Below are positions 1-64,000 of a stretch of DNA of 64,000 bases, in pieces; the first letter of the stretch is position 1, and each line of letters begins with the position of its first letter. The translations under genes were made by a program, and so were the position numbers. This DNA comes from Crassaminicella profunda (lineage in GTDB: Bacteria; Bacillota; Clostridia; Peptostreptococcales; Thermotaleaceae), in assembly GCF_019884785.1 (NCBI RefSeq), contig NZ_CP082326.1:62001-126000 (forward strand), given 5' to 3'. Below the pieces are notes generated by a model that worked only from the letters and a program-made list of their open reading frames with translations, had not been told where the DNA came from and made no database searches.

Positions 1-245
<245 letters not shown>

Positions 246-252
246 TTTTTTC

Positions 253-295
253 AAAGAATAGAGAGTAGGTTCGCCTGAAATCTATTCTTTTTTTT
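253..295 (+). terminator. Rho-independent terminator of upp
   Basis: A 10-bp stem (AAAGAATAGA with TCTATTCTTT) is followed by a T-run and lies just behind the upp stop. The remaining ~240 bases up to comEB are AT-rich and I see no gene or structured RNA in them. Confidence 0.8.
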
Positions 296-535
296 GTGTC
301 AAAATGATAAAGTTATGCATATAATAAGATAATGATATTTTTGTATAGTGCATATTTTCCAACAAAAATATAAAGGAAAAGAGATAAATATGTAGAATAA
401 TATATAAGATATTTGTTTTTATTTTATATGATCGTGCAGGTTTAAGGTAAGTTTATTTGTATTCTTTCGTGTATGATATTTTAACAAGATAGACAAATAT
501 TTTAAAATAAGTATTTGATGGAGGAAATATAAGGG

Positions 536-1024
536 ATGAAAAGGCGAGATAAAATTAATTATTATCTTGATATTGCAGAAACCGTACTAAAAAGAGGTAC
601 TTGCTTGAGAAGGAATTACGGAGCTATTATCGTAAAAAATGATGAAATTATTTCAACGGGATATACAGGTGCTCCTAGAGGAAGAAAAAATTGCATTGAT
701 TTAGCTTACTGTATGAGAGATAAATTAAATATTCCAAGAGGACAGATGTATGAAAAATGTAGATCTGTGCATGCAGAAATGAATGCCTGTTTATCAGCAG
801 CAAGAAGGGATATGATTGGTTCTACTCTATATTTAGTTGGAAGAGATGCTAAAACGAAAGAATTGATTGCCAATGCAAATTCTTGTGCTATGTGCAAGAG
901 AATCATTATAAACTCTGGCATAGAGAGTGTGATTATCAGAGATGCTGAGGATGATTATAGAATAACTCATGTACAGGAGTGGATTAGTAATGATGATTCA
1001 CTGACAGAAAAAATGGGGTATTAA
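536..1024 (+). CDS. comEB: dCMP deaminase / ComEB-like cytidylate deaminase
   Basis: A protein of 162 residues in the cytidine/deoxycytidylate deaminase fold, predicted to convert dCMP to dUMP for dTTP synthesis in the cytosol. The zinc site is visible: H79-A-E81 in VHAEMNAC supplies a ligand and the catalytic glutamate, and C117/C120 in SCAMCKR supply the other ligands. The usual PCxxC reads SCxxC here. Extra cysteines near residues 23, 53, 59 and 75 resemble the additional metal-binding residues of dCMP deaminases. The ATG follows a GGAGG site. The gene stands between upp and the tagO-like gene, as in many clostridia. Confidence 0.88.
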   Translation: MKRRDKINYYLDIAETVLKRGTCLRRNYGAIIVKNDEIISTGYTGAPRGRKNCIDLAYCMRDKLNIPRGQMYEKCRSVHAEMNACLSAARRDMIGSTLYLVGRDAKTKELIANANSCAMCKRIIINSGIESVIIRDAEDDYRITHVQEWISNDDSLTEKMGY

Positions 1025-1164
1025 GTGATGGAAATTAAGTTTTCTACAAATATTTTGAAAAGATAGGAATAAAATTGGTACAATTTGATAATATTTAACA
1101 TTGAGTTTTTATGGTTTTTGCTGTAAAATGACTATGAGTATATGAAAATTAGGGAGTGTTATTT

Positions 1165-2223
1165 GTGAATAAATACTTTTTTGTATTTTTTATAGCAACA
1201 ATTGTATCATTTTGTATGACACCACTGGCGAAAAAGCTTGCATATAAAGTGGGTGCCATAGATGTACCAAAGGATGAAAGACGTGTACATAAAAAGCCTA
1301 TTCCAAGGATGGGTGGGTTAGCCATTTACTTAGGGGTTATAGGAAGTATCTTATTATTACTGCCCTATATGGATTTATCTGTGGATATGCTAAAACAAAT
1401 AAAGGGAATACTTATTGGAGGAACGATTATTGTTTTAATGGGAATTGTAGACGATATCAATCCTTTATCTGCAAAGGTAAAGCTAGCAGGACAAATTCTG
1501 AGTGCAGCAGTTGCAGTTTATTGTGGTGTGAAAATCCAAGTACTCAATGTTCCTTTTATTGATTACCAATTTAATGTTGAATATTTAGGGCTGAGTATAC
1601 CTGTTACAATATTTTGGATTGTAGGGATTACCAATACATTAAATTTGATAGATGGATTAGATGGATTAGCAGCAGGGGTTGCTACCATTGCAGCAGTGTC
1701 TCTTTCTTATGTAGGATTTATGAATGAAAGTTATATAGCAGCTATGATGACTCTAGCTATAGCTGGAGCTTGTTTAGGATTTTTACCTTACAATTTTAAT
1801 CCAGCAAAAATATTTATGGGAGATACAGGTTCTTTGTTTTTAGGCTATATGCTTGCAACAATTTCAGTATTTGGTTTGACAAAGGGAGCTGTAGCTATTG
1901 CTACAATCGTTCCTGTACTTGCCTTAGGACTTCCTATATTTGACACAACCTTTGCTATTCTTAGAAGGATGTTAAATGGAAGACCTATTATGGAGCCTGA
2001 TAAGGGACATCTTCATCACAAACTTTTATCAACAGGGATGGGACAAAAAAGAACCGTACTTATTCTTTATGCGATTAGTGGCATATTTGGTGTAAGTGCA
2101 GCCCTTATGAGTAGAAGCAAAGGATGGGATTCCTTATTTATTATCATTGCAGCTTGCGCTCTTATGTATATAAGTGTGGGCATGCAAAGATATCAAAAAC
2201 AAAAAAGTAGCCATAAAGAATAG
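1165..2223 (+). CDS. tagO: Undecaprenyl-phosphate GlcNAc-1-phosphate transferase (TagO/WecA family)
   Basis: Integral membrane enzyme of the MraY/WecA family, about 352 residues with roughly ten membrane segments. It moves a HexNAc-1-phosphate, probably GlcNAc-1-P, from UDP-sugar to undecaprenyl phosphate and so starts teichoic acid or polysaccharide synthesis. Family motifs are present: VDDIN, the Mg-binding NLIDGLDGLAAG, FNPAKIFMGDTGS and the cytoplasmic HLHH loop. A GTG at 1156 is in frame, but the AGGGAG ribosome site at 1151-1156 is spaced correctly for the GTG at 1165, so I use 1165. It precedes wecB, which fits delivery of GlcNAc and ManNAc units to surface polymers. Confidence 0.9.
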   Translation: MNKYFFVFFIATIVSFCMTPLAKKLAYKVGAIDVPKDERRVHKKPIPRMGGLAIYLGVIGSILLLLPYMDLSVDMLKQIKGILIGGTIIVLMGIVDDINPLSAKVKLAGQILSAAVAVYCGVKIQVLNVPFIDYQFNVEYLGLSIPVTIFWIVGITNTLNLIDGLDGLAAGVATIAAVSLSYVGFMNESYIAAMMTLAIAGACLGFLPYNFNPAKIFMGDTGSLFLGYMLATISVFGLTKGAVAIATIVPVLALGLPIFDTTFAILRRMLNGRPIMEPDKGHLHHKLLSTGMGQKRTVLILYAISGIFGVSAALMSRSKGWDSLFIIIAACALMYISVGMQRYQKQKSSHKE

Positions 2224-2249
2224 AACCAGGAAAATTTCCTGGTTTTTTT
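2224..2249 (+). terminator. Terminator or attenuator between tagO and wecB
   Basis: An AACCAGGAA / TTCCTGGTT hairpin with a T-run starts directly behind the tagO stop and ends about 10 bases before the wecB ribosome site. It would end or attenuate tagO transcripts. Confidence 0.75.
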
Positions 2250-2264
2250 ATAGGAGGAGAAAAG

Positions 2265-3383
2265 ATGAGGAAATTAAAGATCATGTCTATATTTGGAACA
2301 AGACCAGAGGCCATTAAAATGGCTCCTGTAGTGAAAGCACTTGAAGAGGATGAAAAAACCGAGTCCATTGTTTGTGTAACAGCTCAACATCGAGAGATGC
2401 TGGATCAAGTACTTGATTTATTTCAGATAAAACCTCATTATGATTTAAATATTATGAAACCAGGACAAACTTTAAGTCAGATTACTGCAAGAGCCCTTAT
2501 AGGACTTGAAGAGGTTATAAAGGAAGTAAAACCAGATATGATTCTAGTTCATGGAGATACAACAACTACCTTTGTAGGTGCATTAGCAGCCTTTTACAAT
2601 CAAGTAAAAGTAGGACATGTAGAAGCAGGACTAAGAAGTCATAATATGTATTCTCCTTATCCTGAGGAGATGAATAGAACTCTTACAGGAAGAATGAGTC
2701 ATCTTCATTTTTCACCTACAAAAGGAAATGAAGAAAATTTACTAAGAGAAGGAATAAAAGAAGATATTATTACGATTACAGGAAATACCGTGATTGATGC
2801 CCTTCTTGAAGTAGTGAAAGATGACTATACTTATGAAGATGACAGGCTTAATCATATTGATTATGAAAATAAAAAAGTAATTTTAATGACTTCTCACAGA
2901 AGGGAAAATCTTGGACAACCTATGGTGAATATTTTTTCTGCTGTAAAAGAGGTAGTAGAAAAAAATGAAGAAGTAGAAGTGGTATTCCCTGTTCATTTAA
3001 ATCCAAAGGTAAGAAATTTAGCTTATGAAATATTAGGAGATGTAGAAAGGGTACATTTGATTGAGCCCCTAGATTATGAACCTTTTGCTAATTTAATAGG
3101 AAAAGCCTATTTAATTTTAACAGATTCTGGTGGGATTCAAGAAGAAGCACCTGCTTTAGGAAAACCAGTATTAGTTCTTCGAACCGAAACAGAAAGACCA
3201 GAAGCAGTAGAAGCAGGTACTGTAAAAATGGCAGGAATAGAAAAAGAAGAAATCCTTAAGCTAACGAATGAACTTATTCGTGATGAAAAAGCATATAAGA
3301 AAATGGCCAATGCAGTAAACCCCTATGGAGATGGAAAAGCAGCAAAAAGAATTGTAGAAGCCATAAAAAGGTTTTTAAGGTAA
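2265..3383 (+). CDS. wecB: UDP-N-acetylglucosamine 2-epimerase (non-hydrolysing)
   Basis: A 372-residue GT-B-fold epimerase interconverting UDP-GlcNAc and UDP-ManNAc. Family motifs are all present: FGTRPEAIKMAPV at the N-terminus, HGDTTTTF, VGHVEAGLRS, PEEMNRTL, TSHRRENLG, and the C-terminal LTDSGGIQEEAPALGKPVL followed by RTETERPEA. The ATG has a strong AGGAGG. It follows tagO, so UDP-ManNAc may go to a teichoic-acid-type linkage unit, or to the polysaccharide locus further on where a UDP-HexNAc dehydrogenase is encoded. The alternative symbol mnaA is used in Bacillus. Confidence 0.93.
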   Translation: MRKLKIMSIFGTRPEAIKMAPVVKALEEDEKTESIVCVTAQHREMLDQVLDLFQIKPHYDLNIMKPGQTLSQITARALIGLEEVIKEVKPDMILVHGDTTTTFVGALAAFYNQVKVGHVEAGLRSHNMYSPYPEEMNRTLTGRMSHLHFSPTKGNEENLLREGIKEDIITITGNTVIDALLEVVKDDYTYEDDRLNHIDYENKKVILMTSHRRENLGQPMVNIFSAVKEVVEKNEEVEVVFPVHLNPKVRNLAYEILGDVERVHLIEPLDYEPFANLIGKAYLILTDSGGIQEEAPALGKPVLVLRTETERPEAVEAGTVKMAGIEKEEILKLTNELIRDEKAYKKMANAVNPYGDGKAAKRIVEAIKRFLR

Positions 3384-3527
3384 CGTTTTCCTAGAAATGT
3401 TAAGAAATTAACAGAAAGAATTAGGAAAATGGAGAAAATTTAAAATAACAGAATAATTCACCTTTAAATAATTCTTGCATTTTTTAAAATTTTTTTATAA
3501 AATGAAAAAAAAGAATTTGGTGATGAA

Positions 3528-3857
3528 ATGAAAGAATATAGTACAAATACAGTCTATTTTATTTCCTATGCAAAGTTACCCATGGAAATTTCTGCTGCAA
3601 ATATGCATAAGGTTGTAGGAGTAGGATTGATTATCAATGAAGATACAGGCATTATTGAAGATACGTCTTGTACATTGATTACAGAAGAAGCAAGAAAGTT
3701 TATCAAACAAGTGATTGTAGGATATAATGTTCATGAGAATGGCATTGAACCATTGATTGAGAAAATAAAAAAACGATTTCATGGGTCATCTCAAAAGGCT
3801 ATATGCGTTGCCATTAAGGGAACCTATGAAAAGTATATGATATGGAAAAATGAATAA
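3528..3857 (+). CDS. DUF3870-like small protein
   Basis: A 109-residue soluble protein without signal peptide or membrane segment. The pattern YFISYAKLP, VGVGLIINEDTG, CTLITEEAR, IVGYN and HGSSQKAI agrees with what I remember of the DUF3870 family, whose function is unknown. It has its own terminator behind it and is followed by the symporter, aminotransferase and BKACE genes. A link to that pathway is inferred from position only. The start ATG follows TTTGGTGATGAA, a modest ribosome site. Confidence 0.65.
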   Translation: MKEYSTNTVYFISYAKLPMEISAANMHKVVGVGLIINEDTGIIEDTSCTLITEEARKFIKQVIVGYNVHENGIEPLIEKIKKRFHGSSQKAICVAIKGTYEKYMIWKNE

Positions 3858-3908
3858 TTGCTGCTTTGCTTGCAGTAAGAATGTAACCCATACTTACTAA
3901 GTGAGTAA

Positions 3909-3961
3909 AATCCAGTACATTAAGTTGCACCCTAGTGTGCCTTATTGTACTGGATTTTTTT
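3909..3961 (+). terminator. Strong bipartite terminator hairpin
   Basis: The outer arms pair AATCCAGTACATTAAG with CTTATTGTACTGGATT with one mismatch. An inner GCAC/GTGC stem extends the hairpin and a T-run follows. It separates the DUF3870-like gene from the symporter. Confidence 0.85.
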
Positions 3962-4059
3962 ATTTCAATTCATTCATCATGTCAAATCTTTAAAGGAAAG
4001 GAGGTTTTTTTATCACAAAACTCTTTTGGTAAAAAATAAAAAGAAATGGAGGAAAGTGA

Positions 4060-5355
4060 ATGAAAAAATTTAAATTACAATTATTTCACAAAATATTTAT
4101 TGGACTGATTTTAGGGGCTATAGTAGGATTTGTTTTTAGTAACATGGGGGGAGAAGAAAATGCTTTTATAGCTAAATCGATCCCAGTATTTTCCCTTTTA
4201 GGAGATTTGTTTTTAAGAATTATCAAAATGGTAGTTGTACCATTGGTATTCTTCTCAATTATTAGTGGTGTTGCAAATTTAAAAGATTTGAGAAAGCTTA
4301 GGAGTATTGGTATTAAGACAATTCTTTTATTCTTCGGAACTGCATTTTGTGCAGTAACAATAGGACTAATCTTAGCACAAATTATTAATCCAGGAGCGGG
4401 GATTACTTTAGGAGAAGCAGCTAGTGAAGTACAAGTAAAAGAACTTCCTGGTATAGCGGATACAATCTTAAATTTCTTCCCAAGCAATCCTGTTGAGTCC
4501 ATGGCAAATGGAGAAATGTTACACATTATTTCCTTTAGTATCTTTATTGGAGCAGCACTTTTGATGATGGGAGAAAGAGGAGAAGAGTTGATTCATTTAA
4601 TTGATAAATGTTCTGAAATAATGTTTAAAATTACAGATATTGTTGTACAATTTACGCCTTATGGTGTATTTGGACTTATGGCAAAGGCTACTACTAAATT
4701 TGGATTAAAAATATTCGGACCTATTTCAAAATTTATTCTTACAGATTACTTAGCATCTTTTATTCATATAGCCCTTGTATATAGTTTGGTGTTGATTGTG
4801 TTTGGTAAAGTGAATCCAATCAAGTTTTTCAAAAAAGCATTCCAAACTTGGTTGGTAGCATTTAGTACATGTAGTTCTATGGCAACATTACCAGTAACCA
4901 TGAGGATTGCAGATGAAGAGCTTGGGATTCCAAAAGAAAATGCAAGTTTCGTATTACCATTAGGAGCTACAGCAAACATGAATGGAACATCCATCTATTT
5001 TGGGATTATTGTTTTATTTGCAGCACAAATTTATGGTATTGAACTAAGTTTAAAAATGCAAGCATTATTAGTACTGCAGGCAACATTATTATCTGTAGGC
5101 TGTGCCGCTGTACCTCAAGTAGGACTATTAATCAGTATTGCACTTCTTACAAGTATGGGGTTACCACTAGATGGAATTGCACTGGTAGCAGGGATTTATA
5201 GAATTGTTGACCAGGCACATACTTCTACAAATGCCCTAGGAGATTTGGTAGTTGCTACAACTGTTGCAGGTATGGAAGGGGATTTAGATAGAGAAAAATT
5301 TGAGCATGGTGGCATGTTTGCAAAAAGCAAAGATGTAAAAAATAAAGCAGCTTAA
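4060..5355 (+). CDS. Dicarboxylate/amino acid:cation symporter (DAACS, GltP/GltT family)
   Basis: A 431-residue transporter with about eight membrane helices and two re-entrant hairpins. The HP1-type serine motif appears as CSSMATLP, the binding motif as ANMNGTS (usually NMDGT), and the C-terminal substrate region as DQAHTSTNALGD. It should import an acidic or small neutral amino acid, or a C4-dicarboxylate, with Na+ or H+. N in place of D in the NMDGT motif may alter ion or substrate preference. The ATG follows TGGAGGAAAGTG. It lies directly before an aminotransferase and may feed that pathway; the exact substrate is not visible from sequence. Confidence 0.88.
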   Translation: MKKFKLQLFHKIFIGLILGAIVGFVFSNMGGEENAFIAKSIPVFSLLGDLFLRIIKMVVVPLVFFSIISGVANLKDLRKLRSIGIKTILLFFGTAFCAVTIGLILAQIINPGAGITLGEAASEVQVKELPGIADTILNFFPSNPVESMANGEMLHIISFSIFIGAALLMMGERGEELIHLIDKCSEIMFKITDIVVQFTPYGVFGLMAKATTKFGLKIFGPISKFILTDYLASFIHIALVYSLVLIVFGKVNPIKFFKKAFQTWLVAFSTCSSMATLPVTMRIADEELGIPKENASFVLPLGATANMNGTSIYFGIIVLFAAQIYGIELSLKMQALLVLQATLLSVGCAAVPQVGLLISIALLTSMGLPLDGIALVAGIYRIVDQAHTSTNALGDLVVATTVAGMEGDLDREKFEHGGMFAKSKDVKNKAA

Positions 5356-5398
5356 TATGTGTTAAACTAAAAATAAAATGTATAAAGGGGTTTTGAAA

Positions 5399-6757
5399 AT
5401 GAGCTTAAATAAAGCACCTAAAAATCATGTGTTTTACAGAAATCAAAATTGGCACTATCCTGAAATTGAAAGAGGAGAAGGAATATATCTATATGATAAA
5501 AATGGGAAAAAATATATAGATGGATGTTCAGGTTCTGCTGTTGCAAATATTGGACATGGAAACAAAGAAATTGCGCAATTTACAAAGGAACATATGGAAA
5601 GAATTGCTTTTACTCATCTTTCAAGATGGACAGTAGATAGTATTGAAAAATGTGCACAAAAAGTTGCTGAGTGGGCACCAGGAGATTTAAATCACGTATA
5701 TTTTGTATCTGGTGGATCTGAATCAACAGAAACAGCTATGAAAATGGCAAGACAATATTTTGTTGAAAGAGATGGAGCAGGAAGTAGTAAATGGAAAGTG
5801 ATTTCTAAATGGAATGCATTCCATGGAAATACCCTAGGGTCATTGTCTATGACGGGGATTACTGGAAGAAGAAAGATTTATGACCCTATGCTTATAAACT
5901 TTCCTAAAATTCCTCAATTTTATCACTATAGAAATCCATGGGGATGTGAAACATTAGAAGAAACAAGTGTGAAAGCCGCTGAGGCTCTAGAAGCTGAAAT
6001 ATTACGTCAAGGTCCAGGAAATATTGCAGCATTTATTACTGAGCCAGTAGTAGGTTCAGCAGCCCCTGGAGCTCATCCAACAAAGACTTATTTTAAGAGG
6101 GTAAGAGAAATTTGTGATAAGTATGATGTACTATTGATTGTAGATGAGGTAATGGCTGGTTTTGGTAGAACTGGGAAAAGATTTGCAGTAGAACATTTTG
6201 ATGTTGTGCCAGATATTATTACTACTGCAAAGGGAATGAGTTGTGGATATACTCCTATGGGTGCGTGTATTGCATCAGACAAAATATTTAACACCATTAT
6301 GGTAGAGGGAAGCGGCCATTTTGTTCATGGTCATACTTATGCTGGAAACCCTTTATCTTGTGGTATTGCAAACAAGGTAATAGAAATTATGGAAAGAGAA
6401 AATTATGTAGAAAATGCAGCCATGCAAGGGCAGTATTTGATGAACAAAATGCAAGAACTCTACAAATATCCTATTGTAGGGGATATTAGGGGAAAAGGTC
6501 TGATGATTGGTGTTGAGTTTGTAAAGAATCAAGATACAAGAGAACCCTTTGAAGTAAAAGAAAATATTAAGGGGATTTTAACAAATAATTGCTTAGAAGA
6601 AGGTTTGGTCATTTATCCTGGAGGCGGAAGTATAGATGGGGTAAGAGGAGATCACTGCTTAATTGCACCACCAATTAATATTACAAAAGAAGAAGTAGAT
6701 GAATTATTCAACGCTTTCGAAAAAGGAATTCAAAAGACGATCAATATGGTTAAATAA
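5399..6757 (+). CDS. Class-III PLP aminotransferase (omega/beta-amino acid type)
   Basis: A fold-type-I, class-III aminotransferase of about 452 residues. Visible features are SGGSESTETAMKMAR in the PLP-phosphate region, AFHGNTLGSLS, the metal-independent cofactor motif DEVMAGFGRTGK, and the Schiff-base lysine K278 in TTAKGMSCGY. An upstream ATG at 5378 is in frame, but AAAGGGG at 5384-5390 fits the ATG at 5399. The next gene encodes a beta-keto acid cleavage enzyme. A beta-amino acid converted here to a beta-keto acid would be its natural substrate, but this is inference. Alternatives are a taurine-, GABA- or diamine-type aminotransferase. Confidence 0.85.
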   Translation: MSLNKAPKNHVFYRNQNWHYPEIERGEGIYLYDKNGKKYIDGCSGSAVANIGHGNKEIAQFTKEHMERIAFTHLSRWTVDSIEKCAQKVAEWAPGDLNHVYFVSGGSESTETAMKMARQYFVERDGAGSSKWKVISKWNAFHGNTLGSLSMTGITGRRKIYDPMLINFPKIPQFYHYRNPWGCETLEETSVKAAEALEAEILRQGPGNIAAFITEPVVGSAAPGAHPTKTYFKRVREICDKYDVLLIVDEVMAGFGRTGKRFAVEHFDVVPDIITTAKGMSCGYTPMGACIASDKIFNTIMVEGSGHFVHGHTYAGNPLSCGIANKVIEIMERENYVENAAMQGQYLMNKMQELYKYPIVGDIRGKGLMIGVEFVKNQDTREPFEVKENIKGILTNNCLEEGLVIYPGGGSIDGVRGDHCLIAPPINITKEEVDELFNAFEKGIQKTINMVK

Positions 6758-6786
6758 TAAATAAAAAACGGGCATTGTTGTAAAAT

Positions 6787-6838
6787 TGGAAAATTTCTCT
6801 TGTGTTAAGAATGGGCGCTTAACACAAGAGATTTTCCA
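6787..6838 (+). repeat. Long intercistronic hairpin without T-run
   Basis: Two ~21-base arms, ending in CTCTTGTGTTAAG on the left and CTTAACACAAGAG on the right, pair with a single 2-base bulge around an 8-base loop. No T-run follows, so it is unlikely to be a simple terminator. It lies between the aminotransferase and the BKACE gene and could stabilise or process a shared transcript. Confidence 0.7.
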
Positions 6839-6880
6839 TCTAAGGTAAAAAAAGTTAAATATAACTAGGAGGAATAAAAT

Positions 6881-7696
6881 ATGGAAAAATTAATTATCAC
6901 CCTTGCACATACAGGAAATGTTCCAACTAAAGCATTGAATCCACATACACCTGTTACAATAGATGAAATTGTAGAAGATATTAAGACTTGTAGAGAATTA
7001 GGAGCTGCTGTTGCCCATATTCATGTAAGAGATGAAGAAGAAAAGCCAACGAGTAGAAGAGATTTATTTGAAAAAGTTTTAAAAGGATTAGATGAAGAAA
7101 AAGTAGATATTATAAGACAAGTATCTACTGGGGCAAGAGGTGGAGAAAATACCATTGAGTGGAGAGGACAAATGCTGGATTTACCAGGGGCGGAAATGGC
7201 AAGTCTTTCAACAGGTTCCTCAAACTTCCCAACAAGTGTGAATGCTAACTCTCCAGAATTAATTGAATCGTTGGCAAAGAAAATGTATGATCATGGCATA
7301 AAACCTGAAATTGAAGCCTTTGATGTGGGCATGATTGACAATGCAAGAAGACTATTAAAAAAAGGCATTCTAAAGGGCCCAATTCACTTTAATTTTGTTA
7401 TGAATGTACCTGGTGCTATTGCAGGAACTCCTAAAAATTTAATGCATATGGTAGAGTGTCTACCACAAGGTTCTACCTTTAATGTATCAGGAATTGGAAG
7501 AAGTCAAGTAAATATGATTACAATGGCAATCCTATTAGGGGGGCATGTAAGAACAGGATTAGAAGATGTCATAAAATATGACAAAGATACTTTAGCTACC
7601 AATGCGATGCTCATAGAAAGAGTAGTAAGAATTGCAAAAGAGCTTGGAAGAGAAATTGCAACACCTGATGAGGCTCGAAAAATTTTAGGAATATAA
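6881..7696 (+). CDS. kce: Beta-keto acid cleavage enzyme (BKACE, Kce-like)
   Basis: A 271-residue TIM-barrel protein of the BKACE (DUF849) family. These Zn enzymes condense a beta-keto acid with acetyl-CoA and release acetoacetate plus a new acyl-CoA. H46 and H48 in HIHVRDE match the zinc ligands described for Kce from lysine fermentation. GAEMASLSTGSSNFP, PEIEAFDVGMI and FNVSGIGRSQ are typical core segments. The substrate may be 3-keto-5-aminohexanoate, as in lysine fermentation, but the usual partners (kamA, kamD/E, kdd) are absent from the window. The symbol is therefore family-level. ATG with AGGAGG. Confidence 0.85.
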   Translation: MEKLIITLAHTGNVPTKALNPHTPVTIDEIVEDIKTCRELGAAVAHIHVRDEEEKPTSRRDLFEKVLKGLDEEKVDIIRQVSTGARGGENTIEWRGQMLDLPGAEMASLSTGSSNFPTSVNANSPELIESLAKKMYDHGIKPEIEAFDVGMIDNARRLLKKGILKGPIHFNFVMNVPGAIAGTPKNLMHMVECLPQGSTFNVSGIGRSQVNMITMAILLGGHVRTGLEDVIKYDKDTLATNAMLIERVVRIAKELGREIATPDEARKILGI

Positions 7697-7840
7697 TACA
7701 AAGTCATTTGTTTTTTCTTACAAAAATTTATAAAGTAATACAAAAATATAATAAAAATTGCAAAAAAGAGAGCAATTTGTCGTATATATATGATAAAATG
7801 ATAGAGGCTTAGGCATGGGTCACTTACGGAGGTGTTTGTT

Positions 7841-8488
7841 TTGAAAAAAGTAGTTACATTAGAAGAAGCTATGAGTCATATTAAAGACGGTATGACAATT
7901 ATGATTGGTGGATTTATGGCAGCAGGTACGCCAGAAAAATTCATGGATGCATTAGTAGAAAAAGGCGTGAAAAATCTTACTATTATTGGAAACGACGCAG
8001 GATGGCCGGATAAAGGAATCGGTAAATTGGTTGTAAATAAGCAAGTGAAAAAACTAATTGCTTCACATGTTGGGTTAAATCCTGAAGTTGGAAAACAAAT
8101 GAATGCAGGAGAAATAGAGTGTGAATTAGTACCACAAGGAACACTTGCAGAAAGAGTAAGAGCAGGTGGAAATGGACTAGGTGGAATTTTAACACCAACA
8201 GGTGTTGGAACAATCGTAGAAGAAGGAAAAGAAAAAATCACAGTAGATGGAAAAGTTTATCTTTTAGAAAAACCATTAAAAGCAGATATTGCTTTAGTAG
8301 GTGCTAGTATTTCAGATAAAAAAGGAAACCTTTACTATAATAAAGCAACTAGAAATTTCAATCCACTTATGGCAACTGCAGCTGATTTAGTAATCGTAGG
8401 GGCAGAAAAAGTGGTTGAGGTTGGAGAAATCGATGGAAATGATGTAGTAACTCCAGCACTTTATGTTGACTATATTGTGGAGGTGTAG
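7841..8488 (+). CDS. ctfA: 3-oxoacid / butyrate-acetoacetate CoA-transferase subunit A
   Basis: A 215-residue alpha subunit of a family-I CoA-transferase (CtfA/AtoD/ScoA). It begins KKVVTLEEAMSHIKDGMTIMIGGF and carries GNDAGWPDKGIGKLV and VPQGTLAERVRAGGNG, all characteristic. A GTG at 7832 lies inside the CGGAGGTG ribosome site, so the TTG at 7841 is the likely start. Only three bases separate it from ctfB. Behind a BKACE gene it probably uses the acetoacetate made there, taking CoA from or giving it to butyryl- or acetyl-CoA. Confidence 0.92.
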   Translation: MKKVVTLEEAMSHIKDGMTIMIGGFMAAGTPEKFMDALVEKGVKNLTIIGNDAGWPDKGIGKLVVNKQVKKLIASHVGLNPEVGKQMNAGEIECELVPQGTLAERVRAGGNGLGGILTPTGVGTIVEEGKEKITVDGKVYLLEKPLKADIALVGASISDKKGNLYYNKATRNFNPLMATAADLVIVGAEKVVEVGEIDGNDVVTPALYVDYIVEV

Positions 8489-8491
8489 AAG

Positions 8492-9142
8492 ATGAATGCA
8501 AAAGAGATTATTGCAAAAAGAGTTGCAAAGGAATTAAAGGACGGAGACGTAGTAAACCTAGGAATTGGATTACCAACTATGGTAGCAAATTATATTCCAG
8601 AGGATATGGATATTACTTTTCAATCAGAGAACGGATTTGTAGGACTTGGATCTGCACCTGAAGAGGGAAAAGAAGATAAAGACTTAGTAAATGCAGGTGG
8701 AATTCCTGTAACAGCAGTACCTGGAGCGGCATTTTTTGATAGTGCTATGTCTTTTAGCATTATTAGAGGAGGGCACGTGGATGCAACAGTTTTAGGTGCA
8801 CTTCAAGTAGATGAAAAAGGAAATCTTGCAAACTGGATGGTTCCAGGAAAAATGGTACCAGGTATGGGCGGTGCTATGGACTTAGTAGTTGGAGCTAAAA
8901 AAGTAATTATTTCTATGACCCATACACAAAAAGGGAAGCCAAAAATCTTAAAAGAGTGTAATTTACCTCTTACTGCTGCAGGACAAGTAAACATGATTGT
9001 TACTGAAATGGGTGTAATGGATGTAACGGATCAAGGAATTGTTCTTACAGAAATCAATCCTGAATTTACTATAGAAGACGTAAAGAAAGCTACAGAAGCA
9101 GAATTAATTATTGCTGATGATTTAAAAAAGATGGAAATATAA
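8492..9142 (+). CDS. ctfB: 3-oxoacid / butyrate-acetoacetate CoA-transferase subunit B
   Basis: A 216-residue beta subunit carrying the catalytic glutamate E46 in SENGFVGLG, which forms the covalent CoA thioester. [11 protein letters not shown] and [17 protein letters not shown] are family motifs. The ribosome site GTGGAGGTG overlaps the end of ctfA, indicating translational coupling and a heterodimeric or heterotetrameric product. A clear terminator follows, so ctfB closes the metabolic block before the ATP synthase operon. Confidence 0.93.
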
Positions 9143-9154
9143 TATTCTTATGAT

Positions 9155-9186
9155 AAAAAGCAGTCCTAAAGTTAGGGCTGCTTTTT
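9155..9186 (+). terminator. Terminator behind ctfB
   Basis: AAAAAGCAGTCCTAA pairs with TTAGGGCTGCTTTTT, with one wobble and a 2-base loop region, ending in a T-run. From here to 9429 the sequence is AT-rich and shows no gene. Confidence 0.88.
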
Positions 9187-9429
9187 GCATAGAGAAAGCA
9201 TTGAAAAATACATGAAAGGGTATGGAATTGATGCAACAAAATAAGAATGCATTTATTTTGAAAAAGTTATATAATTTAACTATAGCCATAGACAATTTTT
9301 TTTTAACTGGAATAGAGTAAAATACTTCAAGAAAAACTATATAAAAAATAGAAAACTACATTATATACTATATGTATACCGAATGCAATGTGCATATCAA
9401 TAAAAATACAGGAAATAATATCCATATAC

Positions 9430-9457
9430 TTGTATATTTTATAGTTAGTGATATAAT
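9430..9457 (+). promoter_or_regulatory. Sigma-A promoter of the ATP synthase operon
   Basis: TTGTAT at 9430-9435 and TATAAT at 9452-9457 are separated by 16 bases, 23 bases before the first gene of the operon. A GGGGGAGA ribosome site follows. Confidence 0.65.
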
Positions 9458-9479
9458 GGTATAAGGGGGAGAATTTTTT

Positions 9480-9704
9480 ATGTCAAGAGATGTTCCCAAT
9501 ATCTTTAAAAATTTAGCACTCTTAACACATATTGGAATGATTATGATGATACCTATCTTTGGAGCTGTCTATTTAGGAAGCTTGGTAGATGAAAAATTAG
9601 GAACCAATCATATTTTTCTGATCGTATTCATCATATTAGGAGTGGGATCTGGTTTTTTGAATGTCTATAAAACCATTATGAAAAACATAAAAAAGCAAAA
9701 GTAA
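9480..9704 (+). CDS. atpZ: AtpZ/AtpI-type small membrane protein
   Basis: A 74-residue protein with two membrane helices (about residues 13-33 and 45-65) separated by the short loop GSLVDEKLGTNH, typical of the AtpZ/AtpI family at the head of F-type ATP synthase operons. Such proteins are linked to c-ring assembly or Mg2+/Ca2+ transport; here the role is inferred from family and position. The ATG has GGGGGAG upstream. Confidence 0.75.
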   Translation: MSRDVPNIFKNLALLTHIGMIMMIPIFGAVYLGSLVDEKLGTNHIFLIVFIILGVGSGFLNVYKTIMKNIKKQK

Positions 9705-9833
9705 AAAATTTATAGGGAAATGTCAAAATATTAACAAACATTTGAAAGAAGAAAAATAAATGTTTTGAGATTGCAAATACTTTTATGAGAAAGTAATATT
9801 AGGAATAATCGTATTGAAAGGAAGTGCAAGCTT

Positions 9834-10241
9834 TTGGGATATACCTGGGATTTACAGTTAAAGATTTTCAAATATACAATAATCATTATGATTGTTCTAT
9901 CTATAGGATTTGCAATTTGTATACAAAATCCACTCCCTATGATTCTAGGACTTATATTTGGAACACTCATAAATATGTTGAATTTTAGAGCTTTAGCATT
10001 AACTTTAGAAAGAGCCGTACATATGGTGCCAAGGCAGGCACAACTTTATACATCTAGTAGGTATTTTATACGATATATTACAAGCGCTGTTGTTATTTTT
10101 GTAGGGATTAAAGCAGATTATTTAAATGTAATCGGGGTAATAATAGGTTTAGTGATGATTAAAATAATTATTCTTGTTACAAACCTATTTAATGATATAT
10201 CATTCTATAAAAGAATCTTTATAAGGAAGGAGGGAAAATAG
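9834..10241 (+). CDS. atpI: ATP synthase protein I (UncI-like)
   Basis: A 135-residue, four-helix membrane protein that matches the ATP synthase subunit I pattern: helix pairs around residues 15-50 and 78-120, with NMLNFRALALTLERA between. It begins with TTG behind GAAAGGAAGTG and its stop shares a base with the GTG of atpB. AtpI is known as a chaperone for c-ring assembly in Na+ ATP synthases. The operon therefore has two such proteins, perhaps related to its complex c-ring. Confidence 0.75.
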   Translation: MGYTWDLQLKIFKYTIIIMIVLSIGFAICIQNPLPMILGLIFGTLINMLNFRALALTLERAVHMVPRQAQLYTSSRYFIRYITSAVVIFVGIKADYLNVIGVIIGLVMIKIIILVTNLFNDISFYKRIFIRKEGK

Positions 10242-10936
10242 TGGAAGGAGGATTTGGTCCAAAAATTGTTTTTGAAATTGCAGGAATTCCAATTACAGAA
10301 ACTGTAACAAACACATGGATTATTATGGCCTTGCTGATTCTATTTTCTTTTGTAGCAACTCGTAAGTTTGAGTATATGCCAAGAGGACTTCAAAATTTTG
10401 TAGAGCTTTTGGTGGATGGTATTTATAAACTAACTGCTCAAACTATGGGAAAAGACAAAATAGGTTTTGCGCCTTACATAGGGACACTTTTAATCTATCT
10501 TGTATGTGCAAATCTAGCAGGGTTATTTGCGTTAAGACCCCCAACAGCAGATGTAAATACAACTATGGGGTTAGCGTTGATTACTTTTTTTATGATTCAT
10601 TTCTTTGGAATGAAGAAAAAAGGAGTTGGAAAATATCTGAAAGGATTCTTAGATCCAATTCCAATTATGTTACCAATGAATATTATTTCAGAGTTAGCGA
10701 CACCTATTTCGCTATCTTTCCGTTTGTTTGGTAATATTGTAGGAGGACTTATCATTATGAGCTTGTTATATGGAGGTCTTGCAGGATTAGGTGCAAAGAT
10801 AGGCCTTTCAATGCCAATATTCCAAGCTGCTATACCAGTACCGCTTCATTTGTACTTTGATGTATTTGCTGGTGTATTACAATCATTCATATTTTCAATG
10901 TTGACAATGGTATTTGTATCCATGGCTATGGATTAA
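10241..10936 (+). CDS. atpB: ATP synthase F0 subunit a
   Basis: A 231-residue membrane subunit that forms the ion half-channels of F0. The essential arginine is R161 in SLSFRLFGN, within ISELATPISLSFRLFGNI. The start is GTG behind AAGGAGGG, and GGAGG bases follow the start itself. It immediately precedes the two c-subunit genes, the standard order a-c-b-delta-alpha-gamma-beta-epsilon. Confidence 0.95.
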   Translation: MEGGFGPKIVFEIAGIPITETVTNTWIIMALLILFSFVATRKFEYMPRGLQNFVELLVDGIYKLTAQTMGKDKIGFAPYIGTLLIYLVCANLAGLFALRPPTADVNTTMGLALITFFMIHFFGMKKKGVGKYLKGFLDPIPIMLPMNIISELATPISLSFRLFGNIVGGLIIMSLLYGGLAGLGAKIGLSMPIFQAAIPVPLHLYFDVFAGVLQSFIFSMLTMVFVSMAMD

Positions 10937-10951
10937 TCCATCTCAACTTGA

Positions 10952-12086
<1,135 letters not shown>

Positions 12087-12151
12087 TGAATCTTTTATAA
12101 AATGAACCAGAGTAAGATTAAGGCCTTTTTAGAAGGGAGGAAGTAGATCCT

Positions 12152-12655
12152 ATGACAGGATTAGTGGAGCTAAATTGGACGACTGCATTTCAGATTATTA
12201 ATACAATTGTTTTATTCTTGGCACTCAAGAAATTTCTTTTTAAGCCTGTTACTGAGTTCATGCAATCAAGGCAGGATGGCATTTTAGCATCTATAAAAGA
12301 AGCTGAAGAAAAAAATAAAGAAGCCGATCAAAGAAAAAAAGAATATAAAACAAAGCTTGAATTTGCTGAAGAAGAAGGAAGAGAAATTATAAAAGAGGCT
12401 TCAAAGAAAGCAGAAAAGCGAGCTTCTGAAATTGTCAAAGAAGCAGAAAATAATGCTGCTAAGATGATGAAAAGAGCAGAAGCAGAAACAAAAAGACAAA
12501 ATGAGAAAGCTATGAATGAGTTAAAGAACGAAATATCTTCTCTTGCAGTGATGGCTGCTGGGAAAATTATTGATAAAAGTCTAGATGAAAAAGAGCATCA
12601 TGGATTAATCAAAGAATTTATAGATGAGGTAGGGGACGCCAAATGGCAGAATTAG
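12152..12655 (+). CDS. atpF: ATP synthase F0 subunit b
   Basis: A 167-residue peripheral-stalk protein. One N-terminal membrane helix (about residues 10-30) is followed by a long charged coiled coil rich in K, E and A, the usual b-subunit build that bridges F0 and the delta subunit. The last 13 bases overlap atpH, indicating translational coupling. ATG behind GGGAGGAAG. Confidence 0.93.
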   Translation: MTGLVELNWTTAFQIINTIVLFLALKKFLFKPVTEFMQSRQDGILASIKEAEEKNKEADQRKKEYKTKLEFAEEEGREIIKEASKKAEKRASEIVKEAENNAAKMMKRAEAETKRQNEKAMNELKNEISSLAVMAAGKIIDKSLDEKEHHGLIKEFIDEVGDAKWQN

Positions 12656-13185
12656 TAGAAAGAACTTATGCACAGGCGTTGTTTGATATAGCTGTTGAGG
12701 AAAATAAGCTAGATGTATTGAAAGAAGAAATAACTTTTGTTTTAGATGCCTTTAGTATGTATCCAGACTTTTATAACTTATACAATACACCTCAAATTAG
12801 TAAGGATGAGAAGAAAAAAATCATTGAAGAGGTTTTTAAAGAAAAAATCAGTACTGAAATGATGAACTTTTTAAAAATTCTTTTAGATAAAAGAAGAACC
12901 AATTGCCTAAAGGGAATTGCGAAAGTATTTAAAAAGCTTTTGAATGATTATAAAAATATGATAGAAGGTACGGTGACCACTGCTGTCCCTCTAAAAGATG
13001 AAGAAAAATTAAGGATTGAAAATAAACTTTCAATCGTCACAGGAAAGAAAATAAAGCTTGAAAATATGGTTGATCCATCGATCATTGGTGGAGTTTTAGT
13101 GAAAATAGGAGACAAGGTGATAGACGGAAGTCTAGAGAGCCGTCTTACTGAAATGCAAAAAGACCTTGCACAAATATTAGTTTAG
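12643..13185 (+). CDS. atpH: ATP synthase F1 subunit delta
   Basis: A 180-residue OSCP/delta subunit that links the b stalk to the top of the alpha3beta3 head. Helical N-domain with ERTYAQALFDIAVEE, and a C-terminal domain with SIIGGVLVKIGDKVIDGSL, both family hallmarks. It starts inside atpF and is 18 bases ahead of atpA. Confidence 0.93.
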   Translation: MAELVERTYAQALFDIAVEENKLDVLKEEITFVLDAFSMYPDFYNLYNTPQISKDEKKKIIEEVFKEKISTEMMNFLKILLDKRRTNCLKGIAKVFKKLLNDYKNMIEGTVTTAVPLKDEEKLRIENKLSIVTGKKIKLENMVDPSIIGGVLVKIGDKVIDGSLESRLTEMQKDLAQILV

Positions 13186-14718
<1,533 letters not shown>

Positions 14719-14755
14719 AAAGTCTGCCACGGCCATAGGCTAAGGACTAACCAGG

Positions 14756-14783
14756 AACGGTTAACGGCTAAATCCTAACCGTT
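14756..14783 (+). repeat. Small hairpin and imperfect repeats between atpA and atpG
   Basis: AACGGTTA pairs with TAACCGTT around a 12-base loop. The stretch 14738-14783 also contains two imperfect copies of GGCTAA(N)4-5CTAACC. The spacer is visibly richer in G+C than its surroundings. It may tune relative expression of alpha and gamma. Confidence 0.55.
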
Positions 14784-14808
14784 AACTGTTATGGATGGAG
14801 GTGAATGC

Positions 14809-15672
14809 ATGGCAGGAATGGGTATGCGCGATATAAAGCGCAGAATTAAAAGTGTAAACAGTACAAAACAAATAACGAAGGCAATGGAGCTTGTATCGTC
14901 AGCTAAATTAAGGCGTGCAAGAGAGCGTGCTGAAAAATCAAGACCTTACTTTCATACGATACAGGATACGGTGAGAGATATATTTTCAAATGCTGAAGGA
15001 TTAAAACATAAGTTTTTAGAAGAAAGAGAAGTAAAAAAGAGTTGTTATATTGTCATTACAGCAGATAGAGGTTTATGTGGTGGCTACAATATCAATGTGA
15101 TTAAAAAAGCATTAGAAAGTATGGAAGAAAAAAATGGTGTATCTGTTGTAACCGTTGGAACAAAAGCACGAGATTATTATCGCAACAGAAAATATGAATT
15201 AGATGGAGAATTTATTCATATTTCAGAAAGTCCTACTTATGGGGATGCGAAAAAAATCAGTAATCTAATATTAAGATTATATGAGAAAAAAATGATAGAT
15301 GAAGTCTATCTTGTATATACACAATTTGTCAGTACCGTATCTCAAAACCCAGAAATCATTCAATTACTTCCAGTGAGTATGGAAAAACAGGAAGTAGAGA
15401 AAAAAGAAGATTTTGAATATGTTTCTTATGAACCTTCGCCAGAAAGTTTGTTAAATTATATTGTACCTAAATATATTGAGAGTACAATTTATGGTGCATT
15501 AGTAGAAGCTTCAGCTAGTGAACAAGGATCAAGAAGGATGGCTATGGAAAATGCTACGGAAAATGCAGAAGAAATGATTGATAAATTCACATTGAATTAC
15601 AATAGAGCCCGTCAAGCAGCAATCACACAAGAAATTGCTGAAATTGTTGGGGGTGTAGAAGCACTTAAGTAG
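14809..15672 (+). CDS. atpG: ATP synthase F1 subunit gamma
   Basis: A 287-residue central-stalk subunit. The N-terminal helix MRDIKRRIKSVNSTKQITKAM and the C-terminal helix with NYNRARQAAITQEIAEIVGG are the two coiled-coil strands inside the alpha3beta3 head; ITADRGLCGGYN is the Rossmann-like core motif. An in-frame ATG at 14791 precedes the ribosome site GGAGGTG, so 14809 is chosen. Confidence 0.96.
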   Translation: MAGMGMRDIKRRIKSVNSTKQITKAMELVSSAKLRRARERAEKSRPYFHTIQDTVRDIFSNAEGLKHKFLEEREVKKSCYIVITADRGLCGGYNINVIKKALESMEEKNGVSVVTVGTKARDYYRNRKYELDGEFIHISESPTYGDAKKISNLILRLYEKKMIDEVYLVYTQFVSTVSQNPEIIQLLPVSMEKQEVEKKEDFEYVSYEPSPESLLNYIVPKYIESTIYGALVEASASEQGSRRMAMENATENAEEMIDKFTLNYNRARQAAITQEIAEIVGGVEALK

Positions 15673-15696
15673 AATTACTTAAAAGAAAGGATGTGA

Positions 15697-17097
<1,401 letters not shown>

Positions 17098-17114
17098 AGA
17101 AGCGAGGTGAAAAT

Positions 17115-17519
17115 ATGGCTTCTACTTTGGAACTTGAAATCGTCACACCTGATAGAAAGTTCTATGAAGGTTCTGTAGAGAGAATCGTTATAAGAACTGT
17201 TGGAGGAGACATAGGAATTTTAAAAGATCATATGTTAACGGTAAGTCCTCTAGAAATTGGTGCAATCAAAATAAAAGAAAATGGACAATACAAAGAAGCT
17301 GCATGTGCAGGAGGTTTCATTCAGATCAAAGAAGAAAAGACAACGATCATTACGGATTCAGCTGAATGGCCTGAAGAAATAGATGTAAAAAGGGCGGAAG
17401 AATCAAAAAATAGAGCTGAGGAAAGATTACATAAACCGCAGTCTAATGTAGATACCCTAAGAGCAAAAGCAGCTCTCAAAAGAGCTTTAACGAGAATTAG
17501 AGTTGCAAAAGGTGAATAG
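17115..17519 (+). CDS. atpC: ATP synthase F1 subunit epsilon
   Basis: A 134-residue subunit. The N-terminal beta sandwich reads LELEIVTPDRKFYEG and GDIGILKDHMLTVSPLEIG; a C-terminal helical hairpin rich in A, R and E follows. It joins gamma to the c ring and usually inhibits ATP hydrolysis. It closes the operon ahead of a strong terminator. Confidence 0.95.
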   Translation: MASTLELEIVTPDRKFYEGSVERIVIRTVGGDIGILKDHMLTVSPLEIGAIKIKENGQYKEAACAGGFIQIKEEKTTIITDSAEWPEEIDVKRAEESKNRAEERLHKPQSNVDTLRAKAALKRALTRIRVAKGE

Positions 17520-17523
17520 ATGA

Positions 17524-17557
17524 AAATCCCAAATCTAAATAGATTTGGGATTTTTTT
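17524..17557 (+). terminator. Terminator of the ATP synthase operon
   Basis: A perfect 13-bp stem, AAATCCCAAATCT with AGATTTGGGATTT, has a 4-base loop and runs into seven Ts. Confidence 0.93.
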
Positions 17558-17686
17558 ATGTCATTTTAGCTAGTTTTTTTTTGCAAAAGTTATTGAAGGG
17601 ATTTATTGATTATGATCATATTTCAAATAGTCAGTGTGAAGATCTAGATCTATGAATAGAACGTATATAAAAAAATAAAAATAATA

Positions 17687-17715
17687 TTGACAATCAATAT
17701 AGAAAATGCAATAAT
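17687..17715 (+). promoter_or_regulatory. Sigma-A promoter of the YueI-family gene
   Basis: A consensus TTGACA at 17687-17692 is followed after 17 bases by AATAAT at 17710-17715, 31 bases before the start codon. Confidence 0.75.
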
Positions 17716-17745
17716 GTGCAATAGCTTTAGGAATGGAGGACGTTT

Positions 17746-18288
17746 ATGAACAAACAAAGTGAATTAGAAAAATATACAGAATACGGATTATCAGGTACAC
17801 CAGAAATCAAGGCTGATGAAAAGAAATATTGGCTTGGGGAATTTCGAGAAAGGGTCATATTTGCATTGACCTTTGAGCAAATTAATAGAAAAGAAGCCGT
17901 AAAAGTTATAGAAGAAAAATGTAAAGATGAAAGAATTGATAAACTAATTGTGGAAAGTAGTGTTTTAGATACGATTACTGAAAAGTTTATGGATTTAGCT
18001 CATAAGTATGATAAAGACTATAAAACGATAGATATGAATGGTACAAATAAAGAAATTGCCTTAGTGTTAGCTAGCAATGAAGCAATAGATGAAAGACAGG
18101 TATTGATAAAAGAATTACCGAAGCTTCCAGACGAATTTTACTATGCTCATAGTAAAAAACTATGTAAAAAACATATGGAAGAATTACAAAAAAAGAGCCC
18201 TATGTTTATGGATGAATTTGAAGAAATGACCCTTTTAGATAAAATGATGGGCATCAAATGTGGTGTTTGTGAGGTTGTAAAAAAGTAG
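17746..18288 (+). CDS. YueI-family (DUF1694) protein with Cys-containing tail
   Basis: A 180-residue soluble protein. The N-terminal part, with GTPEIKADEKKYWLGEFRERV followed by ALTFEQ, matches the YueI/DUF1694 pattern, function unknown. Known YueI proteins are near 130 residues. Here about 40 extra residues carry KKLCKKH and, at the end, KCGVC, which together could bind a metal. ATG behind GGAGG, with a consensus promoter upstream; transcribed on its own between atpC and ywmB. Confidence 0.7.
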   Translation: MNKQSELEKYTEYGLSGTPEIKADEKKYWLGEFRERVIFALTFEQINRKEAVKVIEEKCKDERIDKLIVESSVLDTITEKFMDLAHKYDKDYKTIDMNGTNKEIALVLASNEAIDERQVLIKELPKLPDEFYYAHSKKLCKKHMEELQKKSPMFMDEFEEMTLLDKMMGIKCGVCEVVKK

Positions 18289-18451
18289 AAAATTTTTTTA
18301 AAATATAGACGTATATTCCCCTTTTCTTCCGTCAATACTTTTAATAACAAGGGAAGATAATAGATAGAAAATATGTTTTCGTCCCCCTTTAACATATTTG
18401 ATTATTTATTTTCTTCCCTTTATATTTTATATGATTGAGGGAGAGGGCAAT

Positions 18452-19198
18452 ATGAAATCTTATTTAAATTTTAAAAAAATTTGTCTTTATTTATTTATCT
18501 TTATGAATTTATTATGTATATTATCTTTTCATACAGTGGCGATGACAAAAGAAGAAGGCATTATTAAGACTATTAAAAGTACGGATGCAGTAGTAGAAGA
18601 AGTAAACATCAATGCATATGTAAATATGGACAAAGTTTTTACCAATGGATCAAAAGCAAAAAAAATTTCCTTAGATTTAGCAGAAAAATTAGGAGTAAAA
18701 AAGGAAAAAATAGAAGATACATCAACAAAAGAAAATATTCAAATATGTTTAGTAGGAAAAGGGAAAGATGAAGAAACTATTTGTATCATTATCCAATCTA
18801 CGGAATATGAAGAATTAGAAGAAACCAATATTGTAGTAGATGTTATAGACCATGAACTTGATCATTTAAATGATTTATCCAAAAAGATAGAAGAAGCTTT
18901 AACGGATTTTGGAAAACCTCATCTAACATCGTGTATTACAGCAAGCTATAAAGGGGAATTAACTCAAGTACAAAAAGAGAATATTATTGAGGATATTGAA
19001 AAAAATATGGACGCAAAGGAAGTAGAAAGCTTTAGAGATGAAGCAATGATCAGCATCACTAGTTTTAGTAGTAAAATAAAAAATTACACTTCTTATGGGG
19101 GAAAAAAAGTAAATTTGCATATAGCTCTTCGATATAATTCCTATGAGGACAAAACAAATCTTTGGATTGGAACACCGTTTATTTCAATTGGATATTAA
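18452..19198 (+). CDS. ywmB: YwmB-like secreted protein
   Basis: About 248 residues with an N-terminal signal or anchor (hydrophobic residues 9-29) and an exported body. The ATG at 18452 follows GAGGGAGAGGG, while a longer frame from 18398 would put 18 unlikely residues in front. The position directly before murA, behind the ATP synthase operon, is that of ywmB in Bacillus, and the layout of the secreted domain fits YwmB (TATA-box-binding-protein-like fold). Function is not established. The family call rests partly on synteny. Confidence 0.7.
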   Translation: MKSYLNFKKICLYLFIFMNLLCILSFHTVAMTKEEGIIKTIKSTDAVVEEVNINAYVNMDKVFTNGSKAKKISLDLAEKLGVKKEKIEDTSTKENIQICLVGKGKDEETICIIIQSTEYEELEETNIVVDVIDHELDHLNDLSKKIEEALTDFGKPHLTSCITASYKGELTQVQKENIIEDIEKNMDAKEVESFRDEAMISITSFSSKIKNYTSYGGKKVNLHIALRYNSYEDKTNLWIGTPFISIGY

Positions 19199-19361
19199 TT
19201 TATAAAAATTTCCTAAAGGAGATTTCATAAAAATGTAGAAATGTTATCTTGAGCTATGCCACGAAATAATAAATAAGTTAAAGAAGAAAGAAATAGTTTT
19301 GAAATATAGTAACAAATCCTATTAGTTGTATAAAACTTAATTTGTAAAAGGAGGATAACAT

Positions 19362-20618
19362 GTGGCTAAAATTGTTATAGAAAAAAGCCCTCCGTTAAAG
19401 GGTCGTGTGAGGGTGAATGGAGCAAAAAATTCAGTATTACCAATTCTTGCTGCATCCCTATTATCTCAAGGAAAATGTGTTTTAGAAGATATACCTGTAC
19501 TAAAAGACGTAGAAGTAATCAGTGAATTATTATCATCTATCGGTGCTCGTGTGAAAAGAAATGTAAATGAAGGCTGTGTTGAAGTGGATGGATCTAGTAT
19601 TCTTCATTATGAAGCGCCTTATGAATTGGTTCGAAAAATGCGAGCATCATTTTTAGTAATGGGTCCTCTTTTGGCAAGAATGGGAAAAGCTAGGATATCC
19701 CTTCCAGGTGGATGTGCTATAGGAACAAGGCCTATTGATTTGCATCTAAAAGGATTCCACGCATTAGGAGCAGAAATTAATGTAGGACATGGATATGTAG
19801 AAGCAAAAGCAGACAAGCTCAGAGGAAACAAAATATATTTAGACTTTCCAAGTGTAGGTGCTACTGAAAATATTATGATGGCAGCTACTATGGCAGAAGG
19901 GTTAACGGTTATAGAAAACGTAGCAGAAGAGCCAGAAATAGTGGATTTAGCGAACTTCTTAAATGGATTAGGTGCAAAAATTAAGGGAGCAGGAACAGAT
20001 ACTATAAAGATTGAAGGGGTAAAAGAATTAGGTGCAACAAGGCATATGATCATTCCTGATAGAATTGAGGCAGGAACCTTTATGGTTGCAGCAGCTATGA
20101 CTGGAGGAGATGTGCTGATTGAAAATGCCCTATCAGAGCATTTAAAGCCTACGATTGCTAAGTTAAGAGAATGCGGTGTAAAAATCGAAGAAAGTACAGA
20201 CAGTATTCGGGTTATGGCGAAAAATGGAGTAATCTCCACAGATATTAAAACTTTACCTTATCCTGGATTTCCTACGGATATGCAAGCACAATTTATGACC
20301 CTTTTGAGTGTTGCAAAGGGTACAAGTGTTGTGATAGAAACAGTATTTGAAAATAGATTTATGCATGTGGCAGAATTAAAAAGAATGGGTGCGAATATTA
20401 GAATTGAAGGAAGAAGTGCTGTAGTACAGGGTGTAGAAAGTTTACAAGGAACGCAAGTAAAAGCAACTGATTTAAGAGCAGGTGCTGCTTTAATCCTTGC
20501 TGGGATGGTAGCAGAAGGTAAAACAGAAATTGGTGATATTTATCATATAGATCGAGGCTATGTAAATATTGAAAAAAAATTACGTGCATTAGGAGCAAAA
20601 ATTAGAAGAGAAGAATAA
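19362..20618 (+). CDS. murA: UDP-N-acetylglucosamine 1-carboxyvinyltransferase
   Basis: A 418-residue cytosolic enzyme that adds enolpyruvate from PEP to UDP-GlcNAc, the first committed step of peptidoglycan synthesis. K22-N23 in NGAKNSVLP contact substrate. The catalytic cysteine is C118 in [13 protein letters not shown], so fosfomycin sensitivity would be expected. The start is GTG behind AAAGGAGG; an overlapping ATG at 19360 is out of frame. It precedes spoIID as in Bacillus. Confidence 0.96.
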
Positions 20619-20651
20619 AAAAAATGTGTCTTTTATAGGCACATTTTTTTT
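20619..20651 (+). terminator. Terminator behind murA
   Basis: ATGTGTC pairs with GGCACAT (one wobble) inside an A-run/T-run, directly behind the murA stop. The next ~180 bases contain a GTTCAGC/GCTGAAC hairpin at 20775-20791 and presumably the spoIID promoter, whose sigma-E boxes I could not assign with confidence. Confidence 0.85.
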
Positions 20652-20835
20652 GTTCTATTTTTCTTTTGCTTTGCATAGGCTATATAGATTATGTGACTGT
20701 AAAATTTTAATAAGATTTTTACTCTTAGTACAAGACGATTCAGGTGGGGTGGGATTCATATCTGAATTCTCCATGTTCAGCTTTGCTGAACCAATGCACT
20801 AAGCTTATGGTAAAAGATACAAAGGGGGAAATGGG

Positions 20836-21819
20836 ATGAAAAGTATATTCATGTCTATTTTAGCCATATTTATTACGATTATTTGCTTACCTATTCTATT
20901 GATTCAAGGCTGTGATGTTCATAAACCCAAAGTAATAAAGGAACCAATTGTAGAAAGTAATCAGGTTGTACGGGTATATATTCATGAAACAGGAGAAATT
21001 AAAACGCTAGATTTAGAGGAGTATATAAAAGGGGTTGTGGCAGGAGAAATGCCAGCGGCTTTTCAGATGGAAGCATTAAAAGCTCAAGCAGTTGCAGCAA
21101 GGAGTTATGCAGTATCAAGAATCAATGCTTATGGAAAAGATGGACATCCATCACATCCTGGAGCCGAACTTTGTGATAGTGTTCACTGTCAGGTATGGCT
21201 TTCAAAGGAAAAATTAAGAAAGCTTAAGGCAAAAAATTGGATGAAAGATTACTGGCCTAAAATTGAGAAAGCAGTAGACGAAACAAAAGGGATGATTATG
21301 ACATATGACAATGAGCCTATAAAACAACCCCTTTTTCATTCTACCAGTGGAGGGAAAACCGAGAATTCAGAGGACGTTTTTGCTGCTTGGGTACCTTATC
21401 TTAGAAGTGTGGAGAGTCCATATGAAGAGAGAGCTCCTCATCTTGAGGATGAACAAAAGGTTTTAGTTTCAAATTTTATCAAAAAAATTAAAAATAAATA
21501 TAGTGATTGTAATATAGAACCTTCCAGTATTAGTTCAGTAAAGATATTGGAAAGAAGTGAAGGAGGCAGAGTTTTAAAAATACAAGTGGGGAATAAGGTC
21601 TTAACAGGAAGAGAAATAAGAGAATTGCTAGGCCTTAGATCAGCCAATTTTAAAATAGTTATTGAAGGAGAAAATATAAAATTTATCACTAATGGATATG
21701 GTCATGGGGTAGGGATGAGCCAGTGGGGGGCTAATGGTATGGCAGAGAGAGGTCATACATTTGATGAGATATTAAAACATTACTATATAGGAGTAGATAT
21801 TAGTAAAATGAATCCATAA
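20836..21819 (+). CDS. spoIID: Stage II sporulation protein D
   Basis: A 327-residue membrane-anchored lytic transglycosylase that, in the mother cell, helps thin septal peptidoglycan during engulfment. One N-terminal membrane segment (about residues 5-25) is followed by the SpoIID domain: VYIHETGEIKTLDLEEY, GEMPAAFQMEALKAQAVAARSYA with the catalytic glutamate, FHSTSGGKTE, and a C-terminal GYGHGVGMSQWGANGMA. Length is normal. It is followed by spoIIQ. Confidence 0.95.
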   Translation: MKSIFMSILAIFITIICLPILLIQGCDVHKPKVIKEPIVESNQVVRVYIHETGEIKTLDLEEYIKGVVAGEMPAAFQMEALKAQAVAARSYAVSRINAYGKDGHPSHPGAELCDSVHCQVWLSKEKLRKLKAKNWMKDYWPKIEKAVDETKGMIMTYDNEPIKQPLFHSTSGGKTENSEDVFAAWVPYLRSVESPYEERAPHLEDEQKVLVSNFIKKIKNKYSDCNIEPSSISSVKILERSEGGRVLKIQVGNKVLTGREIRELLGLRSANFKIVIEGENIKFITNGYGHGVGMSQWGANGMAERGHTFDEILKHYYIGVDISKMNP

Positions 21820-21844
21820 TGCAAAATTTTTGATTTAAACCCAT

Positions 21845-21872
21845 GTATGAAATCTATTCTAGTGGCAACAAT
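21845..21872 (+). promoter_or_regulatory. Possible sigma-F promoter of spoIIQ
   Basis: GTATG at 21845-21849 and GGCAACAAT at 21864-21872, separated by 14 bases, resemble the forespore consensus (GyATA ... GGnrAnAnT). spoIIQ is a known sigma-F target in endospore formers. Assigned by eye. Confidence 0.5.
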
Positions 21873-21892
21873 ACTAGATGGAGGTGAGGTAT

Positions 21893-22654
21893 ATGGGTTT
21901 GAAAAAATGGTCAAAAAATAGTAGTCTTTATAAACTTTTGGATAAGGAAGGATTTTATATCATTTTATTCCTATGTATATGTATTGTCGCAACAACAGCA
22001 GTGTGGGTTACTAAGAAAAATATAGAAGAATTCACAGCAGAAGATATTAAAAACCCATCATTAGAAGAAAATGAGTCGTTAGATTCTATGGATATGGGAT
22101 TGAATGCTCATGAGTCTACTATTATTGTTGAGGAAATTGAAGAGGATGAGAAGTTAGAAGCTACATCTTCAAATGTTGTTGAGTCAAAGCCTAAAGAAGT
22201 CAAAGAAGAAGTAAAAAAAGAAGTAGTGAAAAATAAAAAAATAGAAATGATCAAGCCTGTAACAGGGGAAAAGGGTATGGATTATGCAGCCAATCGGTTA
22301 ATCTATTCTAAAACATTAGATCAATATACTACACACAATGGAATAGATATTATGGCTTCAGAAAATACGCCTGTTGTTGCAGCATTAGAAGGAAAAGTTG
22401 TAGAAGTTGTAACAGATTCTCAACTTGGAATTACCATTGCATTATCCCATGGAGACCAAATGATTACAAAATATGCAAATCTCAATACAGGGGATTTGGT
22501 AAAGGTTGGAGATTGGGTAGAGAAAGGACAAAGGATTAGCGGAGTTGGCAAAACGGCTCTATTTGAAACATTAGAGGAGCCCCATCTTCATTTTGAAGTC
22601 TTAATAGATGGAAAAAATGTGAATCCGAATGGATTTTTATCTAATAAAAACTAA
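21893..22654 (+). CDS. spoIIQ: Stage II sporulation protein Q (M23 peptidase domain)
   Basis: A 253-residue forespore membrane protein that joins SpoIIIAH across the septum. It has one membrane segment (about residues 21-40), a Glu/Lys-rich linker, and a C-terminal LytM/M23 domain. The metal ligands appear intact: H and D in THNGIDIM and HxH in PHLHFEV. This resembles clostridial SpoIIQ rather than Bacillus SpoIIQ, where the first histidine is lost. An in-frame ATG at 21878 precedes GGAGGTG, so 21893 is used. Confidence 0.92.
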   Translation: MGLKKWSKNSSLYKLLDKEGFYIILFLCICIVATTAVWVTKKNIEEFTAEDIKNPSLEENESLDSMDMGLNAHESTIIVEEIEEDEKLEATSSNVVESKPKEVKEEVKKEVVKNKKIEMIKPVTGEKGMDYAANRLIYSKTLDQYTTHNGIDIMASENTPVVAALEGKVVEVVTDSQLGITIALSHGDQMITKYANLNTGDLVKVGDWVEKGQRISGVGKTALFETLEEPHLHFEVLIDGKNVNPNGFLSNKN

Positions 22655-22676
22655 AACAGGGGAGTTCCCCTGTTTT
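22653..22676 (+). terminator. Bidirectional terminator between spoIIQ and spoIIID
   Basis: AAAACAGGGG and CCCCTGTTTT form a perfect 10-bp stem with an AGTT loop. T-runs on both strands allow it to serve the two convergent genes. Confidence 0.9.
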
Positions 22677-22679
22677 TCT

Positions 22680-22934
22680 CTATTCGTGAATGCTTCTATA
22701 TTTCATCCTTGTTGCTTTACCGCCTCTTATATGTCTTTCTGCTTTATTTTTATCAAGTATTCTTTTTACTTGACTTGCAACTAGAGGGTTTATCTTAGGA
22801 AGGCGTTCAGTTACATCCTTATGCACTGTGCTTTTGCTTACCCCAAACACTTTGGCGGTTTGGCGAACGGTAGCTTTTTCATTTATAATATATTCAGCTA
22901 TTTCCATTGCTCTTTCTTCTATGTAATCTTTCAA
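22680..22934 (-). CDS. spoIIID: Sporulation transcription factor SpoIIID
   Basis: An 84-residue DNA-binding regulator of mother-cell genes that act after sigma-E. A helix-turn-helix spans about residues 20-43 (VRQTAKVFGVSKSTVHKDV), followed by the basic C-terminal segment RHIRGGKATRMKY. The start is TTG at 22934 behind AGGGGGTT on the minus strand. In most endospore formers the gene follows spoIIQ on the same strand; here it is inverted, convergent with spoIIQ and divergent from mbl. It is intact. Confidence 0.95.
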   Translation of the reverse strand: MKDYIEERAMEIAEYIINEKATVRQTAKVFGVSKSTVHKDVTERLPKINPLVASQVKRILDKNKAERHIRGGKATRMKYRSIHE

Positions 22935-22947
22935 TTGTGTAACCCCC

Positions 22948-22977
22948 TTTATATGAACTCCTTGATAAATACTATGC
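22948..22977 (-). promoter_or_regulatory. Possible sigma-E promoter of spoIIID
   Basis: On the minus strand GCATAGTA (22977-22970) and CATATAAA (22955-22948) are 14 bases apart, similar to the mother-cell sigma-E boxes (ATA ... CATAnnnT-like). It agrees with known sigma-E control of spoIIID. Confidence 0.45.
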
Positions 22978-23170
22978 AGTAGGGAGAATCAATAGAACAG
23001 AAAATAAATAGTTTAAAAAAGATACTGGAAAAAACTTTAAAATTAAAAAGGAATTATAAAATATATATAGAATAAATTAAGGTGGATGCGACAAATTTAT
23101 TGTTAATAGAACAAAATATTTATTTCATATAGAAAAATAGCTTCAAGTATAAGGATGGAAGGAGATTAAA

Positions 23171-24202
23171 ATGTTTGGATTAGGAATGGAAGTAGGTATT
23201 GACTTAGGTACGGCTAGTGTTTTGGTATTTATAAAAGGAAAGGGAATTGTCTTAAAAGAACCTTCCGTAGTAGCTATTGATAAAAATACCAATCATCTTT
23301 TAGCAGTTGGAGAAGAAGCAAGAAGAATGCTAGGAAGAACACCAGGAAACATTGTTGCTATAAGACCATTAAAGGACGGTGTGATTTCTGATTATGAAGT
23401 GACAGAAAGAATGCTTCGCTATTTTATACAAAAAACTTGTGGGAAAAGAAAATTTTTCAAGCCTAAAATTATTGTTTGTGTACCTAGTGGTGTAACAGAA
23501 GTAGAAAAAAGAGCAGCTATAGAAGCAACTAGTGAAGCTGGCGGTGGGACTACTTATTTGATAGAAGAACCTATTGCAGCAGCTATTGGAGCCGGACTTG
23601 ATATATCTAAACCAGATGGAAATATGGTTGTAGATATTGGGGGCGGAACAGCAGATGTGGCAGTAATTTCTCTAGGAGGGGTAGTTGCAAGTAGGTCTAT
23701 TAAATGTGCAGGAGATAGATTTGATCAATCCATTGTAAAATATATGAGGAAAAAACATAATCTTTTAATCGGAGAGAGAACAGCGGAAAACTTAAAAATG
23801 ACTATTGGATCAGCCTATCCAAGAACAAAGATCTTAACGGCTGAATGTAGAGGACGAGATTTGGTTTCAGGACTTCCAAGAACCATTAAAGTAACTTCTG
23901 AAGAAATGTTGTATGCCCTTGCAGAGCCAGTTATGGCTATTGCTGATGCTGTTCATGCAGTTCTTGAGAGAACACCACCAGAACTTGCTGCAGATATTAG
24001 TGACAGAGGGATCGTTATGACAGGTGGAGGATCTTTACTAGATGGACTCAATAAACTCATTGAAGAGAGAACTGGAATTCCTACTTATATTGCAGAAGAT
24101 CCTATTGAATGCGTGGCGAAGGGAACAGGAGCATCCCTTGAGTCTATTAGTGTTTTAGAAAAGAGTATGATGAGTAGTAAGGATTTTAGAAGATCTAGGT
24201 AA
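23171..24202 (+). CDS. mbl: MreB-family actin-like protein (Mbl)
   Basis: A 343-residue bacterial actin that guides side-wall peptidoglycan synthesis. The phosphate-1 loop GIDLGTASVLVF, phosphate-2 loop VVDIGGGTADVAVISLGG, adenosine motif TGGGSLLDGL and the membrane-binding N-terminus MFGLGMEVG are visible. The place between spoIIID and flhO is that of mbl in Bacillus, which decides between Mbl and MreB. Its stop lies six bases ahead of a large palindrome. Confidence 0.92.
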   Translation: MFGLGMEVGIDLGTASVLVFIKGKGIVLKEPSVVAIDKNTNHLLAVGEEARRMLGRTPGNIVAIRPLKDGVISDYEVTERMLRYFIQKTCGKRKFFKPKIIVCVPSGVTEVEKRAAIEATSEAGGGTTYLIEEPIAAAIGAGLDISKPDGNMVVDIGGGTADVAVISLGGVVASRSIKCAGDRFDQSIVKYMRKKHNLLIGERTAENLKMTIGSAYPRTKILTAECRGRDLVSGLPRTIKVTSEEMLYALAEPVMAIADAVHAVLERTPPELAADISDRGIVMTGGGSLLDGLNKLIEERTGIPTYIAEDPIECVAKGTGASLESISVLEKSMMSSKDFRRSR

Positions 24203-24208
24203 GGGGTG

Positions 24209-24314
24209 GTAAATATTTTTGAAAAGAACGTTCATAACAACAATAGATTAGAGAAAACGGTTTTCTTGGCTAATCTATTGTAAGTTATTCTCTTATCTTT
24301 TCAAAAATATTTAC
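24209..24314. repeat. 106-bp imperfect palindrome behind mbl
   Basis: The outer 19 bases (24209-24227, GTAAATATTTTTGAAAAGA) are a perfect inverted repeat of 24296-24314. Inside, CAATAGATTAG (24241-24251) pairs with CTAATCTATTG (24270-24280), and AGAAAAC with GTTTTCT at the tip; short unpaired stretches lie between. The size, shape and lack of coding sequence fit a MITE-like element or an oversized terminator. No second copy is apparent in the window. Confidence 0.8.
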
Positions 24315-24470
24315 TTTTTATTTTAGTAGAAAAGATTAAAAATCAAAAGATTAAAGAAGAAAAGAGTTAAAGATTAAGAATAAAATAGAGAGAAATACAA
24401 AGAACATGATTTGTGAGATGCTGTATATGGATAGCAATCCGCAAATTTTTTATTTTTTACTCAAAAAAGA

Positions 24471-24498
24471 TAAACATTTCAGCTAGATATGTCGATAT
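24471..24498 (+). promoter_or_regulatory. Sigma-D-like flagellar promoter of flhO-flhP
   Basis: TAAA at 24471-24474 and GTCGATAT at 24491-24498 are separated by 16 bases, close to the TAAA-N15-GCCGATAT consensus of flagellar sigma factors. The position, 41 bases before flhO, agrees. The AT-rich stretch 24315-24470 shows no gene. Confidence 0.65.
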
Positions 24499-24539
24499 AA
24501 TACATAGGATTAGGTATATAGATAAGGGAGTGACATTTC

Positions 24540-25613
24540 ATGCTCAGGGGACTTTATACGGCAACGTCTGCTATGAAGACGAATAACAAAAAATTGGAGG
24601 TTATTACCAATAACATTGCAAATATTGATACAGTAGCATATAAAAAAGACTTAGTTGTTTCAGAGTCTTTTCCAGAGACTTTGATAAAAAAAATTAATGC
24701 ACCTATGGATTTTACAAATATGGAAGCTACTAGAAAAGTGACGGTAAACAAAGAAGATAACTTATATGAAGTAAATACTACCGGTGGATATTTTAAAGTA
24801 AAGACACCTAATGGAGAGAGTTATCATAAGGATTTAAAATTTACGGTGAATGAAGATGGATACCTGAGCACATATTATAAAGATCTTAATGGGGAGATTG
24901 ATACAAAATCAGGCTATTTACTTTTAGGGAACAAAGGACCCATCAAAATAGGAGATGGAGAACTGCAGATCAATGAGCGGGGACAAGTACTAGTAGGTGG
25001 AAATGTAGTAGATAATTTAGTTATGCCCGTATCCCCTAACACTATTGGAACCTTAAATGCTGGAGTAAGGCTGGATAGAGTTTATGTAAACCATGAACAA
25101 GGACAACTCTATGAGACGGACAATAATTTAGATGTAGGGATAAAAGGTAGAGGATTTTTCAAAGTTGAAACACCAGCAGGATTGCGTTATACAAGAGATG
25201 GAAGCTTTGCTTTGAACAAAGATCATGAACTTGTTACATTAGATGGATATAAGGTAGAAGGTTTTGATGGGCCTATTATTTTGGATGGATCAGATATATC
25301 CATTAATGAATTAGGAGAAATTATGGTAGACGGTGAATATATGGATACCATACAAGTGGTCGATATAGAAAACAGGAAGGACCTAAGGAAAGAAGCAAGC
25401 AATATGTATAGAATGGCAGAAGGTGTACAAGGGAAAGAAGCTGAATTTACAGGACAAGTTGTTCAAGGATTTTTAGAAAAATCAAATGTGAATGCTGTAA
25501 AAGAAATGGTGAAAATGATGAGCCTTTTTAGAAACTATGAATCAGGACAAAAAATCGTCAAAGCGTATGATGATACATTAGGAAAAGCTGTAAATGAGGT
25601 TGGAAAAGTATAG
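24540..25613 (+). CDS. flhO: Flagellar hook-basal body protein FlhO (FlgF/FlgG-like)
   Basis: A 357-residue rod protein. The N-terminal rod motif reads GLYTATSAMKTNNKKLEVITNN with NIANIDTVAYKKD. A middle D1-type segment carries GRGFFKVETPAG, and the C-terminal coiled coil holds GFLEKSNVNAVKEMVKMM. These terminal helices pack in the axial rod. It precedes flhP by 18 bases in the order known from Bacillus. Confidence 0.88.
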   Translation: MLRGLYTATSAMKTNNKKLEVITNNIANIDTVAYKKDLVVSESFPETLIKKINAPMDFTNMEATRKVTVNKEDNLYEVNTTGGYFKVKTPNGESYHKDLKFTVNEDGYLSTYYKDLNGEIDTKSGYLLLGNKGPIKIGDGELQINERGQVLVGGNVVDNLVMPVSPNTIGTLNAGVRLDRVYVNHEQGQLYETDNNLDVGIKGRGFFKVETPAGLRYTRDGSFALNKDHELVTLDGYKVEGFDGPIILDGSDISINELGEIMVDGEYMDTIQVVDIENRKDLRKEASNMYRMAEGVQGKEAEFTGQVVQGFLEKSNVNAVKEMVKMMSLFRNYESGQKIVKAYDDTLGKAVNEVGKV

Positions 25614-25631
25614 TAGAGGGAGGAAACAAAT

Positions 25632-26423
25632 ATGAGAGCACTATGGACTGCTGCATCGGGAATGAAAGCACAGCAATTGAATGTTGATACCATATCAAAC
25701 AACTTAGCCAATGTAAATACTACTGGATATAAAAAGCAAAGGGTAGAATTTAAAGACTTATTATATGAGCAATTAACGAGCAAAAGTATAGATCAAGGAG
25801 AAGGAAGACCCGTAAATCTTGAAATAGGATATGGTGTTATGCCAATGGCAACCCTTCGTTCATTCGGGAAAGGAAACCTTGAACAAACAAACAATGATTT
25901 AGATTTTGCTATAGATGGGGATGGATTCTTCCAAGTAAGAGATGCAAATGACAACATATTCTATACAAAAGATGGAAGTTTTAAACTAAGTGTAGAAGAT
26001 GATGAAGCAAGACTCGTTACATCAGATGGATATTTTGTACAAGCAGAAGGTGCTGATATAGAGCTAGGCAGCGATGTTAAAGAAATTACTGTTTCTCCAG
26101 AAGGAAAGATCAATGTAAAAAGAAAAGGAGAAGAGGATTGGGAAGAACTTGGGCAAATGACTCTAGTAAAATTTCCAAATCCTGCTGGTCTTGAAGCAAT
26201 CGGACAAAACCTATATAAAGCAACCAATGCATCAGGTGAAGCCATAGAAGCAGAAGATGGAGATGCAGGAACGATCAAACAAGGATTCTTAGAAAGCTCT
26301 AATGTATCTGTAGTAGAAGAAATGGTAAAAATGATCACTGCTCAAAGAGCCTATGAAATCAACTCAAAATCAATCCAAACAGCAGACCAGATGTTAGAGC
26401 AGGCAAATAATCTAAGAAGGTAG
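25632..26423 (+). CDS. flhP: Flagellar basal-body rod protein FlhP (FlgG family)
   Basis: A 263-residue distal-rod-type protein. The start LWTAASGMKAQQLNVDTISN, then NLANVNTTGYKKQ, the core segment DGDGFFQVRD and the end GFLESSNVSVVEEMVKMITAQRAYE are classic FlgG-family segments. It probably forms the rod with FlhO. ATG behind AGAGGGAGGA. Confidence 0.9.
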   Translation: MRALWTAASGMKAQQLNVDTISNNLANVNTTGYKKQRVEFKDLLYEQLTSKSIDQGEGRPVNLEIGYGVMPMATLRSFGKGNLEQTNNDLDFAIDGDGFFQVRDANDNIFYTKDGSFKLSVEDDEARLVTSDGYFVQAEGADIELGSDVKEITVSPEGKINVKRKGEEDWEELGQMTLVKFPNPAGLEAIGQNLYKATNASGEAIEAEDGDAGTIKQGFLESSNVSVVEEMVKMITAQRAYEINSKSIQTADQMLEQANNLRR

Positions 26424-26430
26424 ATGATCA

Positions 26431-26775
26431 ATGATGAAAATCAATCCAGTTTCAATGTCTTCTATGAATAAAGCTCAATATGAAAAAAGTAAAATAAAGA
26501 GCAATTCCTTTGAAAAAGTTTTTGAACAAGCAAAAACATCAAAAGATGAAAAAAAGCTTATGGATGCTTGCAGACAATTTGAATCCGTATTTATCAATAT
26601 GATGATGAAAAATATGAGAAGCACCATTCATGAAGATGGTATCATAGAAAAAAGCTATGGACGAGAAATTTTTGAGGGCATGCTAGATGAAAAATTAGCT
26701 GAAGAAGCATCTAAAGGGAATGGAATGGGACTTGCAAAACAGATGTATGATCAGCTTTCTAAGAATATGAAATAA
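26431..26775 (+). CDS. flgJ: FlgJ-like rod-binding protein
   Basis: A 114-residue protein equal to the N-terminal rod-binding domain of FlgJ, without the muramidase domain. The family core is visible: ACRQFESVFINMMMKNMRST, then YGREIFEGMLDEKLAEEASK and GMGLAKQMYDQL. It starts seven bases behind flhP (ATG 26431, or the next codon) and likely caps or chaperones the rod. Single-domain FlgJ is usual in clostridia. Confidence 0.85.
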   Translation: MMKINPVSMSSMNKAQYEKSKIKSNSFEKVFEQAKTSKDEKKLMDACRQFESVFINMMMKNMRSTIHEDGIIEKSYGREIFEGMLDEKLAEEASKGNGMGLAKQMYDQLSKNMK

Positions 26776-26832
26776 AGATTCATAGATTTATACAAAAACT
26801 AAGAAAAGTTGAAAGTGAATAGTGAACAGTAT

Positions 26833-26872
26833 AAAAGAGTCGATAAACTACTACATAAATTGACTCTTTTTT
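26833..26872 (+). terminator. Terminator behind the flagellar rod genes
   Basis: AAAAGAGTC pairs with GACTCTTTT around a 20-base loop, followed by Ts. Confidence 0.7.
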
Positions 26873-26989
26873 ATATACAGTTATATCCATATCTTACGTT
26901 TATATTAAAAGATTTATATTTTGTTGATTAATACTGTATATTCTTGTAAAATAAAATAGTTAGAGAAAATATTTAAAGGAGTGTACATA

Positions 26990-27421
26990 ATGTTAAATAA
27001 TATAGAAATTCAAAAAATCATCCCGCATAGATATCCATTTTTACTAGTAGACAAAATTATTGAAATGGAACCAGGGAAGAAAGCAGTAGGAATTAAAAAT
27101 GTGACTATAAACGAACCATTTTTTCAAGGACACTTTCCAGGAAATCCTATCATGCCAGGAGTCCTTCAAGTAGAAGCTTTGGCGCAAGTTGGAGCAGTAT
27201 CAGTACTTTCTATGGAAGAGCATAAAGGGAAATTAGCATTATTTACTGGTATTGAAAATGCGAAATTTAGAAGACAAGTAGTTCCTGGAGATACATTAAG
27301 ACTTGAAGTTGAGATGTCTAAAATGCGTAGAGGTATGGGAAAAGGAGAAGCTGTAGCTTATGTAGGAGATGAAGTTGCTTGTAAAGCGACGATTAAGTTT
27401 GCAGTGGTTGATGGGGAGTAA
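26990..27421 (+). CDS. fabZ: (3R)-hydroxyacyl-ACP dehydratase FabZ
   Basis: A 143-residue hot-dog-fold enzyme that dehydrates beta-hydroxyacyl-ACP in fatty acid synthesis. Catalytic H48 lies in [17 protein letters not shown] and E62 in VEALAQ. A GTG at 26981 is in frame, but the AAAGGA site fits the ATG at 26990. The gene closes the spoIID to fabZ synteny block also seen in Bacillus, and the polysaccharide locus begins behind it. Confidence 0.95.
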
Positions 27422-27511
27422 GATAATATTGGTGAAGCATAGTTTTGTAGAAAGTAAAATATATTTACTTGTAAAGACATACATAACAATTTGAAGAGTG
27501 GAGGAGAAGGA

Positions 27512-28828
27512 ATGGAGCAACAAACACAATATGATGAAATCAGTTTGAGAGAACTGATTGAAGTATTATTAAAACAAAAAAAATTAATTATAGGGGTTAC
27601 AGCTGTATGTGTTTTAGCAGCTTTTGTACTAAGTTTCTTTGTAATGGAACCCGTATATGAAGCGAAAACCGTCTTGATGGCTTCAAACATAACAGATAAA
27701 TACAAAGCAAAACAAAGAGGAGAAGGGATTGAAGGAATATTAGATTCAGTAGCAGAGATTCCTGACCTGACTATTGAAACATACAAAGAACAATTAAAAA
27801 ATCCAGTGATTCTAGAAGAAACCATAAAAGAATTGGGATTAGACAAAAAAGAGATGACAAGACTTGATTTGGCAAACATAATTGAACTTGAGACCATCAA
27901 GGATACAAATTTAATTGCTATCAAAGTAAAGAATACAGATAAAAAATTAGCAGCAGAAATTGCAAACACTTTATCAAAAAAGTTTGTAAATTTTATTGCA
28001 ACAAAATCTAAAGAACAAGCCAATAAATCATCTAATTCTATTGAGGAACAGAAAGACGTACAAAAACAAAAGTTAGATGATGTTTTAGTAGAGTACAAAG
28101 ACTTTTTAGCACAACCAAAAGGCGTAAAAGAGCTTCAAGCAGATATTGATGCAAAGATCAAATTGGTTACAGATTATAAAACAAAATTAGCAGAAGAAAA
28201 AGTAAATGAACAGCAATTAAGAGCAAAAATCAATCGAGCAGAAGATGAATTAAAAACAACTCCAGAAAAAGTAGCTTTAAAGAAATCTCTTTCAGATGAT
28301 CCATATATGTCACAAGTAGCTACAGAGAATTCTACTGAATCTAGTAGTGATTTATTTGGTGTATCGATAGAGGTTGAAGAAAAAAATGATAATTATTATT
28401 TATTAAAACAGACGCTATCGGATTTTAAAATACAATTATCAGAAAGTACAGCAAAACAACAAAACTTAAGAAAAGAAATCACAAGAGCACAAAACGAATT
28501 AGAAAAGCTTCAAGTAGATTTTGCAGAAAAGCAGCATGATGAACGAATTATTACAAATAAAGTAGATTTAGCTCAATCAACATACGATGCATTTAATAAA
28601 AAATTAGAAGAAATAAGTATTGCTCAATCTTCTATTTTAGAGGATGCAAATATTATTATAGAAACACCAGCATTAGAACCAATTAAACCTGTGTCACCAA
28701 ATAAAAAGTTAAATGTAGTTATTGCAGGTGTATTAGGAATTATGATTGGAGTATTCTTAGCATTTTTTAGAGAATATTGGAAGAGCACAGAAGGTATAAG
28801 TAATAATGGCATGAAAGCTGCCAATTAA
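27512..28828 (+). CDS. Wzz/chain-length determinant protein
   Basis: A 438-residue polysaccharide co-polymerase. One membrane helix near residues 28-50 is followed by a long periplasm-type coiled-coil domain, and a second helix near the C-terminus follows the proline motif PALEPIKPVSPNKK. There is no kinase domain, so it resembles Wzz or the CapA part of a split Wzc. It should set polymer length together with Wzy. An in-frame TTG at 27491 precedes GGAGGAGAAGG, so the ATG at 27512 is chosen. It heads the polysaccharide locus. Confidence 0.85.
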   Translation: MEQQTQYDEISLRELIEVLLKQKKLIIGVTAVCVLAAFVLSFFVMEPVYEAKTVLMASNITDKYKAKQRGEGIEGILDSVAEIPDLTIETYKEQLKNPVILEETIKELGLDKKEMTRLDLANIIELETIKDTNLIAIKVKNTDKKLAAEIANTLSKKFVNFIATKSKEQANKSSNSIEEQKDVQKQKLDDVLVEYKDFLAQPKGVKELQADIDAKIKLVTDYKTKLAEEKVNEQQLRAKINRAEDELKTTPEKVALKKSLSDDPYMSQVATENSTESSSDLFGVSIEVEEKNDNYYLLKQTLSDFKIQLSESTAKQQNLRKEITRAQNELEKLQVDFAEKQHDERIITNKVDLAQSTYDAFNKKLEEISIAQSSILEDANIIIETPALEPIKPVSPNKKLNVVIAGVLGIMIGVFLAFFREYWKSTEGISNNGMKAAN

Positions 28829-28843
28829 TATTTGGAGGGACTT

Positions 28844-31765
28844 ATGTCTACGAAAACGATGAGGAAAAGAAAATTGAATATGGAAAGTTACGGGAAAAGT
28901 AGTATCATATTTTGGTTGCTGTGTATATTGCTGTTTTATCCACCTTTTTTTAGGGGGTTGTTCTTTGAAAAAGAGCTTTTACCTACTCATATCTTTACCT
29001 TTGGATTAGGGATTGCATGGTTTTTTACTAAAATAAGATCTAAAGGGAAAATTATTCGCTCTATTCCTGATATCCTAGGATTAGCGATTGTGGGGATGTA
29101 TTTTATTTCTATCTTTTATGGGGTAAATACTAGACTTGCCATAGGTGAGTTTTTAAAATATGCAAATTATTATATGATATATTTGTTAGTGAGGGATTTT
29201 ACAGCAGATGATGAAAAAAATAAGAAGACTATATTAAATGTGTTACTTTTAAGTGGTGTAGTTGTTTCTATTATAGGCATTGGAAGTGCTATTGGAACTT
29301 TTAGTTATAATGGAGCATTTGTTCATGGACGTATAAACTCTACTTTTCAGTATCCTAATGCGTTAGCTTCTTATTTATTTGCTTTGTTTATAGTGGCGCT
29401 AGGATTGTTGCAAAATAGCAAGAATATAAAAGAAAAGTTTTTCTATAGTGGGATTGCAAATTTATTTATATTCACTTTCATTCCTACTTTTTCAAGGGGA
29501 ATGTGGATATTAGCGCCTATTATTGCTATTGTATACTTGGCTTTAGTACCTAAAAATAAGAAAATAGAAACATTTATTTATGGATTGATTATGGGTATAC
29601 CTGCTATAGTTTTTTCATCGATATTCATCAAGGGAATTGAAAAGAGCAATGTGTTTGTGCAATGGGGATTAGTAATTGTTTCAATTTTGGGGACAATAGG
29701 AGTTGTTTATTTATGTGAGAAGAAACTAAGAAGTTTTCGTGGAAATTTATGTAAATATGTTTTTGTTAGAGGATTGATAGTTATTTTTATATTATCTATA
29801 TTAGGTGGAATTGCATTTAATACAACTCAACCATTAACTTTATCAAATGTAGAAAATGAAAATAACGAATGGCGATCTATATATAGAAATATATCAGACG
29901 TTTTTCAAAATGAAGAGTATCGATTGGAAGTGAATGTTACAGTAAAAAATCCAAAAGATAAACCTTATGCGGGAAGAATTGATATATACAGTGTGAATGA
30001 TGAAGGGGAATTAGAAAGACTGACCCAAAAAAATATTGTGGAGAGCAAACCTTTAATATTGAATTTTACAACAACAGATACAACAGAAGTAATTAGAATA
30101 TATTTTAGAAATTATTACAGTAATACGGAAGTGATATTTAATGAAGCAGAATTATATGATGAACAGAAAGCAGAAAAGATTAAGGATATAAAGCTAAAGT
30201 ATAAGTATATTCCTGAAAGCTTAGTAGCAAGAATAAATAGTTATAGTGCTAATGATAATAGTATTCAGGCAAGAACGAATTTTTATAGAGATGGTTTTAA
30301 TGTTATCAAAGATTATTCTATTCTTGGTGCTGGTGGTGGTGCATGGGAAACACTTTATTTTACCTATCAATCTTATCTATATTGGACTACTCAGGCACAT
30401 AATTATTTTATGCAACTGTGGATAGAAATTGGTATACTAGGACTAATAGTATATATTACTTTTATAGGCATATTATTATGGAATATGTATAAAGGAATAA
30501 AGAATCTTGACAATGTAAAAACAAAATTGATGCAAGTGACGATTTGTACCGGATGGTTGACGTTATTTATACACAGCATAATGGATTTTGATCTATCGTT
30601 AGGAGCAATATCTATATTACTATGGACACTTCTTGGGTTAACCAATCAAAGTCAGTTAAACATAAAAAAGAAAGAAATAAATAATCGTTTGAGATATATT
30701 CCGATGATGATATGTATGTTACTAGTAATAGGATGCTGGAATTTGAATTTTGGACAGAAAAACATTAAAAAGGCTATAGTGTATGTACAGAGTAATGATA
30801 TACAAAATGCTATACAATATTTTGAAAGGGCTACAAAAAACGATCCATTCAATGGTTTTTATCATATGGATTTGGCAAGCTTGTATGCAATGATAGGGAA
30901 ACAAGAAAAGCAATATAGTGAAAAAGCTATAAAGGAAATTAAAAGGGCTGTTGAACTAGAATCTTATAATGTGAAAGTGCTAAAAAAAGCGGCACAAATA
31001 TATATGCAAATGGGAGAACTTGATAAAGGATTAGATTATATGGATAAAGCGGTAAAAGTTCAGCCTATGAATCCAGATAATTATGCAGATCAAACACAAA
31101 CATATTTAGCTGTAGGCAAGCATTACATTGATACAAATAATCAAAAGGGTATAGCTATAATTGCTGATGAAATCCCTAATCTGAAAGCTGTATTAAATAA
31201 TAATAGTCAAAGTTCATTACATCCTTTCAAATATGATAAAAATTTACACAATCAACTTCAAAAATTAGATTACTTTTGGGAATATAAAAACAATATGGAA
31301 AAATTAAAGGGGTTGAATAAAGTTATTGTTTATAGTCAATTTAATATGGATCTAGATAAGAATGGGATTCCAGACGGGCTAGAGATATGGAATACTGAAG
31401 AAGGAAATTTGCGAGTGAAAAAAGAAGATGAATATATATTACTTACAAATAGAGGTGATGATTATGGCATACTTTATACTGAGAAGCTATCACTTCAAGA
31501 AGAAAGAAAGTATAAGTTAGAAATTGAGTATAGTAGCACTTTAAAAGATGAAGATTTTGATTTATATGTATATGACCTAACAAATAAGTCTAAAGTTATA
31601 GCAAAATTAGAAAATGTAAAAAGAACTAAAGAGTTTATAAAAGTAGCATTAGATATTATGGTTCCTAAGGGTGTAGTAGCTGGGAAACAGAAAGTGGGCA
31701 TTGTGCATAGAGGAAAAAGTAATGAAGTAATAAAAATCAAAAATATTAATATAATTCAAAAGTAA
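28844..31765 (+). CDS. O-antigen ligase-like membrane protein with TPR and Ca-loop tail
   Basis: A 973-residue protein. Residues 20-330 and 520-620 hold about a dozen membrane helices with the O-antigen ligase/polymerase signature (FQYPNALASY, then FIPTFSRGMWI). Between the two membrane blocks is an extracytoplasmic domain, with GAGGGAWETLY and TQAHNYFMQLWIEIG ahead of the second. TPR-like repeats follow at about 645-765. DLDKNGIPDGLEIW near 835-850 is an EF-hand or thrombospondin-3-like calcium loop ahead of a beta-rich end. It likely ligates or polymerises the glycan. The in-frame TTG at 28832 precedes GGAGGG, so 28844 is used. Confidence 0.82.
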   Translation: MSTKTMRKRKLNMESYGKSSIIFWLLCILLFYPPFFRGLFFEKELLPTHIFTFGLGIAWFFTKIRSKGKIIRSIPDILGLAIVGMYFISIFYGVNTRLAIGEFLKYANYYMIYLLVRDFTADDEKNKKTILNVLLLSGVVVSIIGIGSAIGTFSYNGAFVHGRINSTFQYPNALASYLFALFIVALGLLQNSKNIKEKFFYSGIANLFIFTFIPTFSRGMWILAPIIAIVYLALVPKNKKIETFIYGLIMGIPAIVFSSIFIKGIEKSNVFVQWGLVIVSILGTIGVVYLCEKKLRSFRGNLCKYVFVRGLIVIFILSILGGIAFNTTQPLTLSNVENENNEWRSIYRNISDVFQNEEYRLEVNVTVKNPKDKPYAGRIDIYSVNDEGELERLTQKNIVESKPLILNFTTTDTTEVIRIYFRNYYSNTEVIFNEAELYDEQKAEKIKDIKLKYKYIPESLVARINSYSANDNSIQARTNFYRDGFNVIKDYSILGAGGGAWETLYFTYQSYLYWTTQAHNYFMQLWIEIGILGLIVYITFIGILLWNMYKGIKNLDNVKTKLMQVTICTGWLTLFIHSIMDFDLSLGAISILLWTLLGLTNQSQLNIKKKEINNRLRYIPMMICMLLVIGCWNLNFGQKNIKKAIVYVQSNDIQNAIQYFERATKNDPFNGFYHMDLASLYAMIGKQEKQYSEKAIKEIKRAVELESYNVKVLKKAAQIYMQMGELDKGLDYMDKAVKVQPMNPDNYADQTQTYLAVGKHYIDTNNQKGIAIIADEIPNLKAVLNNNSQSSLHPFKYDKNLHNQLQKLDYFWEYKNNMEKLKGLNKVIVYSQFNMDLDKNGIPDGLEIWNTEEGNLRVKKEDEYILLTNRGDDYGILYTEKLSLQEERKYKLEIEYSSTLKDEDFDLYVYDLTNKSKVIAKLENVKRTKEFIKVALDIMVPKGVVAGKQKVGIVHRGKSNEVIKIKNINIIQK

Positions 31766-31918
31766 GGTCAATATTTATCTTAAGTTCAGTAGTAGTATCA
31801 TTTGCTATTAGATAAATGATAAAGATAGTATATTAACAGTATGAGTGGAAGGTAATGAACAGATGAGATGGATAAATACTTTTAAGAAATTGATATTTAA
31901 GAAAGGATGTCTTGAAAA

Positions 31919-33028
31919 ATGAGGGGAAAAATATACCTTGCATCACCGCATATGAGTGATGAAGGTTATGAAATGAAATATATACAAGAAGCATTTGATA
32001 CCAATTGGATAGCTCCTCTTGGAAAGAATGTGAATGAGTTTGAAAAAGAGCTTGCAACTAAAATAGGTATTAAAGCGTCTGCTGCATTAGCATCTGGGAG
32101 TGCGGCTATTCATTTGGCACTTAAAGCTGCTGGGGTAGAACAAGGAGATATCGTTTTTTGTCAAGATCTTACCTTCTCAGCTACAGCTAATCCGATTATT
32201 TATCAGAATGCAACCCCGGTATTTATTGATAGTGATTATGAGACTTGGAACATGGACCCAGTAGCTCTGGAGAAAGCATTTGAAAAGTATCCGAATGTAA
32301 AGGCAGTATTGGTTGTTCATCTCTATGGATTGTCTGCTGACATGGATAGGATTGTTGAGATATGTAAGAAGCATAATGTTGTATTAATTGAAGATGCTGC
32401 TGAAAGCTTGGGTACTTATTATAAAGGAAAACATACTGGTACTTTTGGCGATTATGGAATTTTTTCATTTAATGGAAATAAAATTATTACCACATCTGGT
32501 GGTGGTATGCTTGTATCTAACAATGTAGAGAAGATTGATAAGGCAAGGTTCTGGGCAACTCAAGCAAGAGACAGGGCTAGGCATTATCAACATAGTGAGC
32601 TGGGTTTTAATTATAGAATGAGTAATATTGTTGCTGGTATTGGTAGAGGACAGCTTAATGTATTAGACAAAAGAGTTGAGAAGAAGAAATACATTTTTGA
32701 ATTCTATAAAAGAGAGCTTGGAGAGCTTGATGGTGTAGAAATGATGCCAGTCAATGAATGGGATGAGCCAAATTATTGGTTAAGCTGTATGATTCTAAGT
32801 GGTAAGGTTAGACCTTTGGAGATTATGGAGGCATTAGAGAAAGACAATATAGAGTCAAGGCCAATCTGGAAACCAATGCATATGCAACCTTTCTTTGCTG
32901 GTTATGATTTTATTGGTGATGGTGTATCTGAAAAATTGTTTGAGAATGGTGTTTGCTTGCCAAGTGATACGAAGATGGATGATGAGGATTTGAATAGGAT
33001 TGTGAAGATAATTAAAGGGGTGTTTTAA
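31919..33028 (+). CDS. DegT/DnrJ/EryC1 sugar aminotransferase
   Basis: A 369-residue PLP enzyme that aminates a keto-sugar nucleotide. K188 in FNGNKIITTSGGGM is the PLP lysine, and EDAAESLGTYYKG is the family motif. It looks most like PglE/PseC-type enzymes that make UDP-4-amino-4,6-dideoxy-GlcNAc. A PglF-like dehydratase at 55287 could supply its substrate. The TAA stop overlaps the next ATG (TAATG). Confidence 0.88.
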   Translation: MRGKIYLASPHMSDEGYEMKYIQEAFDTNWIAPLGKNVNEFEKELATKIGIKASAALASGSAAIHLALKAAGVEQGDIVFCQDLTFSATANPIIYQNATPVFIDSDYETWNMDPVALEKAFEKYPNVKAVLVVHLYGLSADMDRIVEICKKHNVVLIEDAAESLGTYYKGKHTGTFGDYGIFSFNGNKIITTSGGGMLVSNNVEKIDKARFWATQARDRARHYQHSELGFNYRMSNIVAGIGRGQLNVLDKRVEKKKYIFEFYKRELGELDGVEMMPVNEWDEPNYWLSCMILSGKVRPLEIMEALEKDNIESRPIWKPMHMQPFFAGYDFIGDGVSEKLFENGVCLPSDTKMDDEDLNRIVKIIKGVF

Positions 33029-33708
33029 TGAAAGTGCTTGTAATTGCAGCACATCCTGATGATGAAGTTTATGGAATGGGTGGGACAATAGCAAAGTTAA
33101 GCGCAGAAGCTAATGAAGTTCACGTTCTCATCGTAACGGATGGATCTACTACACAATATAAAAATAGTCCGAAGCTTAATGAGATAATTAATAAAAAGAA
33201 AGAAGAAGTAAAATATGCAAATGATGTTTTAGGTGTAACAAAAGTACATTTTGGAGAATTACCTGATATGCGTCTTGATAATACTGCTCATGTTGAAGTT
33301 AACAGTGTAATTGAAAATGTAATTCGAGAAGTAAAACCAGAGGTTGTATATACTCACTTTTATGGAGATGTAAATTTAGATCATCAATATGTATACAAAT
33401 CTACACTTGTAGCTATTAGACCAGTACCTAGTCAATCAGTAAAAGAATTGTATTGTTATAGAGTACCATCTTCAACGGAATGGGCTCCACAAACTGTACT
33501 AGATACATTTATGCCTACAGTCTTTGTCGATATAAGTGAGTATTGTTTCAAAAAACATGAAGCCATTAAGCTATATGAAACTGAAATAAGGAACTATCCT
33601 CATCCTAGGTCAGTAGAATATGTTGAAAAAATTGATTGTGCAACGGGGTTAAAATGTGGTATAGGTACAGCGGAAGAGTTTATGTTGTTAAGAAAAATAA
33701 TTTTATGA
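33028..33708 (+). CDS. PIG-L/LmbE-family deacetylase
   Basis: A 226-residue Zn-dependent N-acetyl-sugar deacetylase. AHPDDEVYGMGGT is the metal and catalytic motif, and HFYGDVNLDHQYV carries the third ligand. It overlaps the aminotransferase stop by one base and precedes the sugar transferase by ten bases, so it is probably translated with both. It may deacetylate the sugar nucleotide or the lipid-linked sugar. Confidence 0.88.
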   Translation: MKVLVIAAHPDDEVYGMGGTIAKLSAEANEVHVLIVTDGSTTQYKNSPKLNEIINKKKEEVKYANDVLGVTKVHFGELPDMRLDNTAHVEVNSVIENVIREVKPEVVYTHFYGDVNLDHQYVYKSTLVAIRPVPSQSVKELYCYRVPSSTEWAPQTVLDTFMPTVFVDISEYCFKKHEAIKLYETEIRNYPHPRSVEYVEKIDCATGLKCGIGTAEEFMLLRKIIL

Positions 33709-33718
33709 GGATAGTGAT

Positions 33719-34402
33719 ATGATTAAAAGAATATATGATATTGTTTTTGCGGTGTTGTTTTTTATAGTATCCTCTCCTATTATGATATTTGCAGCATTAG
33801 GAATAGCCATTACCAGTAAAGGACCAATTATATATAAGGCAAAGAGGGTAGGTAAGAACGGAATTCCTTTTATTTTATATAAATTTAGGACGATGAAAGT
33901 GGATAGTGGTGAAGTGAGAGTTACTACTTTAAAAAATGATGAAAGGATATACCCATTTGGAAGTTTGCTTCGTAAAAGTAAAGTAGATGAATTACCACAG
34001 CTAATAAATATACTGCTTAATCAAATGTCTGTGGTTGGACCGCGGCCAGAAGATATGTCGATAGCAGAGGAAATATATGTTGGAAAGTATAAAGGTATAT
34101 ATAATGTGAAACCTGGGCTTACTAGTCCAGCTAGCCTTTTTGATTATACACATGGAGAACATTATCAAAGTGAAGATGATTATATAACAGAGTTTTTACC
34201 CAAGAAGTTAGATGTTGAGCTGTATTATGCTGAACATAACAATATTTGGTATGATATAAAAATTACATTTAAAACTGCGATAATAATAATACAAATGGTT
34301 TTTGGTAAGAAAGATTTTAAATATCCAAAAGAGTATTATCTTGTTCAACATCTGAAAACGGGGGATAATGATGAAAAATCAAATTATTATACGACAATAT
34401 AA
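33719..34402 (+). CDS. Initiating sugar-1-phosphate transferase (PglC/WcaJ type)
   Basis: A 227-residue polyprenyl-phosphate sugar phosphotransferase. A single N-terminal re-entrant or membrane helix (residues 5-33) is followed by the catalytic domain with YKFRTMKVDSG, LRKSKVDELPQLINILL and MSVVGPRPE. It moves the first sugar to undecaprenyl phosphate. The small size is PglC-like, fitting a bacillosamine-type first sugar made by the neighbouring aminotransferase. It overlaps the next gene by 35 bases. Confidence 0.92.
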   Translation: MIKRIYDIVFAVLFFIVSSPIMIFAALGIAITSKGPIIYKAKRVGKNGIPFILYKFRTMKVDSGEVRVTTLKNDERIYPFGSLLRKSKVDELPQLINILLNQMSVVGPRPEDMSIAEEIYVGKYKGIYNVKPGLTSPASLFDYTHGEHYQSEDDYITEFLPKKLDVELYYAEHNNIWYDIKITFKTAIIIIQMVFGKKDFKYPKEYYLVQHLKTGDNDEKSNYYTTI

Positions 34403-35357
34403 GGATGAAGATAAATATCAAATACTGGACCTTCTTAATAGAACTTTTGAAAAACAACAACATTTGAATATAGATAGAGATATTGAATGGTGGGAGTGGA
34501 AGTACGAGAAAAATATATTTGGAAAACCAATAATTTATGTAGCAGAACAGGATAATAAAATAATTGGAGTGAGACCGTTCTGGCCTTGGAAATTGAGTAT
34601 CAGAGGTGAAGAATTTAATTGTTTTCAACCACTAGATTCAGCAGTAGACAAAGAATTTAGAGGAAAAGGTCTATTTTCAAAATTAACGAAAACAGCAATA
34701 AAAGAAAACAAAGGAAATATAGATTTAATATTTAATTTTCCTAATGAACAAAGCATAGGATCTTACTTGAGATTAGGATGGACTTTTATAGGAAACTTAC
34801 AATGGTATGTAAAAGCAAACAAAATATTTAAATGTTATGAACTAATTAAAAATTATAGTGGCTTTGAATCTTATCATTTAGATAAAGACGATTTAATAAG
34901 TGAAGAAAAGATAAAACAAGTAAAAAATAATTTTAATTTCAATGGGAAGTTAAAAACACTAAAAACAGAAGAATTTTTATCGTGGAGATTTTTAGAGCAT
35001 CCTAAGATAAATTATGGAATGAACATAATAGAGAAAAATAGAAAAAAATTAATTTATATATATGAAATAAATCAGAATGATTATGGAAGAGAATTAATAG
35101 TTTTAGATTACTTCGGAGAAATGGTATTATTTGAAGACATGTTAAGAGAAGTAGATCATTTATCAAAGAAATATCATGTAGCCTATACATTAATTTTAAA
35201 AAAATTCAATACACCTATGAAGAAATTAATAAAAAATTTTTATATAAAGAAGAAAAAGAAAAATTTTGTAGTACTACCTTTAAATTTAGGATTAGAAAAT
35301 ATAGTAACACAGTATAATAATTGGGATTTGTTCTTAGGAATGCATGATTCTGTCTAG
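34368..35357 (+). CDS. GNAT-family acetyltransferase
   Basis: A 329-residue protein. The N-terminal GNAT fold contains DSAVDKEFRGKGLFSKLTK, the acetyl-CoA pyrophosphate loop, and YLRLGWTFIGN. The C-terminal half is unlike anything I recognise. By position it could N-acetylate the amino sugar, in place of the hexapeptide-repeat PglD usually found. It starts within the sugar transferase gene (ATG at 34368 or 34371). The codon use is more A-rich than upstream genes. Confidence 0.72.
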   Translation: MMKNQIIIRQYKDEDKYQILDLLNRTFEKQQHLNIDRDIEWWEWKYEKNIFGKPIIYVAEQDNKIIGVRPFWPWKLSIRGEEFNCFQPLDSAVDKEFRGKGLFSKLTKTAIKENKGNIDLIFNFPNEQSIGSYLRLGWTFIGNLQWYVKANKIFKCYELIKNYSGFESYHLDKDDLISEEKIKQVKNNFNFNGKLKTLKTEEFLSWRFLEHPKINYGMNIIEKNRKKLIYIYEINQNDYGRELIVLDYFGEMVLFEDMLREVDHLSKKYHVAYTLILKKFNTPMKKLIKNFYIKKKKKNFVVLPLNLGLENIVTQYNNWDLFLGMHDSV

Positions 35358-35431
35358 CTTGTTATTGATTAAATATTTAAAGTAAGGAAGAAGGCTACTA
35401 TTAGGGTAAATGAGAAAGGAAAATACAAGAT

Positions 35432-36328
35432 ATGAAAAAAGTAAGTGTTATCATGCCAACATATAAACGTTGTGATTTTATATGTAGAGCTATTGATTCT
35501 GTGTTAAATCAGACCTACTCTAATTTTGAGATTATAGTAATAGACGATAACGGAGCGGATTCTCCAGTCAGAAAAGAAATGATTGAGATAATGCAAAAAT
35601 ATCAATTAGATAGCAGGGTAAAGTATATTAGAAATTCAAAAAATATGGGCGGTGCGTTAGCACGAAACATAGGAATAAAAGAAGCTTCTGGAGAATATAT
35701 TACTTTTTTAGATGATGATGATGTGTATTTGCCTACCAAAATAGAAGTCCAATATAATGCAATGATACAAAATGGTTGGGATGCATCAATAATGGATGGT
35801 GCAACCTATAATTCAGAAGGGAAGTTGTTAAGTAAAAAAAAACAGATGATATCTACAAATCCAAATTATAAAGAATTAATGGTTGCTCATTTAATGTATC
35901 ATTTGACCAACACCAATACTTTTATGTTTAAAAAAGAAAGTTTAGAGAGCATTGGAGGGTTTGATGATATTATTGCATGTCAGGAATACATATTAATGCT
36001 TAAAGCTATTAATGGAGATTTAAATATTGGATATATTCCACAAACGCTTGTTGCTTGTTATATCCATGAAGGTGAAAGGATATCTACAGGAGAAAAAAAG
36101 GTACGAGCGGAGTATATACTTATTGAAGAAAAGAAAAAGTATTTTGATTTGCTTAACCAAAACCAAAGAAAATATGTCCTTTGTAGACACCATGGGGTAT
36201 TGTTTTATGTGCAGTTTAAAAGAAAAAAATATGCAATAGCTCTAGTCCATGCGCTAAAAGGTTTTGCATATTCTCCCATAGGAACATATCATCTTTACAA
36301 AGAATATAAAGGAAAGCTTAAACAATAG
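35432..36328 (+). CDS. Family-2 glycosyltransferase
   Basis: A 298-residue GT-A enzyme. VSVIMPTYKRCDFICRAIDS opens the nucleotide-sugar domain, DDN at about residues 39-41 is the first acidic site and FLDDDDVYLP carries the DxD metal motif. It adds one sugar of the repeat unit from the cytoplasmic side; donor and acceptor are unknown. Confidence 0.88.
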   Translation: MKKVSVIMPTYKRCDFICRAIDSVLNQTYSNFEIIVIDDNGADSPVRKEMIEIMQKYQLDSRVKYIRNSKNMGGALARNIGIKEASGEYITFLDDDDVYLPTKIEVQYNAMIQNGWDASIMDGATYNSEGKLLSKKKQMISTNPNYKELMVAHLMYHLTNTNTFMFKKESLESIGGFDDIIACQEYILMLKAINGDLNIGYIPQTLVACYIHEGERISTGEKKVRAEYILIEEKKKYFDLLNQNQRKYVLCRHHGVLFYVQFKRKKYAIALVHALKGFAYSPIGTYHLYKEYKGKLKQ

Positions 36329-36437
36329 AGAATTATAACTAATATAATAGGTATAAGAAATATAGAGCTTGTGTGTAGTAGCTAGATTTCAGTTATAAAA
36401 AGAAGTTATCAACAAATTAACAAAAGGAGAATATGAA

Positions 36438-37757
36438 ATGTCACTTTATGAAAATTTAATTAATAAACAAGAGAAACTTTCAGTAATAGGCTTGGGATAC
36501 GTAGGAATGCCAATAGCAGTTGAATTTGCAAAAAAGGTAGATGTAATTGGATTTGATCTGAATGAAAAAAAGGTTCAATTATATAAAGATGGTATTGACC
36601 CAACAAATGAAGTGGGAGATGAATTTATTAAACAGACTACAGTAGAGTTTACATCAAATGAAACTAGGCTTAAGGAAGCGAAGTTTCACATTATAGCTGT
36701 TCCTACTCCAATAAATGCGGATAAGACGCCTGACCTTACTCCAGTTGAAGGAGCTAGTACTATTGTTGGTAGAAATCTGACCCAAGGTTCAATTGTAGTT
36801 TATGAATCCACAGTTTATCCTGGAGTGACAGAAGATATATGTATTCCTATACTTGAAAAAGAATCTGGTTTGAGATGTGGAATAGACTTTAAAGTTGGAT
36901 ATTCTCCAGAACGTATTAATCCTGGAGATAAAGTGCACCGGTTAGAGAATATAACTAAAATAGTTTCAAGTAATGACGATGAAAGTTTAGAAGAAATTGC
37001 TAAGGTGTATGAGCTTGTAATTGAAGTAGGTGTTCATAAAGCTAGTTCTATTAAAGTAGCTGAAGCTGCTAAGGTTGTAGAAAATAGCCAACGTGATATT
37101 AATATAGCTTTTATGAATGAACTAGCTATGGTGTTTGATCGAATGGGTATTGATACAAAAGAAGTGGTGGATGCAATGAATACGAAGTGGAATGCTCTTG
37201 GATTCTATCCAGGACTGGTGGGAGGTCACTGTATTGGAGTTGATCCATATTACTTCATATATCAAGCGGAAAAATTAGGTTATCATTCACAAATCATTCT
37301 CTCAGGCAGAAAAATTAATGACGGAATGGGTGGTTTTGTAGCTGATGCAATTATAAAAAAGCTGATATTTGCAAATAAAGTGGTTAAGCAAGCAAATGTA
37401 GTTATTTTAGGTATTACTTTTAAAGAAAATTGTCCAGATACAAGAAATAGCAAAGTAGAGGATATTATAAAGAGATTAAAGGAATATGGTATTGAACCGA
37501 TTGTGGTTGATCCTCAAGCAGATGCGGATGATGCAAGGAAAGAGTATGGTGTTGAATTAGTTGATTTAAAAGATGTGAGGGATGCGGACTGTATTGTTTT
37601 TGCAGTTGCTCATGATGAATTTAGAATGATGACTTTGGAGCAAATAGATGAGTTGTTTTGTATTTCTGATAATAGTGAAAAGATTATTGTTGATGTTAAA
37701 AGTATCTTAGATAAGAATAAAATTGAAAAGAGCGGATATAGTTACTGGAGATTATAG
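36438..37757 (+). CDS. UDP-HexNAc 6-dehydrogenase (WbpO/TviB/WecC type)
   Basis: A 439-residue NAD-dependent nucleotide-sugar dehydrogenase. The Rossmann motif is GLGYVGMP, the catalytic cysteine is C265 in GGHCIGVDPYYF, and FKENCPDTRNSKV marks the C-terminal domain. NEVGDE and VPTPINADKTPDLTP resemble the TviB/WbpO group that oxidises UDP-GalNAc; WecC-type oxidation of the UDP-ManNAc made by WecB is the alternative. It supplies a HexNAc-uronic acid for the polymer. Confidence 0.9.
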   Translation: MSLYENLINKQEKLSVIGLGYVGMPIAVEFAKKVDVIGFDLNEKKVQLYKDGIDPTNEVGDEFIKQTTVEFTSNETRLKEAKFHIIAVPTPINADKTPDLTPVEGASTIVGRNLTQGSIVVYESTVYPGVTEDICIPILEKESGLRCGIDFKVGYSPERINPGDKVHRLENITKIVSSNDDESLEEIAKVYELVIEVGVHKASSIKVAEAAKVVENSQRDINIAFMNELAMVFDRMGIDTKEVVDAMNTKWNALGFYPGLVGGHCIGVDPYYFIYQAEKLGYHSQIILSGRKINDGMGGFVADAIIKKLIFANKVVKQANVVILGITFKENCPDTRNSKVEDIIKRLKEYGIEPIVVDPQADADDARKEYGVELVDLKDVRDADCIVFAVAHDEFRMMTLEQIDELFCISDNSEKIIVDVKSILDKNKIEKSGYSYWRL

Positions 37758-37768
37758 GAGGTGCACAT

Positions 37769-38812
37769 TTGAGTAGTATTGGAATATGTGGTCATTTTGG
37801 AGGCGAACAACCATCTTCTAGTGGACAAACAATAAAAACTAAAACTGTTACAAATGAATTGAAAGAGTTTTTTGGTGAAGATAAAGTTAAATGTATGAAT
37901 ACTAATAATTGGAAATATAAACCGTTTAATATGTTGCTACAATGTTTTTTGCTTATAAAAAAATGTAGACATATTGTAATTCTTCCTGCACAAAATGGAG
38001 TAAAAGTTCTAATTCCGTTGTTTGTAATTTTAAATTTGTTCTTTAGACGAAAAATTCATTATGTTGTTATAGGTGGATGGTTACCTGAAATGGTGAAAAG
38101 AAAAAGGTGGCTTTATCATTACTTAAAGAAAATTAATGGCATTTATGTTGAAACTCATACCATGAAAGGAAATTTAGAAAGTTTAGAATTAACCAATATC
38201 TTTTACATGCCTAATTTTAAGAAAATTGATATATTGAATGAAAACGAACTTAAAAAGGAGTTTTCAAAACCATTCCCCTTGTGTACCTTTTCTAGAGTAG
38301 TAAAAGAAAAAGGAATAGAGGATGCAATTAAAGCAGTAGAGCATATTAATCAACTAGCTAATGATGTTATTTTTACTTTGGATATTTATGGACAAATAGA
38401 TACATCATACAAAGATAATTTTGAAAAAATATTAGAATCATCGAATGACTATATAAACTATTGTGGTATTGTAAATAGTGAACAATCTGTTAAGACTTTA
38501 AGAGATTATTTTATTTTACTTTTTCCAACATACTATGAAGGAGAGGGATTTCCAGGAACTTTAATTGATGCTTTTTCAGCGGGAGTTCCAATTGTTGCTA
38601 GTAATTGGAAATATAATTCAGAGATTATTGAGGAAGGGAAAACAGGTCGAATTGTTCCACCTAAAAAGGTTGAAGAATTAGTTGAAGCACTTCAGTATTT
38701 TGTGGAACATTCAGAAAAACTTTTTTCTATGAAAAAATATTGTATTATAGAAGCAGAGAAGTATTCACCAATAAATGCTTTAAAGCTATTCATTAATGAA
38801 TTAAAAAAATAG
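37769..38812 (+). CDS. Family-4 glycosyltransferase
   Basis: A 347-residue GT-B enzyme. The donor domain holds CTFSRVVKEKGIEDAI and the retaining-GT4 signature EGEGFPGTLIDAFSAGVPIV with the E-x7-E pattern. The start is TTG behind AGGAGGTG, 11 bases after the dehydrogenase, so both are probably co-translated. The dehydrogenase product may be the donor (inference). Confidence 0.87.
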   Translation: MSSIGICGHFGGEQPSSSGQTIKTKTVTNELKEFFGEDKVKCMNTNNWKYKPFNMLLQCFLLIKKCRHIVILPAQNGVKVLIPLFVILNLFFRRKIHYVVIGGWLPEMVKRKRWLYHYLKKINGIYVETHTMKGNLESLELTNIFYMPNFKKIDILNENELKKEFSKPFPLCTFSRVVKEKGIEDAIKAVEHINQLANDVIFTLDIYGQIDTSYKDNFEKILESSNDYINYCGIVNSEQSVKTLRDYFILLFPTYYEGEGFPGTLIDAFSAGVPIVASNWKYNSEIIEEGKTGRIVPPKKVEELVEALQYFVEHSEKLFSMKKYCIIEAEKYSPINALKLFINELKK

Positions 38813-38962
38813 ATAATGTAAAATATTTAGATTATAATATATGAATTACATGATGTAAAAACAAATAGTAAAAGTTATTACTAAAATATATAGAAAAAAC
38901 TATTGAAAGCAGTATTACAGTGGTTAGTTTATAAGAATTTAAATTATATATAGGTGGAATAA

Positions 38963-40432
38963 ATGAGTGAAAATAATGAATTAAATAAATTAAAGAATAA
39001 AACAGTTTCAGGGGCAAAATGGTTAATCATAGTATCTGTTGTTTCTATTCCGTTATCGTTTTTAACAAATATTGTAATTGGAAGAATTAGTGCTCAAGCA
39101 TTAGGTATATATTCAACAATATTAATTTTCTTGCAGACAATAGCTACTTTTGTAGTCTTTGGTGGTCCAACGGTATTATCGAATTATATTCCTAAATCAA
39201 AGAATAAGAATGATATTTCTAATTTTATTTGGTCATATTTTATAATAATAATGGTTTTGTTTTTGATTTTTACTATTTCTACAATATTCCTGCCAGCTTT
39301 AAAAGAAAAATTATTTGGCAATATAAGTGGTATGGAATTATATTTGTCTTTGTATATAATTGCACCATTATATGTTTTAGGGTTATTTTTTCAGTATGTA
39401 CTAATTGGCTTTATAGATACAGGGATATCTACTTTTTTAAGTAAGCTACATATTTTCTTAATTCCAGTCTTACTAGGTATTTCATATATTACTTTTCAAG
39501 AAAATATTGAAAGCAATTTGAGAATAATTATCTTGGTAGCTATTTTAATAACAAATATAGTAGGAAATATAATAGGGTATAAGGTTATAAGAAAGAAAAG
39601 GCTCCAAAGTGAAAAATTTAAATTTCATCTACCAAAAGGATTTTGGAAATTTTCTATTTTCGTACATTTAAGTACTATATTTACATTTGCATATAATAAT
39701 CTTGATAAAATTTATGTGTTATCACTAGGTGATTTAGGACAACTAGGGATATATCAAGCTATTATAACAATTTATACCTTTAGTAAATATATACCTCAGT
39801 TGCTATTTAATGTAACTGTACCATTGTTTTCCAATCTCATAAATGATGGAAAATATGAAATTGTTAAATCAACATATTATAAACTGGAAAAATATATTAT
39901 ATTGATGATAATAATATTGAATCTATTTATTATTGCTTATTCAAAATATTTGTTGTTGTTTTTTGGGAAACAATATGCTACTTTTAATAAAGTTTTAATT
40001 CTATTTGCAATGTCTAATGCAATAACAATATTAAGCTATGTAAACACTCCATTATTAGTTGTATTAGAAAAAAATAAAGAGAGATTTATGAATAGCTTTT
40101 GTCAAATATTTATTCAATTAAGCTTAACAATAATATTAATTCAACCATATGGTATATATGGTATTTCATTAGCTAAGATATTTGGAGTCATTATTGCTCA
40201 GATATACCCAAGTTTTATCATCATGAAAAAATGTGATTTAGGTATAAAAATACCAAAGCAATTTTTTTTGGGTGCAATAGTAATGTTGCTATACGGAGGA
40301 TTAAATCTTTTAAATGATTTAAATATTTTTATTAATACTTTATATTTAAGTATAAGTATAATAATATTTTTGACTTTATCTAAATACAAATTAAAAGATT
40401 TTAAAGAATTGTATAAAATGGCTCGCAGATAA
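38963..40432 (+). CDS. wzx: Wzx-type polysaccharide flippase (MATE/MOP superfamily)
   Basis: A 489-residue membrane protein with about 12-14 helices; the beginning, KTVSGAKWLIIVSVVSIPLS, and the arginine-containing IVIGRISAQALG are typical of the PST/Wzx family. It flips lipid-linked repeat units across the membrane. The gene is strikingly AT-rich. Symbol assigned by function only. Confidence 0.88.
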   Translation: MSENNELNKLKNKTVSGAKWLIIVSVVSIPLSFLTNIVIGRISAQALGIYSTILIFLQTIATFVVFGGPTVLSNYIPKSKNKNDISNFIWSYFIIIMVLFLIFTISTIFLPALKEKLFGNISGMELYLSLYIIAPLYVLGLFFQYVLIGFIDTGISTFLSKLHIFLIPVLLGISYITFQENIESNLRIIILVAILITNIVGNIIGYKVIRKKRLQSEKFKFHLPKGFWKFSIFVHLSTIFTFAYNNLDKIYVLSLGDLGQLGIYQAIITIYTFSKYIPQLLFNVTVPLFSNLINDGKYEIVKSTYYKLEKYIILMIIILNLFIIAYSKYLLLFFGKQYATFNKVLILFAMSNAITILSYVNTPLLVVLEKNKERFMNSFCQIFIQLSLTIILIQPYGIYGISLAKIFGVIIAQIYPSFIIMKKCDLGIKIPKQFFLGAIVMLLYGGLNLLNDLNIFINTLYLSISIIIFLTLSKYKLKDFKELYKMARR

Positions 40433-40476
40433 GTAATGTGCAAAAAATATATTGAATTTAAGGAGTAAGATTATTA

Positions 40477-41898
40477 ATGAAAGTTATTTATAATAAATGT
40501 CCTGATGCTATTAAGAAAATTTTATTTGCCCCTTTGAGAATCTTTAATAGATATAAAATAGAAGCAAAAGATATCGGAGCGTATCGTAAATATTTAATAA
40601 CCAATGAAACATTAAAAAGAAAAGAACTAGAGGAAATGCAGTGGAGCAAAATGAAATCATTATTAGAATATGCGTATAAAAACGTACCATATTATAAAGA
40701 AAAATGGGATAAAGCAGGTGTAAATTTAAATGATATAAATGAGTATTCTGATTTGATAAAAATACCCATTTTGAAAAAAGATGAATTGAGAGAATACTGG
40801 AAAGATATTATTTCACAGCAGTACAAGATTGAAGATTTAATTATCCACGAAACTGGTGGGAGTACAGGGATACCAGTTAAATTTTATTATGATAGAAAAA
40901 CTTATATAGCTAGACAAGAAGCACTTAATAGATGGGTTAGATTTTCTGGGTGTGATACAAAAAAGGATAAAATGTTATGGATAGGAAGACCTGGTTTTAA
41001 ACTATTAAAAAACAGGGAAAAATGGGGAGAAAAAGGCGAAAAATATTATGGTGCCTATAATCCAATTACTAATAGGATGAGCATAACTACAACTAATATG
41101 ACAGATAATATCCTGCAAGAATATGTTAAAAGAATAAAGTGGTTTAGACCAGATTATATTCAAGGATATGCAAGTGGAATATATGTTTTAGCTAAATATA
41201 TGGTTCAAAAAGGGATAAGCTTAGAAGTAAAGGCAGTATTAACTTCTTCAGATTCACTTGTGTATGATCAACGACAAATTGTTAGGAAAGCATTTTATTG
41301 TGAAGTTTTTGATAGGTATGGCATGGGAGAAGAAGTGGCGACTGCAATTGAGTGCTCTGAACATAATGGAATGCATATTGATATGGAAAAATGTTTAATA
41401 GAGGTTATCGATAAAGATGAAAATCAAATTTTTAATAAATTAGGAAATATAATTGGAACAAATTTAGAGAACTTAGCAATGCCATTGATAAGATATGAAA
41501 TAGGCGATCTTGGAAGTATGAGTAAAAGAATATGTTGTTGTGGAAAAGAGAGTTGGATGTTAGAAAAAATAGAAGGTCGTAGCAGTGATTATCTTGTGAA
41601 TAAAGATGGTTCAATAATAGAGTCAGTAAGTATAGCACAGATAATACCAAAACAGTGTATTGATATTTTTGAAAAAATTAAAGAATATCAATTATATCAA
41701 ATTGACATTGAAAATATTGTAATTAGAATTTCAACATTGAATGGTGATAGATTAAGCAGTTATGAAGAAGGGGAAATTATGAAGAAAATATATAAATATG
41801 TAGATAGCAGTATTGAATTATCATTTAAATATTTTAAAAAGTTACCTCGAAGTGAAAATGGCAAATTGAGACTCGTAGTATCTAATGTAAAAAAATAG
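40477..41898 (+). CDS. CapK/PaaK-like adenylate-forming enzyme
   Basis: A 473-residue protein of the phenylacetate-CoA ligase-like family often annotated CapK in capsule loci. ETGGSTGIPVKFYYD is the P-loop-like AMP-binding motif, and YGMGEEVATAIEC and YEIGDLGSM are later adenylation motifs. It could activate an acid for transfer to the glycan. Four cysteines occur in the ICCCGKES region. It lies next to two iron-sulfur proteins. Confidence 0.8.
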   Translation: MKVIYNKCPDAIKKILFAPLRIFNRYKIEAKDIGAYRKYLITNETLKRKELEEMQWSKMKSLLEYAYKNVPYYKEKWDKAGVNLNDINEYSDLIKIPILKKDELREYWKDIISQQYKIEDLIIHETGGSTGIPVKFYYDRKTYIARQEALNRWVRFSGCDTKKDKMLWIGRPGFKLLKNREKWGEKGEKYYGAYNPITNRMSITTTNMTDNILQEYVKRIKWFRPDYIQGYASGIYVLAKYMVQKGISLEVKAVLTSSDSLVYDQRQIVRKAFYCEVFDRYGMGEEVATAIECSEHNGMHIDMEKCLIEVIDKDENQIFNKLGNIIGTNLENLAMPLIRYEIGDLGSMSKRICCCGKESWMLEKIEGRSSDYLVNKDGSIIESVSIAQIIPKQCIDIFEKIKEYQLYQIDIENIVIRISTLNGDRLSSYEEGEIMKKIYKYVDSSIELSFKYFKKLPRSENGKLRLVVSNVKK

Positions 41899-41948
41899 AA
41901 CATATAAATTTGAGTAGAAATTAATTTTAGATATTAGAGGAGAATAAA

Positions 41949-43283
41949 ATGGGATTTAAAAAGTTAGAAGAGAATGTAATACGTAATAATTTATGTTCAG
42001 GATGTGGTACTTGTGTTGGGATATGTCCAACAAAGTGTATTAAAATTGAACTTAGTGAATATCAAAATCCAATAATGACAAATGCTGAAAAATGTATAGA
42101 GTGTGGTTTGTGTTTTGATGTTTGTCCAGGAATAGGATTTAATTTTAAAAGAAAAGTTGGGTTAGAAAATGAAATTAAATATAATAAATTATTAGGGTAC
42201 TATCATTCTTTTTATACAGGACACTCAATAAATGAAGATATAAGAATTAAGTCTGCATCAGGTGGAATGGCTACATCATTAATCCATTACTTATTAGAAC
42301 AAAAAATTGTAGATAAAGCATTAATTGTAGGTATGGAAAATGGCGTACCAACAATTAAGGTAGTTGATAATTATAATGATTTATTATCTGGAATGCAATC
42401 AAAATATGGATATGTACCAGTCAATAGTAAGATTAGAGAAATTAATGATAGCAATGAAAAATATGTAATGGTTGGTCTACCTTGTCATTTTCAGGGGTTA
42501 GAAAAAAGTAGTAAGTTTTTAAAGAATTTAAATGACAATATAATTTTTAAGATAGGTCTTTTATGTGGCTATACGCAGACATATGATGTTATTGATTTTA
42601 TTGCTAAAAGACTAGGTATAAATAATATTGATGAATATTCTTTTTTAGGATGGCGAGAAGGTGAATATCCTGGAAATATGGCTTTTCAACATAATGATAG
42701 TGGAGAAATAATTTATAAACCTTTATATGAGTGGCTGGCTATTTCTGTTCCTTTTTTTTCAATGAATAGGTGTTTTCTTTGTGCGGATGGTGTTAATGAA
42801 TTAGCAGATATTGTACTAGGAGATGTTCATTCAAATGGGAATGAAGAAAATGTAATTTTAATTAGAAATTTGTATGCAAAAAAAATATTAGAAGAAGCTC
42901 AAAATAAGAAGTATATAGATACTAAAGAAATAGATTTAAAAACTGCAATGAAATATCCAATAGGTTCTGTTGCCAGAGTAAAAAGAAAAGCACCATTAGT
43001 AATAATTGATTATTTAATAAAGAAAAATAAATCTGTGCCAATATATAATCTAGAACTTGATGAAGTTAGTAGAATTAGTCGTAATTTAATTCTAATAAAA
43101 TATAAGATATATGATTTTATTAGGAAAAAGAGGATAAGAGAATTTATACTGACATTTCCAAAGCTTGCTGAATTTATAGGAGACTTTGCATATAGATTTC
43201 CAAATTCGTTACCGGGAATAAATTTATTTGTGTATATTTATCGGAAATTTAGAAAGAGTGATAGCTATGGTTCGAAATTTTAA
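41949..43283 (+). CDS. F420 hydrogenase/dehydrogenase beta-subunit-like iron-sulfur protein (copy 1)
   Basis: A 444-residue protein. Two ferredoxin-type clusters are coded at the N-terminus by C16/C19/C22/C26 and C49/C52/C55/C59, each with its closing CP. The rest matches the FrhB/FdhB-like domain found in polysaccharide loci, with SASGGMATSL, GLPCHFQGL and LGDVHSNG. It may reduce a bound flavin or sugar intermediate; F420 itself is not expected in clostridia. It is paralogous to the next gene and overlaps its start. Confidence 0.8.
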   Translation: MGFKKLEENVIRNNLCSGCGTCVGICPTKCIKIELSEYQNPIMTNAEKCIECGLCFDVCPGIGFNFKRKVGLENEIKYNKLLGYYHSFYTGHSINEDIRIKSASGGMATSLIHYLLEQKIVDKALIVGMENGVPTIKVVDNYNDLLSGMQSKYGYVPVNSKIREINDSNEKYVMVGLPCHFQGLEKSSKFLKNLNDNIIFKIGLLCGYTQTYDVIDFIAKRLGINNIDEYSFLGWREGEYPGNMAFQHNDSGEIIYKPLYEWLAISVPFFSMNRCFLCADGVNELADIVLGDVHSNGNEENVILIRNLYAKKILEEAQNKKYIDTKEIDLKTAMKYPIGSVARVKRKAPLVIIDYLIKKNKSVPIYNLELDEVSRISRNLILIKYKIYDFIRKKRIREFILTFPKLAEFIGDFAYRFPNSLPGINLFVYIYRKFRKSDSYGSKF

Positions 43284-44607
43284 CTATATAAAAAATGAAG
43301 TTGTAAACAGCAATTTATGTTCTAGATGTGGTGCATGTGTAGGGATTTGTCCGAAACAAGTGATAACATTTAAATCTAATGTGAATTATGAACCAACTTG
43401 GTCATCAGAAGAAGGTTGTATTAATTGTGGTTTGTGCATAGATGTTTGTCCGGCAAAAGGATATTCGCTTCAAGCAGATAATAAAAATATTAATGATATA
43501 AGTGGAAATTTAGGGAGATTCATTGATGTTTATGAAGGGAAAGCATTAGATAATTATATTAATTCAAATGCTACATCTGGAGGAATTGTAACTGCAGTTT
43601 TGATATATCTATTAAAATGCAAAGAAGTAGAGAAAGTTGTTGTGGTTGAGAATACAGAAGATAGTAAAGATGGTTATGCAAAGGTAACCGTTACTTCAAA
43701 TATAGAAACTATACTAAATTCAATGCAGTCTAAATATATCCAATTGCCTGTAGGGAAAGTAATAAATGAGATAAGAAATAAAAAAGAAAATATAGCAATT
43801 GTAGGATTACCTTGTCAACTTGCTGCAATTGATAAAGCCTCACAAAAATTACCTGTTATAAAATCAAGAATAAAATTTAAGATTGGATTATTTTGTGGCT
43901 TTACTTACACTCAAGATTCTGTTGAAGATATGCTAAAAATTATGGAGGTCAAGGAAATTAATTTAAAAAGAATCGTTGGCTGGAGAAATGGAGGTCTTCC
44001 AGGGAACTTTACTGTTGAATTAAATGATGGAACAATAAAAGCATTGCCTTTCATAAAAGAACATAGCATCAATGTTACATTTAATGCATTAAATAGATGT
44101 GGTTTGTGTAAGGATTGTTTTGCAGAATATGCGGACATTTCATTAGGGGATATAGGTGGATGGAGAAGCAAGGAGACTCTAATCGTTTCACGTACAGATA
44201 AAGCTGAACAAATATTAGCTGAAATGGTCAAAAATAATTTGATCAGAATTAAGAGTATTAGAGATTCTAAGTATTTGAAGAAGACAGTAATTCCATTTAT
44301 GATAAAAGAAAAGATTATTAAGACTCAAATTAGAAATAAATATTTAAAATCAAAAAATATTACAAATGTAGAATGGGAATATAGAAAAGGAACAATTAGT
44401 AAAATATTGAAGATTGAATCTCTTCTTTTATATAGATTGAGCTTGTTGTTAAGAAATTCAAAAGTTAAAAGAAAAATTTTCAAAAACAAATATATGGCAA
44501 TAGTTGTCGGAGAATTAATCTACTATAGATTAAGTAAAAATATCTTAGTTAGAGCGATGAAAAAGTTAGAAAAGAAATTTTTGAAAGATGAGGATGTCTT
44601 GTTGTGA
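43267..44607 (+). CDS. F420 hydrogenase/dehydrogenase beta-subunit-like iron-sulfur protein (copy 2)
   Basis: About 446 residues, same architecture as the preceding gene: CSRCGACVGICP and CINCGLCIDVCP clusters, then ATSGGIVTAVLI, GLPCQLAAIDK and ISLGDIGGW. The GTG at 43228 is in frame, but the ATG at 43267 is preceded by AGAAAGAGTGATAG, so I choose it. The overlap of 17 bases with copy 1, and a 4-base overlap with the next gene, indicate a tightly coupled trio. Confidence 0.8.
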   Translation: MVRNFNYIKNEVVNSNLCSRCGACVGICPKQVITFKSNVNYEPTWSSEEGCINCGLCIDVCPAKGYSLQADNKNINDISGNLGRFIDVYEGKALDNYINSNATSGGIVTAVLIYLLKCKEVEKVVVVENTEDSKDGYAKVTVTSNIETILNSMQSKYIQLPVGKVINEIRNKKENIAIVGLPCQLAAIDKASQKLPVIKSRIKFKIGLFCGFTYTQDSVEDMLKIMEVKEINLKRIVGWRNGGLPGNFTVELNDGTIKALPFIKEHSINVTFNALNRCGLCKDCFAEYADISLGDIGGWRSKETLIVSRTDKAEQILAEMVKNNLIRIKSIRDSKYLKKTVIPFMIKEKIIKTQIRNKYLKSKNITNVEWEYRKGTISKILKIESLLLYRLSLLLRNSKVKRKIFKNKYMAIVVGELIYYRLSKNILVRAMKKLEKKFLKDEDVLL

Positions 44608-45605
44608 AGATTTTGAATATGATTTCGTATAAGCTTAGACCTGTAAACAAAGGGGAAATTCCAGTTGGAATTATAGGTACAGGTGGATGGGGAAAAAATT
44701 TCGTAAGAGAATTATCAAAAAACAAAAATTTTGATGTAAAAGTTTGCTACGATATTAATAAAAAACTGTTAGCATCACAATCTAAGAAGTATAAGTTTAA
44801 AATTGCCGATTCATATTATAGTTTATTACATGAGTATAATATTAATAGTGTATTTATTATTTTACCAAATCATTTACACAAAGAAGTTTGCTTAGAAGCT
44901 GCAAATGCAGGTGTAAATATTTTTTTAGAAAAACCAATTGCTAATAATTACTTAGATGGAAAAGATATAGTAGATAAGTGCAATGAGAAAAATATTAAAT
45001 TGTGTGTAGGGCATAGTATGAGAAAATCTTCCAATTATTTGAGATTAAAAGAAATTATATCTAAGAATATGTTAGGGGTAATACATTTAGTTGAAGCTAA
45101 TAGATCAATTAATAGAGCTGAGTCAATTAAAGAGTTTGACTGGAGAAATAAGCGGGAATTTTGTCCAAATCTTCCATTAATACAGTTAGGAATCCATTAT
45201 ATTGATATATTATTAGATTTATTTGGAGAGCCAACAGAAATAAATAGTTTAGCACTTGACAATGTTTCTGATTCTAAGAATACAGATGCTACAATTTGCA
45301 CAATGAAATTTAAAAATTCTATATTAGCGTATTTAGGTAATAGTTATTCGACAAATAACACTGACATATTGAGAATATATGGTACTAAAGGAATTGCAAC
45401 ATTAACAAATAGTAAGCTTGTGATTTTTAATGAAACTAATAAGGATTTGACATATAATAAGCCAGCTAAAGAGAGTACAATAAAGAACGAAATTATAGAA
45501 TTTTATAATTATATAAGTAATAATATTGATATTGATATCGATGGAGATAATGCATTAAAAGTTATTCGTACATTTGAAAGAATAAGTCAAATTAATAGTA
45601 AATAA
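44604..45605 (+). CDS. Gfo/Idh/MocA-family sugar oxidoreductase
   Basis: A 333-residue NAD(P)-dependent oxidoreductase. IGTGGWGKNFVREL is the Rossmann motif, FLEKPIANN carries the EKP motif and QLGIHYIDILLDLFG is the C-terminal active-site helix. It probably makes a keto-sugar nucleotide (WlbA-like) in the same series. GTG start, overlapping the previous stop as GTGA. Confidence 0.87.
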   Translation: MKILNMISYKLRPVNKGEIPVGIIGTGGWGKNFVRELSKNKNFDVKVCYDINKKLLASQSKKYKFKIADSYYSLLHEYNINSVFIILPNHLHKEVCLEAANAGVNIFLEKPIANNYLDGKDIVDKCNEKNIKLCVGHSMRKSSNYLRLKEIISKNMLGVIHLVEANRSINRAESIKEFDWRNKREFCPNLPLIQLGIHYIDILLDLFGEPTEINSLALDNVSDSKNTDATICTMKFKNSILAYLGNSYSTNNTDILRIYGTKGIATLTNSKLVIFNETNKDLTYNKPAKESTIKNEIIEFYNYISNNIDIDIDGDNALKVIRTFERISQINSK

Positions 45606-45659
45606 TAGTAAAGATAATTATAAGTTATAAAATCAAAATGGATAAGAGGTAATTTAATA

Positions 45660-47009
45660 ATGAATAAAATGAAAATTAATAAAGCTACAAATAAATTGTT
45701 GAATTGGATAAAAACTTGGGAAATAAATGACGGAGCCTATAATGGCTATGTCATACATAGAGGTGACTCTAAAAGACTAAAGTATATTCATGATACTCCT
45801 TGGTCACAGGGACCTATCATACAAGGCTTAATTAATATTTATAATAGAACACAGGATGAAACTTATTATAAAGAGGCTAAAAAAGCTGTAAAAGTGCAAA
45901 TGAAAAGATTAAATAGTAATGGTTCTTACGATTATGCAGGCTTTGAAGATGATAGATTTAGTTCATTAGTGCATAATTCTTTAGCTAATTGTGCATTATT
46001 AGAATTTGCAAAGCTAGAAAAAGAAATAAATAATGAATCAATATTATTTATGGATATTATGAGTACAGTTAAGACAAATATTGATGAATACTTAATAAAG
46101 ATTTTGTGGGATGAAAATTATGGTGCATTTAAATTTAGTGCTATAGATTATTATTCACTAGGTCAAGATAGATTTGTAGCAAATATGAACAGCGTGGCAG
46201 TAGAATCATTAATTATTTTTTATGAACTAACAAATAATGAAGAATATTTAAATTATGCGTTAAGAATAGGAGAATGGATTTTAACACAAAAAGTACAGAA
46301 AGAAGGACTATTATATGGTGCTATTTCTTATGCTCAGACTCATCCTGACATGATTGTTAGTATCTATACAGCTTTGGCATTAAGGGGAATTGATGATTTA
46401 TATAGAATAACCAATGATGTAAGATATAAAAATATGATGATAGATGCAGTGGAGCATTTATATAGATTAATTGAAAATGATTTATTCTATCATGCTAGTT
46501 ATGATGGGGAGCTGAGAAAAGAACCGTATTTTATTGCAGGGATAGGATTAATATTAAAAGCAATAGAAGATGTTAATATAAGTTGTAATACAAAGTATCC
46601 ATTAAATAATATTATTGATAGAATATTAAGTAAACAGACTAACATTGGTGGAATCAAGTCGTTTTTAGCATATAATGGGAAGGGCAATGGTAGGAAAAAT
46701 GGAAATAAAAATCTTGAAGTGTGGGAAGATAGCTCACTTGTAATGGGATGGAATGCTCATGCTTTTGAATTTTTATCAAGGCATGTCACGGGAGAGTTTA
46801 AGTTTAGAAAAATAGTTAAAAAATATATTAATATTAAATGGAATTATATTTATATTGAAACTACAAAGAGAATTTTTGTATTAAATATTTGGCCAATTAA
46901 AAGTATGATTTTATTATATATAAATAAAAAGAAAGAAAAGAGTATAATTTCTTTAAATGCCTTGAATATATACTCAAGTATTCGAAAATTTATAAATTGC
47001 AAGAAATAA
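45660..47009 (+). CDS. Putative (alpha/alpha)-barrel glycan-active protein
   Basis: A 449-residue protein, helical, without signal peptide. Repeating aromatic and helical segments (THDTPWSQGPIIQGLI-like TPWSQGPIIQGLINIYN, LVHNSLANCALLEF, NSVAVESLIIFYE, VSIYTALALRGIDDLY) suggest a six-hairpin or (alpha/alpha)6 barrel as in unsaturated uronyl hydrolases, AGE epimerases or C5-epimerase-like proteins. I cannot name the family. It may edit or measure the glycan in the cytoplasm. The 246 bases behind it hold nothing recognisable. Confidence 0.6.
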   Translation: MNKMKINKATNKLLNWIKTWEINDGAYNGYVIHRGDSKRLKYIHDTPWSQGPIIQGLINIYNRTQDETYYKEAKKAVKVQMKRLNSNGSYDYAGFEDDRFSSLVHNSLANCALLEFAKLEKEINNESILFMDIMSTVKTNIDEYLIKILWDENYGAFKFSAIDYYSLGQDRFVANMNSVAVESLIIFYELTNNEEYLNYALRIGEWILTQKVQKEGLLYGAISYAQTHPDMIVSIYTALALRGIDDLYRITNDVRYKNMMIDAVEHLYRLIENDLFYHASYDGELRKEPYFIAGIGLILKAIEDVNISCNTKYPLNNIIDRILSKQTNIGGIKSFLAYNGKGNGRKNGNKNLEVWEDSSLVMGWNAHAFEFLSRHVTGEFKFRKIVKKYINIKWNYIYIETTKRIFVLNIWPIKSMILLYINKKKEKSIISLNALNIYSSIRKFINCKK

Positions 47010-47255
47010 GAATGAATAGAATATTAGAAAATATAGTGTAAATGTAAAATCAATTAGATAGTATGATAACGTTAAATATTGTCTGGTAGAAAAGTGAATA
47101 AAAACAATCAATAAATGAAGTTGACAAAAGTTAGCCATTAGAATAAATTTAATATTAGTAGGCAGTATTGTTTGATAATAGATAACTAATAGGTAATGAT
47201 TGAGAGACTAAGAATATAGGATTTTAAATTAAAAAAATATAAGGAGCATTTACTT

Positions 47256-48476
47256 ATGAAGATAATAATTCAAAATAGATACTACTATCCAAGTTTTGGT
47301 GGCGTTGAAAATTCACTTTATTATATTGCTTGTGAACTAACAAGAAAAGGTCATGAAGTAACTATTCTTACAAAAAAACTTGATAAAGATTCACTTGATG
47401 TAGAAAAAACAAGTGAAGGGTTTGAAATAATTAGATATGACTATAGAATACCTAAAATTTTATTTTTTGTAGATCCGTTATTTCATTATAATGTTAGTAA
47501 AAAAAAGATGGATGAACTTTTGAAAGAAAAAGAATTTGATTTGATAATAACAAGAGACCCGGTATTAGGATTAGCCTCTTATAATTGTAAATTAAATAAA
47601 ATAAAATTATTATATATTCCACCAGTTATTATTAAATATTCATATGTAGGTAGAATACATTTAAAGAAAAATATAAAAAGGCAAATAATTGAATTGCTTG
47701 GATTTATTAGATTTTATTTAGAAGGTAAAATGCAGCAGATATTATTAAAAGAATGCAATAATATAATTGTTTTTAGTAATAATATAAAAAGTCAAATTGA
47801 AGAATATATAAAAAATATTAATAAAAAGAAAATATCTGTGATTCCACCAGGTGTAGATTCTAGTTTTAAAATTATAAATGAAAATACTTTGTTTGAAAAA
47901 TATAATTTATCTAAAGAAACGAAGATTTTTCTATATGTAGGAAGAATTGTTAATGAGAAATATGTAGACTTATTATTAGATGCTTTTATTAAGTTGGATC
48001 AAGATAGCTCAATTTTAATGTTTGTTGGGGATGGAGCAGAATTAAATGAATTAAAACGGAAGGCGGACAAATTTAATATCAAAAATAAAGTGGTTTTTGC
48101 GGGTTATAAAAAGAATACAGTAGAATTTTATAATTTAGCCACATATTTAGTATTACCTACAAAGTATGAAGCATTTGGACAAGTTATTTTAGAATCTTTA
48201 GCTTGTGGAACCCCAGTTATCGGATTTAGAAATAATAAACATGATATTAAAGTAGCTACAGATGAAATAATAACAGATGCACAGACAGGTTTCTTATGTG
48301 ATCAGTTTAGTGTTGAATGTTTATCTAAAACTATGGAAAAAGCATTGCAATTTTCAAATAATGAAATTGAATATAATCTTATGAAAGAAAGATGCTTACA
48401 AAAAGCTAAAAAAGAATACACTTGGGATAAATTTACTGATGAATTATTGTTGCTTTGTGGAAAGGAAACTGATTAA
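47256..48476 (+). CDS. Family-4 glycosyltransferase
   Basis: A 406-residue GT-B enzyme. NRYYYPSFGGVENSLYYIA is the N-terminal acceptor motif; SVIPPGVD, YVGRIVNEKYVDLLLDAF and EAFGQVILESLACGTPVIGF form the donor site with the E-x7-E signature. Its stop overlaps the next start (TAATG). Confidence 0.9.
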   Translation: MKIIIQNRYYYPSFGGVENSLYYIACELTRKGHEVTILTKKLDKDSLDVEKTSEGFEIIRYDYRIPKILFFVDPLFHYNVSKKKMDELLKEKEFDLIITRDPVLGLASYNCKLNKIKLLYIPPVIIKYSYVGRIHLKKNIKRQIIELLGFIRFYLEGKMQQILLKECNNIIVFSNNIKSQIEEYIKNINKKKISVIPPGVDSSFKIINENTLFEKYNLSKETKIFLYVGRIVNEKYVDLLLDAFIKLDQDSSILMFVGDGAELNELKRKADKFNIKNKVVFAGYKKNTVEFYNLATYLVLPTKYEAFGQVILESLACGTPVIGFRNNKHDIKVATDEIITDAQTGFLCDQFSVECLSKTMEKALQFSNNEIEYNLMKERCLQKAKKEYTWDKFTDELLLLCGKETD

Positions 48477-49726
48477 TGAATATTTACTTAGGAATATTGA
48501 TTCTATTAATTAACTCAATAATGGCAGTTAAGAATTATAAAAATGGATTTATAGCATATTTTATTCTATGCTTTACTTCACCTCATATCCATTTGGTGAA
48601 TATAATTATTTCATATGAGATATTTGCTTTTATACCAATATTTGTAATATTTTTATGCGTTTACAAGAGGAAAAAGATAAATTATTTTATTATAACGTTT
48701 TCTTTGTATTTCATTCTATTAATTCTATCAAGGTTCCTAGCAACACTTAAATACGATTTTTTATATAATTATATAATATTATTTGGATATTTAAGATTTA
48801 TTATAATAACATACATTGCAGTTAAAATTCTTAATGATGATCTTAAATCAATGGATAAAGTTTTGACGGTGAGTTTGTTTTTTAATTTTTTTATTACAAT
48901 AATTCAATTGACAATACCTAAGTCTGTAAATCTCTTTTTTAATTTGTACTATAAAGAGGGCGTTATTCCATTAACTAAATATTTAGAGTATGGGATAATA
49001 AAAAGAGGGCTAGGTAGTTTTGGTATGCCAACATTACTAGGAGCTTTTGCATTGATATCATGGACTTTTTACTTAAATCAAAATAAGAATAGGGATATAA
49101 AAGGAAGATCTTTAAAATTGAGTATATCTTTAATTACAGGATTACTTTCTTTATCTAAAACATTTATAATAGGAGCAGCAGTAATTTTGATTATGTCTAT
49201 ATTTTTGAATCAACTAGTATATAAAAAAAAGTTTGTTTTTAATTTAAAATCGAGCTTTAATAAATGTATAATGTTAGTGGGCCTAATAGTATCAATATTA
49301 GTAGTATTAAATTTAGCAGATAAGTTTAACATTGGTTTATATTGGTATTTAGATTATTTAATGAAACCTTTACAGGCTTTTAATACTAGGTATGTTTCAT
49401 ATACAAGTGGTGTAGCAATTAATTTAAAAGTGATAAAAGACAATATTATTATGGGAGTAGGTCCTAATACTGTTTTGGGTGAATTTTTAGGAGATTCTAT
49501 GTATTTGACTGTAATTCATAATACAGGAATTATTGGAAGTGTAATCTTACTTTCTTTTTTTGGGAAGTTAGGATTTTTAACGGTAATTAATAAAGATATA
49601 TCTAAGCTATTAATGATTTTGGTACTTTTCCTAGTTGGATTTGCATATCCAATATTGTTTACTAAATTTGGTTCAATCATTATTGCTTTTTCATATTTGA
49701 CAACTAAAAAAATGAAAGGGGAATAA
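48476..49726 (+). CDS. Wzy-like O-antigen polymerase
   Basis: A 416-residue membrane protein with 10-12 helices. A large outside loop near residues 285-340 contains NTRYVSYTSGVAINLKVI and GVGPNTVLGEF, then HNTGIIGSV, a layout typical of Wzy polymerases. This would be the polymerase of the Wzx/Wzy route, leaving the TPR-bearing protein at 28844 as the ligase. The assignment between the two is inference. Confidence 0.75.
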   Translation: MNIYLGILILLINSIMAVKNYKNGFIAYFILCFTSPHIHLVNIIISYEIFAFIPIFVIFLCVYKRKKINYFIITFSLYFILLILSRFLATLKYDFLYNYIILFGYLRFIIITYIAVKILNDDLKSMDKVLTVSLFFNFFITIIQLTIPKSVNLFFNLYYKEGVIPLTKYLEYGIIKRGLGSFGMPTLLGAFALISWTFYLNQNKNRDIKGRSLKLSISLITGLLSLSKTFIIGAAVILIMSIFLNQLVYKKKFVFNLKSSFNKCIMLVGLIVSILVVLNLADKFNIGLYWYLDYLMKPLQAFNTRYVSYTSGVAINLKVIKDNIIMGVGPNTVLGEFLGDSMYLTVIHNTGIIGSVILLSFFGKLGFLTVINKDISKLLMILVLFLVGFAYPILFTKFGSIIIAFSYLTTKKMKGE

Positions 49727-49729
49727 CAG

Positions 49730-50815
49730 ATGAACAGGAAAAAAATAGTGCATATAATATCTAATTTTAAAATAGGCGGGGCACAAAAACTTTTATTAGA
49801 TTTAATAAACAACAGCAATAAAAGTCTTTTTGATGTATCCGTGATTAGCTTATATAATAAGACTAATAATTCATTGGCTAATGAATTTGAAAAAGCTGAT
49901 TGTCCAATATACTATCTAAATAAAAAATCTGGATTTGACATAAATATTGAATTACAATTAGTAAATCTGTTAAGAAAAATAAGGCCTGATGTAGTACATA
50001 CACATATGGCTGGATTAAAGTATTCGATTATACCATTGTTATTTTGCAAAGTTAAGTTAAAGTGTAACACAGAGCATACCATAATTAAAGAAAATTACAC
50101 AAATATTGAAGCCTGGGTGAAGAAGTTTGCATACAAATATTTTAATGTTAAACCGGTAGGAATATCAAATTGTGTAAGTGAATCAATAAAGAAAGTTTAT
50201 AAAGTTAGTGATATTAAAACAATTTACAACGGTATTAATGTAGAAAAATATACACATGATGGAGAAAGAATTATTGATGAAAAAAATATTAAACTTATTA
50301 ATGTTGCTACTTTTTTACCTGATAAAAATCATGAATTTTTAATTGAATCAATAAAGATCTTAGCAGAAAAAATTAATAACTTCAAACTATATTTAATTGG
50401 TGATGGGAAATTGAGGAATGAGATTCAGAAAAAGATTGACTATTATGACTTAGGACAACATGTTATTTTGTTAGGTTTTAGGAATGATGTAAATGAATTA
50501 TTAGTTAAATCTGATATGTTTTTGATGACTTCTAAGCATGAAGGGTTTGGATTAGTTCTAGTTGAAGCTATGGCTGCTGGATTACCTATTGTGGCTACAG
50601 AAATTGGTGGAATTCCAGAGGTTGTAATAAATAATCAAAATGGATTATTAGTTTCTTGTGATAAACCAAGATTATTCGCAGATGCAATTGAAAAGTTAAT
50701 TAATGAGAAATCTAAATATAAAACGATTTCATCAAATAATTTGTTAAGAGCAAAAAAATTTGATATCCAAAATACAATTTTAGAATATGAAAAATTATAT
50801 TTAGAAGTAGAATAA
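49730..50815 (+). CDS. Family-4 glycosyltransferase
   Basis: A 361-residue GT-B enzyme. IISNFKIGGAQKLLLDLI and DVVHTHMAGLK are in the N-domain, and TSKHEGFGLVLVEAMAAGLPIVA is the GT4 E-x7-E signature. It starts four bases after the polymerase. The 271 bases behind it are AT-rich without a recognisable gene. Confidence 0.9.
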   Translation: MNRKKIVHIISNFKIGGAQKLLLDLINNSNKSLFDVSVISLYNKTNNSLANEFEKADCPIYYLNKKSGFDINIELQLVNLLRKIRPDVVHTHMAGLKYSIIPLLFCKVKLKCNTEHTIIKENYTNIEAWVKKFAYKYFNVKPVGISNCVSESIKKVYKVSDIKTIYNGINVEKYTHDGERIIDEKNIKLINVATFLPDKNHEFLIESIKILAEKINNFKLYLIGDGKLRNEIQKKIDYYDLGQHVILLGFRNDVNELLVKSDMFLMTSKHEGFGLVLVEAMAAGLPIVATEIGGIPEVVINNQNGLLVSCDKPRLFADAIEKLINEKSKYKTISSNNLLRAKKFDIQNTILEYEKLYLEVE

Positions 50816-51086
50816 CGGTATAGATAAATATCGACCCTAATATAGAGGAGATTTATTTGACTGTAAGATATGATGTTGATTAAATTTTTAAATAAAGGTA
50901 TAAAAAATGTATTTTCATAGAAATATGAATATAAATTTATTTGTATTTTAGAATGGTTTATATATTATTTAAGAACTTATATGGTGACAAGTATAGATGA
51001 CAGGTATGTAACTCGTCGAAATCGAGAAAATGTGGATGCTTGTTTTCTAAACTTTTTTGGATGACTATTTACAAGGGGGAAGGCGA

Positions 51087-52073
51087 GTGTCAATTTTAAT
51101 AACTGGGGGAGCAGGATACATTGGTTCGCATACAACAAGATATTTTTCAGATAAAAATGAAGATATAATTTTAGTAGATAATTTACAAACTGGATATAAA
51201 AAAGCTATTGAAATAGAAAATTTTTATGAGATAGATATAAGGAATAAAAAAGAGTTGGATAAGGTATTTAAATCTCATAAGATAAATGCAGTGATTCATT
51301 TTGCTGCTAATTCTTTAGTAGGAGAGAGTATGGAAAAACCATATGAGTATTATCACAATAATGTATTTGGGATGATGTGTTTATTAGATGTTATGAGAGA
51401 AAATAATGTGAATAAAATTGTATTTTCTTCTACGGCAGCTACATATGGAGAGCCTAAGAATATTCCTATACTTGAAGATGATGACACAAATCCTACGAAT
51501 ACATATGGGGAAACTAAACTAGCTATGGAAAGAATGATGAAGTGGTTTGATCAAGCTTACGGAATTAAGTATGTTTCCTTAAGATACTTTAATGCAGCAG
51601 GTGCTCATGGAGGTGGAATGATTGGAGAAGCTCATAGGCCTGAAACACATCTAATTCCTTTAATTCTTCAAGTTCCATTAGGGAAAAGGAATAAGATTTA
51701 TATGTTTGGAGATGATTATCCAACAAAAGATGGCACATGTGTAAGAGATTATATTCACGTTATGGATTTAGCTGAAGCACATTATTTGGCTTGGGAATAT
51801 TTGCGGAAAGGTGAGTCTAGCGATATCTTCAATCTTGGCAATGGAAATGGATATTCTGTAAAAGAAGTTATTGAAATGACAAGAAAAGTAACAGGATATG
51901 ATATATGTGCTGAAGTGAAAGAAAGAAGGACAGGAGATCCAGCAATTTTAATAGCTTCATCAGAAAAAGCTAAAAGAATATTAGGATGGAAGCCAAAGTA
52001 TGATTCATTAGAAAAAATCATTATTGATGCGTGGAAGTGGCATAGAAATTATCCAAAGGGATATGACGAATAG
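51087..52073 (+). CDS. galE: UDP-glucose 4-epimerase
   Basis: A 328-residue extended short-chain dehydrogenase that interconverts UDP-Glc and UDP-Gal (or the N-acetyl forms). GGAGYIGSHT binds NAD, SSTAATYGEP and YGETK hold the catalytic Ser, Tyr and Lys, and YFNAAGAHGGGMIGE is in the substrate region. A TTG at 51057 is in frame, but AAGGGGGAAGG points to the GTG at 51087. Confidence 0.93.
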   Translation: MSILITGGAGYIGSHTTRYFSDKNEDIILVDNLQTGYKKAIEIENFYEIDIRNKKELDKVFKSHKINAVIHFAANSLVGESMEKPYEYYHNNVFGMMCLLDVMRENNVNKIVFSSTAATYGEPKNIPILEDDDTNPTNTYGETKLAMERMMKWFDQAYGIKYVSLRYFNAAGAHGGGMIGEAHRPETHLIPLILQVPLGKRNKIYMFGDDYPTKDGTCVRDYIHVMDLAEAHYLAWEYLRKGESSDIFNLGNGNGYSVKEVIEMTRKVTGYDICAEVKERRTGDPAILIASSEKAKRILGWKPKYDSLEKIIIDAWKWHRNYPKGYDE

Positions 52074-52223
52074 ATAAAAATGAGAGAAAATTTTAAATAT
52101 GAAAAGTTATTGTATTAGTAATAGAATTAGAAGTAAGATTTTACCCGAAATTAAGTAGTTTTTTATAGAACATTGGAGTTTGTTATATAAATTATTAACT
52201 TGCTGAAAGAAGAGTAGAAAAAA

Positions 52224-52562
52224 ATGAATAAAAACCAGATAATTATCTTGATTTTTTGGACAGTTGTTTTCCTTTGGATGCTCCTTATTTTCAACTTATC
52301 ATCTCAAGCAGCAGAGCAGTCTAATCAGTTAAGTACAGACATAACAAAAGTAATTGTAAAAACAGTGGAGAAAGTTCATCTAAAGGTTAGTTTTGATATA
52401 AAGAATTTTAATCACATCATAAGAAAAAATGCTCATTTTTTTGCCTACCTTGTGCTTGGGTTATTAGTGATGAACGCTATGAAGAAAATAGGGCCCTGGT
52501 GCCTGTCACTTAACTTATTAATAGGGCCCTGGTGCCTGTCACTTAACTTATTAACTTATTGA
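52224..52562 (+). pseudogene. VanZ-like gene, 3' truncated by repeat insertion
   Basis: The first ~88 residues match the intact VanZ-like gene at 54689: FLWMLLIFNLSSQ, QSNQLST, TVEKVH and RKNAHFFAYLVLG. The match stops at about 52490 where a tandem repeat begins. The last codons only translate the repeat (two copies of IGPWCLSLNLL). The C-terminal half with the SDEIHQ-type motif is lost, so a working VanZ-like membrane protein is unlikely. Confidence 0.82.
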
Positions 52563-52610
52563 ATAAAGAGAGATACCTTTTGGCAAAATGAAGCTAAGAG
52601 GTGTTTTTTT
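52491..52610 (+). repeat. Repeat element 1: two heads and tail A
   Basis: A 33-bp unit starting GGGCCCTGGTGCCTGTCACT occurs twice in tandem (52491-52523 and 52524-52556). A type-A tail follows: TACCTTTTGGC at 52574-52584 pairs with GCTAAGAGGTG at 52593-52603 before a T-run. It ends the truncated vanZ-like frame. Confidence 0.88.
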
Positions 52611-52684
52611 ATGCTCAAAATGCTCCGCAGGAAAATGGAAAAAAGGGAAAGTTACAGAGGAAATATTTGCAGGAGAGTATATTA

Positions 52685-52721
52685 TTGTGAGAAAGACATA
52701 ATCATGCTATAATTAAAGCAT
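52685..52721 (+). promoter_or_regulatory. Promoter and operator-like palindrome of toxin-antitoxin module 1
   Basis: TTGTGA (52685-52690), 17 bases, then TATAAT (52708-52713). The inverted repeat ATGCT (52704-52708) and AGCAT (52717-52721) overlaps the -10 box, as expected for an operator bound by a Phd/YefM antitoxin. Confidence 0.75.
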
Positions 52722-52746
52722 AATATTGAACGAAGGAGATGTTGTT

Positions 52747-53013
52747 ATGCCTCAGATTAGACCTATAAAAGATTTAAGAAATACAACTGAGATTTCAGAA
52801 CTATGTCATAGTAACAAGGAACCAATTTTCATAACAAAGAATGGATACGGTGATTTGGTTGTTATGAGTATAGAGACATATGAACGAGAGATAGCTAAAG
52901 TAGATCTTTATAAAAAACTTGCAGAAGCAGAACTTCAAATTAAAAACGGTGAGTTACTTTTAGATGCAGAGGATGTTTTTAAAGGACTAAGAAATAAGTA
53001 TGTTAGAAAATAA
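52747..53013 (+). CDS. Phd/YefM-family antitoxin (module 1)
   Basis: An 88-residue antitoxin and likely autorepressor. The N-terminal dimer and DNA-binding fold shows IRPIKDLRNTTEISELC and EPIFITKNGYGDLVVMS, the classic YefM pattern; the C-terminal helix would wrap the toxin. A TTG at 52726 is in frame, but GAAGGAGATG points to the ATG at 52747. It overlaps the toxin gene by 14 bases. Confidence 0.9.
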   Translation: MPQIRPIKDLRNTTEISELCHSNKEPIFITKNGYGDLVVMSIETYEREIAKVDLYKKLAEAELQIKNGELLLDAEDVFKGLRNKYVRK

Positions 53014-53320
53014 TTACAATATTAAATTTACTCCAAAAGCAAATGATGACTTAAAGGAGATTTACAGCTATATTTCTAGTAAGCTATTTGCCCAAAATGA
53101 GGCAGATAATTTACTTGAAAGAATGGAAACAAGTATTATGAGATTGAAAGAATTGCCGTTTTCTTGCAATTTCGTAGCTGATGAATATTTAAAGAATAAA
53201 GGCTATCGTAAGCTCATGGTAGATAACTATATTGTTTTTTATTTGGTAGAAGAGATGGAGAAGAAAGTCATTATCATGCGTGTTCTATATGGAAGACAAA
53301 AGTATAAGGATATTCTCTAG
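53000..53320 (+). CDS. RelE/ParE-family toxin (module 1)
   Basis: A 106-residue RelE/ParE-superfamily toxin. FTPKANDDLKEIYSYISSKL, MRLKELPFS, YRKLMVDNYIVFYLV and the C-terminal RVLYGRQKYKDIL are typical; the last region usually carries the arginine and catalytic or target-contact residues. RelE types cut mRNA at the ribosome and ParE types poison gyrase; the sequence does not clearly decide. This copy has the full C-terminus, unlike copy 2. Confidence 0.88.
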   Translation: MLENNYNIKFTPKANDDLKEIYSYISSKLFAQNEADNLLERMETSIMRLKELPFSCNFVADEYLKNKGYRKLMVDNYIVFYLVEEMEKKVIIMRVLYGRQKYKDIL

Positions 53321-53358
53321 GTATAAATACTAACATAAGAATGTAGGAATGCAGCCTT

Positions 53359-53451
53359 GGTGCCTGTTACTTAACTTGTTTGATCATTAAATATTCTGAA
53401 AATTATCAAGGGAGAGAATTAACCTTATTGGGGTGAGTTCGCTCTTTTTTT
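53359..53451 (+). repeat. Repeat element 2: head and tail B
   Basis: The head GGTGCCTGTTACTTAACTT is followed by a type-B tail with AATATTCTGAAAAT and a hairpin from GAGAGAATTAACC to GGTGAGTTCGCTC, ending in Ts. It acts as a likely terminator behind toxin-antitoxin module 1. Confidence 0.82.
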
Positions 53452-53466
53452 GTTTAAACATTAGAT

Positions 53467-53545
53467 GGTGCCTGTCACTTAACTTATTAACTTATTGTAT
53501 AAAGAGAGATACCTCTTGGCAAAATAATGCTGGGAGGTGTTTTTT
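53467..53545 (+). repeat. Repeat element 3: head and tail A, directly before the transposase
   Basis: The head GGTGCCTGTCACTTAACTT is followed by a type-A tail in which TACCTCTTGGC (53510-53520) pairs fully with GCTGGGAGGTG (53529-53539). The right arm is also the ribosome site of the transposase gene that starts at 53547. Confidence 0.88.
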
Positions 53546-53546
53546 A

Positions 53547-54383
53547 GTGGGGAGAAAGCCTAGAGTAGAATGTGAGGGTGGGGTGTATCATGTTATACAA
53601 AGAGGGAATAATAAGGAATATATATTTCGGAAGAAGGAAGAAAAAACATATTTGTTAAATATGATAGAGGAATATAGGGATCGTATGGGATTTGAAATAT
53701 ATGCCTTTGTTTTTATGGATAACCACTATCATGTAGTAATGAAAACATTAAAAGAACCTTTACATAAAATTATGCATAGAATAAATAACCGATATAGCAA
53801 GTATTATAACTATAAAAATGGAAGAACAGGTCACGTATTTGAAAATAGATACAAAGGAATTTTGGTGAAAGATGATAGATATCTCTTATCTTTGATTCGT
53901 TATGTACACCAAAATCCAGTACGAGCAAAGATGTGTAAAAGAGTAAAGGATTATGAATGGAGTAGTGATCTATATTATAGAAATCATACACAAAATGAAA
54001 TCGTAGATATAGATTTTGTATTAGATATATTCTCAGAAAATAGAAAAGAAGCAATTAAGTTATATGAAAGTTTTATGGATATGGAAGAAAAAGAAGAGCG
54101 TAGTTTTTTTGAAGAAGGGCTATCTATAGGAGAAAATCAAATAAAAGCTAAGATAATGGAACCAAAATCAAAAGATAGAAAAAATCTAGATGAAATATTG
54201 TATGCAGTAACTCAAGACAAAGGGATCTATGAAGAAATAAAAAAAGGATCAAGAAAAAGAAAATTAAGTATATACAAAAAAGAATATATACAAAGATCTT
54301 TAGCGTTTAATTATAAAATGAAAGAAATAGGGGAAAATATATCGATAAGTGAAGCAGCGGTATTTAAAATTAATAATAGGTAA
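53547..54383 (+). CDS. IS200-like REP-associated tyrosine transposase (RAYT)
   Basis: About 278 residues of the Y1 HUH transposase superfamily. The start PRVECEGGVYHVIQRGNN, the HUH metal site H60-Y-H62 in MDNHYHVVMK, GHVFENRYKG and RYVHQNPVRAKMCKRVKDYEWSS are the RAYT signature. A C-terminal helical tail ends EAAVFKIN, helix-turn-helix-like. The frame is open back to 53433, but that part only translates the repeat. GTG 53547 follows GGGAGGTG. It is the probable processor of the surrounding repeats. No IS ends flank it, as is usual for domesticated RAYTs. Confidence 0.92.
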   Translation: MGRKPRVECEGGVYHVIQRGNNKEYIFRKKEEKTYLLNMIEEYRDRMGFEIYAFVFMDNHYHVVMKTLKEPLHKIMHRINNRYSKYYNYKNGRTGHVFENRYKGILVKDDRYLLSLIRYVHQNPVRAKMCKRVKDYEWSSDLYYRNHTQNEIVDIDFVLDIFSENRKEAIKLYESFMDMEEKEERSFFEEGLSIGENQIKAKIMEPKSKDRKNLDEILYAVTQDKGIYEEIKKGSRKRKLSIYKKEYIQRSLAFNYKMKEIGENISISEAAVFKINNR

Positions 54384-54405
54384 ATGTTAGAAAGGAAGAA
54401 CAATC

Positions 54406-54498
54406 ATGGCATCAGTAGTTCAAAGCTTTGCTATAGAAGGGGTAGAAAAGGCGAGAAAAGTGCAATATAAGAGATACGAAAAAATGAAAATAATTTAG
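54406..54498 (+). CDS. Possible 30-residue ORF, unknown
   Basis: ATG at 54406 with AAAGGAAG upstream opens a frame beginning MASVVQSFAIEGVEKARK and ending after 30 codons. I do not recognise it; the start has the look of a longer protein's N-terminus joined to unrelated sequence. The rest of 54499-54688 shows no gene. Confidence 0.25.
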   Translation: MASVVQSFAIEGVEKARKVQYKRYEKMKII

Positions 54499-54688
54499 TA
54501 GTTATAATATAATATTCCATGAGGTGACAAAATATGTTACCATTATAGAGGCAAATGTAAAGATATAAGTATTTTGATATTTTTTTAGTAAACAGGATAC
54601 TTCAATGAAGCTGGAATAAATAGTTCGGTTTGATTCAGGTAAAAAAAGAATGGAATGATTATGATATGAATAAAAGGAATCATATAAA

Positions 54689-55147
54689 ATGACTTTTAAT
54701 AAAATTATTTCTTGGTTTGCTGTGTTCCTTTGGATGATACTTATTTTTAACCTGTCATCCCAAGTGGCAGCGCAGTCTAATCAGTTGAGTACAGGAATAA
54801 CAAAAGTAATTGCAAAAACAGTGGAGAAGGTTCATCCAAAGGCAGATTTTAATATAAGGAGTTTCAACCATATAGTAAGAAAAAATGCCCATTTCTTTGC
54901 CTACCTTGTGCTTGGAGTATTAGTGATGAATGCCATGAGGAAAAGTGGGGGATATGAATATAAGTATGTAGTTGTAGCTTTATTGATTTGTGTTCTTTAT
55001 GCCATATCCGATGAGATACACCAAGTCTTTGTGCCTGGCAGAGGTCCGGGAGTAAAGGATGTATTGATTGATAGTTGGGGAGCTACTGTTGGAACTTTAG
55101 TGTATTTGGGTATTGATAAGGTAGTTAAAGGAAGAAGTAAAATTTAG
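54689..55147 (+). CDS. VanZ-like membrane protein
   Basis: A 152-residue VanZ-family protein with about four membrane helices. WMILIFNLSSQ opens it, RKNAHFFAYLVLGVLVMNA lies in the second helix region and DEIHQVFVPGRGPGVKDVLIDSWGA is the family signature. VanZ-like proteins are linked to teicoplanin resistance and to envelope biogenesis; the role here is unknown. It is the intact paralog of the broken gene at 52224. Confidence 0.88.
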   Translation: MTFNKIISWFAVFLWMILIFNLSSQVAAQSNQLSTGITKVIAKTVEKVHPKADFNIRSFNHIVRKNAHFFAYLVLGVLVMNAMRKSGGYEYKYVVVALLICVLYAISDEIHQVFVPGRGPGVKDVLIDSWGATVGTLVYLGIDKVVKGRSKI

Positions 55148-55242
55148 AGATAGAAAATAGATACCTATTGAGCGAAACTTTGAAATGGTTAAGCTTTTAT
55201 TTTACAGTGAATTGTGATATATTTACATTATACATAAATACA

Positions 55243-55269
55243 AAATGCTCTATGAAAAATAGAGCATTT
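55243..55269 (+). terminator. Hairpin between vanZ-like gene and the dehydratase
   Basis: AAATGCTCTAT and ATAGAGCATTT form a perfect 11-bp stem with a GAAAA loop. The T-run is short (TTATTTT), so it may end the VanZ transcript or attenuate the next gene. Confidence 0.6.
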
Positions 55270-55286
55270 ATTTTGGAGTGAATGAG

Positions 55287-57128
55287 ATGCGTAAAAGAAT
55301 TTACAATGTTTTACTACTGTTTGCTGATGGTTTAGCAATCAATCTAGCTTTTCTATTAGCTTTTTTATTGAGATTTGATGGGAATTTCATACATGGAGCA
55401 CAATCTGCTGGGTATTTTAATGTATATGTACAAAACATATTGACTTTTACACTGATTAAGCTAATCATATTTTATTTCTTTGGTATGTATAATAGTTTAT
55501 GGAAATATGCGAGTATAGAAGAATTAATTCAAGTAATCACAACATCTTTTGTGGCTGCGACAGCTACCCTTACTTATACATTTCTTATGCAACACCACTT
55601 ACCACGTAGTATATATATTCTAACCTTTATGTTAGATATTATACTAATAGGTGGGATTCGATTTAGCTATAGGGCAGCAAGAAGGATAAGAAATAATGGA
55701 GTTGGGAGTAATAAAAACTTTAAAAGAGTGATGATTATAGGTGCTGGACAAGCTGGTGCTCTTGTAATAAAAGAGTTAAAAAATCATGAGGAGCTAAATA
55801 GTATTCCAGTAGCTGTAATCGATGATGATGATGAAAAATTACATAGAAAAATAAACGGGGTACCTGTTTTAGGAGATAGATATCATATAAGGAAGATTGC
55901 AGAAAGAAAAAAAATTGATGAGATTATTATTGCCATTCCATCATCTTCGAGGAAAGAAATAAAAGAGATTTTAGAAGAATGTAGTAAAACCAAATGTAAG
56001 TTGAAGATGGTTCCAGGAATTTATGAATTGATTGATGGACAAGTAAGTATTCAAAAGATTAGGGACGTAGATATTGAGGATTTATTAGGAAGAGATTCTG
56101 TAAAAGTAGACTTAGAACAGATAAGTGGATATGTGCAGAATAAAACTGTGTTGATCACAGGTGGTGGAGGTTCTATTGGGTCAGAGCTATGTAGACAGAT
56201 TGCTACCTTTAATCCTGAAAAGTTATTGATTGTAGATATCTATGAAAATAATGCTTATGATATTCAAAATGAGTTGATAAGAAATTATCCAGAATTAGAT
56301 CTTGAAGTACTGATAGCATCTGTAAGAGATCGAAAAAGAATGGAAGAAATATTTTCAAAGTACAAGCCTAACGTGGTATTTCATGCAGCAGCTCATAAGC
56401 ATGTACCATTGATGGAAACAAGTCCTCAGGAAGCTATAAAGAATAATGTATTTGGAACACTTAATGTAGCAGAATGTGCAGATAGATATGGAGTAGAAAA
56501 ATTTGTGCTTATATCTACAGATAAAGCTGTGAATCCTACAAATGTAATGGGGGCAACGAAGCGTATTACTGAGATGATTGTCCAGTGTATGAGTAGAAAA
56601 AGTAAGACAGAATTTGTTGCTGTGAGATTTGGAAATGTTTTAGGAAGTAATGGAAGTGTTATTCCATTGTTTAGAAAACAAATTGCCAAGGGTGGTCCTG
56701 TTACTGTTACCCATGCTGAGGTTACACGTTTCTTTATGACTATACCAGAAGCTGCTCAATTGGTAATCCAAGCTGGTGCTATGGCAAAGGGTGGAGAAAT
56801 TTTTGTTCTAGATATGGGTGAACCTGTAAAGATTATAGATTTAGCAGAAAACTTAATACGTTTATCAGGTTTTGAGCCTTATGTAGATATAGATATTGAG
56901 ATTACAGGACTAAGACCTGGGGAAAAGCTATATGAAGAATTGTTAATGGATGAAGAAGGATTAAAGGAAACAAGACACAATAAGATTTTTATTGGACAGC
57001 CTATATTTATGGATTATAAGGTTTTGATTACAGAACTGAATAGATTAAGAGAAATTATCATAGGTGATGGAGAAGATATAAAAGATTATATTGAGCATAT
57101 GGTACCTACTTATACTAGAACGAGCTAG
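55287..57128 (+). CDS. Membrane UDP-GlcNAc 4,6-dehydratase (PglF/CapD/TuaA-like family)
   Basis: A 613-residue protein with four N-terminal membrane helices (residues 8-135). A CoA-binding-like Rossmann domain follows (MIIGAGQAGALVIKEL), then an SDR domain with TGGGGSIGSELCRQI, HAAAHKHVPLME and STDKAVNPTNVMGATKR. PglF-type enzymes make UDP-4-keto-6-deoxy-GlcNAc, the substrate for the aminotransferase encoded at 31919. A GTG at 55278 is in frame; the GGAG spacing favours the ATG at 55287. Confidence 0.9.
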   Translation: MRKRIYNVLLLFADGLAINLAFLLAFLLRFDGNFIHGAQSAGYFNVYVQNILTFTLIKLIIFYFFGMYNSLWKYASIEELIQVITTSFVAATATLTYTFLMQHHLPRSIYILTFMLDIILIGGIRFSYRAARRIRNNGVGSNKNFKRVMIIGAGQAGALVIKELKNHEELNSIPVAVIDDDDEKLHRKINGVPVLGDRYHIRKIAERKKIDEIIIAIPSSSRKEIKEILEECSKTKCKLKMVPGIYELIDGQVSIQKIRDVDIEDLLGRDSVKVDLEQISGYVQNKTVLITGGGGSIGSELCRQIATFNPEKLLIVDIYENNAYDIQNELIRNYPELDLEVLIASVRDRKRMEEIFSKYKPNVVFHAAAHKHVPLMETSPQEAIKNNVFGTLNVAECADRYGVEKFVLISTDKAVNPTNVMGATKRITEMIVQCMSRKSKTEFVAVRFGNVLGSNGSVIPLFRKQIAKGGPVTVTHAEVTRFFMTIPEAAQLVIQAGAMAKGGEIFVLDMGEPVKIIDLAENLIRLSGFEPYVDIDIEITGLRPGEKLYEELLMDEEGLKETRHNKIFIGQPIFMDYKVLITELNRLREIIIGDGEDIKDYIEHMVPTYTRTS

Positions 57129-57183
57129 AAAAAATTTTTACGAAGATATACGAATGATATAATTTTTAATGGGGGTAATGATT

Positions 57184-58095
57184 ATGAAAGTAAAAAAAGC
57201 TATCATACCAGCAGCAGGACTTGGAACAAGATTTTTACCAGCTACAAAGGCACAACCCAAAGAGATGTTACCTATAGTAGATAAACCTACGCTTCAGTAC
57301 ATTATTGAAGAAGCAGTAGCATCTGGTATTGAAGAAATCTTAATCATTACAGGTAGAAATAAAAAGAGCATAGAGGATCATTTTGACAAATCTGTAGAAC
57401 TAGAATTAGAGCTTGAGAAAAAAGGTAAAACTGAAATGCTAGAGGAAGTACGAAAGATTAGTGATATGGTTAATATTCATTACATACGTCAAAAGGAACC
57501 AAAGGGACTTGGTCATGCCATTCATTGTGCAAAGAGTTTTATTGGAAATGAACCCTTTGCTGTACTTTTAGGAGACGATATTGTGGATGCTGAAGTTCCT
57601 TGCCTTAAGCAAATGATTGATGTATATAACGAGTACAAAACCACTGTTTTAGGTGTACAAACTGTAGCTGAAGAGGATGTAAATAAGTATGGTATTGTAG
57701 ATGGAAAATATATTGAAGAGGGTGTATACAAGGTAAAAAACCTAGTAGAAAAGCCTAAAAAAGAAGAAGCACCTTCAAATGTTGCAATACTTGGTAGATA
57801 TATTATTAATCCAGAAATATTTGAGATCCTAGAAAATACTACTCCAGGAGCAGGTGGAGAGATTCAGCTGACAGATGGATTAAAGACTTTGGCTGAAAGA
57901 CAAGCTATGTATGCATATACTTTTAAAGGAAAAAGATATGATGTAGGGAATAAATTAGGATTTTTACAGGCAACCATTGAGTTTGCATTAAAAAGAGAAG
58001 ATTTGAAGGATGATTTTAAAGCATATTTAGCGGATTTGATGAAGAATGGTTTGTTAAATGATGTGTATGAACAGGTAGCTGCTAGTGAAGAATAA
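57184..58095 (+). CDS. galU: UTP-glucose-1-phosphate uridylyltransferase
   Basis: A 303-residue nucleotidyltransferase that makes UDP-glucose. KAIIPAAGLGTRFLPATKAQPKEMLPI is split here as AAGLGTRFLPATKAQPKEM, the donor site. EEAVASGIEEILIITGR, GDDIVDAEVP and GEIQLTDGL are later motifs. In-frame ATGs at 57169 and 57178 lie around the GGGGG site, so 57184 is the likely start. Its last ~95 bases reappear at 61865. Confidence 0.94.
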   Translation: MKVKKAIIPAAGLGTRFLPATKAQPKEMLPIVDKPTLQYIIEEAVASGIEEILIITGRNKKSIEDHFDKSVELELELEKKGKTEMLEEVRKISDMVNIHYIRQKEPKGLGHAIHCAKSFIGNEPFAVLLGDDIVDAEVPCLKQMIDVYNEYKTTVLGVQTVAEEDVNKYGIVDGKYIEEGVYKVKNLVEKPKKEEAPSNVAILGRYIINPEIFEILENTTPGAGGEIQLTDGLKTLAERQAMYAYTFKGKRYDVGNKLGFLQATIEFALKREDLKDDFKAYLADLMKNGLLNDVYEQVAASEE

Positions 58096-58111
58096 TATAG
58101 ATGGCTAAGAA

Positions 58112-58191
58112 TAGTGCCTATCAGTTCAGTTATTTAGTTATTAAACCATAAAAAATACCTCTTAGCAGAGTATAGCCAAGAGGTATTTTTT
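58112..58191 (+). repeat. Repeat element 4: degenerate head and tail A
   Basis: A diverged head (AGTGCCTATCAGTTCAGTT) is followed by a type-A tail with a perfect 14-bp stem AAAAAATACCTCTT (58150-58163) and AAGAGGTATTTTTT (58178-58191). It also serves as the galU terminator. Confidence 0.82.
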
Positions 58192-58217
58192 ATGATAGAA
58201 GGACAAACATGATCTAT

Positions 58218-58259
58218 GGTTTTGATTCTATTTGAAGATAGGATTGGAGCTGTTTTTTT
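58218..58259 (+). repeat. Repeat tail C without head
   Basis: GGTTTTGATTCTATTTGAAG ... GGATTGGAGCTG with a T-run is a diverged copy of the type-C hairpin found at 59378, 61957 and 63313. The stem pairs with wobbles. Confidence 0.7.
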
Positions 58260-58343
58260 ATGGAGAGATTAAAAAATATAATATTAGGGGGTAATATGAT
58301 ATAATAATTTAAGAAGTCAATATATTATATTGAAGGAGTAGCT

Positions 58344-59069
58344 ATGAATTTATTGTTGGGTAATAAAGATAAAGATTTTTTGAATATTTTATATAAAATG
58401 AATTAGTATAATATTGGTAATGATTTTCCATCTTTTAAAAAGACTATTGATAAATTTGATTTTGATAAGGTTTATGATGAAATACTAAATTATATTGATA
58501 CGGTTGAAAGTTCATTAGAAGAACTTGATCAATTTATTTATAAATATAATAATGAAGAAAAATCACATAAGACAGAAATTTTATATAGAATTAAAGCAGA
58601 AAGATCATTATATGGTAAGTGGATTAAAAATATTGATAAGAAAAGACCGTTACGAAAAGTATGTAATGATATTATAGGCATAAGAGTTATAACTAATTTA
58701 AATAAAGATGAAATAGCCAAAAGCGTATGTGAATTATGTAGTAACATAGAATATACTAAATTAGAGATGATAAATTTTTATGATACTCCTAAAAATCCTG
58801 ATGATGGGTATAGAGGAATACATGTTTACTTCAAAGAAAATCCTAAAGCATTTCCAATAGAAATTCAGTTTTGGACAAGAATAGATGCTTTATTGAATTT
58901 TTATACTCATGAGGTTATTTATAAAAGAGGATTATCAAAAGAAGCTATTAATCACTCTTTATCCCTTAGAGAATGGTTCTATAAATTGCCATTAAAGCCA
59001 AATGAAATTGAAATGTCATTTATAGATTATCTATTTGAAATCGTATTTCCAAGAGTTGGAGGTGAATAG
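58344..59069 (+). pseudogene. RelA/SpoT-domain alarmone synthetase-like gene with in-frame TAG
   Basis: ATG 58344 follows GAAGGAGTAG, but codon 21 is TAG (58404-58406); the same frame then runs open to 59069. Without the TAG the product would be about 241 residues. The region behind it has the RelA/SpoT synthetase core: KAERSLYGKWIK, DIIGIRVI, GYRGIHVYF and PIEIQFWT. No ATG, GTG or TTG follows in frame until 58767, so only readthrough or a repaired base would give a full enzyme. It could be a single-domain synthetase of the toxic kind. A small gene follows after three bases. Confidence 0.8.
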
Positions 59070-59072
59070 AAT

Positions 59073-59318
59073 ATGAATCGAGCTTATTTATTTGCAAGAA
59101 GAGTAGGAACTTCAGGTACAGTAATATTAGAAACAACTAGAAAAGAAGCGGTTGAAATAATGAGGGAGAATAGAAAAAAAGGGTATCAATTAGGAATTTT
59201 ATGTGGGGTTAGTTATGATTCAGTGAAAAGGGTATATGGAGAATATGCACCATTTAGAAAAGTTGAATCAGTTTCGGAATTATTGAATAGTGTGGAAGAT
59301 GATAAATATATACAGTAG
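59073..59318 (+). CDS. Small protein paired with the RelA/SpoT-domain gene, unknown
   Basis: An 81-residue soluble protein (RAYLFARRVGTSGTV, RKEAVEIMRENRKKGYQ, GVSYDSVKRVYGEYAPF) that I cannot place in a family. The ribosome site GGAGGTGAA lies in the end of the RelA/SpoT gene and only three bases separate them, so they form one unit. By analogy with toxSAS systems it could be an antitoxin; this is a guess from layout. Confidence 0.7.
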   Translation: MNRAYLFARRVGTSGTVILETTRKEAVEIMRENRKKGYQLGILCGVSYDSVKRVYGEYAPFRKVESVSELLNSVEDDKYIQ

Positions 59319-59353
59319 ATAGCAAGTTTGAGGAAATTCAAAGGTGGATGAAA

Positions 59354-59418
59354 TAGTGTCCATTAGTTCAGTTATTGTAGCTTTAGTTCTATTTACGAAT
59401 AGAATTAAAGCTATTTTT
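59354..59418 (+). repeat. Repeat element 5: degenerate head and tail C
   Basis: AGTGTCCATTAGTTCAGTT is a diverged head. Tail C follows: TAGCTTTAGTTCTATT (59378-59393) pairs with AATAGAATTAAAGCTA (59398-59413) with one wobble, then six Ts. Confidence 0.82.
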
Positions 59419-59488
59419 TATGTTAAAATAAATACAGTGATTATAAAAATCTGAATAATGAAATGATTGAACGAGGGGAGACAATGAG

Positions 59489-59707
59489 ATGAGCTATAGA
59501 GAACAATATGATTATTGGTTAAACAACCTATACTTTGATGAAGAAACAAAAGTAGAATTAAAAAATATAGAAAATGATGAAAAAGAAATAGAAGAACGTT
59601 TTTATAAAGAATTAGAATTTGGAACAGGTGGATTGCGTGGAATTATTGGAGCAGGAACTAACCGAGAAACAACCTTGGTGCCTGTTGTCAACTCATTTAC
59701 TTATTAA
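59489..59707 (+). pseudogene. pgcA: Phosphoglucomutase/phosphomannomutase, 5' fragment
   Basis: The first ~63 residues are the N-terminus of an alpha-phosphohexomutase: YREQYDYWLNNLYFDEETK and LEFGTGGLRGIIGAGTNR. After GTNRETT the frame enters repeat element 6 (from about 59677) and stops at 59707. The catalytic serine and everything behind are missing. PgcA would feed glucose-1-P to GalU; the rest of the gene is not in the window. Confidence 0.85.
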
Positions 59708-59768
59708 ATATTCTGAAAAATAGTCAAAGAGAGAATAAACCTTTTTGAGGTGAGTTCGCTCTTTTTTT
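59677..59768 (+). repeat. Repeat element 6: head and tail B
   Basis: GGTGCCTGTTGTCAACTCAT is the head; AATATTCTGAAAA and GAGAGAATAAACC to GGTGAGTTCGCTC with a T-run make the tail. It is fused directly to the broken phosphoglucomutase. Confidence 0.85.
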
Positions 59769-59931
59769 GTTTGAAATTGAAATAAAGAGAATAAAATTGT
59801 GATTTTATTACATCGAAAATAAGTTTAATGTTATCTTGAAAAAGCTATATTTAGTATAAATATCATTAAAAATTTGATATAATAAAAGTAAAGTAATCAA
59901 GTAATAGACGCATAAAAGGACGTGAAAACAT

Positions 59932-60885
59932 TTGGTAAAGAAGCATGATTTTGATGCAGCATGGAAATCAATATTAGAAGCTTTTGAAGTGGAAATTGTA
60001 GAGCTACTATTTCCAGAATTATTTGACAAAATTGTATGGGAGTTAGGAACAGAATCTTTAGATAACGAATTAAAAGAGATTCAAAAGGAAATATTTGATA
60101 AGGATCGTAGTGAAAAGATTATATCTGATAAAATCATAAAAGTAAGATTAAAAGATGAGGGAAGTAAAATATTATTTATACATGTAGAAGTACAAAGTTA
60201 TAGTAGCGGATATGAAGTCTTTGGAGAACGGATGTTTAGGTATTTTTATAGGATATGGGATAAATTTAGATATAAATATGAAGACAATTCAGAAATAGTA
60301 GCAGCAGCTATCTATACGTATAAAGGGGATAGAGGAAAAGATCAAAGATATGTATATAAACTGCCAGAAATGGAAAAAGAGATACTTATTTATAATTTTA
60401 AAACGATAGATGTGGAGAAGATAAGACTTGAAAATATAAGTGAGGATAATCCATTAAAACTAGTTTTTAAGATGGCAAAAAGATTATTAGAAATAGGTGT
60501 GGCAGATGAAGAAATATATAAGGCGAAAATAGCATTAGCAGAAGAACTTAAAAATTATAACAAAGTCAAAAATGATGATCAGATAAAGGCTTTGGTAGAT
60601 TTTTTAGAATATTTATTTTTGATTCAAGATGAAGTGTTAGATAGTAAGTATGAGGAATATAAAAAAGTAATGGGAGGTGTATTGGATATGACAATTGATG
60701 ATATAAGGAAAATACACTATACACAAAAAGGAAGAGAAAAGGGAAGAGAAGAAGGAGCTAATGAAAGAGCAATACGAATAGCTAAAAAAATGCTTAGACG
60801 TGGAGATTCAATAGAGGATATTGTTGATGTTACAGAACTTAAAAGAGAACAAGTAGAAGAATTAAAAAAAGAGTTAATTAATTAG
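59932..60885 (+). CDS. Rpn-family PD-(D/E)XK nuclease / putative transposase
   Basis: A 317-residue protein of the Rpn (recombination-promoting nuclease) group. The N-terminal part shows the nuclease core with ILFIHVEVQSYSSGYE (E-x-Q metal motif) and RMFRYFYRIWDKF. The C-terminal part has KGREKGREEG and a helix-turn-helix-like RRGDSIEDIVDVTELKREQV tail. The start is TTG behind AAAGGACGTG. It fills a whole cassette between repeat elements 6 and 7 and may act in DNA recombination. Confidence 0.82.
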   Translation: MVKKHDFDAAWKSILEAFEVEIVELLFPELFDKIVWELGTESLDNELKEIQKEIFDKDRSEKIISDKIIKVRLKDEGSKILFIHVEVQSYSSGYEVFGERMFRYFYRIWDKFRYKYEDNSEIVAAAIYTYKGDRGKDQRYVYKLPEMEKEILIYNFKTIDVEKIRLENISEDNPLKLVFKMAKRLLEIGVADEEIYKAKIALAEELKNYNKVKNDDQIKALVDFLEYLFLIQDEVLDSKYEEYKKVMGGVLDMTIDDIRKIHYTQKGREKGREEGANERAIRIAKKMLRRGDSIEDIVDVTELKREQVEELKKELIN

Positions 60886-60899
60886 GGAAAAGAAGCGTT

Positions 60900-60990
60900 G
60901 GTGCCTGTTATCAACTCATTTACTTATCGAATATTCTGGAAATATTCAAAAGGGAGAACTAACCTTTTTGGGGTAAGTTCGCTCTTTTTT
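60900..60990 (+). repeat. Repeat element 7: head and tail B
   Basis: GGTGCCTGTTATCAACTCAT head, then AATATTCTGGAAAT and a hairpin ending GGTAAGTTCGCTC plus Ts. It stands directly behind the Rpn gene. Confidence 0.85.
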
Positions 60991-61106
60991 GCTGGGATTG
61001 AAATAAAGAAAACAAAATTGGATTTTTAAATTTATAATGATATAATAAAATCATTATAAAATGAATATTTATTATGGTGAAAAGATGGGTGGTGTTTGTG
61101 CAGATT

Positions 61107-61178
61107 TTTTAACTTATTAACTTATTGAATAAAGAGAGATACCTTTTGGCAAAATGAAGCTAAGAGGTGTTTTTTTTA
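61107..61178 (+). repeat. Repeat element 8: truncated head and tail A
   Basis: The head is reduced to TTTTAACTTATTAACTTATT. Tail A (TACCTTTTGGC ... GCTAAGAGGTG) equals that of element 1 because the whole segment is duplicated. Confidence 0.8.
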
Positions 61179-61251
61179 TGCTCAAAATGCTCCGCAGGAA
61201 AATGGAAAAAAGGGAAAGTTACAGAGGAAATATTTGCAGGAGAGTATATTA

Positions 61252-61288
61252 TTGTGAGAAAGACATAATCATGCTATAATTAAAGCAT
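61252..61288 (+). promoter_or_regulatory. Promoter and operator-like palindrome of toxin-antitoxin module 2
   Basis: Same TTGTGA-17-TATAAT (61252-61257 and 61275-61280) and ATGCT/AGCAT palindrome as in module 1. Confidence 0.75.
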
Positions 61289-61313
61289 AATATTGAACGA
61301 AGGAGATGATGTT

Positions 61314-61580
61314 ATGCCTCAGATTAGACCTATAAAAGATTTAAGAAATACAACTGAGATTTCAGAACTATGTCATAGTAACAAGGAACCAATTTTCATA
61401 ACAAAGAATGGATACGGTGATTTGGTTGTTATGAGTATAGAGACATATGAACGAGAGATAGCTAAAGTAGATCTTTATAAAAAACTTGCAGAAGCAGAAC
61501 TTCAAATTAAAAACGGTGAGTTACTTTTAGATGCAGAGGATGTTTTTAAAGAACTAAGAAATAAGTATGTTAGAAAATAA
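61314..61580 (+). CDS. Phd/YefM-family antitoxin (module 2)
   Basis: An 88-residue copy of the module-1 antitoxin, differing near the C-terminus (FKELRN in place of FKGLRN). The ribosome site GAAGGAGATG is kept. The glycine-to-glutamate change lies in the toxin-binding half, and the partner toxin is also altered. Two such close antitoxins would be expected to cross-neutralise. Confidence 0.9.
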   Translation: MPQIRPIKDLRNTTEISELCHSNKEPIFITKNGYGDLVVMSIETYEREIAKVDLYKKLAEAELQIKNGELLLDAEDVFKELRNKYVRK

Positions 61581-61884
61581 TTACAATATTAAATTTACTC
61601 CAAAAGCAAATGATGACTTAAAGGAGATTTACAGCTATATTTCTAGTAAGCTATTTGCCCAAAATGAGGCAGATAATTTACTTGAAAGAATGGAAACAAG
61701 TATTATGAGATTGAAAGAATTGCCGTTTTCTTGCAATTTCGTAGCTGATGAATATTTAAAGAATAAAGGCTATCGTAAGCTCATGGTAGATAACTATATT
61801 GTTTTTTATTTGGTAGAAGAGATGGAGAAGAAAGTCATTATCATACGTGTTCTATATGGAAGACTGATTTTAAAGCATATTTAG
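61567..61884 (+). CDS. RelE/ParE-family toxin with replaced C-terminus (module 2)
   Basis: A 105-residue copy of the module-1 toxin, identical or nearly so up to VLYGR. The normal end QKYKDIL is replaced by LILKHI, read out of frame from a joined galU 3' fragment. In RelE/ParE toxins the C-terminal strand and tail carry residues that matter for activity, so this toxin may be inactive or weakened. It overlaps the antitoxin by 14 bases. Confidence 0.85.
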   Translation: MLENNYNIKFTPKANDDLKEIYSYISSKLFAQNEADNLLERMETSIMRLKELPFSCNFVADEYLKNKGYRKLMVDNYIVFYLVEEMEKKVIIIRVLYGRLILKHI

Positions 61885-61959
61885 CTGATTTGATGAAAAA
61901 TGGTTTGTTAAATGAGGTATATAAACAGGTAGCAGCTAGTGAAGAATAATGTAGATGGC
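61865..61959 (+). pseudogene. galU 3'-end fragment
   Basis: TGATTTTAAAGCATATTTAG and the following bases match the end of galU at 58011-58105, including the last codons (AASEE) and the ATAAT.TAGATGGCT beyond the stop, at about 90% identity. It is more diverged than the toxin-antitoxin duplication, so it has another origin or age. Confidence 0.88.
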
Positions 61960-61997
61960 TTTAGTTCTATTTGAAGATGGGATTGAAGCTATTTTTT
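61957..61997 (+). repeat. Repeat element 9: tail C without head
   Basis: GGCTTTAGTTCTATTTGAAG ... GATTGAAGCTATTTTTT forms the type-C hairpin with wobble pairs and a T-run. It is joined to the galU fragment and followed by GACAGAAGGACAAACATGAT, which also occurs behind the true galU (58195-58213, with one change). Confidence 0.78.
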
Positions 61998-62069
61998 ATT
62001 ATGACAGAAGGACAAACATGATATAATAATAGTACATATGTCAAAGAAATAAGAAGGTTGGTGGTATAG

Positions 62070-62465
62070 ATGAATATTGATATGAGATGGAAACAGAGAT
62101 TCTCTAATTTAATAAAAGCGGCTAGGCAGTTAACGGAATTTATTGAAAAAGAGGAATTGAATAAATTTGAAGTCCAAGGATTAATACAATGTTTTGAGTA
62201 TACCTTTGAATTAGCTTGGAAAACTATGAAAGATTATTTAGAACAAGAGGGCTTTGATGTGAAAAGTCCTAGAAAAGCAATAAAAACAGCTTTTCAAACA
62301 CAGTTGATTGATGAGGGACATATTTGGATTGATGCATTAGAAAAAAGGAATCTAATGGCTTATACTTATGATGAAGAAAAAGCAACAGAAGCAGAAGAAT
62401 TGATAAGAAAAAAATACTATAAAATGATTAAGGAACTTTGTTTGAAGCTGGAGGAATTATCATGA
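62070..62465 (+). CDS. HepT-like / HI0074-type nucleotidyltransferase partner
   Basis: A 131-residue all-helical protein of the nucleotidyltransferase substrate-binding (HI0074/HepT) family. ELNKFEVQGLIQCFEYTFELAWKTMKDYL is given here as two parts, GLIQCFEYTFELAWKTMKDY being the core; KRNLMAYTYDE takes the place of the RNxxxHxY-like motif. In the HepT/MntA modules HepT is the toxin. It overlaps the next gene by four bases (ATGA). ATG behind AGAAGGTTGGTGG. Confidence 0.85.
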   Translation: MNIDMRWKQRFSNLIKAARQLTEFIEKEELNKFEVQGLIQCFEYTFELAWKTMKDYLEQEGFDVKSPRKAIKTAFQTQLIDEGHIWIDALEKRNLMAYTYDEEKATEAEELIRKKYYKMIKELCLKLEELS

Positions 62466-62767
62466 AGTTTGGGTTAAGAGAATCTGACCTAGATTATATA
62501 AAAAAGGCTATAGGAAAATTTACTGAAATAGAGAAGGCTGCGATTTTTGGGTCTAGAGCTAAGGGGAATTATAAGAAAGGCTCAGATGTGGATATTGCTA
62601 TTTATGGTGATTATATAACATTTGATACTTTATCAAGATTGCATGCAATGCTAGAGGATCAAGGACCATTACCATATTTTTTTGATATTGTAGACTATAC
62701 ACATTTAAATCATAAAGAATTGAAGGAGCATATTGATAGAGTGGGGAAAATTATTTACTATAGATGA
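62462..62767 (+). CDS. MntA-like minimal nucleotidyltransferase
   Basis: A 101-residue minimal nucleotidyltransferase with the motif GSRAKGNYKKGSDVDIAIYG (GSx10DxD), and a later FDIVDY that may give the third acid. MntA-type antitoxins neutralise HepT by adding AMP to it. The frame is open from 62438, but GGAGGAATTATC fits the ATG at 62462. The pair makes a compact module within one repeat-bounded cassette. Confidence 0.88.
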   Translation: MKFGLRESDLDYIKKAIGKFTEIEKAAIFGSRAKGNYKKGSDVDIAIYGDYITFDTLSRLHAMLEDQGPLPYFFDIVDYTHLNHKELKEHIDRVGKIIYYR

Positions 62768-62813
62768 AGAGACTATTAGTGAAAATAAGTATACATAGAG
62801 AGTGAGGTCTTTT

Positions 62814-63278
62814 ATGGAGAAAATATTGGATGAAATACTTATGGAAATACGTGGTATAAAAGAAACGGTTGATAGTATAGATGAAAGGCTTAAAAAACTT
62901 GAAACTGTAAAGTCTAAGGAATATTATATAGATAAAAGATTAGTACCTAGTAATGATAAAATTAAGCCTGATTTTTATAGAATATATGATTCAGAATTTA
63001 AAGATGTTTGGAACAAGGCTATAGAATTGATTAAAGCAGAACTTACAGAAGTTAGTTTTAATACTTGGATTAAAAATATAAAATTTTTAGGAAACAATCA
63101 AGATGATATAACTATATCTGTTCCTAATGATTTCTCAAAAGGACTGATCGAAGCTAGGTATCTAAAATTAATTCAAGCAAGTTTGGAAGCTATAGCAGGA
63201 AAAATATATAAAGTTAAGATTTTAGTAGATGATATAGATGGTTTACAAGAGGGTCTTTGTAAAGAGTGTAGAAGATAA
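62814..63278 (+). CDS. Stand-alone DnaA N-terminal-domain protein
   Basis: About 154 residues. A short coiled coil (IRGIKETVDSIDERLKKLE) opens it, and about residues 65-145 match domain I of the replication initiator DnaA: VWNKAIELIKAELTEVSFNTW and ISVPNDFSKGLIEARYL. No AAA+ or DNA-binding part follows, and the end CKECRR is cysteine-bearing. Such proteins could bind DnaA partners or compete with DnaA. GTG 62802 is in frame; TGAGG fits ATG 62814. It shares the cassette with the HepT/MntA pair, 46 bases behind. Confidence 0.8.
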   Translation: MEKILDEILMEIRGIKETVDSIDERLKKLETVKSKEYYIDKRLVPSNDKIKPDFYRIYDSEFKDVWNKAIELIKAELTEVSFNTWIKNIKFLGNNQDDITISVPNDFSKGLIEARYLKLIQASLEAIAGKIYKVKILVDDIDGLQEGLCKECRR

Positions 63279-63285
63279 CAGCCCT

Positions 63286-63355
63286 AGTGCCTGTCTTTTA
63301 GCTAAATGTAAATAGCTTTAGTTCTATTTGAAGATGGGATTGAAGTTATTCTTTA
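63286..63355 (+). repeat. Repeat element 10: degenerate head and tail C
   Basis: AGTGCCTGTCTTTTAGCTAA is the diverged head. Tail C from TAGCTTTAGTTCTATTTGAAG to GATTGAAGTTATTCTTTAAC follows, with a weaker T-run than in other copies. Confidence 0.78.
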
Positions 63356-63506
63356 ACATTGATTTAAAGATAGGGTTGAGACTTTTTCTATTAAGAGAAA
63401 GTGTATATGGAATAATTTACATTGTGTTAAGCTATTTGATTTATTTTAGAGATATGTAATATATGGTATAATACATGTATAAAGGGAAATAGCAAAGGAG
63501 TATTTT

Positions 63507-64000
63507 ATGAATAAGATAGACATCAATTATCAAAATTATGATAAAGTCTTTAAAGATGCACTTAGTATATTTCATAATAAGGCATTAGATTTTTTGAATC
63601 TACATATGCCTAAAATAGAAAGATTCATTGAAACGGAATTTTCAGAGATTGAGACAAAAGAAAACAGAATGGATTTAAATTTTTTGTTAGAGGATGGAAG
63701 TATTCTTCATTTAGAGGAAGAAGTAGATTTATCGAAAAAAGATTTGATTCGTTTTGCAAATTATGATTTAAAATTATTTAATAGATATGAAAAGAATATT
63801 AAAACAATCGTTTTATGTATTAATAAAGTCAATTATGAGAATGCATATTTTGATATAGGAGCTATGAAATATGAAACTGTAGTTGTTGATTTATCTCAAA
63901 TAGATGGTGATGCAAAAATAGAAGAGATTAAATCTAAGATTGCGAATAATGAAGAGGTCAACGAATTAGAATTGATATTTATACCCCTAATGGGAAGTAA
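63507..64000 (+). CDS. Rpn/PD-(D/E)XK-like nuclease, cut by window end
   Basis: ATG 63507 behind GCAAAGGAG opens a frame with no stop before base 64000 (164 codons seen). YDKVFKDALSIFHNKALDFL and RMDLNFLLEDGSILHLEEEV, with the D...ExE pattern, resemble PD-(D/E)XK proteins of the Rpn/transposase type. It differs from the Rpn gene at 59932. The C-terminal part lies outside the window. Confidence 0.75.
   Translation, partial: MNKIDINYQNYDKVFKDALSIFHNKALDFLNLHMPKIERFIETEFSEIETKENRMDLNFLLEDGSILHLEEEVDLSKKDLIRFANYDLKLFNRYEKNIKTIVLCINKVNYENAYFDIGAMKYETVVVDLSQIDGDAKIEEIKSKIANNEEVNELELIFIPLMGS

Follow-up and report, generated by a model that had tools for sequence, protein, structure and literature searches.

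Between the mbl and flhO genes of the window (the whole 64-kb stretch of DNA that was analysed) lies a 106-bp palindrome, at 24209-24314. Its outer arms of 19 nt and an inner pair of 12 nt are each 100% complementary, a third pair, AGAAAA/TTTTCT, closes the tip, and no open reading frame of 60 aa or longer crosses it in the ORF list. The palindrome begins six bases (24203-24208) past the mbl stop codon. An earlier note made from the sequence had described all of these features and erred only in the length of the inner pair, which it gave as 11 bases. The choice of mbl among the MreB-family paralogues is taken from that note. On the far side of the spacer, flhO is preceded by a predicted promoter, a box that resembles the sigma-D consensus. 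The features are as follows.

23171-24202, + strand: mbl, MreB family, host context; stop codon 24200-24202 (ORF list; MreB-family models above cut-off)
24209-24314, + strand: hairpin repeat, tip-less copy (arms, folding, match to model R2 described below)
24209-24227, + strand: left arm of outer stem, variable and compensating between copies (copy comparison, including the sibling in genome G003)
24228-24239, + strand: 5' side of the internal-loop motif, ACGTTCATAACA, family form GAACGTTCATnnCnACAA (alignments A1 and A2); partly and weakly paired in the window fold
24240-24251, + strand: left arm of inner stem (inverted-repeat match)
24252-24269, + strand: short tip, where the G003 sibling has ~110 extra bases with a minus-strand TwoAYGGAY match (sibling comparison)
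24270-24281, + strand: right arm of inner stem (inverted-repeat match)
24282-24295, + strand: 3' side of the internal-loop motif, AAGTTATTCTCTTA (alignments A1 and A2)
24296-24314, + strand: right arm of outer stem (inverted-repeat match)
24471-24497, + strand: sigma-D-like box, TAAA-N16-GTCGATA, context outside the element (pattern match)
24540-25613, + strand: flhO, FlgF family by model, downstream of the sigma-D-like box (family models)

The palindrome is real and far beyond chance. Folded with its flanks as RNA it has a z-score of -6.7, folded as ssDNA one of -11.3, and folded as minus-strand RNA one of -10.5, with none of 200 shuffles equalling it in any of the three. It is the sole perfect inverted repeat of at least 19 nt with a gap of at most 100 within the 64 kb, and 20 first-order Markov resamples of the window contained no inverted repeat of 15 nt or longer. 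Elsewhere in the window, at 20604-20664, a 28-nt inverted repeat of 82% complementarity resembles an ordinary intrinsic terminator.

A family of hairpin repeats in related genomes

The window genome is designated G000, and G001, G002 and so on are related genomes from a comparison set of 59, G002 and G003 being of the same genus as the window. The earlier note had proposed searching the genome for further copies of the terminal repeat; a DNA search of the window genome yielded no close second copy, returning the palindrome itself and short, possibly chance matches. The single-copy reading was dropped once homologues appeared in relatives: when the mbl-flhO region was compared with the 59 related genomes, the palindrome matched in G003 and G002, away from mbl. 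Model R1 together with inspection then places three other, diverged members in G000 itself (at 766445, 1679683 and 4137009) and members in G001, G002, G003, G006, G007, G009 and G020, and a pattern search with inspection adds members in G013 and G042.

A second model, R2, was built from nine copies from G002, G006, G009, G020 and G042, leaving out the window genome and the window copy's nearest subfamily, and it recognises 24209-24314 with a score of 75.9 bits (E 5.4e-13), against 25.6 bits for the second-best match in the window; it also recovers the G000 copies at 766445 and 1679683 and those of G001 and G007. Both models miss long-tip members, and absence by model alone is no proof. R2 misses the long-tip copies L039 and L191 and gives the G013 copy (L069) only E 0.23, while R1 has no match in G042 and does not find the G000 copy at 4137009, so that its count of genomes matched at E 1, 8 out of the 59, is a lower bound. 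Four matches were set aside: one at 2585060 in G000, which resembles an ordinary hairpin and has a score on each strand, and weak ones in the window at 20604 (R1; an ordinary hairpin by its sequence), 7632 and 12821 (both R2).

The closest sibling of the window copy lies between leuD and leuB (names from NCBIfam) in G003. In its two halves, which are split by ~110 extra tip bases, 43 of 51 and 50 of 57 aligned columns match, and three stem changes relative to the window copy are compensated, as judged by eye. Across the family the conserved unpaired motifs are GAACGTTCATnnC and AAGTnATTCTCTT, the stems being variable and compensating. In alignment A1, of 10 copies with the tips omitted where long, the invariant letters fall mostly near the two sides of the internal loop, GAACGTTC and ATTCTCTT, and the outer stem varies. 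In many family members TCATTC stands on each side of the loop. When the structure of the window copy is laid on A1, both sides have changed in 27 of 43 pairs, as against 16.4 in shuffles, and the covariation score is 0.291, as against 0.125, neither value being reached by any of 500 shuffles; slid structures give 10-16 double-changed pairs. The covariation supports pairing and does not by itself indicate an RNA role, because kinship among the copies inflates the scores and terminal repeats matched to a protein co-vary too. Indeed, co-evolution of terminal repeats, or palindrome repair, could equally produce the co-variation of the arms with no RNA role at all.

Broader searches say less. The core pattern AAAGAACGTTCATnnnnACAA with two mismatches is matched in 38 of the 59 genomes, about as often as by a backwards control in most of them, with only G020 (16 vs 1) and to a lesser degree G042 (8 vs 4) standing out; with three mismatches in the window genome the control gives 78 matches and the pattern 31. 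Pattern counts were not taken as evidence alone because the backwards control matches about as often. A named-genome scan returned 12 stretches, three in Petromonas, one in Marinisporobacter and eight in scattered phyla, these eight probably being chance. Similar DNA was not found in plasmid and phage collections when one repeat was compared with plasmids and another with both. Among the listed titles and abstract openings on TwoAYGGAY, MITEs, Correia and bcr1, we found neither a description of this hairpin family nor a link between TwoAYGGAY and mobile repeats; what marks the repeat as a variant among MITE-like hairpins is that its inner loops are conserved and that it has relatives headed by TwoAYGGAY.

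In G003 (C24; L044, about 1410-1450) a 5' half-repeat, its 3' half absent, lies directly 3' of an apparent glmS ribozyme leader and before glmS, as judged by eye.

Copies, termini and empty sites

The family has been amplified in G002, which carries at least 40 near-full-length copies, 88-91% matched to the 4137009 copy of G000, and four fragments. Among 41 copies read in G002, 36 start with TATAG[GA], 40 end with YYTATA and 35 do both, and some lie end to end with CTATAG in common. Three orthologous sites are filled in some genomes and empty in others. The jag-mnmE site is filled in G000 (copy 4137009) and empty in G001, G002 and G003; the leuD-leuB site is filled in G001 and G003 and empty in G000 and G002; and the hydG-hydE site is filled in G001 and cleanly empty in G000, no copy being seen behind hydG in G002 and G003, although the next gene differs there. 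Because copies are dispersed and sites are filled in some genomes and empty in others, the hairpin family is counted as mobile.

As to target duplications, the G003 copy C21 has TATAG ends with TATA at its right end, and the corresponding sites without C21 in G000 and G001 read TATA before the same right flank, a comparison that fits a 2-base or a 4-base duplication alike. The suggestion in the earlier note that the palindrome could be a MITE turns out to be largely right. It holds for the family, which is short and non-coding with inverted-repeat ends (106 bp with 19-bp perfect arms in the window copy), has apparent TA/TATA targets in close relatives, is dispersed in many copies in G002 (the window genome holds diverged copies only), and occupies sites that are filled or empty at three places in four genomes. 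It does not carry over in full to the window copy, which is without TATAG ends and around which a target duplication could not be demonstrated; the search for a transposase, described next, was negative. In G002, a search for an autonomous element around 16 unpaired end sequences produced none that was convincing; the loose end matches, which bracket some genes, adjoin ordinary genes, and by Pfam none of 10 proteins beside them is a transposase.

Two further kinds of short element accompany the copies in G002. At L264 (1316-1510) and L276 (1249-1449), beside hairpin-family copies, there is another short repeat, whose TATAGGGATCCAACTT ends are those of the family but whose interior differs; it was probably moved by the same enzyme. 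At L302 (about 2542-2590) and L304 (about 2609-2690) there are tiny derivatives of ~50-90 bp with little beyond two TATAG ends, which suggests stepwise loss of the interior.

The place behind mbl

The earlier note had offered as its second guess a giant terminator guarding the sigma-D promoter from mbl readthrough. In this account the hairpin is, or became, an mbl terminator or 3' stabiliser that insulates flhO and its promoter, the long hairpin and then TTTTTATTTT ending or protecting the mbl message. The position six bases past the stop codon and the T-rich stretch after the right arm would suit it. So would the other hairpins found in the first 110 nt after mbl in G001 (-32.3 kcal/mol), G003 (-24.3) and G009 (-23.5), which suggest that the place may need one; the folding covered these three spacers and those of G002 and G011, and G002 has no strong hairpin there (-4.7), which counts against the terminator account. 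The stem itself is AU-rich with large internal loops. A crude scan for an intrinsic terminator, that is, a GC-holding stem with an immediate T-run, finds none here, a weak negative because the spacers of G001 and G003 fold into strong hairpins and score none as well.

The note had reasoned that the same hairpin at this place in many species, with no other copy, would favour a terminator. Comparison of the mbl-flhO spacer across seven relatives gave a different picture, in that the hairpin was undetected behind mbl in all seven and its homologues lie elsewhere: R2 at E 1 has no match in their mbl regions, a two-motif scan behind mbl has none either, and R1 gives a single weak match, in G013 (E 0.024), with the qualification that long-tip copies could escape R1 and R2 here too. 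The sigma-D-like box occurs at 7 of the 8 loci examined (it is missing in G011), with or without the hairpin. Orientation at first seemed to favour a terminator, since all 10 placed copies of the genus set are in sense between co-directional frames (frames called mechanically). This bias was not borne out in G002, where 16 copies are in sense and 11 antisense (p 0.44), with 10 divergent and 4 convergent; in G009 there are four sense, one antisense and one convergent. With the origin placed by hand from the jag-mnmE position, the G002 copies divide 26 to 15 between the replication strands (p 0.12). The terminator guess is therefore weak: we regard it as unlikely that a terminator or stabiliser explains the hairpin, and a terminator role for the mbl copy is possible but secondary.

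The boundary of the window element is uncertain because the 100-nt, element-free mbl spacer of G002 aligns with the window copy without a gap as far as base 11 of the left arm, and only then jumps. The 11-base match could be what a deletion left of an older copy, or else DNA of the target site that was absorbed into the stem.

Two other observations concern this spacer. G009 has another copy of the family just upstream of mbl (L015, minus strand, ~480-670), on the opposite side from the window copy, and the 730-nt mbl-flhO spacer of G001 and G003 (L010, L012) holds an apparent small antisense coding frame, by eye, that is not seen in the window spacer.

The TwoAYGGAY tip and the nature of the family

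Long relatives carry something that the window copy does not. Of 12 loci compared with Rfam, three (L101, L106 and L039) have a tip that matches the motif TwoAYGGAY (RF01731) on the minus strand above the Rfam cut-off, and L116 has a match that falls short of it. Long relatives with such a tip occur in G003, G042, G006, G001 and others; the leuD-leuB sibling in G003 is one of those that score above the cut-off on the opposite strand. The window copy has no Rfam match, and RF01731 has none at E 1 in the window genome. Among the 59 relatives it matches at E 1 in six, at 16 places, three genomes being over the cut-off, in a tally that misses G003 (whose tip scored above the cut-off elsewhere), since stricter filters lose matches. 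In a class-wide set it is present in 35 of 391 genomes at E 0.001, 26 of them over the cut-off and many with several copies, among the best candidates (at most seven per genome) that were scored; 14 control genomes had none.

What surrounds these matches is informative. Forty sites were assembled, 30 class-wide loci (one per genome) and 10 of the 16 from the 59 relatives, and L345 was dropped for its short flank. At 32 of the remaining 39 sites the flanks, taken as 80 bases to the left and 80 to the right of the Rfam match, pair with each other better than in any of 100 shuffles; at the seven others, L327, L329, L341, L344, L139, L140 and L147, this does not hold. TwoAYGGAY therefore usually heads a longer hairpin. 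TwoAYGGAY is listed without a function in one source (PMC2864571), and another proposes that its loops bind CsrA and points to a poorly conserved external stem in the Rfam model (PMC4333381).

It might be that the family consists of trans-acting ncRNAs, for example a CsrA sponge, multi-copy by happenstance, with the window copy as a degenerate gene. The TwoAYGGAY matches in the long tips and the proposed CsrA binding (PMC4333381) point that way; the window copy, with neither a TwoAYGGAY domain nor any Rfam match, does not, and the gain and loss of copies at orthologous sites from one species to another is what mobile repeats show, so that we find this account improbable, more so than a terminator. 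That the palindrome is an accident of an AT-rich spacer can be dismissed, given the ssDNA z-score, the resamples and the family homologues.

Much the best explanation, and one we hold with considerable confidence, is a small, MITE-like, non-autonomous mobile hairpin repeat of Clostridia, of which the palindrome is a diverged copy without the tip. We infer a transposase, supplied in trans, whose recognition sites are probably the termini of active copies, in the amplified subfamilies TATAG...CTATA, and which would insert copies at TA-rich intergenic sites. On whichever strand and in whichever molecule (RNA or ssDNA) the structure would matter, the conserved internal loop, and in long members the two-hairpin TwoAYGGAY tip, would be kept as the stem letters drift in compensating pairs. 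The mbl copy would by now be a passenger that is read along with the 3' end of mbl as a long hairpin, and any function there would be a presumed one. It is tempting to go further and speculate, tentatively and at rather less than even odds, that TwoAYGGAY heads mobile hairpins of a class widespread in Clostridia and is no free-standing cis-regulatory RNA. The tip and internal loop, rather than the termini, would then be the functional parts, for instance through a protein, of the host or for transposition, that binds them when a single strand is folded, and tip-less copies such as that at mbl would be deletion products.

A lone palindrome is thereby placed within a repeat family that can be traced, and the orphan motif TwoAYGGAY gains a physical and evolutionary setting, its sites being often multi-copy and usually on arms that extend past the Rfam model. 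This opens its function to tests, one candidate being a module for transposition or for protein binding, and there is a warning in this as well, namely that each TwoAYGGAY copy should not be read as a cis-regulator of the neighbouring gene.

The family is like the Correia/NEMIS, RUP and ERIC MITEs (PMC2229807) in being ~100-230 bp long, non-coding, AT-rich and intergenic, with TA termini in the amplified subfamilies, one long hairpin, and filled and empty sites, and its long and short versions differ by an internal block, as do the Correia elements of 155 and 107 bp. It differs from all of these in that its conserved core is in the internal loops and tip, not at the ends, its outer stems differ freely between copies, and its long versions have an Rfam RNA tip. 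The likeness is one of description, and no sequence relation is claimed. The bcr1 repeat of the Bacillus cereus group, a dispersed structured repeat of similar size, is likened to the family by description only. The resemblance to TwoAYGGAY (RF01731; PMC2864571, PMC4333381) is confined to the minus-strand tip of the long relatives, which the window copy is without. In contrast to Rfam's typing of RF01731 as cis-regulatory, the motif here sits on long arms, in several copies per genome.
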